DNA of 42,149 bases from an uncultured Desulfobacteraceae bacterium (lineage in GTDB: Bacteria > Desulfobacterota > Desulfobacteria > Desulfobacterales > Desulfatirhabdiaceae): NCBI GenBank assembly GCA_903953895.1, contig CAJBLH010000089.1, positions 1 through 42,149 on the forward strand, in the 5' to 3' direction. How positions within the stretch are numbered: position 1 is the first letter of the stretch; every line of letters starts with the position of its first letter. Shown here in pieces: positions 1 through 42,149 of the stretch. The notes below the pieces were generated by a model that searched no databases, was not told where the DNA came from, and was given only the letters and a program-made list of their open reading frames with translations. A program made the position numbers and the translations under genes.

Positions 1-781
1 ACTTGCAAGTGATATGAAAAAACCAGATGGGCTGACAATCATTCGGCCCGAAGAAGTTTCTCAGGTACTGGAAACCATTCCTATCAAAGATCTCTGCGGT
101 GTAGGCTCACAGACGGAGAAGAAATTAAACCTTCTGGGAATTAAGACCTGTGGGGAACTGGGGCGATTTCCGGTGGATATTCTGAAAAGAAAGTTCGGAA
201 TTAACGGGCAACATCTGCATGATATGGGACTGGGTATCGACTACAGTCCAGTAGTTCCAGCAAGTGATCAAGACAAAGTCAAATCCGTCGGACACTCGAT
301 GACGCTGAGGCAAGATGTTTCCAGACGGCAAGATATCTTGAAGTATTTGCTTCAGTTGTCAGAAATGGTGGGAAGACGAGCCAGGCGGTATCATGTCTCC
401 GGTAAGACAGTACATCTTTATATCCGGTATGCAGATTTTTATTCCAGCATCGGGAAGCAGCAGACCCTGGGAAATCCCATCAATCTGAGCGACGATATTT
501 ACAAAGCGGTCATAGATATCCTGGATACCATTGAACTTCAGCAGCCGGTGAGACTGCTTGGGGTTCGGTTAACCAATTTAAAATATCAGGTGGCGCAGTT
601 ACCGTTGTTCCCCCAGGAACGAAAGAAGGCGCTCATGATCGGAGCAATGGATGCGGTAAACAATAAATATGGAGACTTCACCGTGACATTTGCAAGCCTG
701 ATGGATACTGAAGAAAAGGGTAGTAATGTGATTTCTCCGGCGTGGCGACCTGATGGGATACGGTGTGTTGATATAAAGTGA
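1..781 (+). CDS. dinB: DNA polymerase IV (Y family), C-terminal part, cut by window start
   Basis: The frame is open to the left edge: codons before the ATG at 14 read LASD and run directly into MKKPDGLTII, the end of the Y-family palm domain, so 14 is an internal Met and the 5' end lies outside the window. What remains is the helix-hairpin-helix thumb region (IKDLCGVGSQTEKKLNLLGI, giving the family's G-x-G DNA-backbone contact), then the little-finger domain (VKSVGHSMTL, RLLGVRLTNL), ending in a PLFPQE stretch that resembles a beta-clamp binding peptide. The palm catalytic acidic residues are upstream and cannot be checked. The family performs error-prone translesion synthesis. It is followed by a 321-bp non-coding stretch, so it probably ends its transcription unit. 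UmuC is a less likely alternative because of the thumb and little-finger motifs. Confidence 0.88.
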   Translation, partial: LASDMKKPDGLTIIRPEEVSQVLETIPIKDLCGVGSQTEKKLNLLGIKTCGELGRFPVDILKRKFGINGQHLHDMGLGIDYSPVVPASDQDKVKSVGHSMTLRQDVSRRQDILKYLLQLSEMVGRRARRYHVSGKTVHLYIRYADFYSSIGKQQTLGNPINLSDDIYKAVIDILDTIELQQPVRLLGVRLTNLKYQVAQLPLFPQERKKALMIGAMDAVNNKYGDFTVTFASLMDTEEKGSNVISPAWRPDGIRCVDIK

Positions 782-1102
782 TCTTTAGCACATCTACTCT
801 TCTCCCATATACCAGTTGCACACCTGTACCTGCATTGATTATTTCCGATAATGAAACTTGACAATCCGATGCATAATGCTGAGTGTTGACTTGTTGCATT
901 TGATAGTCAATATAGATAAAAATTGATCCAATTTATGCTGCATTTGCTCTTTTACATATTGAATCATTGAGATATACATACTTTTCTTTTAGCCATTTTG
1001 AATAAATCGCTGGAAGCATTTCTCCGATTTCCTAAAAATGATTATTGAACACTGAATCCGTTGGGAGCTCTGTTAATGTTATTTCAGGAAAGGGGGTTGC
1101 AA
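782..1102. other. AT-rich intergenic region with no gene recognised
   Basis: The stretch between the polymerase gene and the PilZ-like gene is AT-rich. Open frames on the minus strand here (586-864 and 678-899) overlap the dinB 3' end and look like no protein family. It probably holds the promoter of the PilZ-like gene, but I could not find a -35/-10 pair good enough to assign. A purine-rich ribosome-binding site (AGGAAAGGGGG, 1086-1096) precedes the ATG at 1103. Confidence 0.4.
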
Positions 1103-1417
1103 ATGTCAAACGCTCATGAAATTAGCCAGGCGAATCGCTATACAATAGAAGTGCCCATATTTAGCTCTTATTCAAATATGCCCGTCGGCGCCAGCGCTAG
1201 GAACATCAACTTCAGTCAGGATGGCATGTATTTTGTTTCAGACATGGAATTTCAACCCGGTTCTACAGTTCTCATCCAGACTAAAAGCGGCAGTCCACAT
1301 CAGAAAAAGTCGAAAAATTCTAAAAGGCTGCGACAGACAACTGTAGCTGAAGTACTGCGGTGCAGACAGTACACAGAAAATCCGACCTATTATCAAGTAT
1401 GGGTTAAATATTATTAA
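1103..1417 (+). CDS. Small PilZ-like domain protein (degenerate)
   Basis: A 104-residue protein if started at ATG 1103, which has a good purine-rich ribosome-binding site at 1086-1096. An upstream in-frame ATG at 1061 lacks one. The segment NRYTIEVPI followed by NINFSQDGMYF looks like a PilZ beta-barrel: the second motif fits the family pattern (D/N)xSxxG exactly (NFSQDG), and the strand GMYF..D.EFQPGS has the usual PilZ hydrophobic pattern. The N-terminal RxxxR motif that contacts c-di-GMP is not intact, because an Arg is followed four residues later by Glu. The end (TVAEVLRCR....YYQVWVKYY) fits the terminal strands. Family members are c-di-GMP receptors or non-binding adaptors. The missing arginine favours an adaptor, or a receptor with weak binding. 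It appears to be monocistronic. The family call is moderate because the match rests on few residues. Confidence 0.5.
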   Translation: MSNAHEISQANRYTIEVPIFSSYSNMPVGASARNINFSQDGMYFVSDMEFQPGSTVLIQTKSGSPHQKKSKNSKRLRQTTVAEVLRCRQYTENPTYYQVWVKYY

Positions 1418-1744
1418 TCATGGTAGTGATAGCAACCCAGACCACCAATATCGTACCGAAGGAATATGCCAGGGGTGTCTTGCAGAAAGAAGGGTAGAGT
1501 AGGCAAAATGCATCAGAATGCATCTGAGATGGTGATTTTTCTCTTGCCCCCGTGTGAGAAAATTAATCCAAAATAGGCAAAAACAAGAGAAATTTGTTAA
1601 AATCTGCAAAAATATGAAATCAAAGGTTATAAATCCTTTTAAATAATCAGGCAATGCATCCCTCAAAGCCGGATGTTTGTTTACCATTGGAATTAACAGG
1701 TCGCGAGGTAATACGATCTTAATCATTATACAGAGAAATGAAAA
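1418..1744. other. Intergenic region without a convincing gene
   Basis: This 327-bp AT-rich stretch lies upstream of the YdiK-like gene. A 113-codon open frame on the minus strand (1418-1759) spans it, but it starts with TTG, has no ribosome-binding site and its translation looks like no family. I treat it as chance. The region presumably carries the promoter of the downstream gene, but no clear sigma-70 or sigma-54 element stood out. Confidence 0.4.
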
Positions 1745-2821
1745 ATGGCCGAAGTTCAACGTGATCTAACCAGAAGTCTGCTGGCAGTTATTTTCATTGT
1801 GGCCCTCATCGGATCATCAATCTGGGTTCTAAGACCGTTTCTGGGGGCTACCGTCTGGGCGGCCACCATTGTGGTGGCGACATGGCCCCTCATGATCGCT
1901 ATCGAGAAGCGACTTTGGCACAAACGCTCACTGGCGGTTGCGGTGATGACGGTTGTACTCCTGTGTGTTCTAGTTGTGCCGCTATCGATGGCTGTCGGAA
2001 CAATCATTTCAAATATTGATGAAATTACCGGATGGGCGAAATCGATCGAGAATTTCAATATGCCCCATCTCCCGGAATGGGTAGGCGAGCTCCCGCTCAT
2101 CGGTGAGAAAATGGTGGAGATTTGGGAAAAGGTTGCTGCAGCAGGTATCCAGGGCTTTGCTGTCAAGGCTGGTCCCTACGCGGGCGGGGTGATCAAGTGG
2201 TTCGGCGTTCAGGTGGGCGGTTTTGGGATGTTGCTCGTGCAATTTTTGCTCACTGCCATCCTGGCAGCGATCATGTACGCAAATGGAGAGGACGCAGCAG
2301 ATCGACTACTTCTTTTCGGACGACGTATGGCAGGGCAACGCGGAGAAAACACGGTACGCCTCGCCGGGCAGGCGGTGCGCGGCGTAGCACTCGGAATTGT
2401 TGTAACAGCACTGGCTCAATCGGTATTGGGGGGCTTGAGTCTGGCAGTCGCCGGCGTTCCATTTGCGGCAATTCTTACTGCGGTGATATTGTTACTTGCC
2501 ATTTCTCAAATCGGAGTTCTGCCGGTACTCGGAATGGCCACTCTCTGGCTTTTTTGGACCGGCAGTTCCGGCAAAGGGGGGTTTCTCCTTGTCTGCACGG
2601 TCATAGTTGCAACCATGGACAACTTTCTGCGGCCGATCCTGATCAAAAAAGGTGCGGATCTGCCGCTGTTGCTCATTTTCACCGGCGTGATCGGCGGGCT
2701 GATGGCTTTCGGTCTCATCGGCCTCTTTGTCGGGCCGGTGGTGCTTGCAGTGGCTCACAAACTGCTGGATGCATGGATAGAGGAAGGAAAGAGCTATCCC
2801 CCTCAGGTAAGCCCTCCCTGA
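1745..2821 (+). CDS. ydiK: AI-2E family (UPF0118) membrane protein, YdiK-like
   Basis: This 358-residue polytopic membrane protein has the family's usual length and layout: two closely spaced N-terminal helices (residues about 13-50), a third at about 65-90, a soluble loop with charged and amphipathic helices (about 95-145), then a C-terminal block of hydrophobic helices (about 160-345) with the conserved DNFLRPILI and GLFVGPVVLA segments. The DNFLRP/GLIGLFVGP pattern and the start RDLTRSLLAV resemble E. coli YdiK more than PerM or TqsA. The family is described as putative exporters, with quorum-signal or Na+/H+ antiport roles reported for some members; the substrate here is unknown. The gene appears to stand alone, converging on the DUF2950 gene. 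A second, more distant paralogue lies at 26837-27952. The ribosome-binding site before 1745 is weak. Confidence 0.82.
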   Translation: MAEVQRDLTRSLLAVIFIVALIGSSIWVLRPFLGATVWAATIVVATWPLMIAIEKRLWHKRSLAVAVMTVVLLCVLVVPLSMAVGTIISNIDEITGWAKSIENFNMPHLPEWVGELPLIGEKMVEIWEKVAAAGIQGFAVKAGPYAGGVIKWFGVQVGGFGMLLVQFLLTAILAAIMYANGEDAADRLLLFGRRMAGQRGENTVRLAGQAVRGVALGIVVTALAQSVLGGLSLAVAGVPFAAILTAVILLLAISQIGVLPVLGMATLWLFWTGSSGKGGFLLVCTVIVATMDNFLRPILIKKGADLPLLLIFTGVIGGLMAFGLIGLFVGPVVLAVAHKLLDAWIEEGKSYPPQVSPP

Positions 2822-2844
2822 TTGCCATTCTCTGAGTACTCCCC

Positions 2845-3828
2845 TTAATTTAATGTATATCCATACTCTACTATCTTCCAGGTTTTGTCGGGGTCAAAGC
2901 GTTTCATCGCTTCAGCCGCTTTTAAGGTATCTTTCCCAAGATTCTTTTGATAAACAATTCCGTCCATATGCACAATAAATGTCATGAGTCCCGTCCGGCC
3001 GTATTTTGCCGGGTAAGCTACCAAAGCAAAGCCACCGATCATTTTACCGTTGGCAATATAATCGTAAGCGCCTCCGGGGGTGTTTTTGCCCTGAGCCTTC
3101 AGGATTTTGTAATAATATCCATGATAGGGGTGGGGAGGCCCTATCGATTTCATCTGCTTGTAGGTTTCTTTGGTTGCTCCGGCAATGGCCGGTCCTAGAA
3201 GACTCGGTCTTTCACCTTCCAAGGTTTTCCAGTACAGACCGTTTTTTTTACCCGGGTCGCTGACAAATTTTTGTGCATACTCAAAAAAACCGTTCCTATC
3301 GTGGTCTCCCAGAGCATATTCTTTCTGTGCGTCGACATAAGCAAGACATACCTGTATGGCGCTCAGCTCATTTCCGCCGATTTTCCGGTTAAGGACTTCC
3401 TCCTTTCCTGCCTTTGAGTCGAAATGCCATGTTTGCCCCTTCTTCACCAGCGGAATGGGAAAGGGCCAATCGTTATTTCCCGTATGAAGAATGACTTTAA
3501 TGTCCCCGACAATCTCCAAACGGTTCTTTTCCTGATAATTTGTCAAGAAAGCTTCTCGTACCTCCTGATTGGCAACAGCACTACCAAATGAGATCAGTTG
3601 CATACCCGTCGGGCCGAAAATCGATAAAAGCGCCTGGTCATTGTTGGCTTTCAGGGCTTCTACCATAGATGTTATACCTTCTTCAGGAGAAACAAACGTT
3701 TTCTGCCGATTTTTCTGAGAAGTCGCCGCTTGGGAGCCTTTGGGAATCAGAAATGCCGATAATAAAAAGACAATGATCAAGGCTGTGGCAAGTCTGAGAG
3801 GGTTTGTCCTATAGATAACCTGCATCAT
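2845..3828 (-). CDS. DUF2950 family exported protein
   Basis: A 327-residue protein with an N-terminal hydrophobic signal or anchor (residues about 12-33, ending in SQAA) followed by the DUF2950 domain. Recognisable segments include FVSPEEGITSMVEALKANND near the start, DWPFPIPLVKKGQTWHFD in the middle, and YDYIANGKMIGGFALVAYPA plus GLMTFIVHMDGIVYQKNLG near the end. No enzymatic function is established for the family. It lies 48 bp downstream of the DUF3300 gene on the same strand, and DUF3300 and DUF2950 genes are commonly neighbours, so the two are very likely co-transcribed and act together in the envelope. Two adjacent ATG codons (3828 and 3825) both fit the GAGGAGG ribosome-binding site just upstream. 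Confidence 0.88.
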   Translation of the reverse strand: MMQVIYRTNPLRLATALIIVFLLSAFLIPKGSQAATSQKNRQKTFVSPEEGITSMVEALKANNDQALLSIFGPTGMQLISFGSAVANQEVREAFLTNYQEKNRLEIVGDIKVILHTGNNDWPFPIPLVKKGQTWHFDSKAGKEEVLNRKIGGNELSAIQVCLAYVDAQKEYALGDHDRNGFFEYAQKFVSDPGKKNGLYWKTLEGERPSLLGPAIAGATKETYKQMKSIGPPHPYHGYYYKILKAQGKNTPGGAYDYIANGKMIGGFALVAYPAKYGRTGLMTFIVHMDGIVYQKNLGKDTLKAAEAMKRFDPDKTWKIVEYGYTLN

Positions 3829-3876
3829 TTAACCTGCCTCCTCATATGATTGGTTGAAACATTCTGATGGGATTGC

Positions 3877-6312
3877 CTACCGATGACGCCCCCCGCCCCC
3901 GATTTGGGGAAGACCGCCGCTAGGGGAAAATCCACCACCACTGACGCCACTACCTGCAGCACCACCTCCGGTCTGAGGAAGGCTGCCGCCGGAAGGAATT
4001 CCACTGCTGCGACCACCGCTTCCGGTTTGGGGAGAGCTGCCGCCGGAAGAAATTCCACTGCTGCGACCACCACTTCCGGTTTGGGGAGAGCTGCCGCCGG
4101 AAGGAATTCCACTGCTGCGACCACCACTTCCGGTTTGGGGAGAGCTGCCGCCAGAAGAAATTCCACTGCTGCGACCACCACTTCCGGTTTGGGGAGAGCT
4201 GCCGCCAGAAGAAATTCCACTGCTGCGACCACCACTTCCGGTTTGGGGAGAGCTGCTACCAGAAGAAATTCCACTGCTGCGACCACCACTTCCGGTTTGG
4301 GGAGAGCTGCTACCAGAAGAAAATCCACCACTACGACCGCCGCTACCTCCCGTTTGCGGAAGGCTGCTGCCACCGCCGATTTTTGGAAGACTACTTCCGG
4401 TATTGGGTTGGCTGCTCCCCATATTGGGAATACTGATCCCTTGATTCATTTTTCCGCCCTGAGACGATTGCATGGGTTTTTGGGTCTGTATACTTTCACG
4501 GCTGGTACGGCCACGATCGCTCTGCTGCCTGACTTCACCGCCGCCACGGTTGAGACTTTCAATGGCATTGGAAGATCGGTCCTGCGGAGTTGTTGACCGC
4601 TGATTTTGAAAGTTGTCCGTGCTTTTGCTGTTGAACTGCTGATTCCCACCAGTGTACGAACCGGAACTGCTTTTTTTCTGACTGGAAGACTGTTGTCCCT
4701 GACCGAAAGTGCCTTGACTCGCAGAATCCTTATTCATCAGGCCGGATGACCGGTCTATGCTGCCCTGGTCAAATCCTCGGTAATCATTTCGGGTTTCTGC
4801 ACCGGGGTTCTTCGTCTGCCCAAACTGCTGACGTACACCGGGATCCTTATATGTCACACCTTTTCGGTGGCTCGGGTCATGCTGCCACTCCGTGGCGCCC
4901 TGTCCCGTGCTTCTCTGCGCAGAAGTTCCAGAAGTTCCAGAAGTTCCAGAAGTTCCAGAAGTTCCAGCGGAGTTCTTGGATGCAGTACTCGTACGCGTTT
5001 GACCTCCTGGACCTGTCACTTCGCGGTTCATCGTTCCGGTTGTCGGATCAACGGAAGTCGTTGCTGAACGGCTCTCCGTATTGCCGCCGGGGCCGGTTAC
5101 TGCGCCGGTGTTGGTTACACTTCCGTCAGGGTTGGTGACGGTCGAACCTGTGTAGGATGCCGTCTTACCGGAACCGGTTGTCGCACTTGCAGAGCGCGTG
5201 CTACCAGAGTCTGTGGTCTCCTTGGACGCAGTACTCGTACGCGTTTGACCTCCTGGACCTGTCACTTCGCGGTTCACCGTGCCGGTTGTCGGATCAACGG
5301 AAGTCGTTGCAGAACGGCTCCCCGTATTGCCGCCGGGGCCGGTCACAGCACCTGTGTTGGTTACACTTCCGTCAGGGTTGGTGACGGTCGAGCCTGTGTA
5401 GGATGCAGTCTTGCCGGAACCGGTTGTCACACTCGCAGAGCGGCTACTGTTGACGGGGCTTGTGGTCGAGTTTGTGGTTCCCTGTCCTGAACTTACGGGA
5501 TTCTGAGTATTGACGTTAGTCGGATAGGATACATTGGTTTGTGTAACATTGGTATTGACCGTGTTGTTGATCGTAACTGTCGGGGTCGGATTTACATAAA
5601 CTTGACTGCTGGCCCAATTGACGCTTCCGTAAGCATAACTCCATGCAACGCCGCAGGCCACGCCGACACCAAATGAAACAACGCTGGCAGTGGCGACAGC
5701 ATAACCTGGTGGATAGTAATAATAGGGCGGATATGCCGGATACCACCAGGCGCCATACACCACTGCCGGATTGTAAGCCGGAACATACACTACCGAAGGA
5801 TTTGCCGACTCGATCACGATCACCTTTTCCTCAACCACCACCACCTGCTCATTCGTAGTTTTAAGAGTACCTTGTGCCTGTGCCCTGGCGCGAAGATCCT
5901 GAATTGTAGCCATCACCTGGTCTTTCTGCCCGAGAAAAGCATCCCCAAGATTCTGTGTCCATTCCAGTTTGTCGTACATCATTGCCAGAACAGATGGAAA
6001 GTTGACCAGAGACTTCACGCTGGGATCCCAGTATTTTTGATCCAGGGCAAGGGCCAGTTTCTGGCCTTTCAGATTTGGATTTGAGCTGACCCACCGGGCA
6101 GCCTGAACCACTTCAAGGGGGTAAGTTGCCGCCATGAGTACCTGAATTAACAGTGAATCCGGGTATAAAGCAATGGGCGCCAGCATTTGGTCCAGTTCTT
6201 CCTGTCGAAAAAATGGTGGCGCCGATTCGGTATCCTGGGTAAACCCACCCACAGGAACCATGAATAATAGAACAAGTAACCATACACATGAACGCATATA
6301 TATTTTTTTCAT
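3877..6312 (-). CDS. DUF3300 family exported protein with long repetitive Ser/Gly/Thr-rich tail
   Basis: This 811-residue protein starts at an ATG preceded by a strong AAGGAGG (6319-6325). Residues 1-25 form a signal peptide. The DUF3300 domain (about 35-185) is textbook: LDQMLAPIALYPDSLL, then VVQAARWVSSNP, SVKSLVNFPSVLAMM and VVYVPAYNPAVVYG. It is followed by a Tyr/Pro-rich linker with a hydrophobic stretch (about 190-230), then more than 500 residues of low-complexity Ser/Thr/Gly/Gln sequence. Within this tail are a duplicated 82-residue unit, a GTS tripeptide run and six 18-residue repeats near the end. No function is known; export plus a disordered tail suggests a surface or periplasmic matrix role (inference). 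The tail is much longer than the family core and is the most repetitive DNA of the window, so its length may vary between isolates. Gly-Gly-His-Arg-type residues end the protein. Confidence 0.88.
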   Translation of the reverse strand: MKKIYMRSCVWLLVLLFMVPVGGFTQDTESAPPFFRQEELDQMLAPIALYPDSLLIQVLMAATYPLEVVQAARWVSSNPNLKGQKLALALDQKYWDPSVKSLVNFPSVLAMMYDKLEWTQNLGDAFLGQKDQVMATIQDLRARAQAQGTLKTTNEQVVVVEEKVIVIESANPSVVYVPAYNPAVVYGAWWYPAYPPYYYYPPGYAVATASVVSFGVGVACGVAWSYAYGSVNWASSQVYVNPTPTVTINNTVNTNVTQTNVSYPTNVNTQNPVSSGQGTTNSTTSPVNSSRSASVTTGSGKTASYTGSTVTNPDGSVTNTGAVTGPGGNTGSRSATTSVDPTTGTVNREVTGPGGQTRTSTASKETTDSGSTRSASATTGSGKTASYTGSTVTNPDGSVTNTGAVTGPGGNTESRSATTSVDPTTGTMNREVTGPGGQTRTSTASKNSAGTSGTSGTSGTSGTSAQRSTGQGATEWQHDPSHRKGVTYKDPGVRQQFGQTKNPGAETRNDYRGFDQGSIDRSSGLMNKDSASQGTFGQGQQSSSQKKSSSGSYTGGNQQFNSKSTDNFQNQRSTTPQDRSSNAIESLNRGGGEVRQQSDRGRTSRESIQTQKPMQSSQGGKMNQGISIPNMGSSQPNTGSSLPKIGGGSSLPQTGGSGGRSGGFSSGSSSPQTGSGGRSSGISSGSSSPQTGSGGRSSGISSGGSSPQTGSGGRSSGISSGGSSPQTGSGGRSSGIPSGGSSPQTGSGGRSSGISSGGSSPQTGSGGRSSGIPSGGSLPQTGGGAAGSGVSGGGFSPSGGLPQIGGGGRHR
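3995..4318. repeat. Six tandem 54-bp repeats inside the DUF3300 gene
   Basis: Six nearly identical 54-bp units follow one another without gaps, with the marker GGTTTGGGG recurring at 4024, 4078, 4132, 4186, 4240 and 4294. Each encodes an 18-residue unit of the form GGSSPQTGSGGRSSGISS. Variation is limited to a few third positions and Ser/Gly or Ser/Pro swaps. Degenerate units flank both ends. Such in-frame minisatellites expand and contract by slippage or recombination. Confidence 0.95.
4921..4965. repeat. Five perfect 9-bp tandem repeats (AGAAGTTCC) in the DUF3300 gene
   Basis: AGAAGTTCC is repeated five times without a mismatch. On the coding (minus) strand it encodes a (GTS)n run. The unit length is a multiple of three, so slippage would change protein length without shifting the frame. 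Confidence 0.95.
4976..5440. repeat. Direct duplication of about 219 bp with a 246-bp period in the DUF3300 gene
   Basis: Two copies, about 4976-5194 and 5222-5440, share almost the whole sequence; the landmark GTACTCGTACGCGTTTGACC occurs at 4985 and 5231. Each encodes an approximately 73-residue Thr/Gly/Ser-rich segment containing TASYTGSTVTNPDGSVTNTG and REVTGPGGQTRTSTASK. The high identity, with only scattered changes, suggests a recent duplication or ongoing gene conversion. Confidence 0.9.
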
Positions 6313-6457
6313 TACATGCCTCCTTGATTATTTAAATATCGGCAGATAAAAAGTCCATTCAGTCAGATTATATGCCGTGTCGGTAGGATCATCAAGATGA
6401 ATTCCGATATTGCCTTTAGATAGTTTTTTCGGAATTCAAAAATGCGGTTTCAGTTTC

Positions 6458-7039
6458 CTACAATCCGCCCCGAACTGCACGAACATAACCGTGGAAGTAT
6501 TTGTAGTTGTAGCTGTCATGACCATAGCGGAACCCAACGCCCCATGCGTGGTAGGGGTAATTGGCGCTGGTGGAAGATGACCAGTACCAGGATGAGACAG
6601 TGTTTGGGAAATAGGTTACGTTGATGGAGGGGTTCGACCTGCCTGTGTCCGCTAGATAGGCCAATTCCTTGATGGTAGGCAGGCGCCAGTCCGAAAAGCC
6701 TCCAAAATGCGCGCGATTCAGAGCGTTGATAAAGGCTTCGGTATTCATACCGCTTCCTGGAGCGCCTGCTTGTCCGCCGTGGGTGTCCGGGTTGCCGTCA
6801 TACCAGGTGTAGGTATTGTCTGCATCATTGGGATCATCGTAATGGCTTGTGCCATCCATGTTCCGTTTCACTTCCCAGATCAGGCCGGTGGCGTTATCTT
6901 TGACCATGACCCATGTCGATGCGGAATCCGCAAGAAGATGACCGCTACTATCGAGCTTGGTGTAGCCGGTAATCGCAAAAGCTGAATGATGCCACAGGAT
7001 CATACAACACAAGAGCCATCCTTGCACGATTTTTATCAT
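6458..7039 (-). CDS. Exported DUF1566 (Lcl C-terminal-like) protein
   Basis: I start this at ATG 7039, giving 193 residues, because GGAGAGA lies at the right distance and the product then begins with a clean signal peptide (MIKIVQGWLLCCMILWHHSAFA). An in-frame TTG at 7060 gives an unlikely charged extension. The mature part is a DUF1566 domain: ATGLIWEVKR, then a Trp/Gly/Asn-rich middle, INALNRAHFGGFSDWRLPTIKEL with the diagnostic DWRLP(T)xxEL motif, and WYWSSS with a terminal YVRAVRGG. The fold is related to formylglycine-generating-enzyme/C-type-lectin-like modules and is usually found in secreted adhesin-like proteins; no catalysis is known. It is transcribed in the same direction as the upstream diguanylate cyclase, with a 109-bp gap. 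Confidence 0.85.
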   Translation of the reverse strand: MIKIVQGWLLCCMILWHHSAFAITGYTKLDSSGHLLADSASTWVMVKDNATGLIWEVKRNMDGTSHYDDPNDADNTYTWYDGNPDTHGGQAGAPGSGMNTEAFINALNRAHFGGFSDWRLPTIKELAYLADTGRSNPSINVTYFPNTVSSWYWSSSTSANYPYHAWGVGFRYGHDSYNYKYFHGYVRAVRGGL

Positions 7040-7148
7040 GACTCTCTCCATCCGTTTCAATTGGCTCCAGATCGGACCCGGGGAATTACGATTTCAGGCT
7101 AGGGTGTGCTAATCGAGTTTGTCAGCGCCATGTCGAAAATGCCATTGC

Positions 7149-8243
7149 TTAAACCTCTTTTTCGCTGACCGCCCGGTTTTTACCGGTTCGTTTGGCTTTG
7201 TACAGAGCCTTGTCAGCACGTTCGATAAACGTATCTGCGGTGTCATCTTTTCGAAGCTCACTGACGCCGATACTGACCGTGAAACCGATCCGTTCCTCGG
7301 GGCGGGTCGGTTCGATCAGGAACTGCTTGCCGGATAGAAACTTGCAGAAGGATCGGGCGCGTTTCAAAGCTTTTCTTAGGGTGATGTCCGGCAAAAGTAC
7401 GGCAAACTCCTCTCCGCCATAACGGGCGACGAAATCATCGGCTCGAAACATGGCCTTGCATTCCTGAACAAAGCATTTCAGAACGCGGTCGCCGATAAGA
7501 TGTCCATGGGTATCATTGATCGCTTTAAAATTATCCAGATCGCACATCATCAGAGAGACCGGGCTCCAGACGATTTGACTGCGCTGAATGATCCATTGCA
7601 TCCGGCTGTCGAGGGTCATTCGGTTGAAAGAACCGGTCAAGGCATCCAACTGGGAGGCATCCTTGACCTGTTCCAGACTGGTGCGCAGTACTGTAATTTC
7701 TTCAGACAGTGAATCGATCCGTTTGGAGTCCGAGCTTTGTTTTTCCTGAATGATCAGCTTCATAGCAGAGACTTCGGTTTGCAGAGATTCTTTGATTTTT
7801 CGAATATCATCGAGCTGAGTGAGAGCCTCCATGCGGACGTTTTGATCGTAAATCTGCGAATTGAATGTCTGTGTATCGCCGATGAGTCCGCTCAGACCGA
7901 TCCGCAGCAGCTCGATGATGTTTTTAAGTTCCGCTTCCTTTTGCTGTATATAATCTTTTTCCTTGGCGATATAATTCAGGACAAAGAGTTTGTGGTCAGA
8001 AAACGACTGCATCAATGCCGAAGCCGGACGGTCTTCCTGAAATTGCGCAAAAATCTGATCCAGTCGCAATTTAAATTCGTCTGTGCCGATTTCTGAGATA
8101 TCCATTGGAAATTCTTTCAGGAAAAACACTAGCGAACCGCCAATTTGCCGCAGAACGTGAACGACTTCCCGACATTCATCTAAATGCTGGTTCAGTATTT
8201 CAGGTGTAATCTCCACAGACTTTTTTTTAGCAAACAAACCCAT
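7149..8243 (-). CDS. Diguanylate cyclase (GGDEF domain), cytoplasmic
   Basis: A 364-residue protein with no membrane segment. Residues 1-195 are helical with a coiled-coil-like stretch (about 150-197) and match no sensor domain I recognise. The GGDEF domain follows (about 200-360): DALTGSFNRM, CDLDNFKAINDTHGHLIGD, and the active site RYGGEEF at about 274-280. The upstream RADD, spaced exactly as in PleD-type enzymes, is an intact allosteric inhibition site. FTVSIGVSEL and ADKALYKAKRTGKN complete the fold. All residues needed to make c-di-GMP from two GTP are visible, so it should be active and product-inhibited. The ATG at 8243 follows a good AAGGAGA. The PilZ-like protein at 1103 may be a local effector (inference). 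Confidence 0.93.
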   Translation of the reverse strand: MGLFAKKKSVEITPEILNQHLDECREVVHVLRQIGGSLVFFLKEFPMDISEIGTDEFKLRLDQIFAQFQEDRPASALMQSFSDHKLFVLNYIAKEKDYIQQKEAELKNIIELLRIGLSGLIGDTQTFNSQIYDQNVRMEALTQLDDIRKIKESLQTEVSAMKLIIQEKQSSDSKRIDSLSEEITVLRTSLEQVKDASQLDALTGSFNRMTLDSRMQWIIQRSQIVWSPVSLMMCDLDNFKAINDTHGHLIGDRVLKCFVQECKAMFRADDFVARYGGEEFAVLLPDITLRKALKRARSFCKFLSGKQFLIEPTRPEERIGFTVSIGVSELRKDDTADTFIERADKALYKAKRTGKNRAVSEKEV

Positions 8244-8637
8244 ATGTTATTCTCTCCTTAAAATCCCGTCTGCCGGCAGCAAAAAAAACACCAGCCCCCT
8301 TTTGTAACAGTTCACGCTCCCTCCCGACCTCCCCTCGCCGGGGGGAGGGGTCTGAACGCTTACCCCTTTTTTGAATGGGATGGCATTATCTTCTTATTTG
8401 GGGGTGAATGCCAGGTATTTTATCAAAGTATCTTCATACAACAGGGGCTGAAACGGATCAATGATTTTTACTTTAGAGTCGGCGCTTCAGGTCAATCTGA
8501 GGGGCAACAATCGTTGATTTCGCATGAAGCTCTCCAAAGGGAATTGGAATGAAAACATTCTTGACAGAGTTCAGGTCTGATGTTAACGAGAAACTTGTTA
8601 TAAAAATCCGATCGTAAAGCCGATATGAGGAGCCCAG
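8244..8637. other. Divergent intergenic region with one palindromic element
   Basis: The 394 bp separate the divergent diguanylate cyclase and lipoprotein genes. The region holds a GC-rich palindrome (8310-8357) and otherwise AT-rich DNA. A TTGACA occurs at 8561-8566, but the hexamer 17 bp downstream is a poor -10, so I do not call a promoter. No coding frame here resembles a protein. Confidence 0.5.
8310..8357. repeat. Two-tier GC-rich palindrome (REP-like element)
   Basis: The inner arms CCTCCCC and GGGGAGG (8328-8334 and 8342-8348) are enclosed by outer arms GTTCA (8310-8314) and TGAAC (8353-8357). A second element of the same design lies at 40710-40753. Both are extragenic, as expected of repetitive extragenic palindromes. 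Confidence 0.5.
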
Positions 8638-9765
8638 ATGAAGTCTAAATTTTTATTCCTTTTCAGCGTACTCATCATCTTAATGGCTTTTGCATGCACA
8701 AAAAATGAAAAAGAAAATGAAATTTTACAGGCTCGTACCCAGTTAGAATTGGCAAGAACAAAGTCTGATCTTGACAACATTTTTATTGCTCTCAATAACC
8801 TGATCCTTCTTGGCGACAAAGACCCCGCTCTGCCGGTGGAGCTTGAAACAGTCAAAAAATCTCTATCGCTGTACACGCTTATCCGTGTTTCTCAAAGCGA
8901 CGGAACTCACGAAAAAACGATTCAATTCGCGCAGGATTTTTTGGAAATTTTTCCTAACGATATCGATGTTCGAAAAGCGCTGAGAGAGTCAGGGCAGATA
9001 TTCAGAAGCTTGAGTGAATCTCTGAACGAATTACAGAGCTGTTTTGTCAAATCTGCAAACGGCGAATTCACTTTTATTCCCGCTAAAGACGGCAACGATC
9101 CCAAAATCGATTTTGAAATCGTGACGACTCACCTGATCCAAGCGCGTAGTGCAGTTGATGAAGCACTTAAACGCGATCAGAATTTCGATACCGCGCTCAA
9201 TCTTCGCCGGTTGATCATCAATGCGCAGATTGCTTTAAGCAGTGCAATTACAAAAGAAATATTTACAATAATCAATCGATATCGGCCGGCGGTCGAAAAA
9301 ACATTCGACGTCGTTCATTCGGAAATGCAGAAATCTCTGCGCTCCCGGTTCAGTTCCCCCCAAAAAGTGTGGAAGCGATTTCAAGCGAATATGACAACAC
9401 TGGAAGATATTCATAAAAAAGAAATCGTTGATCTTGACCGGTTGGCGTCAATACTCTGCCGGTTGGAAAACGATGGAAATGAAGAACGCATTGTTTTGGT
9501 CAAAAATGCAGTGATTTTGTATGATCAGTATGTAAATACGATTATCAATCCAAGAGGTTCCCTGGCAGATTACAACAATGATATTTCGTCGATAGCCTCA
9601 AAATGGTCGGAAATAGAAGTATGGTATAATAAAACCGAGAATATTCTGGATAACATCATAGAAAATATAACCAATATATCCAGTCTGGCCATGGAATTCT
9701 GTCTGTACAAAACAGATGCAACACCACGTATCATTCAAAAAAGGCTGGATATCATTGCGTCGTGA
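8638..9765 (+). CDS. Putative lipoprotein of unknown function, AT-rich gene
   Basis: This 375-residue protein begins with a lipoprotein signal: a hydrophobic core at residues 5-19 and Cys at 20 within MAFAC, followed by a charged KNEKENE linker. A GAGGAG ribosome-binding site (8627-8632) sets the start. The rest is strongly helical and charged, with TPR-like pseudo-periodicity (RTQLELARTKSDLDNIFIAL; HEKTIQFAQDFLEIFPND; QARSAVDEALKRDQNF) but no motif sharp enough to name a family. Base composition is clearly more AT-rich than its neighbours, and codon use favours A/T endings, so it may have been acquired separately. It is flanked by a divergent regulator gene and a convergent thioesterase gene and has no obvious operon partner. 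An envelope role is inferred from the lipobox only. Confidence 0.72.
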   Translation: MKSKFLFLFSVLIILMAFACTKNEKENEILQARTQLELARTKSDLDNIFIALNNLILLGDKDPALPVELETVKKSLSLYTLIRVSQSDGTHEKTIQFAQDFLEIFPNDIDVRKALRESGQIFRSLSESLNELQSCFVKSANGEFTFIPAKDGNDPKIDFEIVTTHLIQARSAVDEALKRDQNFDTALNLRRLIINAQIALSSAITKEIFTIINRYRPAVEKTFDVVHSEMQKSLRSRFSSPQKVWKRFQANMTTLEDIHKKEIVDLDRLASILCRLENDGNEERIVLVKNAVILYDQYVNTIINPRGSLADYNNDISSIASKWSEIEVWYNKTENILDNIIENITNISSLAMEFCLYKTDATPRIIQKRLDIIAS

Positions 9766-9810
9766 GTTTGTTTTGAATCAAGATAATCAAGATATGGTCC
9801 CGACCCCGCC

Positions 9811-9848
9811 GCGCGCGTGCAGGCTATTCCAAAAATTTGCATGCGCGC
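9811..9848. terminator. Terminator-like hairpin between convergent genes
   Basis: GCGCGCGTGCA (9811-9821) pairs with TGCATGCGCGC (9838-9848) over 11 bp with one G-U pair and a 16-base loop. It lies between the lipoprotein gene and the convergent thioesterase gene and overlaps the thioesterase's last codons. There is no clear U-tract, so a role in termination is only likely from position. Confidence 0.4.
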
Positions 9849-10279
9849 AATTTCAGCCCTTTCCCTGGCAGTGTCATCAGGGTTGACGTGCCATGAGCGA
9901 TCAGTTCGCGCTTTTCATTCAATACGCTGGTTTCGGCATAGCTGATTGAATTGCCCGAGCGAATGGCGTGGCCTTCAGCGGTCAGAATGCCGTTTTCGAC
10001 AGGTCTGAGATAATTCAGTTTCAAATCGATGTTTACCAGACCAGCACCTTCGGGTATTCGCATGTAAACCGCCCAGAAGGTTGCCGTATCGATCAGGGTG
10101 GAAATTACGCCACCATGAACGATGCCGTAGGGCTGAAGATGGCACTGGCCCGTGACCAGTTCAAGAACGGCTCTGTCGAGTGAGATCGTCGTCAGTCGCA
10201 TCGACATATGTTTCGGAAAGGGGCTGGTGTTGACGACATCGATTAATTCAAGGATGTATTCAGGATTTGGGTCGATCAA
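9824..10279 (-). CDS. PaaI-type hotdog-fold thioesterase
   Basis: A 151-residue single-domain protein of typical PaaI/YdiI-like length. The signature is GIVHGGVISTLIDTATFWAV (residues about 52-71), where HGG and the following Asp are the usual substrate-binding and catalytic elements of the family. NIDLKLNYLRPV and the later strand (GNSISYAETSVLNEKRELIAHGTSTLM) complete the hotdog fold. Family members hydrolyse acyl- or aryl-CoA esters in the cytoplasm. The anaerobic aromatic-CoA operon 5 kb away makes a CoA-salvage role attractive, but that is only inference. The start is a TTG at 10279, since no ATG occurs before the conserved core; AAGGA lies 7-8 bases upstream. It is divergent from the AmmeMemoRadiSam genes. 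Confidence 0.87.
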   Translation of the reverse strand: MIDPNPEYILELIDVVNTSPFPKHMSMRLTTISLDRAVLELVTGQCHLQPYGIVHGGVISTLIDTATFWAVYMRIPEGAGLVNIDLKLNYLRPVENGILTAEGHAIRSGNSISYAETSVLNEKRELIAHGTSTLMTLPGKGLKLRACKFLE

Positions 10280-10386
10280 GTTTTTTTCCTTATAACATGT
10301 TGTTATCTAATTAACTGATTAACAGGGATCAGCAAGAAGGTCAATGCAGAAAATTGGGGATTGCTCCCCAGAGAAAATCGGCTTGG

Positions 10387-10491
10387 ATGACCCGATACCA
10401 CCGTCATATTGCAAAAGGAAAACAAGGAGATGGGTATCTATTCATCAATGATCCGGACGATTACTGGATCGAAATTATCCCCAAAAGATGA
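10387..10491 (+). pseudogene. Remnant of a glyoxalase I-like gene (C-terminal fragment)
   Basis: The plus frame ending at the TGA at 10489 reads GYLFINDPDDYWIEIIPKR. That closely matches the C-terminus of lactoylglutathione lyase/glyoxalase proteins, where (F/I)xDPDGYxIE(I/L) carries the last metal-ligand Glu. Only about 35 codons are present; upstream, the frame meets a stop (10312) and shows no recognisable glyoxalase sequence or start. The remnant's stop directly precedes the GGGAGG ribosome-binding site of the radical SAM gene. It is most likely the tail of a deleted gene, and the match is short. Confidence 0.5.
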
Positions 10492-10503
10492 GGGAGGCGC
10501 CGG

Positions 10504-11736
10504 ATGATACCCCAGCGGTCTGCATGCTTTTCCGCCGGGAATGAATGCCACTTGTCCCGGCGACGCTTCCTGAAACTGGGAGCCGAATTCGCTTTGACGG
10601 CCGGGGGATTTTACCTGTTTCCCAACGAACGGACTGCATCCGCTGCTTCGGATGATCCGCCGGAAGCCCGATACTGGGCCGGATCGATTGGCGGCAAGGC
10701 CGACTGCCTGGCCTGTCATACCGCCGATCAGCAATTAACCGACAAACAGTATCACCGGAATCAGCCGATCGTCAAATGCCTGCTGTGTGCTCAGGAATGT
10801 GTGATAAAAAGCGGAGAGCGGGGCCGGTGCCGGGCCAGGATCAACCAGAACGGCGTTTTAAAAAGCCTGGCCTATGGCCGTCCGGCTGCCATTCATATCG
10901 ATCCCATCGAAAAAAAGCCGTTTTATCATTTCCTTCCCGGCGCCAGTGCGTTTTCTTTGGGAACCGCCGGATGTCCGCTGAGCTGTAAGTTCTGCCAGAA
11001 CTGGGAAATCTCCCAGGCCAGGCCCGAAGATATCCGAACGTCGGTGTATGGTCCCGAAGAAATCGTTGCATCAGCCGTCCGGAAACAGAGCCCTGTCATT
11101 GCGTTTACCTACAATGAACCCACGGTTTTTATCGAATACCTTACGGATATCGCCCGACAGGGCCGCAAACAGCGGATCAAAAGTGTATTGGTCAGTTGTG
11201 GTTTCATGAATCCCCGTCCTCTCGATGAGCTGTGCGATGTTCTGGATGCCATCAAAATCGATCTAAAGGGCTTCAGTCCGGATTTTTATCGGAATATCTG
11301 CCAAGCGGAACTGGATCCGGTCTTGCGCAGCATCAAGCATATCGCCAGGAAAGGGCTGCATCTGGAAATCGTCAATCTAGTGGTTCCGACGTTAAACGAT
11401 TCTCCGGCCATGATGAATCGTCTGATCGAATGGGTGGCCGGCGAACTCGGCCCGGACGTACCAGTGCATTTTACCCGCTTTCATCCGGCATACCAGATGC
11501 TGCAACTGCCCCCGACCCCGGTTTCAACTCTGGAAAAGGCTTATGAAACTGCGAAGGCCAAAGGCATTCACTATCCCTATGTCGGCAATATCCCATCTCA
11601 CCCGGGCAACCACACCTATTGTCCGTCCTGCGGCAAAACAGTCGTCGAGCGGACTGGTTTTTTCGTTCTCTCCAACCGGATCAAAAACGGCAACTGCCCG
11701 TTCTGCGAACAGGTTATTGCCGGTGTATGGTCCTAA
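10504..11736 (+). CDS. amrS: AmmeMemoRadiSam system radical SAM enzyme (AmrS) with Tat signal
   Basis: This 410-residue radical SAM protein carries the cluster motif C157-x3-C161-x2-C164 within GTAGCPLSCKFCQN. The surrounding family landmarks are present: CLLCAQECVIKSGERGRCRAR (Cys 92, 95, 99, 109), DPIEKKPFYHFLPG, FTYNEPT, and a C-terminal zinc-ribbon-like part with YCPSCG and NCPFC. The N-terminus has a consensus twin-arginine signal (SRRRFLK, residues 18-24), a hydrophobic stretch and a TASA-A cleavage-like site near 47, so the folded holoenzyme may be exported by Tat. An additional CLACH (68-72) before the core fits a c-type heme motif. The family's reaction is not established. GGGAGG at 10492-10497 fixes the ATG. 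The MEMO-AMMECR1 fusion follows after 18 bp, which completes the three-part module. Confidence 0.92.
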   Translation: MIPQRSACFSAGNECHLSRRRFLKLGAEFALTAGGFYLFPNERTASAASDDPPEARYWAGSIGGKADCLACHTADQQLTDKQYHRNQPIVKCLLCAQECVIKSGERGRCRARINQNGVLKSLAYGRPAAIHIDPIEKKPFYHFLPGASAFSLGTAGCPLSCKFCQNWEISQARPEDIRTSVYGPEEIVASAVRKQSPVIAFTYNEPTVFIEYLTDIARQGRKQRIKSVLVSCGFMNPRPLDELCDVLDAIKIDLKGFSPDFYRNICQAELDPVLRSIKHIARKGLHLEIVNLVVPTLNDSPAMMNRLIEWVAGELGPDVPVHFTRFHPAYQMLQLPPTPVSTLEKAYETAKAKGIHYPYVGNIPSHPGNHTYCPSCGKTVVERTGFFVLSNRIKNGNCPFCEQVIAGVWS

Positions 11737-11754
11737 AAAAGGAGGAGGCGCACC

Positions 11755-13254
11755 ATGAAATGGTTCTGCTGGCTCATCATAATAGTGGCGTTTTTCGGAG
11801 TACAGGCAGTCGATTGCTCCGATATCCGTTCGGCGGTTGTAGCGGGGAAATTCTACCCGGAAGATACCGGCCGGCTTTCTGCCGTGATCGATACCTTGAT
11901 GCAGCAGGCAACTGCGCCGGAGATGGAGTCACCGGTAGCATTGGTGGTTCCGCATGCCGGGTATGTATATTCGGGGCAGATCTGCGCGGATGCTTTTAAA
12001 CTGGCTTCCCGTTTTTCGTTCGATCGGATCATTCTTCTGGGGACCAATCATACGGACCCTGATTTTCAAGGCATTTCCGTTTTTGAAGCCGGTGAATTCG
12101 AAACCCCGCTGGGCCGCATTCCGGTGGATGAAGACATGGCCGGAAAGCTGCTTTCTACCGGCAAACCTGTGACGGCCAATCGACGGGTGCATAGCCGGGA
12201 ACACTCGACAGAGGTTGTCCTGCCGTTCATCCAGAAGGTGTTTCCCAAAGCTAAAATTATTCCGATCATTATCGGTGGGTCGGATATCGACATGTGCCGA
12301 AAATTCGGGGGCATGCTTGCTGAGGCGATACGGGGAAAAAACGCACTGATCATCGCCAGTTCGGACCTGTGTCATTATCCCGATTACAGCGATGGGGTCG
12401 AAGCGGACCGGGGCATCCTGAATGCCATGATGCAGCTCGATCCGGCGACGCTTACGGCCGAAGTCCGCCGCCAGGAAGGCCGTCATGTTCCGAATCTGGC
12501 CACCACGGCTTGCGGACTGGGGCCGATCCTTACAGCAATGGCCGCAGCCCGATCTCTGGGTGCAGACTGCGGTCGGGTGATCAGTCGCGCCAATTCCGGC
12601 GATACAACACTCGGTGATCGCTCCAGGGTGGTCGGCTACGCTGCGGTGTCCTTCTGCCGGGCATCAAAGACCTGCGCTGAACCGTTGCAGGCAAAATCGA
12701 TAGTTGCAGCACCGGCACTGACCGATGAACAAAAACAACTTCTCCTTGCTTTTGCCCGAAACACCATCCGGCAGTATCTCGAAATCGAGACCACGCCTCT
12801 GTTTCGGCGGGATGATCCGGCTTTTCAGCAGAAACAGGGCGCCTTTGTCACGCTGAAAAAACACGGCGAACTGCGCGGGTGCATCGGTCAGATGACGGAA
12901 GACTTGCCGCTATATCAGACCGTAGGCCGGATGGCACTGTCTGCAGCGCTTCATGATTCCCGCTTTTCCCGGCTTTCCCTGTCTGAACTGAAGGACGTCC
13001 ACATCGAGATTTCGGTGTTGACGCCTTACCAGAGGGTCGATTCCGTAGACCATATTCGGGTTGGGCAGGATGGGGTGCTTCTGAAACGCTCCGGCCGATC
13101 AGCGGTTTTTCTGCCCCAGGTGGCGCCGGAGCAGGGATGGACCCGTAACGACATGCTGGATAATCTGTGCCGCAAAGCTGGCCTGTCTGCGGATTGCTGG
13201 CATCAGGGTGGGGAGTTTTACACTTTTCAGGCAATCATATTCAGTGAACCGTGA
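11755..13254 (+). CDS. Exported MEMO1-AMMECR1 fusion (AmmeMemoRadiSam proteins B and A)
   Basis: A 499-residue two-domain protein preceded by a very strong AGGAGGAGG. Residues 1-18 form a signal peptide (MKWFCWLIIIVAFFGVQA). The MEMO domain (about 24-305) keeps the residues that correspond to the metal site of human MEMO1: His67 in PHAGY, His99 in GTNHTD, His207 in SSDLCHYPD and Cys253 in TACG. The AMMECR1 domain (about 322-499) holds the invariant LRGCIG at 373-378 and the later strand DVHIEISVLTP. In many prokaryotes these two domains and the radical SAM enzyme are encoded together, hence the system name; the biochemical role is unresolved. Here both partners carry export signals, so the system is predicted to act outside the cytoplasm, which is inference from the signals alone. 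The stop precedes the membrane-protein gene by 25 bp. Confidence 0.93.
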   Translation: MKWFCWLIIIVAFFGVQAVDCSDIRSAVVAGKFYPEDTGRLSAVIDTLMQQATAPEMESPVALVVPHAGYVYSGQICADAFKLASRFSFDRIILLGTNHTDPDFQGISVFEAGEFETPLGRIPVDEDMAGKLLSTGKPVTANRRVHSREHSTEVVLPFIQKVFPKAKIIPIIIGGSDIDMCRKFGGMLAEAIRGKNALIIASSDLCHYPDYSDGVEADRGILNAMMQLDPATLTAEVRRQEGRHVPNLATTACGLGPILTAMAAARSLGADCGRVISRANSGDTTLGDRSRVVGYAAVSFCRASKTCAEPLQAKSIVAAPALTDEQKQLLLAFARNTIRQYLEIETTPLFRRDDPAFQQKQGAFVTLKKHGELRGCIGQMTEDLPLYQTVGRMALSAALHDSRFSRLSLSELKDVHIEISVLTPYQRVDSVDHIRVGQDGVLLKRSGRSAVFLPQVAPEQGWTRNDMLDNLCRKAGLSADCWHQGGEFYTFQAIIFSEP

Positions 13255-13279
13255 TCACCACCAATATTTTTGCTTGAAA

Positions 13280-15481
13280 ATGTCAATGTTGGACCCAGTC
13301 CTGTTCTGTATCGGAGCGGTGTCAGTTCTGGGCCAGGTCGTCCTGTTCCGGGAATTGATGGTTGCCGGTTATGGGGCTGAACTCATCTGTGTTCTATCGC
13401 TGGGCGTATGGATGCTGTTGAACGCTATCGGCGTTTTCATGGCGGCATCCGAACGCGGTCCGCATCTGTCTGCATCTCTCTTTCTGTCTGGTGTCGGTTT
13501 TGCGGCCGGTATGATTTTTATCCGGTCAATTCGGATACTGTTCGGTATGCCTCCCGGAACTTATCTTCCGCTGAACGTCTTCATTCCATCCGTCATTGTC
13601 GTGCTTCTGCCGATTTGTCTGTTTCTGGGCGCCGCATTTCAACGGGCTGCAGATCAGGGTTTGCGACATGGGCACACGCTGGCCCGTGCTTATGCCGTTG
13701 AATGTGCAGGCAGCGTTTTTGGCGGGATGTTGTCCGCAGTGTTGTTATATTTTGGCATTCAGAATCTGGCTCAAGCCTTGATCTGCACGGTTATGGCCAT
13801 GACGGCGGCAGCTTTGGCCGTGGAGCACGTGTCTGGAAAAGGTCGTATTCTGAATAATCCATTATTGAAATGGACTCCGGCCGGCATATCCCTCATCATT
13901 CTGATAACGGCTACAGATCGACTGGACTATACCCTGACCCGGTGGAATCACCCAGACCTGATCGAAAGTCTGGATACTGAATACGGCAGGCTTTCGGTGA
14001 CCCGCAGCCAGGGGCAGACGGTGTTGTATCAAAACGACGTTCTGATTGCTGACAGCCAGTCCAGCAGTGCCGAGGAGCTGGTTCATCTGGCCTGTCTAGA
14101 ACATGCATATCCCAGACAGATGTTGATTCTGGAAGGATTTTCCGAAGGGCTTGCCGTGGAAGCCGCCCGACATCGACCGGATCGCATCGATCAGGTCGAA
14201 ATCGATCCCACCCTGATCCAGTTGACACGTAAATATATGACAGCGGATTTTCCAGAGGTTGGCCCCTACATCGACGTCCGCACCCATATTGCGGACCCGC
14301 GCCAGTATCTGCGATCGGGTCAGGCTTTTGATGTGATCATTTCCGGATGTGCTGAACCATCGACCGCGCTGTCCAACCGGTTTTTTACCCAGACGTTTTT
14401 CAGATGGTGCCGGAAGCGTTTGATGCCTGATGGAATTCTGGCATTCCGGCTGATTTCATCGGAAAATTTCTGGTCTCCGACCCTTTCATACCGGAATGCC
14501 TCGGTGATTGCAGCACTAAGCTCTGTTTTTCCGCATGTATTGGTTCTGCCCGGAAGTGTCAACGTGGTGCTGGCTTCCGCGTCCGAACTCGTGATCGATC
14601 CACGAATTCTAATCATGCGATTTCAAAATCGGAGCCTCGATACACGGCTGGTAACACCGCCTTACATCGATTATGTTCTGTCCAATGACCGACGGGAAGA
14701 GATCGACCGAATGCTTGCCAGCCAGTCCGCTTTTCCGAACACGGACGATCTGCCGGTGTGCTATTCACTGACAAGCTGGATATGGCTGTCCAGATTGATT
14801 CCGGATCTGGCGCACCAAACCGTTTCGGACTGGTTTCAGGCGGCGTTCCGGTATGGGTGGATCGCAATGGGTTTCATCGTTCTTGCTACCGGTATCGGTA
14901 TGAATCGGCTGGCAGCAGGGGGCAGGCGCTTGGCTTATACCGCCTCCTGCTTTGCCGGTTTCAGTGCGATGGTGCTGGAGAGCGCCATGATGCTCCATTA
15001 TCAAACGCAGAGCGGCGCTCTCTATCAGAATATGGGAATACTCTTCATGGCGTTCATGCTCGGTATGAGCGTAGGGGCTGCAGCGATGCTGAACCTGATC
15101 AAACGCTTCAGGGATCGGTTTGTTTCCCGGTTTGTGGATGCTGTGCTGTTTATTCTGCCGGCGGTGGTATGTCTGGGATGGGCGGAGATGTCTTTCCTAA
15201 GTGACGCGCCGGGTCTGGTGCCGGTGGCCGTGCTGCTGGCCGCCGCCGGATTCGGTGTATCGGCCATCTTCACCCGATACGCCCATGAATCCGGTCATCC
15301 GCGATCGCTGTATGCAGCCGATGTGGCAGGTGGCGGTATCGGCGCCCTGGTCTGCGGGATATTGCTTATCCCGCTGCTCGGTTTGAACCGGACTGTTTTT
15401 CTGGTGGGGGGGATGTCGATTGCAGCGGGTATTGGGGTGACGCTGTCCGGTTGTCTGAAGAGGCCCCCTCTGTCAAGATAA
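13280..15481 (+). CDS. Polytopic membrane protein with degenerate spermidine synthase-like domain
   Basis: I use ATG 13280 (733 residues). An in-frame ATG at 13208 would overlap the preceding gene by 47 bp; no strong ribosome-binding site marks either, so coupling to the upstream stop is likely. About six transmembrane helices come first (to residue about 200), then a methyltransferase-like spermidine synthase domain (about 215-440), then about seven more helices. This matches the large spermidine-synthase-like membrane proteins. GQTVLYQNDVLIA, EELVHLACLEHAYP, QVEIDPTLI and STALSNRFFTQTFFRW align with that family. However, the glycine-rich motif reads LEGFSEGL, and the position where relatives have a D-P motif reads CAEP, so polyamine-synthase chemistry is doubtful. 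Its position behind the AmmeMemoRadiSam genes suggests a membrane partner for that system. Confidence 0.78.
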   Translation: MSMLDPVLFCIGAVSVLGQVVLFRELMVAGYGAELICVLSLGVWMLLNAIGVFMAASERGPHLSASLFLSGVGFAAGMIFIRSIRILFGMPPGTYLPLNVFIPSVIVVLLPICLFLGAAFQRAADQGLRHGHTLARAYAVECAGSVFGGMLSAVLLYFGIQNLAQALICTVMAMTAAALAVEHVSGKGRILNNPLLKWTPAGISLIILITATDRLDYTLTRWNHPDLIESLDTEYGRLSVTRSQGQTVLYQNDVLIADSQSSSAEELVHLACLEHAYPRQMLILEGFSEGLAVEAARHRPDRIDQVEIDPTLIQLTRKYMTADFPEVGPYIDVRTHIADPRQYLRSGQAFDVIISGCAEPSTALSNRFFTQTFFRWCRKRLMPDGILAFRLISSENFWSPTLSYRNASVIAALSSVFPHVLVLPGSVNVVLASASELVIDPRILIMRFQNRSLDTRLVTPPYIDYVLSNDRREEIDRMLASQSAFPNTDDLPVCYSLTSWIWLSRLIPDLAHQTVSDWFQAAFRYGWIAMGFIVLATGIGMNRLAAGGRRLAYTASCFAGFSAMVLESAMMLHYQTQSGALYQNMGILFMAFMLGMSVGAAAMLNLIKRFRDRFVSRFVDAVLFILPAVVCLGWAEMSFLSDAPGLVPVAVLLAAAGFGVSAIFTRYAHESGHPRSLYAADVAGGGIGALVCGILLIPLLGLNRTVFLVGGMSIAAGIGVTLSGCLKRPPLSR

Positions 15482-15496
15482 TTATGAATATAGTTT

Positions 15497-15515
15497 AAGA
15501 TTGATACGCAATCTT
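15497..15515 (+). terminator. Weak terminator-like hairpin after the spermidine synthase-like gene
   Basis: AAGATTG (15497-15503) pairs with CAATCTT (15509-15515) around a five-base loop, followed by CTAAATTTTT. The stem is short and AT-rich, so termination would be inefficient. The position, just after the stop at 15481 and before the bam promoter, fits. Confidence 0.4.
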
Positions 15516-15526
15516 CTAAATTTTTC

Positions 15527-15554
15527 TTGACAAAAATTGTGATAGCTGTATTGT
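15527..15554 (+). promoter_or_regulatory. Candidate sigma-70 promoter of the bam operon
   Basis: A perfect -35 TTGACA (15527-15532) is followed after 16 bp by TATTGT (15549-15554), four of six matches to TATAAT. It lies about 107 bp upstream of the oah start and nothing else in the intergenic region is better. The slightly short spacer and imperfect -10 would suit an activated promoter. Confidence 0.45.
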
Positions 15555-15569
15555 AGCTGGAATATAGCT
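15543..15569 (+). promoter_or_regulatory. Three TAGCT boxes at 11-bp spacing, possible operator
   Basis: TAGCT occurs at 15543-15547, 15554-15558 and 15565-15569, exactly 11 bp apart, so all three face the same side of the helix. The array overlaps the candidate -10 of the bam promoter. Each box contains the palindromic AGCT core. A regulator binding here would most simply repress or sense aromatic-CoA status; the binding protein is unknown. Confidence 0.4.
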
Positions 15570-15660
15570 TTAGTGGAATCATTTTGTGAATCATGTTTTG
15601 AGGGATCATCGATATTCCCCATCTAAAATTGACATCACCGTACGACAAAGGAGAAACAGT

Positions 15661-16794
15661 ATGGCCGACTTAAACTGGTTACCGAGAGAAACGGGCACGA
15701 AAGATCATTTTCTCTGGAACGAAGCAAAATTTTCATCCCAGGCCCCTGGGGTGAAATTCGAGAAAAAACCGATATTGGATCAAGCCGGAAAACCCGTCGA
15801 GGGTCTGTATTCCGCCTGGATTACTCTTAACAACCCCACCCAGTACAATTCCTACACCACGGAAATGGTCAAGAGCGTCATCGCCGGGTTTCAGCGGGCA
15901 TCCGCCGACAGCTCTGTAGTAGCCGCCATCTTTACCGCAGCGGGCGACAAGGCTTTCTGTACCGGCGGCAATACCCAGGAATACGCGCAATATTATTCCG
16001 GCCGTCCCAATGAATACGGCCTGTATATGGATCTGTTCAATGCCATGGTGGATGGTATTCTGGGCTGCAAGAAGCCGACGATCTGCCGGGTCAACGGCAT
16101 GCGGGTGGCGGGCGGTCAGGAAATCGGCATGGCCTGCGATATCACGATTTCAAGCGATCTGGCCATATTCGGCCAGGCCGGCACCCGACATGGATCGGCG
16201 CCGGACGGCGGCAGCACCGATTTTCTGCCCTGGATGCTGCCGACAGAACTGGCCATGTGGAACTGCGTATCCTGCGAGTTCTGGAGTGCTTATAAAATGA
16301 AAATGCTGGGATTGATCTCCAAATGCGTACCGGTGATCAAGGACGGCGACAAATGGGTCAGAAACCCGGCTGTCATTACAGAACAATACCTTGATGACGG
16401 GGAAATCGTGTATGGCGAGATGAAAACCGGCGATGCCGCCAAACAGGCCAGGGAATATCTGAAAACCGCCAAGATCAACTTTGACAGACTGGACGGGGAA
16501 CTCAACAAAATCCTATGGACATTCACGAATCTTTTCCCCGGCTGTCTGATTAAAAGTGTCGAGGGCATCCGCCTGAAAAAGAAATTCTTCTGGGATCAGT
16601 CCAAGGTTATCAATCGCCACTGGCTGGCGGCCAATATGGCCACCGAAGCCTATCTGGGATTCAACGCTTTCAATACCAAGAAAATCACCGGCAAGGATAC
16701 CATCGATTTTATTGAATACCGACGGCGGATTGCCGACAGTGCGGCATTCGACGTCGAATTGATGGCGGCTGTTCTCGGCAAGCCGCAAGCATAA
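15661..16794 (+). CDS. bamA: 6-oxocyclohex-1-ene-1-carbonyl-CoA hydrolase (Oah/BamA)
   Basis: A 377-residue crotonase-superfamily protein of the usual BamA length. The ATG at 15661 has an AAAGGAG eight bases upstream; the in-frame extension back to 15586 has no such site. Landmarks are LYSAWITLNNPTQYNSYTTE, FCTGGNTQEYAQYYSGRPNE and RVNGMRVAGGQEIGMACD, followed by TRHGSAPDGGSTDFLPWML, a combination specific to BamA rather than ordinary enoyl-CoA hydratases. The enzyme adds water and cleaves the alicyclic ring of 6-oxocyclohex-1-ene-1-carbonyl-CoA, giving 3-hydroxypimelyl-CoA, a cytoplasmic step in anaerobic aromatic degradation. It is the first gene of a four-gene operon and is widely used as a marker for anaerobic aromatic degraders. 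It is 152 bp from the next gene. Confidence 0.95.
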   Translation: MADLNWLPRETGTKDHFLWNEAKFSSQAPGVKFEKKPILDQAGKPVEGLYSAWITLNNPTQYNSYTTEMVKSVIAGFQRASADSSVVAAIFTAAGDKAFCTGGNTQEYAQYYSGRPNEYGLYMDLFNAMVDGILGCKKPTICRVNGMRVAGGQEIGMACDITISSDLAIFGQAGTRHGSAPDGGSTDFLPWMLPTELAMWNCVSCEFWSAYKMKMLGLISKCVPVIKDGDKWVRNPAVITEQYLDDGEIVYGEMKTGDAAKQAREYLKTAKINFDRLDGELNKILWTFTNLFPGCLIKSVEGIRLKKKFFWDQSKVINRHWLAANMATEAYLGFNAFNTKKITGKDTIDFIEYRRRIADSAAFDVELMAAVLGKPQA

Positions 16795-16946
16795 GCGGAC
16801 TGAAGCCAAAACGGCGATTCCGGTAACTCATATGAAATAATCTCTTATATCGTGGTATCAATAAATTACATGGATGGGCAGGATAGGGAAGCATTCTGTC
16901 CATTCTGTATATTCGGGTAAATAATTACGCAAAAGGAGTGAAAACA

Positions 16947-17696
16947 ATGCTGCTGCAAGGAAAAAATGCGATCGTCACCGGTGGATCACAGGGAATCGGA
17001 GCTGCCACATCTCTGGGAATGGCCGCAGAAGGCGCCAATGTCTGCCTGCTGTATCGCAAACACGCGGATGAGGCATTCAAAATCAGAGACGAAATCATTC
17101 AAATGGGCAGAAAGGCCATTGCCCTTTCCTGTAATATCGCTTCGTTTTCAGAGGCCGAGCAGGTGGTGAAATCTGCTCTCGAGGCGTTCGGACGGGTCGA
17201 TATCCTGGTGAACAATGCGGGGATGAACTGGGACGGCGTTTCCTGGAAAATGACTGAAGAGCAGTGGGACAAGGTCATCGAGGTCAACCTGAAAGGCTAT
17301 TTCAATTTCACCCGTCACGTGGCCCCGCTGATGAAGGATCAGCAGTACGGCAAGATCGTCAACATCACATCGATCAACGGCATGCGCGGAAAATTCGGCC
17401 AGACCAATTATTCGGCCTCGAAAGCCGGCATCATCGGATACACCAAGGCCGTCGCCAAAGAGCTGGGGGCATTCAACGTAAACGTGAACGCCGTCGCCCC
17501 GGGCCTGATCGAAACCGCCATGCTGCAGGAATCCGAAGCGCACGACAAGATCGTCAATCTGGCCCTGGCTGAAATCGTCATGAAACGCGTGGGAACCCCT
17601 GAAGATGTGGCCAATGTCATCGTTTTTCTGGCATCGGACAAGGCCCGTCATGTTACCGGAGAAGTCATCAAGGTCGATGGCGGACAATATATTTAA
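16947..17696 (+). CDS. SDR-family NAD(P)-dependent oxidoreductase in the bam operon
   Basis: A 249-residue classical short-chain dehydrogenase. The start at ATG 16947 is chosen over the in-frame GTG at 16938 because the AAAAGGAG sits right at that GTG. The cofactor loop TGGSQGIG (about 12-19), NNAG, the catalytic Ser in NITS, and Tyr-x3-Lys in YSASK are intact; PGLIETAM and the terminal GEVIKVDGG are typical of FabG-like members. It lies between oah and dch, 12 bp before dch. Relatives are usually annotated as 3-oxoacyl-ACP reductases, but the setting suggests oxidation or reduction of a hydroxy/oxo-cyclic CoA or of a beta-oxidation intermediate such as 3-hydroxypimelyl-CoA. The dedicated pathway dehydrogenase (Had) is also present, so this one is additional. 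The substrate is not decided by sequence. Confidence 0.85.
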   Translation: MLLQGKNAIVTGGSQGIGAATSLGMAAEGANVCLLYRKHADEAFKIRDEIIQMGRKAIALSCNIASFSEAEQVVKSALEAFGRVDILVNNAGMNWDGVSWKMTEEQWDKVIEVNLKGYFNFTRHVAPLMKDQQYGKIVNITSINGMRGKFGQTNYSASKAGIIGYTKAVAKELGAFNVNVNAVAPGLIETAMLQESEAHDKIVNLALAEIVMKRVGTPEDVANVIVFLASDKARHVTGEVIKVDGGQYI

Positions 17697-17708
17697 AGGA
17701 GACATGTC

Positions 17709-18479
17709 ATGAGCGATGTAAAAACCATTCAATGCAGTTATGCAGATGGCGTGGCCCGCGTAACGTTTGCCCGCCCCAAGCACAATGTGTTCAATATAGC
17801 GATGATGCGGGAGTTCAATGCTGTATTGGAGAGCCTGATTGCTGAAAAGGATATTAAATGCGTTGTGATTCTCGGAGAAGGTCCGAGCTGGTGCGCAGGC
17901 GTGGATGTGGGGGATCACCGGCCGGAAATGGTCGATGACATGATCCGCAGCTTCAACCAGGCCCTGGCATCGATCGAGGCCATTCCGGTACCGGTGATTG
18001 CTGCGGTTCACGGGGCATGTCTTGGCGGTGGCATGGAGTTTGCCATTGCCTGCGATATGGTGGTGGCGGCCAAAGGCGCCAAATTCGGTCAACCGGAGGT
18101 GAAGCTGGGGTTTTTCCCGCCCTATGCGGCCATCCGTCTGCCGGTGCTGGTCGGGCCTGCCAAAGCCATTGAAATCTGTACGACCGGCAAAACCTATTCA
18201 GCAGACGAGGCCGTATCCATGGGCTTTGTCGGCCGTGCGGTCGAGGCCGATCAGTTCGAAGCCGAAGTCGCCAAACTCGTCGGAGAAATCCAGACCAGCA
18301 GCCCCCTGATTCTGCGGCTGAACAAACAGGCGGTGCGGGCGCATCTTGGCATGAAATTCCCCGACGCCATCGAACGTGTCAGCGATCTGTTCCTGAATAC
18401 CCTCATGAAAACAGAAGATACCCTGGAAGGAATCGCCGGTTTTTACGAAAAACGGAAACCTGTATGGAAAAATAAATAA
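17709..18479 (+). CDS. bamR: Cyclohexa-1,5-diene-1-carbonyl-CoA hydratase (Dch/BamR)
   Basis: This 256-residue crotonase-family protein has the length of characterised dienoyl-CoA hydratases. An AAGGAGA site precedes the ATG by six bases. SWCAGVDVGDHRPEMVDDMI (oxyanion-hole loop) and VHGACLGGGMEFAIACDMVV are the recognisable blocks, and GVDVGDH is characteristic of the Dch branch. The enzyme hydrates cyclohexa-1,5-diene-1-carbonyl-CoA, the product of benzoyl-CoA reductase, to 6-hydroxycyclohex-1-ene-1-carbonyl-CoA, the substrate of the next gene product. The gene sits 12 bp after the SDR gene and 19 bp before had, so co-transcription is nearly certain. The benzoyl-CoA reductase itself is not in the window. 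Confidence 0.93.
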   Translation: MSDVKTIQCSYADGVARVTFARPKHNVFNIAMMREFNAVLESLIAEKDIKCVVILGEGPSWCAGVDVGDHRPEMVDDMIRSFNQALASIEAIPVPVIAAVHGACLGGGMEFAIACDMVVAAKGAKFGQPEVKLGFFPPYAAIRLPVLVGPAKAIEICTTGKTYSADEAVSMGFVGRAVEADQFEAEVAKLVGEIQTSSPLILRLNKQAVRAHLGMKFPDAIERVSDLFLNTLMKTEDTLEGIAGFYEKRKPVWKNK

Positions 18480-18498
18480 TTCATGGAGTTGTTGCGAT

Positions 18499-19578
18499 AT
18501 GAACATGATATCCTGGCAAATGATGGAAGTCAAAAAGCCCATTGTCAAAATCGAATCCTCGCTGCCGACTCCTGGGCAGGGTGAAGTCCTTTTGCGAGTG
18601 GCTGGATGCGGGGTTTGCCATACCGATCTGGGTTTTTATTATGACGGAGTCCGGACCAAATCTCCCTTGCCGCTCACCCTGGGCCATGAAATCAGCGGTT
18701 TTGTCGAGACCGTCGGTCCGGGCGCTGAAGCCTGGAAACAGAAAGCTGTCATCGTCCCGGCCGTCATGCCCTGCGGCGGCTGCGATGTCTGCTCCCGGGA
18801 TCTCGGCAATATCTGTCCGACGCAGAAAATGCCAGGAAACGATATTCAGGGCGGTTTTGCCAGCCATATCCTGGTGCCTGCTGGCCAGCTCTGTGAGGTG
18901 CCGGTGGATGTAGATGGCAAACCCATGGGACAGTCCAATGTTTCTCTGGCCGAGATATCCGTGATTGCCGATGCCCTGACCACCCCGTATCAGGCCATCT
19001 TCGAATCCGGACTTACCGACCAGGATACCGCAATTTTCATCGGTGTCGGCGGTGTCGGCGGTTTTGGTGCTCAGATCGCCAAGTCGTTTGGCGCCACCGT
19101 CATTGCTATCGATGTGGATGCCACCAAGCTGGAAGCCCTTGCACCCTATGTCGATGCCACATTCAACGCCAGAGAAATGGCGTTCAAAGATCTTCGCAAG
19201 GCGGTAACCGATTTTGTCAAAAGCAAAGGCCGCCGGCGAACGGAATGGAAAATCTTTGAGACCTCCGGAACCGCCGCCGGCCAGAAGAGTGCTTTCGGAC
19301 TCCTCGTCCACGGGGCATCTTTAGCGGTTGTCGGTTTTACCATGGATACTGTGGATATCCGCCTGTCCAATCTCATGGCTTTTCAAGCAACGGCCAGAGG
19401 GAGCTGGGGCTGCATTCCCAAATATTATCCGGCTGTGTTGAATCTTGTGCTGTCGGATAAGGTGAAAATCACGCCCTTTGTCAAATGCTTCCCGTTGTCT
19501 GAAATCAACACGGTGTTCGAGATGGTTCACAGCCGCAAGATTCAGCAGCGTCCGATCATGGTTCCGGATTTATTTTAA
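18499..19578 (+). CDS. bamQ: 6-hydroxycyclohex-1-ene-1-carbonyl-CoA dehydrogenase (Had/BamQ)
   Basis: A 359-residue zinc-type medium-chain dehydrogenase. CGVCHTDLGFYYDGVRTK and LTLGHEISG supply the catalytic-zinc ligands, and CGGCDVCSRDLGNIC carries the four structural-zinc cysteines. GVGGVGGFGAQIA is the Rossmann nucleotide-binding loop (about 178-190), followed by Asp in VIAIDVD, indicating NAD preference. The early YYDGVRTK and the KMPGNDIQGGFA segments mark the Had branch rather than general alcohol dehydrogenases. It oxidises the 6-hydroxy compound to 6-oxocyclohex-1-ene-1-carbonyl-CoA, the Oah substrate. The start ATG has only a modest GGAG ten bases upstream. It is the last gene of the operon; a 236-bp gap with no gene separates it from a convergent kinase. 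Confidence 0.93.
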   Translation: MNMISWQMMEVKKPIVKIESSLPTPGQGEVLLRVAGCGVCHTDLGFYYDGVRTKSPLPLTLGHEISGFVETVGPGAEAWKQKAVIVPAVMPCGGCDVCSRDLGNICPTQKMPGNDIQGGFASHILVPAGQLCEVPVDVDGKPMGQSNVSLAEISVIADALTTPYQAIFESGLTDQDTAIFIGVGGVGGFGAQIAKSFGATVIAIDVDATKLEALAPYVDATFNAREMAFKDLRKAVTDFVKSKGRRRTEWKIFETSGTAAGQKSAFGLLVHGASLAVVGFTMDTVDIRLSNLMAFQATARGSWGCIPKYYPAVLNLVLSDKVKITPFVKCFPLSEINTVFEMVHSRKIQQRPIMVPDLF

Positions 19579-19814
19579 TCAACATCATGAATCGATAGTG
19601 CATACAATCGGTTGCTCATACCGGGCAGCCGATCGATCATCATGGTGTTACCTGCCTCTTTGTTCTGTAAAAATCTCAACTTCATATCCTGCATTCCGCT
19701 TCATTCCCGACACGAATTGCCTAACCCTGTTCCGGCAAAGATCCAATCCACCGAACAAGAATCAGAGGAAAAGTATAGGAAAACGTATGGAAAAAACCGA
19801 TCCCCAGTAATGTT

Positions 19815-21746
19815 TTATGCAGACAGAACACGACGCATCGTGGAATCGAGTTCACCAATCCGATAAGGTTTACCCAGGAATGCATTTGGACGTTCGGGAT
19901 GTGTTTCTGCCATTACCTGTGTCTCATTGTAGCCGCTGGACAGGATCACCGGGATATCTGGCGAAAGTTTGCGCAATGCAGCCATTGTCTCCCAGCCGTC
20001 CATATGCGGCATTGTCAAATCGGAGAGAATGCATCGGATATTATCCTGGTGAAATTTGAATATCTCCACTGCCTCTACCCCATCTTTTGCTTCCAATACC
20101 GAATATCCCAGGCGAGCGAGCATGATTTTAATCATGTTTCGCACCTGCTCCTCATCTTCGATCACTAGCACGGTGTCGGTTCTTTCAGTCTTCGAGATTG
20201 GAACTGTTTTCTCCTGCTGAAAGGGGATTGTTTCAGTGGACATCGGAAAAAAGACCTGAAAAACACTTCCCCTACCCACTGCGCTCTCTACAGTGACTGC
20301 ACCGTTGTGCGTGCGTACAATTCCTACTATAACAGGCAAACCCATGCCCCTGCCGGTGAATTTGGTGGTAAAAAAAGGATCAAATATCTTTTCGATATCC
20401 CTATCCGCAATCCCGCAGCCAGTATCTCTGACTTCCAAGCAGGCGTAGGACGTATTCTGCGGCTGCCAGTCGACGGGAAATCGATGCAATCCAGGGATAT
20501 TCGCCGATAAAACCTTTTTAACAGTCAGTTTAATGGCGCCTGGCTTGTCACAGATGGACTCGCAGGCATTGGTGACCAGGTTGGTAAGCACCTGATGTAT
20601 CTGGTTCGTGTTCGCTCGGATGGTCGGCCCAGGAATGGGAAACTCGGGTTCCACGGTCACCATATTCGGAAGAATGAACTGAAGCATGGACAGGCCATGG
20701 AGGCAGGTTGCGGACAGATCCAGCGGCTCTATTTCCCCATGTGTTTGCCCCAGATAGGCCAACAACAGGCTGCTTATTTCAGCCGCTCTGCAGCAAGCCT
20801 TCATGGCCTCAGTCAGGTTTTCAACCGGACCTGATGCTGGGGTGTCCATGATAGCCAGATCGAGATTTCCGATTGCCGCACCGATAATGTTGTTGAAATG
20901 GTGGGCAATGGCCCCTGCCATGCGGCCTAGGCTTTCGGCTTTCTGGAGTTGCCGGTTCTGGTCTTCCAATGCCGCTTTTTCTTTTTCGATCCTTTTGCAC
21001 TCGGTCAAGTCAATATCGATACAGAAAAACTCGGGCGCCCGTCCGGAGCTCTTCAGCACGGTATGGCTTGAAAAAACCGACACCCGTGATCCATCCTTTC
21101 GCTTAAGAGACAGCTCCGATGCCGGAATGGCTTCACCGGTTTCGGCCATTCGTTGAATGGCCTGCTCGACATCCGACTGCATTTCGGAAGGAATAATGAG
21201 CTCCATCAGATTTCGCCCGATGGTCTCTTGGGCGGTATATCCGTAGATATCCTGGGATGCCTGGTTCCAGTACCGTGTGGTACCGTCCATCCCATAACCT
21301 TGAACTGCAACAGATGTCAGATTTTGAAACAGATTGCGGAAACGTTCCTCGCTTTCCCGGGTACAGCGATCGAGCAGATATCTATTCAGAGCAATTTCAA
21401 TGGTTACTGCCAGCTCCCGGGCGAACACGGGCTTAATCAGGTAGCCATAAGGCAATGCGGTTTTTGCGTCTTGCACGAATGCATCTTTCGAATGACTGCT
21501 CAGAAATATGATGGGACTATCCGAAATAGCTCCGATATGCTGGGCTGCTTCAATTCCGTTCATTTGCCCGGATAACTGGATATCCATCAGAATCAGATCG
21601 GGTTGTCGAGCAGACACCGCCTGGATGGCGTCCTCGCCTGATGTCACGGGCTCCAACACATTGTAACCCAGTTCCTTCAACATATTCTGCAAGTTTATGG
21701 AAATAATCCATTCATCTTCTACAATCAGAATAGTTTCACCAGCCAT
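19815..21746 (-). CDS. Hybrid sensor histidine kinase (REC-PAS-HisKA-HATPase-REC)
   Basis: A 643-residue soluble protein starting at ATG 21746; the open frame continues to a TTG at 21782 that lacks a ribosome-binding site, while CGAGGTGG sits before the ATG. Domain order: receiver (about 5-120, phospho-Asp in LILMDIQLSG and the terminal Lys of YLIKP); PAS (about 135-250, YWNQASQDIYGYTAQETIG); dimerisation helix with the phospho-His in GAIAHHFNNIIGA (about 275); HATPase with LVTNACES, DTGCGI and GRGMGLPVI; and a C-terminal receiver (SDLTMPHMDGW, GKPYRIGEL). There are no membrane segments, so it would be driven by another kinase or a cytoplasmic ligand. It is on the same strand as, and 141 bp downstream from, the Cache kinase gene, so the two may form one phosphorelay. 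Confidence 0.92.
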   Translation of the reverse strand: MAGETILIVEDEWIISINLQNMLKELGYNVLEPVTSGEDAIQAVSARQPDLILMDIQLSGQMNGIEAAQHIGAISDSPIIFLSSHSKDAFVQDAKTALPYGYLIKPVFARELAVTIEIALNRYLLDRCTRESEERFRNLFQNLTSVAVQGYGMDGTTRYWNQASQDIYGYTAQETIGRNLMELIIPSEMQSDVEQAIQRMAETGEAIPASELSLKRKDGSRVSVFSSHTVLKSSGRAPEFFCIDIDLTECKRIEKEKAALEDQNRQLQKAESLGRMAGAIAHHFNNIIGAAIGNLDLAIMDTPASGPVENLTEAMKACCRAAEISSLLLAYLGQTHGEIEPLDLSATCLHGLSMLQFILPNMVTVEPEFPIPGPTIRANTNQIHQVLTNLVTNACESICDKPGAIKLTVKKVLSANIPGLHRFPVDWQPQNTSYACLEVRDTGCGIADRDIEKIFDPFFTTKFTGRGMGLPVIVGIVRTHNGAVTVESAVGRGSVFQVFFPMSTETIPFQQEKTVPISKTERTDTVLVIEDEEQVRNMIKIMLARLGYSVLEAKDGVEAVEIFKFHQDNIRCILSDLTMPHMDGWETMAALRKLSPDIPVILSSGYNETQVMAETHPERPNAFLGKPYRIGELDSTMRRVLSA

Positions 21747-21887
21747 GGCGCCACCTCGTGGATGTAATGGTAAATCGCGCAAAATAAAATTTTATGCCCT
21801 TAGATACATTCAGCATAAAATGTAGGTATCAATCATTCCATATTTCAATGAAGACAAACAGACGATGCAGGCTGCTACACGTTCTTA

Positions 21888-24176
21888 TCAAACATTTTTA
21901 AAACAAATCCGGATTTCCGGATTTCCGTGGATATCTATTTCCAGAGTTCCTTGCAACTGGCGTTCCACTAAATTGGTAATCAACCGGAATCCAAGAGAAG
22001 TGATGTGTTTGATGCTGAAATTTTCCGGAAATCCATTTCCATCGTCTCCGACGCACAGATGGATCAACTGGTCTGTATCCGTAAACAGACGCATCCAGAT
22101 GGTGCCCTGGCGGTTTTCAGGGAAGGCGTATTTCAGCGAATTGCTAATCAATTCATTGACAACCAGTCCACAGGTAGTGGCGACATCCAGGGAAACAGCG
22201 ACTGGTTCCGCCTGAAAATCCAGATGAACCTTGTCCGCCACGGATTGATAACTCCGGAGCAAACTGGAACTGAGTTCATACAGATACGTTTTAAAATCGA
22301 TATGGGTCAAATCTTTGGTTTGATAGAGCATTTGGTGGGCTCTGGCTATGGACATGATCCGGTTTTGTGTTTCCTTGAATAAGCCCTGAACTGTTGGGTC
22401 GCTGATGCTGGAGGACTGGAGAGCCAGCAGCCCGTGGATTACCTGCATGTTATTTTTGGTGCGATGCGAAATCTCGCGAAGCAGCACTTCTTTTTCTTCG
22501 AAAGCCCGCCTTAGTTGTAACTCCGCCCGTTTGCGATCCGTAATATCGAGCATCAAGCCGTCCCAGATGATATTCTCACGGTTCCGACGGGGGTAAGATG
22601 CAATTCTTATCCACACCGGATTTGCCTCATCCGTCACCAAACGGCATTCAACATTCAGCACCGACAGGTGATCTGCGGAATCATCGATGGCGGCGGTCAC
22701 GAGCAGGTGGTCGTCCGGATGAATGATGTCCATCCAGTTGTGATGCTGTCGGATCAGGTCATTTGCTCCAATCCCCGTCAATCTGGAGATCCATTGACTG
22801 ACAAAATGCAGTGACGTATGCCTGTCGGAATTCCGGATCAGGATAAAGATGCCTCCCGGCATGTTGGTTGTCACTGTCTTCAGTTCAAATATCTGGGTAA
22901 GTCGATGAAAACTGTCAGCCCATTCGCCTGGTACTGCCGGAACAGTTGAATCTGCGCCGGATGCCTCGTTCTGGATATAATCGACAAGTGCAATGGACGG
23001 AAGAATATAATTCGTTTTCAGGAGGCGATGCGCTGCAATAAAAAACACGAACACACAGAACACGAGGATCGGATAGATGATGAAATTCGAAATGAGATAG
23101 CCGGCGATGTGCCATTCCGAAATCGAATAGACGACATGCCATCCGGCATTTTCGAGCGGTAGAGAGATAACGTCAACGCCATTGATCAATGCAAATCTTT
23201 TTGTTGAACGCCGAATGATTTCTTCAAAGCCCAGATTGAACACAGTGCTGAGCATTGCATCGGCGCCGGGCGGCAATTCGGTTTTTGAGCCCTCGGCGCC
23301 TGCCAGCACCTGCCCTGCATGGTTGACAAGAAGCGGAGAGTGATTGAAAGGGTCGATATCTTGAGCAAACTGAGCAAGAAAATCCAGTGAAATATCCATG
23401 CACACAAAGCCTTCGAATCGATTGTCATGATATACCGGTGAAGCTCGGGTAATCATCAGCCCCTTGCTGATCTTATCGATATATGCTTTTGTCCATACAC
23501 CGGTTCTTTCAGGATTGTTTTCAGGGGAAACCAGCATGCGTGTTTGCCCCCCCCCGATTTCCCGAGAGGCATGATTCGGATCTGCAAATGAACGGGCGAG
23601 CATTTCAGACGGTACCCACGGGTAAATATTGCCGATGCTTCCCAAAAAGACGCAATAACTCCAGATTAGAAACGGGTTGAGCTGGTGTGCGATGTGCTGG
23701 AACTCGAACAACCCGAGGGCGGCGCCGAGCTTTTTATTGGCAAGGGCATCTTTTCCGCTCAGCGAATTGCCGCCAACAATGATCGACCCGACTTCAGCGC
23801 GTTGATAGGGTGGCATGAGCTGATCGATATAAAAAAAATTGCCTTGCTCGTGGTGTTCCATCATGGAAATCAACGGTGAAGCGGGCAAAGCATCCGAAGC
23901 TGTTGAAAGGTAATATTGGCACCAAATCCGCATGAAATCATTCTGATTGGAAAGCCGGGCCATGATGCCGTTTAAATAGATGGTGCGTTCTTCGACCGCG
24001 CTCTGCAATTGCTGCAGCAATTTGGATCTGGCCTGGCTGTATTGGAGGCCGAAAATGAAGGTCATCAGCAACAGAATGATTACCAGGCCCAACGCTGCGA
24101 ACCTGCGGAATTTTGCTGAAAGTCTTTGACCCTGATCTTGGCGAATGATTGCTATATCCCCTCCTTCGCATGGCAT
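21888..24176 (-). CDS. Membrane sensor histidine kinase, Cache-like sensor, PAS and HisKA_2-type kinase
   Basis: A 762-residue protein with a transmembrane helix at about 27-47, a large periplasmic region (about 50-358) of double-Cache type (GVWTKAYIDKISKGLMITRASPVY is diagnostic), a second helix block (about 360-388), a PAS domain (about 425-545, with NWMDIIHPDDHLLV) and a kinase core. The phosphoacceptor reads LLREISHRTKNNMQVIHGL, the HisKA_2/HWE-like arrangement, followed by NELISNSLKYAFPE and DDGNGFPE. It should sense a small extracytoplasmic ligand. The first ATG (24176) overlaps the upstream receiver gene by 25 bp. A strong AAGGAGG (24166-24160) lies inside the first codons with no ATG, GTG or TTG after it, so the true start is uncertain. 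Confidence 0.9.
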   Translation of the reverse strand: MPCEGGDIAIIRQDQGQRLSAKFRRFAALGLVIILLLMTFIFGLQYSQARSKLLQQLQSAVEERTIYLNGIMARLSNQNDFMRIWCQYYLSTASDALPASPLISMMEHHEQGNFFYIDQLMPPYQRAEVGSIIVGGNSLSGKDALANKKLGAALGLFEFQHIAHQLNPFLIWSYCVFLGSIGNIYPWVPSEMLARSFADPNHASREIGGGQTRMLVSPENNPERTGVWTKAYIDKISKGLMITRASPVYHDNRFEGFVCMDISLDFLAQFAQDIDPFNHSPLLVNHAGQVLAGAEGSKTELPPGADAMLSTVFNLGFEEIIRRSTKRFALINGVDVISLPLENAGWHVVYSISEWHIAGYLISNFIIYPILVFCVFVFFIAAHRLLKTNYILPSIALVDYIQNEASGADSTVPAVPGEWADSFHRLTQIFELKTVTTNMPGGIFILIRNSDRHTSLHFVSQWISRLTGIGANDLIRQHHNWMDIIHPDDHLLVTAAIDDSADHLSVLNVECRLVTDEANPVWIRIASYPRRNRENIIWDGLMLDITDRKRAELQLRRAFEEKEVLLREISHRTKNNMQVIHGLLALQSSSISDPTVQGLFKETQNRIMSIARAHQMLYQTKDLTHIDFKTYLYELSSSLLRSYQSVADKVHLDFQAEPVAVSLDVATTCGLVVNELISNSLKYAFPENRQGTIWMRLFTDTDQLIHLCVGDDGNGFPENFSIKHITSLGFRLITNLVERQLQGTLEIDIHGNPEIRICFKNV

Positions 24177-24526
24177 GCGTCAATGATGACAAGAATGCTT
24201 TCCGTCTCGATGGGTTTGACTAAATATCCAAGATAACCCACTTCATCGGCTTTCCGCCGAATCGCAGTGTCGCTGTATCCGGTTATGAAAATCAAGGGAA
24301 TCCCGAAACGGTCTTTGATCCATCGGGCTGTTTCAATCCCATCCACATTTGCATGAAGATTGATATCGATCACCACCAGATCGGGTTTGTCGCTCTCGAT
24401 GCGCAGAATGGCCTCATCGCCGGATAAGGCCAGTACTGTCTGAAACCCGGCCGTGATCAGGCCGGATTCCAGAGCCATGGCGGGAATGATTTCATCTTCA
24501 ACAATCAGGATTTTATGAATCGGCAT
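24152..24526 (-). CDS. Single-domain response regulator
   Basis: A 124-residue protein consisting only of a receiver domain. The acidic pair is in ILIVEDEI, the phospho-acceptor Asp in LVVIDINLHANVDGIE, the conserved Thr in IFITGY, and the Lys in LVKPIETE. The HANVDGIE type of loop after the Asp is common in receivers paired with HisKA_2/HWE kinases, and the next gene is exactly such a kinase, overlapping it by 25 bp. The receiver probably signals by protein contact or acts as a phosphate sink because it lacks an output domain. Its stop (TAG) is embedded just downstream of the strong AAGGAGG noted for the kinase. Confidence 0.92.
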   Translation of the reverse strand: MPIHKILIVEDEIIPAMALESGLITAGFQTVLALSGDEAILRIESDKPDLVVIDINLHANVDGIETARWIKDRFGIPLIFITGYSDTAIRRKADEVGYLGYLVKPIETESILVIIDACHAKEGI

Positions 24527-24537
24527 GTTTGGCAGGC

Positions 24538-24819
24538 TTATTCGCTTCGACTGGTGATTTCAATCAGGTGGAAACCGAACTGCGTTTGAACCGGACCATG
24601 AACCTTGCCGATTTCATCTCTGAAGACAACCTGATCGAATTCCGGAACCATCTGACCCGGATAAAATTCTCCCAGAGCCCCTCCTTGCCTTCCGGAAGGA
24701 CAGAGTGAATGGTTCTTGGCCATATCGGAAAAATCAGATCCTTTCACGATTTGATTTTTGATGTCGTTGCATTGATCCTGGGTTTTTACCAGAATGTGAC
24801 GGGCTGAGGCTTTGGTCAT
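24538..24819 (-). CDS. PpiC-type (parvulin) peptidyl-prolyl cis-trans isomerase
   Basis: A 93-residue single-domain parvulin starting at ATG 24819, which has GGGAGA seven bases upstream; a longer frame to 24861 adds a non-homologous N-terminus. ASARHILVKTQDQC opens the domain with the conserved His, followed by GSDFSDMAKNHSLCPSGRQGGALGEF and the terminal FGFHLIEITSR, in which the second conserved His is present. This matches E. coli PpiC in size (93 residues) and lacks any signal peptide, so it is cytoplasmic. It accelerates proline isomerisation during folding. It sits 11 bp upstream of the response-regulator gene and could share its transcript. Confidence 0.93.
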   Translation of the reverse strand: MTKASARHILVKTQDQCNDIKNQIVKGSDFSDMAKNHSLCPSGRQGGALGEFYPGQMVPEFDQVVFRDEIGKVHGPVQTQFGFHLIEITSRSE

Positions 24820-24878
24820 CGCTGTCTCCCTATTCAAGGATAATTTAAGAATTGCGGTCATCGACCTGGATTTAGGAA

Positions 24879-24913
24879 CAATACCCGTGAATGAGATTCA
24901 TTCACGGGTATTG
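24879..24913. terminator. Perfect 16-bp hairpin after the SulP gene
   Basis: CAATACCCGTGAATGA and its exact reverse complement enclose a three-base loop (GAT). The element lies 24 bp beyond the stop of the minus-strand SulP gene and upstream of the parvulin gene. The perfect long stem suggests a transcription terminator or RNA-stabilising structure separating the two units; no strong U-tract follows on the minus strand. Confidence 0.6.
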
Positions 24914-24936
24914 AATTCAGAATTTTCTATAACATA

Positions 24937-26709
24937 TTATGAATGCTCAGGCCATGAATATTTCGTACCGGGACGATTCGAACACTCAGTGAAGATTCTG
25001 ACAGTACATGCGGCGCATCGCTCGGGATCCAGACGGGATACGATGGACTGAATGGCTTCGTCCTTTGAGGTGAAAAAATGCTCTGAACCCATATTGGCAA
25101 AACAGCCGCCACGCTTCAACATATCCAGCACTTCGCGTTTGAGCGAACAGAGGGATATCTCTCGGCCGGCCAGCCGAAGGCTCCTGTTTTCGTGAAAGAG
25201 CATGTGGCAGCCGGTTGCATCCATGAAATTGATGCCGCTGGCGATAATCAGGATATGGTACTGTTCCGGACTGGCATCGATGATATTGTGCAGTTCTTCG
25301 CTGATGTGATTCACCGCACCGAAAAAAATGGAACCGTCAAGACGAAGTATCTTGAGCTGCGGACACTCCTGAAGCGGTTTTTTTTGGATGTTGATCAGAC
25401 GTCGGTGGCAGTCTGTCGGATCAGCGGCCAGGGTGACGAAATGGGGATGGGAGGTTCGTCTGAGATAGAGTACCAACGACAGGATGACACCGGCGTAAAT
25501 GGCGAACTCAAGCTGAATGAACAGCGTTGCCAGAAAGGTGAGAATCAAGACTGCGGCTTCACTGCGATCCGTACCCAGAATATGGCGGATGCTGTTGAAA
25601 TCAATCAGATTCCAGGCAACCAGTAGAATGACCCCTGCCATGGAAGCCAGCGGCAGGTAGGCTGTCAGCGGTGCGACGAAAAGCAGAATCATGGCCAGGA
25701 AAAATGCTGAAAAAACAGCGGCCAGAGGTGTTTTGGCCCCGGCTTCATAGTTGACTCCGGTTCGGGTAAAAGATCCGGAACCGGCATAAGCGGAAAAAAA
25801 ACTGCCGACCATATTGGCCAGACCTTGGCCGATGAATTCCTGGTTGTTATCGATTTTCTGATTGGATCGGGCAGCCACGGCTCTGGCGATGGATACCGCT
25901 TCCGCCAGACCCAGCATGGCCACAGCCAAGGCTCCTGGCGCAATGTCATGGAAGGTGTTCAATGAGATATTTGGCAGGGATAAGGGCGGCAGACGATCCG
26001 GCAATGCCCCGACCAGGCGGATGCCGTGCTTTTCGCCTTCAAGGAGTACGCTCAGGATGCTGCCGATGACCATCGCCATCAACAAGGCCGGCGCATGAGG
26101 CCGCCAGGCCTTGATGCCGGCTGCGATCCCCAGCGTTAGAAATCCCACAGCCGCAACATAGGAATTGATTGCCGGCATAGCCCGGATTAAATCGAACCAG
26201 GTGGAAAGAAACGATGCGCTTTTGGGCAGAACCAATCCGAAAAAATGTCCGAACTGGCTGGACCCGATAAGAACGGCCGCGCCTGCGGTAAACCCCACCA
26301 CCACTGAATGAGATACGAAATTGACAACACCGCCGAGTCTGGCCAGACCCAAAACAAACTGACAAACGCCGGTTAGAAAGGTCAGGGTCAGCACCAGTTG
26401 AATATAATCCGGACCAAAGGGCTCGGCCAGTTTGCTGATGTTGGCGAAAACGACCAGGGAGATGGCGGTCGTAGGTCCGGAAATCATATGAAAGGATGAC
26501 CCGAACAAGGCGGCCACCAGCACAGGTGCGATGGCTGCGTACAGACCATATTCCGGCGGCAGGCCGGCGATGGTGGCAAAAGCCACGCCCTGCGGCAGCA
26601 CGATGACCGCTCCGGTGATCCCGGCAATCAGATCGGCGCGCATGGATCGTACCGTTATCAGGGGCAACCATCTCAAAAAAGGAAAGAAAACATGCATCGG
26701 CTTGGCCAT
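24937..26709 (-). CDS. SulP family inorganic anion transporter with STAS domain
   Basis: A 590-residue protein with the SulP layout: about 12 membrane segments (to residue about 430) and a cytoplasmic STAS domain (about 445-560). Core motifs are DLIAGITGAVIVLPQGVAFA, AGLPPEYGLYAAIAPVLVAA and FGSSFHMISGPTTAISLVV, with SYAGSGSFTRTGVNYEAGAKT-type sequence in the second half. The STAS part contains ASGINFMDATGCHMLF, where the Asp takes the place of the phosphorylatable Ser found in anti-sigma antagonists. Family members move sulfate, bicarbonate, molybdate or dicarboxylates; sulfate would suit a sulfate reducer but sequence does not decide. A C-terminal Cys-containing tail (residues about 565-590) follows. 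AAAGGA immediately precedes the ATG. Confidence 0.9.
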   Translation of the reverse strand: MAKPMHVFFPFLRWLPLITVRSMRADLIAGITGAVIVLPQGVAFATIAGLPPEYGLYAAIAPVLVAALFGSSFHMISGPTTAISLVVFANISKLAEPFGPDYIQLVLTLTFLTGVCQFVLGLARLGGVVNFVSHSVVVGFTAGAAVLIGSSQFGHFFGLVLPKSASFLSTWFDLIRAMPAINSYVAAVGFLTLGIAAGIKAWRPHAPALLMAMVIGSILSVLLEGEKHGIRLVGALPDRLPPLSLPNISLNTFHDIAPGALAVAMLGLAEAVSIARAVAARSNQKIDNNQEFIGQGLANMVGSFFSAYAGSGSFTRTGVNYEAGAKTPLAAVFSAFFLAMILLFVAPLTAYLPLASMAGVILLVAWNLIDFNSIRHILGTDRSEAAVLILTFLATLFIQLEFAIYAGVILSLVLYLRRTSHPHFVTLAADPTDCHRRLINIQKKPLQECPQLKILRLDGSIFFGAVNHISEELHNIIDASPEQYHILIIASGINFMDATGCHMLFHENRSLRLAGREISLCSLKREVLDMLKRGGCFANMGSEHFFTSKDEAIQSIVSRLDPERCAACTVRIFTECSNRPGTKYSWPEHS

Positions 26710-26836
26710 ATCCTTTTACCCCTTTATTTCAATTTGCACTCAAAACACCATGATTTTGCATGATCATCCGTAGGGGCGAGTTTGAACGTTCCTACAGGGA
26801 AGTCTTTTGTCAGAAGGCGATGAACTTTGTTCGTGA

Positions 26837-27952
26837 TCACAACACAGGGTCTGTGGCCGAAAAACTGTCGTCTTTTTTCGTCAGAACACTGATGACGTAG
26901 TACCCTATGGGAACCCCTGCAACCATTCCCCAGATGCCGAAAAACCGCTCGCCGATCAAAAGCAGAATCAGCACGAGGATCGGATGCACATGCAGCACGT
27001 TTCCCGTGATCTTCGGATTGAGGACATACGCTTCAAAGGCATGAACAATGGCTATCAGAATCATGAGTTTGACTACCAGCAGAAACCCGCCGATCTGAAC
27101 GCCGAAAATCAGGATCGGGACGGAACTTAGAAACGTTCCCAGAATGGGAATAAATCCGCAGAGAAATACGACCGTCATGATCAGTGCGATATTGGGCACC
27201 TGAAAGAACCAGATGCCGACTGCGGTCAGCAGGCTGTTGCAGGTGGCGATAATGGCCTGAGCGGTAAACGCCTTTCCCAGAACGTCGGCAAAAGCATGCA
27301 GATGCGGGGTGGCGCCGATATAGAAAGTGCGGATCCGGCTTTTTTCGAGTTCTTTCATTTTTCCGGCGATCCTCTGCCAGTCCATGACCAGGATAAAGGA
27401 AAAGATAATAGCCAGAACCAATGTGAACAGAATCTCCCAGCAGAGTTTGACCAGGTGAATCAGCGTTTCAAGTACACGCGGCAAGGCCGATGTAACCGCT
27501 TTGGCGGACTCGGTTTTCAGGGTTTCCATCATCGCCGTATATTCGTCGGATTCAATGATGCTCTGAGCTTTTTCCTCACCCACTACTTTTATGACGATGC
27601 TTTCCACAAACCCGTTGATTTTCTCACGCAGTTGCTGATCGCCGCTGCCGGTAAACTCCTTGACAATCCGATTGGATTCGAGAATCAGCTTGGGTGCAAT
27701 CCAGGCGCTGGCCGCCGCCAGCATCGTCACGAACAGCACGAACACAATGACCGCCGCCAGCCGGTAATTCATTTTCAGGCGGGTCACGGCCCATCGAATG
27801 ACGATTCTGGTGCTGTAGGTGATCAAAAAAGTTTCAAAAATCAGCAGGAAAAACGGCTTCAACAGGTAAAAGAGACCGATGACGATCGCCCATAAAACCA
27901 TTTTTTCCCAGTTGTTTGCAAACAGTTTCTTGACGCCGGACCCTTCAAGCAT
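26837..27952 (-). CDS. AI-2E family (UPF0118) membrane protein
   Basis: A 371-residue polytopic protein; ATG 27952 is chosen because CTCCTT (an AAGGAG on the coding strand) lies six bases upstream, whereas the ORF extends eight codons further. Layout: paired N-terminal helices (about 17-55), a third helix (about 70-90), a charged soluble region (about 95-170), then C-terminal helices with FLCGFIPILGTFLSSVPI and the conserved ending HPILVLILLLIGERFFGIWG and GVPIGYY. The last motifs are typical of UPF0118 proteins. Transport substrate is unknown. It is divergent in sequence from the YdiK-like protein at 1745. A small membrane-protein gene ends 45 bp upstream on the same strand and is probably co-transcribed. 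Confidence 0.85.
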   Translation of the reverse strand: MLEGSGVKKLFANNWEKMVLWAIVIGLFYLLKPFFLLIFETFLITYSTRIVIRWAVTRLKMNYRLAAVIVFVLFVTMLAAASAWIAPKLILESNRIVKEFTGSGDQQLREKINGFVESIVIKVVGEEKAQSIIESDEYTAMMETLKTESAKAVTSALPRVLETLIHLVKLCWEILFTLVLAIIFSFILVMDWQRIAGKMKELEKSRIRTFYIGATPHLHAFADVLGKAFTAQAIIATCNSLLTAVGIWFFQVPNIALIMTVVFLCGFIPILGTFLSSVPILIFGVQIGGFLLVVKLMILIAIVHAFEAYVLNPKITGNVLHVHPILVLILLLIGERFFGIWGMVAGVPIGYYVISVLTKKDDSFSATDPVL

Positions 27953-27997
27953 TCCCAGCTCCTTCCTGCCTCTCATGAATGAACAATGTTTTTCGTA

Positions 27998-28294
27998 TCA
28001 TTTCGGATAGAGTCGTTTTTCGCCCAGAATCAATCTGATCAGAGTCCGGGTGATCCAGCGGGCGGGCGTGCGAAATGCAGCATATCCAATGACACCAATC
28101 ATGATGAAGATCATTGCCCGGGTACTGGTTCCCCCATCCGGCAAACTTACCAAAGGGGCCAAAAAATAGGCGGAAATCAGTCCGATCAGGGCTTGCCAGG
28201 AGTCGGGTAAAAATAGAACATAAAAAGTGATGTAGCGTACCGTCAGTTGCCTTTTGCTCAAAAGATCACCTGTGATAAAAGGGGTTAGGAACAA
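27998..28294 (-). CDS. Small two-helix membrane protein, unknown function
   Basis: A protein of up to 98 residues with two hydrophobic segments (about 35-50 and 60-75) separated by SLPDGGTSTRA, and a basic C-terminus (RTPARWITRTLIRLILGEKRLYPK) expected to stay in the cytoplasm. I do not recognise the family. The only start for the full length is a TTG at 28294 without a convincing ribosome-binding site; another TTG about 12 codons in follows an AGGTGAT, so the start is uncertain. It lies 45 bp upstream of the AI-2E family gene on the same strand. The helix pattern and position support a real gene, but the weak start keeps confidence modest. Confidence 0.5.
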   Translation of the reverse strand: MFLTPFITGDLLSKRQLTVRYITFYVLFLPDSWQALIGLISAYFLAPLVSLPDGGTSTRAMIFIMIGVIGYAAFRTPARWITRTLIRLILGEKRLYPK

Positions 28295-28378
28295 TTTGTC
28301 GTCACTGTATACCAGATCGCAGGTATTCAGGCAATTCCTATAGCTTTTTAGATAAAAATTTTGGGTGCATTATCGGTC

Positions 28379-28403
28379 GGAGATATACTACAGTACTATC
28401 TCC
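28379..28403. promoter_or_regulatory. Imperfect palindrome upstream of the cysteine desulfidase gene
   Basis: GGAGATA (28379-28385) and TATCTCC (28397-28403) form 7-bp arms around an 11-base centre rich in TAC/GTA. The element is about 190 bp before the cyuA start and could be an operator in the divergent region shared with the small membrane-protein gene. Evidence is symmetry and position only. Confidence 0.3.
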
Positions 28404-28592
28404 TCTCTGCTGCCTTGTGAAATGAATTTTCTTAAAGTCTATAAAAAACGACATATCCGGTAGTTGTGGTTAATTTGGGTGATTTGATCTTTTGAAAGTT
28501 TTGTTGACCAATTATTGAAGTCCATTTATGCTGAACCAATAGAGAATAGCCCGCGAAAAGGCGATATTGACTATGCCAAATGGAGATGAATC

Positions 28593-29873
28593 TTGAACAT
28601 ACTGAAAGAAGTTCTGAAACACGAAGTTTTCCCGGCGCTGGGTTGCACGGAACCAATCGCCGTGGCGTATGCTGCAAGCCTTGCCGGCCAACAGATCGAA
28701 GGTGAAATTCAAGAAATCCGCATCATTGTAGATCCCGGCGTCTTCAAGAACGGTTTTGCCGTCACCGTCCCCAATACCGGGGGAGAAAAGGGCAATCTGA
28801 TTGCCGGTGTTCTGGGAGCATTGATCAAAAACCCGGAACTGAAGATGGAAATACTGAAAGGGGCGGTCACGGAAACGGTGGAGCAGGCCAAAACCCTGAT
28901 TGCCGCAAAAAAAGCCGGGATCGCCTTTGATCCGGTGCGAGCGGGTCTGTATATCGATGTTTCCGTAACAACCGATCAGGGGTCAGCGCGGGCTGTCATG
29001 GCGGGGTCTCATACGAATCTGGTGCTTCTGGAAAAGAATCATCAATCCATTTTCACCGGTGATCAAACCGAAAAGAGCGCCGGCGGCCAAGCCTATAAAC
29101 AGGCGTTAAAGCGGATGACCATCGCCGATTTTGTGGATATGGTAGAACAGATGGATGATGAAGACAGCCGAGATATCCGGCGTGGCATCGATATGAACCT
29201 GAAAATCGCTGAAGCCGGACAGAATTTGAAAAAGGTCGGGTATTACATTTCAAATCTGATGCACAAGGGATTTATCTTGGAAGATGTGTTTTCAGCCATC
29301 AAAATTTTAACCGCATCGGCTGCGGACGCTCGAATGGCGGGCTTGAGCTATCCGGTGATGTCGAGCGGCGGCAGCGGCAATCAAGGTGTTGTGGCGATTT
29401 TAGTTCCCTGGAAGGTGGGTGAATTTTTTCATATTGAAGAATCCAAGGTCATCCGCAGCATCGCGCTTTCGCATTTGATCAATGGCTATATCAAATGTTT
29501 CACCGGGGATCTGTCTCCGCTTTGCGGATGTGCGATCGCGGCAGGCGTCGGCGCGGCTGTGGCCATCGTTTATCAGCAGTTTGGAAAAGACATCAATAAG
29601 ATCACGCTGGCTGTCAACAACCTGATCAGTGATCTGGGGGGGATGCTCTGCGACGGCGCCAAGGGCGGATGCGCACTGAAAGTGGCCAGCTCCACGGATT
29701 CTGCGATCCGTGCGGCCTATATGGCCATGAACGATCACGGCATCACGCAGACCGAAGGGTTTATCGGCAAAACCGCAGAGGAAACCATCTGGAATCTGAC
29801 GGCAATCAGCAAACTCGGGATGGCCAAAGTCGATGATACGATGCTGGGTATCATGATCAACAAAACGTTATGA
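28593..29873 (+). CDS. cyuA: L-cysteine desulfidase / UPF0597 family (CyuA/YhaM-like)
   Basis: A 426-residue protein of the usual family length. It carries the conserved cysteines linked to an oxygen-sensitive Fe-S cluster: Cys18 in ALGCTEP, the pair in SPLCGCAIAAGVGAA, and those of GMLCDGAKGGCALKV. PGVFKNGFAVTVPNTGGEKGN and VMSSGGSGNQGVVAILVPW are further family blocks. The fold is that of the serine-dehydratase alpha chain, and characterised members break down L-cysteine to pyruvate, ammonia and sulfide. The start is a TTG at 28593 with GGAG eight bases upstream; no earlier ATG exists near the conserved N-terminus. It appears monocistronic and converges on the ECF transporter operon. Confidence 0.9.
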   Translation: MNILKEVLKHEVFPALGCTEPIAVAYAASLAGQQIEGEIQEIRIIVDPGVFKNGFAVTVPNTGGEKGNLIAGVLGALIKNPELKMEILKGAVTETVEQAKTLIAAKKAGIAFDPVRAGLYIDVSVTTDQGSARAVMAGSHTNLVLLEKNHQSIFTGDQTEKSAGGQAYKQALKRMTIADFVDMVEQMDDEDSRDIRRGIDMNLKIAEAGQNLKKVGYYISNLMHKGFILEDVFSAIKILTASAADARMAGLSYPVMSSGGSGNQGVVAILVPWKVGEFFHIEESKVIRSIALSHLINGYIKCFTGDLSPLCGCAIAAGVGAAVAIVYQQFGKDINKITLAVNNLISDLGGMLCDGAKGGCALKVASSTDSAIRAAYMAMNDHGITQTEGFIGKTAEETIWNLTAISKLGMAKVDDTMLGIMINKTL

Positions 29874-29982
29874 AGTGTGCCCCTGTGGGCATTCAGAGAG
29901 AATCGTGCCAGTTAGCAAATGTCTTCGGCCAGTAGGATACTTGGCTGCGCTCGCCATCTACCAGAAAATCCACAGCACGCCG

Positions 29983-30747
29983 TCAGCGCAAAATCTTCAC
30001 TAAAACAGCGGCGATTCCAGCCAACAGCATGATGCAGAGGCACCATTTGTCGAGAGTGCGAAGGTGATATTTTCCGGTGAAGTCCATTTTGTTCTGCGGG
30101 GAAAACCCCTTGGATTCCAGCGCCAGGATCAGCGTTTCGGCTTTTTTGATGCCGGTGAGTATCAAGGGGGCGATCAGCGGCGCGTACGCTTTGATTCTTT
30201 TGATGACGCCGCCCTTGGTGATATCGTTGCCTCTAACCTTTTGCGCCTCGACGATGGTGAATGCATTGGACATGAACACCATCACCAGGCGAAAGGACAG
30301 CGAAACGGCAAAGGCAAAAGGGTAGGGCGCCTTCATGATGATCATGCCGCCGTAAAAGTCTTCGATCGAGGTGATGGAAAGAAAGAGGAGACCGGAAAGC
30401 AGCATGTTCAGGAACCGTAAGGACATCGATGCGGCGTGGGAAGCCGCACCGGAATAAATGACCAGATTCCCCCAGGCCCAGAGTGTTTCTTCACTTCGGT
30501 AGAACAGGAGCCACATCACAAACGTCATAGCGGCGATCAGCATGAAAAAGCCCGCCATTTTTTTTAAATTTCTCCCGCTGCCACTGAGCAGAAAAAGCGA
30601 CAACAGCACAGCCAGCATCAGTCCAAGTTGAGATAGCGACTCTCCGGCCACAGCCAGTATGCAGAAGAGAATGAGCCCTGTGATTTTAACGCGCGGATCG
30701 AGCCGGTGCGCCAGCGAGTCCTGGTTGATGAAAAAAAAAACGCTCAT
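29983..30747 (-). CDS. ecfT: ECF transporter transmembrane component (EcfT/CbiQ family)
   Basis: A 254-residue polytopic protein starting at ATG 30747, whose first bases overlap the upstream ATPase stop as ATGA; an ATG at 30762 is also in frame. Family features are SLAHRLDPRVKITGLILFCI at the N-terminus, four to five membrane helices, and a cytoplasmic coupling region containing EAQKVRGNDITKGG and LAPLILTGIKKAETLILALESKGF, the two Ala-x-Gly-like coupling helices that hold the ATPases (the second reads LALESKG). It is the last gene of the operon and joins the S component to the two ATPases. The presence of a single dedicated S gene in the operon suggests a group I (dedicated) ECF importer. Confidence 0.9.
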   Translation of the reverse strand: MSVFFFINQDSLAHRLDPRVKITGLILFCILAVAGESLSQLGLMLAVLLSLFLLSGSGRNLKKMAGFFMLIAAMTFVMWLLFYRSEETLWAWGNLVIYSGAASHAASMSLRFLNMLLSGLLFLSITSIEDFYGGMIIMKAPYPFAFAVSLSFRLVMVFMSNAFTIVEAQKVRGNDITKGGVIKRIKAYAPLIAPLILTGIKKAETLILALESKGFSPQNKMDFTGKYHLRTLDKWCLCIMLLAGIAAVLVKILR

Positions 30748-31526
30748 CGCTTTTTCCAGCATCTCAAAAATTCTTTTTCATTCAACAACAGCTTACCGTT
30801 CAATTTCAATGACATTTCCATAATCTCAGTCCGGCGTGCTTTCGCCAGGTCAACGAGGTGATCGTCCGTGAAAAAAAGACGTTTGTCTCCGTAATAAATG
30901 ACTTCACCATTACGCATCGCCAATACTTTGTTACCGTAATCGGCGGCGGTTACCATGGAATGGGTGATGATGATGATGGTCTTGCCGTTTCGGTTCAGAA
31001 GCGCAACACTTTCCATCAGTCCTTTCAGAGAGGGGTGGTCGAGCCCGGTTGTCGGCTCATCGAAAATCATCAGGTCCGGCTCTCCGGCAAGAATTGCGGC
31101 GCATGCCACCTTCTGCCGGTCGCCTTTGGGAAGGCAGAACGGATCTGCCTGTTTCCGGTCAAAAAGGCCCATATTTATCAGGATCGCATCGACCCTTTCC
31201 CGAATCTCTGTTTCGGCCATGCCCCGCATTCTCAGGATAAAAGCGGTTTCATCAAAAACGGTTTCTGCAAAAATCTGGTTGTCGGGGTTCTGATACACAT
31301 ATCCGACTTTTCCGGCAACCGGAAATGCTTTCAGGCTTTTGCCCTGATACCGGATGTCGCCTTCCCGGGCATCGAGAATGCCAGCGATCAGCTTCATCAA
31401 CGTGGTTTTTCCGGAGCCGTTGGCGCCCAGAAGGGTGATGAAATCACCTGCCCGGATGTCGAGATCGATATGGGTGAGCGTCATTGCGCTTTCCGGGTAT
31501 TTGAAAGACAGCGCTAAGACTTCCAC
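30744..31526 (-). CDS. ECF transporter ATPase, second copy, with unusual signature motif
   Basis: A 260-residue ABC ATPase. The start is a GTG at 31526, overlapping the first ATPase gene by 13 bp. Walker A is GANGSGKTT (about 34-42), the Q-loop lies in YVYQNPDNQIFAETV, Walker B is LMIFDEPTTGLD, and the H-loop is in IIIITHS. The place of the ABC signature LSGGQ is taken by LPKGDRQKVACA. The Gly and following Gln are kept but the first Ser-Gly is lost; variants such as LSKGQRQ or GKGERQ are known in ECF ATPases. Together with the first ATPase, which has canonical LSGGE, it would form a heterodimer with two unlike sites. Confidence 0.92.
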   Translation of the reverse strand: MEVLALSFKYPESAMTLTHIDLDIRAGDFITLLGANGSGKTTLMKLIAGILDAREGDIRYQGKSLKAFPVAGKVGYVYQNPDNQIFAETVFDETAFILRMRGMAETEIRERVDAILINMGLFDRKQADPFCLPKGDRQKVACAAILAGEPDLMIFDEPTTGLDHPSLKGLMESVALLNRNGKTIIIITHSMVTAADYGNKVLAMRNGEVIYYGDKRLFFTDDHLVDLAKARRTEIMEMSLKLNGKLLLNEKEFLRCWKKR

Positions 31527-32383
31527 CAGGGTCTCACCCGGCGATTGGGGGGGGGAATCATCGCTTCATAGGCATCTTCATCAAAAACACGGGAGTTCCG
31601 GATATGACGGAGAATTATCTCCGACTCCGGGGTGTATCCGCAATCCACGGCCTTGTAAATTCCGGATGCTTCGAGTCCGGCATGGGAAAGCAGCATGCTG
31701 TCGGCGATGACTTTGTGGTCCCCGTCAAAGAGGATTTTTCCATTGCCGATAAGAATGATCCGGTCGAAAAAAGCATGATAATCCAGGGACTGATCCAACA
31801 CGACGATGCCGCCGCGGTAACCGCCGTGCCGGATAAAATCCAGGATCAGTTCCTGGGAAGCCGGGTCCACATCTGTAAACGGTTCATCCAGAATGAGCAT
31901 GCCGGGGGATGCGGTCAGCAGAGACAGCAGCGCGGTTTTCTGTTTTTCGCCACCGGACAGTCCGTCGATTTCGCGATCGAAAAGTGTTTCCGCTTGGAAG
32001 GCTGCACAGAGTTTTCTAGCAATTTCAATGGCTTTGAAGTAAGGCAGACCCGTATTCATGGGATAGAAAACAAGTTCTTCCCGGACCCTGGTCGAAACAA
32101 TCTGGGCTTCGAAGTCCTGGAAAAGAACAGCGATTTCCCGGACAAATTCTTTGGGCGGATATTCGGATACAGGCTGGTTACGGTAGCTATACCGACCTTT
32201 GAGAATTCCGGATTCGACCCGCGGGATCAGCCCGCTCAGGATTTTTGAAAGGGTGGTTTTGCCGGCCCCGTTTTTACCGGCGATCAGAACCCGCTCGCCT
32301 TCGCCGATATTCAAGCGGATGCCCTCCAGTATCAGGGGCGAATCCGCGTGATACCGAAACGACAGGTCATCGATCGTAATCAT
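31514..32383 (-). CDS. ECF transporter ATPase, first copy
   Basis: A 289-residue ABC ATPase starting at MITIDDLSFRYHAD (ATG 32383). The frame is open further upstream to 32587 only because it runs through the S-component gene in another frame. Walker A GKNGAGKTT, Q-loop FQDFEAQIVSTRV, signature LSGGEKQ, Walker B MLILDEPFTDVD and the switch region IVVLDQSLDYHAFFDR are present; the usual His of the H-loop appears replaced by Gln-Ser in VLDQSLD. The gene overlaps the S-component gene by 17 bp and the second ATPase by 13 bp, so it is translationally coupled on both sides. The C-terminal 50 residues (EIILRHIRN onwards) are an extension beyond the core. Confidence 0.92.
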   Translation of the reverse strand: MITIDDLSFRYHADSPLILEGIRLNIGEGERVLIAGKNGAGKTTLSKILSGLIPRVESGILKGRYSYRNQPVSEYPPKEFVREIAVLFQDFEAQIVSTRVREELVFYPMNTGLPYFKAIEIARKLCAAFQAETLFDREIDGLSGGEKQKTALLSLLTASPGMLILDEPFTDVDPASQELILDFIRHGGYRGGIVVLDQSLDYHAFFDRIILIGNGKILFDGDHKVIADSMLLSHAGLEASGIYKAVDCGYTPESEIILRHIRNSRVFDEDAYEAMIPPPNRRVRPWWKS

Positions 32384-32954
32384 GGAAAACGGGCGCCCTG
32401 TGCGGCGTATAGAGCAGACCGGTGCGTTCAATCCGCTTGTAAAGCAGTTTGATGAGAATAATGCCCAGAATGGAAGACATGAGCGAATTGTTGATGAAAA
32501 TGATCGGAAACAGAACCTTGAACGGCGCCATTCCCAGAATCTGCACGCCGAAACCGACGACAAGCGCGCAAACAAGGCTGGCTGCAATTGAAATCAATAT
32601 GAAAATGCCTGTCTGTCTGAAGTTCATGGTCACAGCATCCTTGATAAAGATATGCCAGAGCTTGCAGGCGGTATAAGAGAAAAAAAAGTTTCCGACAAAA
32701 CCAAAAGCGCTGGCCGGGGATAATGTTCCGAAAAAGTCAGCGATAAGATTTCCGATAGCCGATCCCCAGGCTGCAGCCGGACCGAAAAGAATGCCGAACA
32801 ATACCGGAATGACGTTAGCCGGCCTCAGTTCCGTCAGACCAGGTACAATCGGTATGGCCTTGAAAGGAATGAGCATGCCAGCATAAATGGCAGCGGTCAA
32901 AGCGATGATGACAATCTGCCTGGTATGTCCCCATACGTCGAATAATTCTTTCAT
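32367..32954 (-). CDS. ECF transporter S component, substrate unknown
   Basis: A 195-residue membrane protein with five to six helices, a GAGGAC site before ATG 32954, and the S-component pattern. The N-terminus TRQIVIIALTAAIYAGMLIP is the helix-1 surface with small residues (Ala-x-x-x-Ala) used to contact EcfT. PGLTELRPANVIPVLFGILFG and GSAIGNLIADFFGTLSPASA are conserved-looking loops, then VGNFFFSYTACKLWHIF. The overall pattern is like QueT-related S components, but I cannot assign a vitamin or metal. It is the substrate-determining subunit of the ECF complex encoded next to it. No thiamine, cobalamin or FMN riboswitch is recognisable upstream, so regulation gives no clue. It ends in an overlap with the ATPase gene. 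Confidence 0.85.
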   Translation of the reverse strand: MKELFDVWGHTRQIVIIALTAAIYAGMLIPFKAIPIVPGLTELRPANVIPVLFGILFGPAAAWGSAIGNLIADFFGTLSPASAFGFVGNFFFSYTACKLWHIFIKDAVTMNFRQTGIFILISIAASLVCALVVGFGVQILGMAPFKVLFPIIFINNSLMSSILGIILIKLLYKRIERTGLLYTPHRAPVFHDYDR

Positions 32955-32978
32955 ACGATGTCCTCGATCATCCCCGGA

Positions 32979-33806
32979 TCAGGGTATCCGGATGCCCTCA
33001 TCCGTGATGTGGATACTGCCGGATTTATACAGTCCGCCGACGGCTTTTTTGAACTCTTTCTTGCTCATCGAAAAAACGCGGCGAATTTCATCGGGCGAAC
33101 TTTTGTCATGACAGGGAATAAAACCGCCCTTTTTTTTCAGAATTTCCAGAATTCCGGCGCCTGAGCCGGTGATGGACCGGAATCCGGGACTTTTCAGAGT
33201 CAGGTCGATTTTTCCATCTTCCCGGATTCTGCTGATGTATCCGGTTGTTTTTTCGCCGATTGAAACGGACGTATAGACCTCACTCCGGTAGAGCAGGCCG
33301 GAATACCGATTGTTGACAACCGCCATGATACCGATTTTCGTGATGCCGTAAATCAGAAGGTCGACTTTTTGCCCTTCGGACAGGTCTTTCGGATTTTTGT
33401 CGCAGTTATGGGTAATTCGGTTGGCGCCGTAAACCCGGCCGGTTTCTTCATCCAGACACACCTTGACGACATAGTGTTTCCCTACCCTTAACCTGTCCTG
33501 CTGCTGGTTTAGCGGGACCAGAAGATCTTTTTCAAGGCCCCAGTCCATGAAGGCGCCGAAAGCCGCCACATCCTTGACGAGAAGATAGGCGAATTCTCCG
33601 ACCACGGCCTTGGGCTCGAGGGTAGTGGCTACCGGCCGGTCCTCGGAATCGGTATAAACAAAAACCCTAAGCATATCACCAGGATGGGTGTTTTCTGGCA
33701 CATATTTCAAGGGAAGCAGAACTTCGTCGGGCTTTTTATTCAGATAAAGCCCGAAATCCACCATTCTTTCAACAATCAAATCGTTATAACTGCCGATTTT
33801 CAACAT
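32979..33806 (-). CDS. CvfB/YitL-like S1-domain RNA-binding protein
   Basis: A 275-residue cytoplasmic protein of CvfB type: an N-terminal S1-like part (GLYLNKKPDEVLLPLKYVPE), a second OB-like repeat (LVKDVAAFGAFMDWGLEKDLLVPLNQQQ, the usual S1 pattern), a third with GLLYRSEVY and GYISRIREDGKIDLTL, and a C-terminal winged-helix (FSMSKKEFKKAVGGLYKSGSIHI). CvfB in staphylococci binds RNA and affects virulence-gene expression; in other bacteria its targets are unknown. The gene lies 24 bp before the ECF S-component gene on the same strand and is probably the first gene of that operon, an unusual partnership. AAAGG precedes ATG 33806. Confidence 0.88.
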   Translation of the reverse strand: MLKIGSYNDLIVERMVDFGLYLNKKPDEVLLPLKYVPENTHPGDMLRVFVYTDSEDRPVATTLEPKAVVGEFAYLLVKDVAAFGAFMDWGLEKDLLVPLNQQQDRLRVGKHYVVKVCLDEETGRVYGANRITHNCDKNPKDLSEGQKVDLLIYGITKIGIMAVVNNRYSGLLYRSEVYTSVSIGEKTTGYISRIREDGKIDLTLKSPGFRSITGSGAGILEILKKKGGFIPCHDKSSPDEIRRVFSMSKKEFKKAVGGLYKSGSIHITDEGIRIP

Positions 33807-33890
33807 GGCAAACAGCCTTTCAGCAAGGAAAATGCAGGTTCCAATAGCTTGAATTTTTTTTGAAGTTTAGATCACTCGTTCAGACAAGTC

Positions 33891-33911
33891 AAGGTTGGCG
33901 ATGCCAACCTT
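33891..33911. other. Hairpin with 9-bp perfect stem
   Basis: AAGGTTGGC and GCCAACCTT enclose GAT, followed by TTCCCC. It is not next to any gene end: the neighbouring genes diverge from here. A leader structure or operator is more plausible than a terminator. Confidence 0.4.
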
Positions 33912-34052
33912 TTCCCCTGGGCCGCAATGGCATACCTTTTACCATTATAAAACGTTTTCCGGACATATTTATTGACTTTCCCGCTCAAGTCAGTAATCTG
34001 CGAAAAATTAATTATCGATATGCCAGCAACTGTTGTTGACGGAATTTATATT

Positions 34053-34082
34053 CACCGCAAAGACGCAAAGATCGCAAAAAGA
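34053..34082 (+). repeat. Short degenerate tandem repeat of CGCAAAGA
   Basis: CGCAAAGA, CGCAAAGAT and CGCAAAAAG follow one another, preceded by CAC. The same style of sequence (CACCGCAGAGACGCAGAG and variants) is found scattered through many environmental genomes. Here it lies about 30 bp before an ATG. Confidence 0.5.
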
Positions 34083-34108
34083 ATCCAAAGAAAAACAGGA
34101 GATGCAAT

Positions 34109-34465
34109 ATGACGCCATTAGTTGAAAAAGCGCTCAACGCCATTACGATCGGAACCAATTTATCCACCGGCCTGTCTTATCCCAGCGATATGCTTCGGGC
34201 CAAAGAAATGTTTCTCCGGCTGCATAAAGCCGGAGAGAAACTTTCAGCGGCTGAGATCAGCGCCTGGGCCAAACTGAACGGGTGGCAGGCAAAAGACGCC
34301 GATGAACTGGGCGCACTGGGTGAGCGAATCTGCCAGGGAGAAAAGGTGAAAATTTCCGATGGTCCCTGGTGGAACGAAAACATTCTGGATTTACTGATGC
34401 AAAATATTGCCATGACCAAGAATCGTCGGCCGGCCATAGACTGCTTTTCTCGCAACGCTGCATGA
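34109..34465 (+). CDS. Small protein resembling DUF1889/YoaC
   Basis: A 118-residue soluble protein with an AGGAGA site eight bases before the ATG. VEKALNAI near the start, AAEISAWAKLNGW in the middle and ICQGEKVKI later follow the pattern of E. coli YoaC (DUF1889: a VIDKALDFI-like start, SAADI.A.A..EGW, and a later GER.V.IK segment). Helical content is high and there is no signal peptide. The C-terminal 20 residues (NRRPAIDCFSRNAA) go beyond the family pattern. No function is known. It lies 37 bp before the STAS protein gene on the same strand, so it is probably part of the ABC transporter operon. My family call comes from remembered pattern, so it is moderate. Confidence 0.55.
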   Translation: MTPLVEKALNAITIGTNLSTGLSYPSDMLRAKEMFLRLHKAGEKLSAAEISAWAKLNGWQAKDADELGALGERICQGEKVKISDGPWWNENILDLLMQNIAMTKNRRPAIDCFSRNAA

Positions 34466-34502
34466 CAGCACCTGGAAACAATCTGACGATGAGGAATATT
34501 TC

Positions 34503-35723
34503 GTGATCGATATTGCCGTTACCACGGAAAACGGCCGGCCATGGGTCCGGCTTCACGGGCGGATCGACAGCATTACCGCGCCGGATGTGGAAAAATGCCT
34601 GAATGCGCTGATTTCGGGCGGCAGCAGAATGCTTGTTCTGGATATGCAGGCTGTTCATTACATGAGCAGTCTGGGCTTGCGGGTGTTGCTGATTGCGCAG
34701 AAACAGCTCAAAAAAGCGGATGGCGAGATTCTGATCTGCGGGCCGCCCCCTTCTGTTCTGGAATTGTTCGACATGAGCGGATTCAAGATGCTGTTCCGCA
34801 TATTTCCCACACAGGAAGTACTCCACGCAGAGCTTTCCGGTGATGCCATGGCTGTTTTGCAGGAGCAGATTGAGATCGATGGCATCCAACTGCAATGCAT
34901 TCGCAAGCCGGTCGGCGTCGGACAGCTTTCCGTGATCGGCAGCCAGGAAAAACTGGCCGATTCCCGATATGAAGCCTCGGATGTCGTCACGGTGAAAGCC
35001 GCTGATATTCAGTATGGCGCGGGATTGGCCTCCCTTGGGGATGATTTTGATGAATACAGGCTTTTTTTCGGGGAAGCTGTTATCCTGAATCACAGCCTGT
35101 TTTTTTATCCGGCGGTGAAACGGCCTGCCGTGGACTTTATGCTGTGTACCCAGGCCGCTGCGAATATTTCTTACCGTTTTCTTCATGGTTTTTCCTTTAC
35201 CGGCGCATTTTCTCACCTGATTTCTTTTGAAAGCATGGATCATCCGGTTGATCTGGATCAGCTCTCCCAGGCTTTGGGGCAAATTGTTTCAGGCAATGTG
35301 TTCGCCATGGTATTCATTGCCGAAAGTAAGGGTGTGTGGGGCATGCACATCAGACAGGTGCCGCTGGCGGAAAACCGGCCAGCCAATGGAAAAAATATTT
35401 TTGATCCGCTTAATTTCGCCGCCTGGATGAATTTTCCGGTGGAGCCCGCAGACATCCACCATATCCTGGCCGGGGCAGGGTTGGTGGTCAAGAATCCGGA
35501 ACTGGCGCCCCCGGCGGTACGGGATCTCTTTGCTACAGGAAGTCGCGTTCATTGCCATGCCGGCGTGTTCTCGAGAGAGCCGATCAGTAAAAAACCGGAT
35601 CAGTTTGAAAACGAACTCAAACGGGTGATCGCAGAGCTTCCGGTAGCCAAAGTACAGCATCTGATGGGGCAGTCCCGGTTTCAGCACGGCATTGTCGGTA
35701 TCGTGGAATTGGAAAACAGATAA
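34503..35723 (+). CDS. STAS-domain protein with unassigned C-terminal domain
   Basis: A 406-residue soluble protein starting at GTG 34503 (GAGGAA seven bases upstream). Residues 1-108 are a STAS domain of anti-sigma-factor-antagonist type: RPWVRLHGRIDSITAPDVEK, then LDMQAVHYMSSLGLRVLLIA, where the SSLGL segment carries the serine phosphorylated in SpoIIAA-like proteins, and ILICGPPPSVLELFDMSGF. The remaining 300 residues match no domain I know; blocks include LASLGDDFDEYRLFFGEAVI, FSFTGAFSHLISFESMDHPV and MVFIAESKGVWGMHIRQVP. The stop is immediately followed by the ATG of the fused ABC permease, so the two are translationally linked. Regulation of the transporter by a phosphorylation-controlled STAS switch is an inference. 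Confidence 0.75.
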   Translation: MIDIAVTTENGRPWVRLHGRIDSITAPDVEKCLNALISGGSRMLVLDMQAVHYMSSLGLRVLLIAQKQLKKADGEILICGPPPSVLELFDMSGFKMLFRIFPTQEVLHAELSGDAMAVLQEQIEIDGIQLQCIRKPVGVGQLSVIGSQEKLADSRYEASDVVTVKAADIQYGAGLASLGDDFDEYRLFFGEAVILNHSLFFYPAVKRPAVDFMLCTQAAANISYRFLHGFSFTGAFSHLISFESMDHPVDLDQLSQALGQIVSGNVFAMVFIAESKGVWGMHIRQVPLAENRPANGKNIFDPLNFAAWMNFPVEPADIHHILAGAGLVVKNPELAPPAVRDLFATGSRVHCHAGVFSREPISKKPDQFENELKRVIAELPVAKVQHLMGQSRFQHGIVGIVELENR

Positions 35724-38567
35724 ATGGAACTCTGGGTCGGCGCCCTGAATCTGGGTTTTTTATATGCTTTCATGACGATGGGGGTATTTATCACCTTCCG
35801 GATTCATGATTTTCCGGATATTACGGTGGACGGAAGTTTTACATCGGGTGCGGCGGCAACCGCGGTTCTGATTGCAGCCGGCTTCAACCCACCCGCAGCA
35901 CTTCTGGCCGGGATGCTCATCGGCATGGCCGCGGGCGCCGTCACAGCCTGGATTCATGCCAGACTCGATATCAACGGCCTGCTGGCCGGCATCCTGGTCA
36001 TGACGGGGCTGTATTCCGTCAACCTGCATGTCATGGGCCGGTCCAATATCCCTCTGCTGAATCAGGCCACCCTCTTTACCTGGATGCAGAAAATCAATCC
36101 CGGCATGCACGCCGAGATCTGGATCAGTTGCGTTCTGTGCGTGATTCTGGCGGTTTTCTGGCTGGGGATGTCCCTTTTCTTCAGAACCGATTTGGGTCTT
36201 TCCATGCGGGCCACAGGAAACAATCCGGTGATGGCGGCTGCCAACGGTGTCAACGTCAACCGGATGAAAATATTTGGAATCGCTCTGGCAAACGGGTTTG
36301 TGGGGCTTTCCGGCGGACTGGTGGCGCAGTATCAGGGATTTGCCGATATCGGCATGGGAATCGGGTCTGTGGTCATCGGGCTGGCTTCGGTCATTATCGG
36401 CGAGTCGATTCTGCGCAAGCCGTCGATCCATGTCAAAGTCATCGGTGTGATCATCGGATCCGTGGTGTTTCGATGGATGATCGCCTTTGCGCTATATGTC
36501 GGCATGAACCCCATCGATCTGAAACTGCTGACCGCCGGTTTTGTCCTGGCGACCCTGGTAATTTCAGGAGCTGTCGGCAAGCCGGAGTCCGCAAAAATGA
36601 CGTGGGCGGAGCGATTCAAGGCGGCGATTTCCCACAATCGCATGATGATCGCTGTGGGAGGCATCGTGATTCTGGCGATCAGCATTCCGGGCATCCGGGC
36701 GCTGTTGACCCATCGTCCGGATGCCGGAAAAATCCATCGGATCGGTATTGTTCAGATTGTGGATCACAGCATGTTGAATGTCACGCGGGATGCGTTTCTT
36801 GAAGAAATGAACCGTATCGGTTATCAGAGCGGGAAAAACTGCCTGTTTCAGGTGGAAAACGCCAATGGAGATATGTCTTCCGTGAACACGATTCTGGATA
36901 AATTCCTGGCGGACCGGATGGATGTGATCGTTCCCATCTCGACCGGATGCACGCAGGCCGCCATGCATAAGATCAAGGACCAGCCGATCGTGTTCGCCAC
37001 GGTCGCCAATCCCTTCATCATCGATGCCGGCCGGTCGGACACGGATCATTTGCCCAATGTCACCGGCGTGTACGGCTCTGTTCCTATGGATAAGGTACTT
37101 GAAATGGTCCGTCAGGTACGGAAGGGAAAAATCAGAATCGGCTCTATCTGGGATGCAGGCCAGGTCAATTCGGTTTACAATGTGGAGCAATTGAAGCAGG
37201 TTGTTCAGCAGGACGCGGATGTGGTTTTTGTCGGGGCCACGGTTACCGGTTCATCCGAGGTATTTCAGGCGGCGCAATCCTTGGCGCAGCAACAGATTGA
37301 CATGTTTGTGCTGGCGCCTGACAATATTGTGTATTCGGCGCTGGATTCGGTCATCAAGGTATCCGAATCTAAAAAAATTCCAATGGTTATAACCGATGTA
37401 GAGCGGCTGTCGGACGGAGCGCTGTGCGCACTCGGCTATGATTATGCCACCAGCGGAATACAGGCGGCGCATCTGGTGGACAGGATTTTGAAAGGGGAAT
37501 CTCCCGGGTCCATCCCGTTTGAAAAATATTCCCGGTTAACCATCGGCGTCAATCTGCGGGCTGCCCGGCAGATGGGAATTGCAATCCCGTCTGAGCTTCT
37601 GGACCGAACCACGGTCATTATTGCAGAAGATGGTAAGGTGGTGCAAAAAAAAGAATTGATCCACAAGGCTGTTCAGGCAAAACGGCTGGCCCTGTTTCAG
37701 TTCGGCGACAACGAGTTGATGAATCAGGCGGCCCATGGGGTGTTGGACGAACTGAAAGTGCAGGGGGTGATGGAGACATATCCGCTCCGGATCGACCGCA
37801 AGAATGCCCAGAACGAGTTTTATATGGCCCAGTCCATTGCCCAGGAAATCGTCAGTCAGAACTACGATTATATTGTGACACTCTCCACACCGGCCCTTCA
37901 GGTAACCGCGCAGGTCAATAAACTCATTCCCCATATTTTCGGTGCGGTCACGGATCCTTACCGGATGGGTATCGCCAAAACGCAGCAAGATCATATTCCC
38001 AACATTACCGGTGTGGCCACCTTTCAGCCGGTGGAAAAAACAATTCAGGTGATGCGGGAAATTTTTCCCCGCGCCCGGCGAATCGGAATTGTCTGGAATC
38101 CCGCCGAAGCCTGTTCCGAGGCATGTACTTATAAGGCACGAGATGAAGTCGGGAAACAGGGCTTCGAGCTGGTTGAAGTCAATGTCAGCAGCACCAGCGA
38201 AGTCATGGATGCGGTCAGGTCTCTGCTCACTCGCGGTGTGGACTTGTTTCTCACATCCGGAGACAATACGGTGAATATGGCGTTCAATTCCGTTGCCGCG
38301 CTGCTGCGTGAACGCCGTATCCCCTATTTTTCCAATTCGTTTTCCGATGTGGAACGTGGCGGCTTTATCGCCGTCGGTGCGGATTATGAGGAAGTCGGCC
38401 GTGAAACCGCCCGTATGGCCGCCCGCGTCATTTCCGGGGAAGATGTCGGCAGAATTCCCATCAACAATTATCTGCCCGAAAAAATGTATGTGAACCGGAT
38501 GCTGGCCAAGGAGTACGGGATGGAATTGCCCGAGGCGTTTTTGAACCGGGCTGCGAAAATCAGGTGA
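35724..38567 (+). CDS. ABC importer permease fused to two ABC_sub_bind (TrpX-like) substrate-binding domains
   Basis: A 947-residue protein. Residues 1-300 are a permease of the TrpY/branched-chain type with eight to ten helices, ITFRIHDFPDITVDGSFTSG near the start and the cytoplasmic coupling loop MRATGNNPVMAAANGVNVNR. A membrane anchor follows (about 312-331, MMIAVGGIVILAISIPGI). Then come two periplasmic binding domains of the ABC_sub_bind family: the first about 338-640 (HRIGIVQIVDHSMLN, PNVTGVYGSVPMDKVLEM), the second about 655-945 (LALFQFGDNELMNQAAHG, NITGVATFQPVEKTIQVM, ARRIGIVWNPAEACSEA). Separate genes are the usual arrangement; here one chain holds all three parts and no signal-peptide-bearing partner is needed. 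The substrate is unknown; aromatic amino acids are the best known case for relatives. It ends overlapping the ATPase gene. Confidence 0.88.
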   Translation: MELWVGALNLGFLYAFMTMGVFITFRIHDFPDITVDGSFTSGAAATAVLIAAGFNPPAALLAGMLIGMAAGAVTAWIHARLDINGLLAGILVMTGLYSVNLHVMGRSNIPLLNQATLFTWMQKINPGMHAEIWISCVLCVILAVFWLGMSLFFRTDLGLSMRATGNNPVMAAANGVNVNRMKIFGIALANGFVGLSGGLVAQYQGFADIGMGIGSVVIGLASVIIGESILRKPSIHVKVIGVIIGSVVFRWMIAFALYVGMNPIDLKLLTAGFVLATLVISGAVGKPESAKMTWAERFKAAISHNRMMIAVGGIVILAISIPGIRALLTHRPDAGKIHRIGIVQIVDHSMLNVTRDAFLEEMNRIGYQSGKNCLFQVENANGDMSSVNTILDKFLADRMDVIVPISTGCTQAAMHKIKDQPIVFATVANPFIIDAGRSDTDHLPNVTGVYGSVPMDKVLEMVRQVRKGKIRIGSIWDAGQVNSVYNVEQLKQVVQQDADVVFVGATVTGSSEVFQAAQSLAQQQIDMFVLAPDNIVYSALDSVIKVSESKKIPMVITDVERLSDGALCALGYDYATSGIQAAHLVDRILKGESPGSIPFEKYSRLTIGVNLRAARQMGIAIPSELLDRTTVIIAEDGKVVQKKELIHKAVQAKRLALFQFGDNELMNQAAHGVLDELKVQGVMETYPLRIDRKNAQNEFYMAQSIAQEIVSQNYDYIVTLSTPALQVTAQVNKLIPHIFGAVTDPYRMGIAKTQQDHIPNITGVATFQPVEKTIQVMREIFPRARRIGIVWNPAEACSEACTYKARDEVGKQGFELVEVNVSSTSEVMDAVRSLLTRGVDLFLTSGDNTVNMAFNSVAALLRERRIPYFSNSFSDVERGGFIAVGADYEEVGRETARMAARVISGEDVGRIPINNYLPEKMYVNRMLAKEYGMELPEAFLNRAAKIR

Positions 38568-38569
38568 CG

Positions 38570-39385
38570 ATGATGATAGAAATTTCAGGTCTGCACAAGA
38601 CGTTCAATGCAAACACCGTCAACGAAGTCCATGCCCTGAAGGGGATCAGTGTCGCCATCGCTCCCGGCGATTTCATAACCCTGATCGGCACCAACGGTTC
38701 CGGAAAATCCACGTTATTGAATGCTGTGGCCGGCTCTTTTTTGCCGGATCAGGGAAAAATCATCATCGATACGGAAGATGTAACCGCCAAAAAGGATTTT
38801 CAGCGGGCTAAATTCATGTCCCGCGTATTCCAGAACCCCTTTATGGGCACGGCCACCCAGATGACCATTGCCGAAAATCTGCATATCGCTTATCTCAGGG
38901 ATCAAGAATCCCTGCCCCGGATCAGGCTCGACAAAGCGCGTTGCGAGGCATACCGGGAGGCGGTCAAAGCCCTTGAAATGCAGATGGAAGACCGGCTCGA
39001 CAATATCATCGGGTCGCTGTCCGGCGGGCAGCGGCAGGCGCTCACCCTGCTGATGGCAGTTTTGCGCAGGCCCAAGGTGCTGCTGCTGGATGAACACACC
39101 GCCGCCCTCGATCCCAAATCCGCCAATCAGGTGATCCGGCTGACCCAGAACTTTGTGGAACAGGGAAATCTGACAACCCTGATGGTTACCCACAGCATGC
39201 AGCAGGCGCTTCAGGTCGGTAACCGCACCATCATGATGAACAAGGGAGAAATCATCGACGATATTTCCCTGAAAGAAAAACAGCGGTTGACCGCAAGCGA
39301 TTTGCTCGACAAGTTTGCGGATCTGCGCAAAAGCGAACGTTTGACCGATGAGATGCTGGAGGAATTGCGGCGGGAATATATTTGA
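38570..39385 (+). CDS. ABC transporter ATP-binding protein, partner of the fused permease
   Basis: An approximately 271-residue ATPase. Walker A is GTNGSGKSTLL, the Q-loop is in SRVFQNPFMGTATQMTIAENL, the signature is SLSGGQRQALTL, Walker B is KVLLLDEHTAALD and the H-loop is in MVTHSMQ. The Walker B region has EHTAALD with His after the catalytic Glu, the pattern also seen in TrpZ-like and branched-chain-type ATPases. Three in-frame starts are possible: a GTG at 38564 overlapping the permease stop, and ATG at 38570 or 38573; I use 38570. Translation is coupled to the upstream gene. A C-terminal tail (LTASDLLDKFADLRKSERLT) lies beyond the core. It powers the transporter encoded at 35724-38567. 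Confidence 0.93.
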   Translation: MMIEISGLHKTFNANTVNEVHALKGISVAIAPGDFITLIGTNGSGKSTLLNAVAGSFLPDQGKIIIDTEDVTAKKDFQRAKFMSRVFQNPFMGTATQMTIAENLHIAYLRDQESLPRIRLDKARCEAYREAVKALEMQMEDRLDNIIGSLSGGQRQALTLLMAVLRRPKVLLLDEHTAALDPKSANQVIRLTQNFVEQGNLTTLMVTHSMQQALQVGNRTIMMNKGEIIDDISLKEKQRLTASDLLDKFADLRKSERLTDEMLEELRREYI

Positions 39386-39450
39386 ATTACGAATTACGAG
39401 ATTTCCTGTTTCATTCGTAATTCGTAATTCGTAATTCGTAATTCGTAATT
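39384..39450. repeat. Heptamer repeat (ATTCGTA) forming a long inverted repeat
   Basis: Five perfect copies of ATTCGTA (39413-39447, with a partial sixth) follow an inverse pair (GAATTACGAATTACGA, 39384-39399). The two halves can pair over 16 bp with a 15-base loop. It starts at the stop of the ATPase gene and ends 17 bp before the LivK-type gene, so it may end the first transcript or separate the two genes' mRNA levels. Only G/C-poor pairs make up the stem. Confidence 0.9.
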
Positions 39451-39467
39451 TAAAGGGGGAACGGTTC

Positions 39468-40631
39468 ATGAAGAAAAAATGGGTGGCTGCTGGCTTGGTA
39501 TTGTCGGTATTTCTGATGGTCGGAATGGGTTATGGTGCGGAGCCTATCAAGATCGGTGCGTTTTTCGATCTGTCAGGGCCGTCTTCGGCGATCGGAACTC
39601 CGACCAAGCTGGTGGCGGAGATGGTTGTGAAAAAAATCAACGATGAGGGGGGTATCAACGGCGTTCCTCTGCAACTTGTGGTTGCGGATGACGAGGGAGA
39701 TCCCACGAAAGCGGCGCTGATTGCCAAGAAATTTGCCGAATCCGATAAAGTCGTAGCCATCATCGGCCCCACGCGGACCGACACCGGAATGGCGGCAAAG
39801 CCGACTGTCGAACAGATGAAGATACCCACATTCATGACGGTCGGTGGAGATCCGGTGATTGCCGGCGGTAAATTCGGACCGTTTCACTGGACCTTCAAGT
39901 CTCCGCAGCGGACAACGATTGCCGTTAAAAAAATCTATACCTACCTGAAACAGAAAGGCATGCAGAAAATCGCCATTCTGACGGCGGCCGATGGTTTCGG
40001 CAAGGATGGAAAGGTTGCACTGGAAACCCTTGCTGCGGAATACGGGATTCAGATTATGGCCGCTGAATCCTTTCAGGCAACGGACAGCGATATGACAGCA
40101 CAGCTCATCAATATCAAGACAGCCGCGCCGGATGCCGTCATCTGCTGGACCATCGGCAAGGCCGGCTCGATTGTGGCCAAGAATGTCAAGCAACTCGGCA
40201 TTCAGGTTCCGCTGTTCCAGTGCCACGGGCTTCCGGACCCCAAATACATCGAACTGGCCGGAAAGGCGTCTGAAGGCAATATCATGCCCTCCACGAAACT
40301 CATGGTGGCTTCTCAGCTTCCGGATACCGATCCCCAGAAAAAAGTCATTCTGGAGTTCATTCGCCTGTATCAGGACGTCTTTCATTATGACCGGCAGTTT
40401 CCCATCAACACCCACTCCGGCTATGCCTGGGATGCGATTTATATGGTCGCCGACGCCATGAAAAAAGCCGGCACAGACAATGAAAAGCTTCGGGATGCCA
40501 TTGAAAAGACCACGGGTTATGTCGGTGTCAGCGGCATATACAACATCACGCCCGAAGACCACAACGGGCTGGGCGTGGACTCCATGGTTCTGGTTCAAAT
40601 CGTGGATGGTCAGTGGAAACTCCTGCAATAG
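39468..40631 (+). CDS. LivK-type (type I) periplasmic substrate-binding protein of an ABC transporter
   Basis: A 387-residue protein with a signal peptide (residues 1-23, ending GYGA) and the Peripla_BP_6 fold: IKIGAFFDLSGPSSAIGTPT, INDEGGINGVPLQLVVADDE, DPTKAALIAKKFAESDKVVAIIGP and HSGYAWDAIYMVADAM. It binds amino acids or related small carboxylates outside the membrane. AAAGGGGGA lies seven bases before the ATG. No LivH/LivM permease is nearby; the only permease is the upstream fusion, whose own binding domains are of another family. It might serve a distant Liv system or extend the substrate range of the local one. In bacteria that degrade aromatics, close relatives often bind aromatic acids, which would fit the bam genes, but this is conjecture. 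Confidence 0.9.
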   Translation: MKKKWVAAGLVLSVFLMVGMGYGAEPIKIGAFFDLSGPSSAIGTPTKLVAEMVVKKINDEGGINGVPLQLVVADDEGDPTKAALIAKKFAESDKVVAIIGPTRTDTGMAAKPTVEQMKIPTFMTVGGDPVIAGGKFGPFHWTFKSPQRTTIAVKKIYTYLKQKGMQKIAILTAADGFGKDGKVALETLAAEYGIQIMAAESFQATDSDMTAQLINIKTAAPDAVICWTIGKAGSIVAKNVKQLGIQVPLFQCHGLPDPKYIELAGKASEGNIMPSTKLMVASQLPDTDPQKKVILEFIRLYQDVFHYDRQFPINTHSGYAWDAIYMVADAMKKAGTDNEKLRDAIEKTTGYVGVSGIYNITPEDHNGLGVDSMVLVQIVDGQWKLLQ

Positions 40632-40709
40632 ATCGCAAAATCGCTGTGATATATGGGCGGTGCAGGCTCTTCCTCTCGAAGGTGATCAAACGCATACCCA
40701 CTATCGGCC

Positions 40710-40753
40710 TTAACCACATCGGCTCCTCCCCCCAGCGGGGGAGAGTTGGTTAA
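40710..40753. repeat. Two-tier palindrome directly before the rhomboid start codon
   Basis: Outer arms TTAACCA and TGGTTAA (40710-40716, 40747-40753) enclose a GC-rich inner hairpin CTCCCCC/GGGGGAG (40726-40732, 40737-40743). The structure ends 3 bp before ATG 40757, so in mRNA it would hide the only purine-rich ribosome-binding region (GGGGGAGAG). Its design matches the element at 8310-8357. Confidence 0.6.
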
Positions 40754-40756
40754 AGC

Positions 40757-41608
40757 ATGATTGAACTCTTCGACAATCTCTCGGAGGCGAACGCCAATAT
40801 ATGCCTGTTGATTTTGGCTGCATCAGGGATTGCTTATCAGGTCACCGGCCATCCGGATGAATGGACGGTGTGGGTTCACGCCGAGGACAGCGAAACCGCT
40901 ATAGCGGAAATTGAGAAATATTTTCAGGAAAATCAAGATATTCCTGATGGAAACGAGATATGGAGCGGCTTTTCCCGGAAAATCCATATCGGAGTCGGGG
41001 CGGCGACGGCGCTTCTGGCCGGCCATGTTTTCATGGTTCATCACGGGGGAATTACGTTCTATTCGGAAAAATTCGGTGCATCTGCATCGGCGATTCTGAA
41101 CGGGGAGATTTATCGGACCGTCACGGCACTGATGATCCACGCTGATGCGGTGCATCTTACCGGAAACATGGCTGCTCTGGCGCTATTGTTTACCGTCGTG
41201 TGCAGTGTTCAGGGGTTTGGCGTCGCATGTTTTTGTCTGCTGGCCTCGGGCGCCCTGGGAAATTACGTTACCGCACTACTTTACCGCACATCCCATCTGT
41301 CTATCGGATCATCCACCGCAGTATTTGGGGCGCTCGGCATGCTGATCAGCCATCAGACATTCAACAGCTTCCGAGTTGCCAAACCACGTTTCAGGGCCTG
41401 GCTTCCCCTGGGCGGCGGCCTCTGTCTGCTGGGGCTGTTCAGTGAAGGAGCGCACACCGATATTCTCGCCCATCTTTTCGGGCTGGGCAGCGGTATGGTT
41501 ATTGGGTCTATCTTTGAATTGTCATCCGGAAAACCGCCGGGGCCGCTGTTTCAGTATCTTTTTTTTTCACTGACCCTGGCGGTGCTGCTGCTGGCATGGC
41601 TGCGATGA
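40757..41608 (+). CDS. Rhomboid family intramembrane serine protease
   Basis: A 283-residue protein. Residues 1-70 form a soluble N-terminal domain (ATP-independent, with VTGHPDEWTVWVHAEDSETA; it resembles a small alpha/beta module). Then follow six to seven helices. The catalytic elements are HLTGNMAAL (His133 and Asn137, matching the oxyanion-side His/Asn of GlpG), GSSTAVFGALG (Ser186 as the nucleophile) and DILAHLFGLGSG (His239 as the base). All catalytic residues are kept, so it should be active. Rhomboids cleave single-pass membrane proteins within the membrane. No strong ribosome-binding site is free, because it is buried in a palindrome. It lies 125 bp after the binding-protein gene. 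The substrate is unknown. Confidence 0.9.
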   Translation: MIELFDNLSEANANICLLILAASGIAYQVTGHPDEWTVWVHAEDSETAIAEIEKYFQENQDIPDGNEIWSGFSRKIHIGVGAATALLAGHVFMVHHGGITFYSEKFGASASAILNGEIYRTVTALMIHADAVHLTGNMAALALLFTVVCSVQGFGVACFCLLASGALGNYVTALLYRTSHLSIGSSTAVFGALGMLISHQTFNSFRVAKPRFRAWLPLGGGLCLLGLFSEGAHTDILAHLFGLGSGMVIGSIFELSSGKPPGPLFQYLFFSLTLAVLLLAWLR

Positions 41609-41827
41609 TCCCGGGTACTTTCCCGGCAGCGCTTCCTGTTTTTCCTTGGAGGCACGCGCACCTCTGGAGATATTCGCTTATGGCGATGAAACGGCTCATC
41701 ATTATGGGATGCTGAGATTTTAATTTGTGGAATTGGCGCACGGACAAGGGTCTGCTCAAGGATTGCTGGATATTATGATCATAAGTTTCAAGCTCACTAA
41801 TGATGGGTAGGGTATTTTCGATAATGA

Positions 41828-42149
41828 TCAAAGTTCATCTTTGAGTTGTTGAACAAGCGTTTGAATATAGGATTTCTTGTTTAGCGGATACTCTTTGTAA
41901 TATTCGATCGTATCAATTTTGCCAGGAGAGAGTTTTTCTCCTTTTTTTAAAGATTCAACAATAGCTCGATTGACGATGGCTGGTTCATAATTTGGATCAA
42001 GTTCAAGCGCCTTATCGAGAACTTGTAATGCCAGAGCTTTTTGTCCTAATTTACCATAACAAATTCCCATATTGCCGTATGATTGGGGATGCCGTGGATA
42101 ATATCTGATGCACTGCTGAAAAAGAGTTATGGCTTGCTCCCATTTTTTA
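41828..42149 (-). CDS. TPR-repeat protein, C-terminal part cut by window end
   Basis: The minus-strand frame is open from the right edge to the stop at 41828. Codons beyond the internal Met at 42070 read KKWEQAITLFQQCIRYYPRH, a textbook TPR helix pair, followed by QSYGNMGICYGKLGQKALAL and LDKALELDPNYEPAIVNRAI, a second and third TPR. The last 30 residues (SPGKIDTIEYYKEYPLNKKS, then a short helical end) have no TPR pattern. TPRs are protein-protein docking units; without the N-terminal part the function cannot be given. The gene converges on the rhomboid gene. The 219-bp gap between them has no recognisable gene. Confidence 0.85.
   Translation of the reverse strand, partial: KKWEQAITLFQQCIRYYPRHPQSYGNMGICYGKLGQKALALQVLDKALELDPNYEPAIVNRAIVESLKKGEKLSPGKIDTIEYYKEYPLNKKSYIQTLVQQLKDEL

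Follow-up and report, generated by a model that had tools for sequence, protein, structure and literature searches.

In an uncultured Desulfobacteraceae bacterium, a single gene encodes a TrpY-like permease fused to two different substrate-binding domains. Together with an ATPase gene and a gene for a STAS protein joined to a new domain, here called STAS-X, it forms a three-gene unit (Table 1) in the window, as we call the whole analysed stretch of 42,149 nucleotides. The STAS-X gene, overlooked in the sequence-only reading that described the fusion, is a near-constant partner of these transporters, as in 35 of 36 loci from three phyla it adjoins a permease and/or a binding-domain array of the fusion kind. 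Such constancy suggests that uptake by the importers can be switched on and off, and the STAS gene and the importer stay together through large rearrangements as a compact, recurrent operon. By analogy with MlaFEDB, the chances appear about even that the system is a multi-receptor importer whose ATPase would be regulated by STAS-X as MlaF is by MlaB, with a conserved serine for phospho-control.

Table 1. Features of the three-gene unit, in positions of the window.
Feature	Position	Strand	Basis or remark
STAS-X gene, 406 aa, GTG start	34503..35723	+	Pfam STAS, E 4e-20; STAS residues about 1-106
Codon of Ser56 of STAS-X	34668..34670	+	Aligned with the SpoIIAA phospho-acceptor serine (1auz/1th8)
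Domain X, 298 residues	34827..35720	+	24-protein alignment; relatives found in Pfam or PDB: none
Fused permease and two substrate-binding domains	35724..38567	+	Single ATG-initiated open frame, 947 aa, no internal stops
Permease domain BPD_transp_2, residues 6-275	35739..36548	+	Pfam, E 1.3e-26
Extra membrane helix (putative anchor), about residues 301-327	36624..36704	+	Hydropathy scan
Substrate-binding domain, class a, residues 336-633	36729..37622	+	Pfam ABC_sub_bind; class from domain tree
Substrate-binding domain, class c, residues 651-947	37674..38564	+	Pfam ABC_sub_bind; class from domain tree
ABC ATPase (TrpZ-like), 273 aa from first GTG	38564..39385	+	Pfam ABC_tran, E 2.8e-28
ATPase C-terminal tail, about residues 246-273, ending LRREYI	39299..39382	+	Tail alignment

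The fused gene and its recurrence

The chain had been proposed to consist of a permease, a membrane anchor and two dissimilar TrpX-type (ABC_sub_bind) domains, and Pfam, hydropathy and a domain tree all agree with this description; the suggested cut points at about residues 335 and 650 likewise fit. The fused protein contains two ABC_sub_bind matches (E 5.6e-106 for the whole protein), which in the profile search extend over 36741-37610 and 37695-38558, and the two domains score 182.9 and 177.8 bits against a curated cut-off of 25.9 for PF04392. A weaker Peripla_BP_4 match overlaps, and apart from BPD_transp_2 and ABC_sub_bind the fusion has no other Pfam match. Sequence searches with each binding domain find 3lkv, 6hni and 3lft; in the predicted structure of the fusion the permease part is poor and the binding domains fair, and a fold search with the modelled binding domains alone gave 3lkv, 6hnj, 3lft and 6hni as the best matches (TM to target 0.81-0.88).

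A K/R-rich loop (residues 283-300; 4 K/R, 2 D/E) precedes the extra hydrophobic helix, which was located by a simple hydropathy scan, and the two together would be expected of an anchor that places the binding domains outside. The hydropathy peak of the helix reaches at least 1.6 in 16 of the 19 complete fused proteins and is 1.59, 1.57 and 1.43 in the other three (L093, L097 and L099). The STAS-X gene and the fusion adjoin without a gap (35723 and 35724), and the ATPase frame overlaps the stop codon of the fusion by four bases if the first GTG (38564) is its start; the ATPase of a congener starts at the equivalent of 38573, and with that start there is no overlap. The three co-oriented genes are predicted to be co-transcribed. 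A Peripla_BP_6 gene is located downstream of the unit, at 39468-40631.

The fusion is genuine and recurs in independent assemblies, which rules out the possibility of joined genes or missed stop codons that had been raised for it. Complete full-length copies are found elsewhere at 50-69% identity. Within the phylum, 16 of 395 sampled genomes match the fusion at E <= 1e-75; 15 of these are fusions, including one truncated by a contig end (G273), and the remaining match, in G262, belongs to an unfused array of three domains. Among the genomes with a fusion, G108 consists of a single contig. Matches were also obtained in 5 of 297 genomes of the phylum of an Aminicenantes genome, three of them fused, and in 3 of 82 genomes of the phylum of a KSB1 genome, all fused. 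A separate scan yielded three three-domain cases, from Aminicenantes, KSB1 and Thermodesulfobacteriota, the last having the same contig coordinates as G296.

Closer to the window, the fusion is present in 4 of 94 relatives, all from the same genus (one copy is cut and one frameshifted), and among these relatives three other congeners have no fusion match. Within the order it is the separate form that prevails, with a full-length match to a separate TrpY-like gene in 17 genomes. Comparison with a congener (G004) gives dN/dS values of 0.158, 0.130 and 0.130 for the three domains of the fusion, indicating purifying selection, while the two linkers diverge to 29% and 40% identity. That an assembly or sequencing artefact joined separate genes has practically no probability and was ruled out: the 315 contigs of the window genome and a frameshifted copy in G002 would speak for it, but the same fusion in many independent assemblies, a one-contig genome included, and purifying selection through all domains speak against it. 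Among plasmids 70 records match; of the ten matches listed, six encode the binding protein and the permease in separate genes, and the other four show no listed gene at that place.

Receptor arrays and their ligand pockets

The number of fused binding domains varies. There are 23 fused loci, 19 of them with complete frames, which carry two domains in 12 cases, three in four and one in three. The four other loci (G002, G003, G273 and G809) are incomplete through contig ends or a frameshift, and in one of the 12 two-domain loci (G098) an early stop trims the last domain. In a 62-row domain tree, which leaves out seven rows (L116, both of L094, L010, L012, L024 and L032) as well as weak rows and the four-domain arrays, the domains form three starred clades, named a, b and c, whose order along the chain is always a-b-c, and a 100/100 branch separates the stand-alone TrpX-like proteins from the fused classes. 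The two domains of the window are clearly different, being of classes a and c in separate starred clades; elsewhere the combinations a+b, b+c and a-b-c, as well as a or c alone, are found.

The fused permeases form one clade in the permease tree (L094, L102, L112 and L117 left out), within which types a, c, ab, ac, bc and abc are mixed. The binding domains have thus been lost or gained repeatedly, the tree showing the change clearly but not which way it went. A 100/99 branch, at a point where long branches meet, separates the permeases linked to STAS-X from ordinary TrpY; L101, labelled stand-alone in this tree, is a member of an unfused array.

Unfused operons, reached by the search with domain X, are arranged in the order binding-domain array, STAS-X, permease and ATPase. 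Altogether 36 STAS-X loci were found in 34 genomes, comprising 23 fused loci, 11 unfused arrays, one locus without a binding domain and one orphan. The unfused arrays have one domain (G732), two (G504, G521, G546, G666, G720, G825 and the second locus of G499), three (G262) or four (G272 and G413, the latter a one-contig genome), and the contig of G825 ends before the permease could be seen. The second copy in G540 consists of STAS-X, permease and ATPase, and a search for a binding domain there found none; the orphan STAS-X, in G007, has no transporter beside it. Since some relatives fuse one domain or three, and unfused arrays hold as many as four, the fusion is not an isolated oddity. Of the stand-alone loci, G053 and G092, whose frames had looked long, turned out to hold single-domain genes, and so did G042. 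Among the 94 relatives, X is present in only five genomes, G007 and the four fusion carriers, and was not found in the 17 with an ordinary full-length TrpY-like match.

The ligand residues of TrpX-type proteins are given as T108, A127, T129, D152 and N233 in S. suis numbering (PMC9382623), and three solved proteins of this type are described as binding the amino and acid groups of the ligand in a common way (PMC6816091). The 41 fused domains, a set that omits the partial domains of L102, L112 and L117 and the broken second domain of L115, have Thr (38) or Ser (3) at position 108, Asn at position 233 in 39, Ala at position 127 in six and Thr at position 129 in 15. Asp152 is found in none of the 41, its place being taken by Gly (class a), Cys (class b) or Thr (class c). 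The residue is kept in 17 of 17 stand-alone relatives of the order, a count of the closer TrpX-like proteins only, and in 3 of 3 PDB chains; four distant stand-alone proteins, scoring under 150 bits, also lack it. In the unfused arrays 2 of 15 domains have Asp152, and a free binding protein beside the operon of G839 keeps it.

Asp152 presumably serves the amino group of the ligand. Judging from its absence, the ligands of the fused domains are probably not plain aromatic alpha-amino acids, and as the replacement differs from class to class, a, b and c should also differ from one another in what they bind. A tryptophan importer was disfavoured after the pocket residues had been tabulated, and tryptophan import by the fusion system appears unlikely. 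The TrpX label given to the domains therefore holds for the fold and not for the pocket, and the fusion also misses the cut-off of the NCBIfam TrpX equivalog NF041285 (348.7 versus 390 bits for the whole protein, in two matched stretches).

A homodimer, as predicted for this transporter, would display four binding domains from the a+c chain and six from the a-b-c relatives; the expectation of four domains of two unlike types thus follows from the confirmed architecture. Two ligand classes, also proposed earlier, are plausible. The accompanying proposal of co-operative delivery has nothing to support it, and the precedent is negative, since in the tandem-domain importer GlnPQ co-operativity was not found (PMC8025302).

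The STAS-X protein and the ATPase tail

The STAS part of STAS-X contains a serine, Ser56, that is invariant in all 24 aligned proteins and aligns with the phospho-acceptor position of SpoIIAA. In domain X the same alignment shows invariant FGE (189-191), Asp211, Glu274, His350, His352 and His386. No Pfam match was obtained at E 0.5 for the three X domains searched, and with the E limit raised to 1 each non-STAS family matched at most two of the 24 STAS-X proteins (best E 0.094). NCBIfam likewise gave no match for STAS-X outside STAS at 0.001, and in a PDB profile search nothing beyond STAS was significant (8vxq, at E 0.12, is not). An AlphaFold model of STAS-X built from three sequences had a pLDDT of 44.8 and was unusable. 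STAS-X is taken to be cytoplasmic, because by eye it has no signal sequence. In G406 a stop codon breaks the STAS-X gene.

The ATPase retains its usual motifs, as judged by eye, and differs from ordinary TrpZ-like neighbours at its C-terminus. An L-x3-Y tail is present in 29 of 29 ATPases of STAS-X systems versus 0 of 18 beside ordinary TrpX/TrpY genes, counted over loci whose stretch held a complete ATPase C-terminus; in L107 six residues follow the motif, and the ATPase of L116 is in two frames. The tail is only some 5-10 residues longer than in the ordinary neighbours, compared with about 25 residues for the MlaF extension (PMC7367683).

Known transporters and a possible control by STAS-X

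TrpXYZ-type importers, among them those with TrpX of S. suis and S. pneumoniae, CD0873 of C. difficile and VC_1101, share their families with the present system, PF04392 with PF02653. Unlike in these, here one to three binding domains are fused to the permease, the ligand Asp is replaced by Gly, Cys or Thr, and a STAS-X gene and a longer ATPase tail are present. The permease and binding-domain families of GlnPQ and OpuA differ from BPD_transp_2 and ABC_sub_bind. Nevertheless, the arrangement resembles that of GlnPQ in having tethered tandem binding domains C-terminal on the permease chain and a separate ATPase. GlnPQ is described as a homodimer with two unlike binding domains per chain and short linkers (PMC8025302); in contrast to it, a STAS partner is encoded here, the number of fused domains ranges from one to three, and unfused arrays reach four.

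In the encoding of a STAS protein together with an ABC transporter and the Ser/Thr at the STAS phospho-site, and perhaps also in the unusual C-terminal tail of the ATPase, the system is similar to MlaFEDB (PMC7367683; PMC7790496). The C-terminal extension of MlaF docks via a Tyr and two Leu at the MlaB interface, where Thr52 of MlaB, at the phospho-site position, is also located, and without MlaB the MlaF is not stably seated on the permease (PMC7367683). The Mla system carries lipids and works with MCE proteins and MlaE, whereas here the transporter is a TrpY-type importer, and STAS is, unlike in MlaB, joined to domain X; the likeness is a functional one and homology is not claimed.

The importer would accordingly resemble TrpXYZ in being a homodimer, with each permease bearing its own array of tethered binding domains, class a nearest to the membrane and class c outermost. 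The array may capture two or three different small ligands and feed all of them to one channel, a pocket of its own in each class pointing to the capture of different ligands, as with the two domains of GlnPQ. STAS-X would dock on the ATPase from the cytoplasmic side, helped by the special tail as a candidate docking element, and thereby govern assembly or activity of the transporter, in the way MlaB acts on MlaF. A kinase of the RsbW type and a phosphatase of the SpoIIE type could then exert control through the conserved serine of STAS-X. The tail, however, may simply mark a single lineage and form no interface, and deletion of the MlaF extension is reported not to abolish MlaB binding (PMC7367683); STAS-X also stands without a transporter in G007 and is broken in G406.

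The fusion could alternatively serve only to raise the local receptor concentration in an ordinary multi-substrate amino-acid importer, with STAS-X regulating something else and being encoded alongside by chance. The permease and ATPase are of the normal TrpYZ type, and tethering alone is described as useful in GlnPQ and OpuA (PMC8025302; PMC11065425), but such an explanation fits poorly with STAS-X being beside the transporter in fused and unfused loci of three phyla and with the absence of the canonical Asp from all 41 fused domains, and we regard it as rather unlikely, though it deserves consideration.

A STAS-regulated importer would bear on the question of how common the regulation of ABC transporters by STAS proteins is. 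In the work on the MlaFB structure no other PDB entry with both STAS and ABC domains was found, and an effect of the SLC26 STAS domain on CFTR is mentioned (PMC7367683). The near-constant pairing, the candidate docking tail and the conserved phospho-site make the question directly testable. A bolder proposal, which we hold to be doubtful, is that STAS-gated ABC importers with several receptors form a new class in at least three phyla. In these, interchangeable arrays of one to four TrpX-fold receptors would feed a TrpY channel whose ATPase would be clamped or released by a phospho-switchable STAS-X through a dedicated tail, and the uptake of several ligands would be integrated with a partner-switching cascade or report to it. 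Bacteria would then have an ABC importer under STAS control that does not belong to the Mla/MCE lipid systems. A description of the STAS-X/fused-array operon was not found among the open-access literature matches listed, which is weak evidence of novelty as the search covered open-access literature only, and public domain databases may well contain the architecture as such already. The natural series of one to four receptors, fused and unfused, also offers a ready-made set on the purpose of tandem receptors.

Finally, partner-switching modules (SpoIIAA/RsbV, RsbW, SpoIIE) share with the present system a STAS protein with an acceptor serine, and kinase and phosphatase genes are sometimes adjacent to it, while the extra domain X and the near-constant importer link set it apart. 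An RsbW-like kinase gene lies in 5 of the 38 stretches around the loci (L034, L101, L102, L105 and L160) and was not found in the other 33; the window has no kinase or SpoIIE match, which weakens the STAS-regulated reading as well. In a genome-wide search that covered 18 of the 34 STAS-X genomes, PF13581 is present somewhere in all 18, and 4 of these genomes have a kinase gene no more than 2.5 kb from the operon versus about 0.24 expected by chance (106 hits over 79.4 Mb, with 10 kb counted per locus), at a distance chosen after seeing the data and with some contigs short; this proximity speaks for the STAS-regulated importer.

The system might instead be a sensing complex and not a nutrient importer, one in which liganded domains signal via permease and ATPase to STAS-X and then to a partner-switching cascade. 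We consider this improbable, since the usual ATPase motifs and the pockets of the binding domains lead one to expect transport, and most stretches, the window included, yielded no kinase. The invariant Ser56 is consistent with it, as are the genes beside the operon in G397 (STAS, RsbW-like kinase and Cache-HAMP-SpoIIE) and G262 (kinase, STAS and GAF-SpoIIE). Kinase and STAS genes are also found beside the operon in G504, in G273, where the kinase is fused to GNAT and accompanied by STAS and a Cache-MCP receptor, and downstream in G476, in which a Cache-HAMP-SpoIIE gene is located upstream on a contig ending in STAS-X. The orphan STAS-X of G007, in turn, has as its neighbour a gene akin to the GNAT part of the kinase-GNAT fusion in G273.

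Surroundings shared across two phyla

In two of the extracted loci, L105 and L118, a gene for a binding protein of the NMT1 type adjoins the operon, as does one for a Cache-HAMP-SpoIIE phosphatase. Both proteins are approximately 61-62% identical between the two loci, which come from different phyla, and such similarity beside the operon in both cases suggests that the whole island was moved by transfer. In the window, the flanking genes are a LivK-like binding-protein gene and a small ORF matching DUF1889, a family known from enterobacteria.

Coordinates of genes in and around the operon and of related proteins (window and extracted loci)
Locus	Position	Strand	Feature	Remark
Window	34109-34465	+	Small ORF, DUF1889 match	Pfam, E 2e-8; immediately upstream of STAS-X
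Window	39468-40631	+	Peripla_BP_6 (LivK-like) binding-protein gene	Pfam; short distance 3′ of ATPase, same strand
L105	1976-4886	-	NMT1-type protein, Cache-HAMP-SpoIIE phosphatase	Adjoin operon
L118	6355-9382		NMT1-type protein, Cache-HAMP-SpoIIE phosphatase	Adjoin operon
L094	6873-10084		Three additional genes	Separate fusion from ATPase
L096	4130-7326		Three additional genes	Separate fusion from ATPase
L137	7452-11219	-	Four tandem ABC_sub_bind domains	~1255 aa
L138	2169-5933		Four tandem ABC_sub_bind domains	~1255 aa
L136	6338-8600		Orphan STAS-X, GNAT-half-like gene	Adjoining

Variants of the operon and its binding domains

The three additional genes between fusion and ATPase occur within one genus; in the Pfam scan, which covered L094 only, one gene gave a weak ParA-like match and the other two received no assignment. 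The congener G002 carries two copies (L115 and L116), of which one is a frameshifted a+c fusion, and the second, located at a contig end, resembles the one-domain (a) version and has its ATPase gene split over two frames. The four-domain proteins, either membrane-anchored or exported, are from two genomes of the same genus, one of them a single contig.

The neighbour of the orphan STAS-X

The gene beside the orphan STAS-X has no Pfam match of its own in the scan, yet its product is 24% identical (E 2e-17) to the GNAT half of the kinase-GNAT fusion in genome G273, the gene of which adjoins the operon. This neighbour is a possible clue to the interaction partner of STAS-X.
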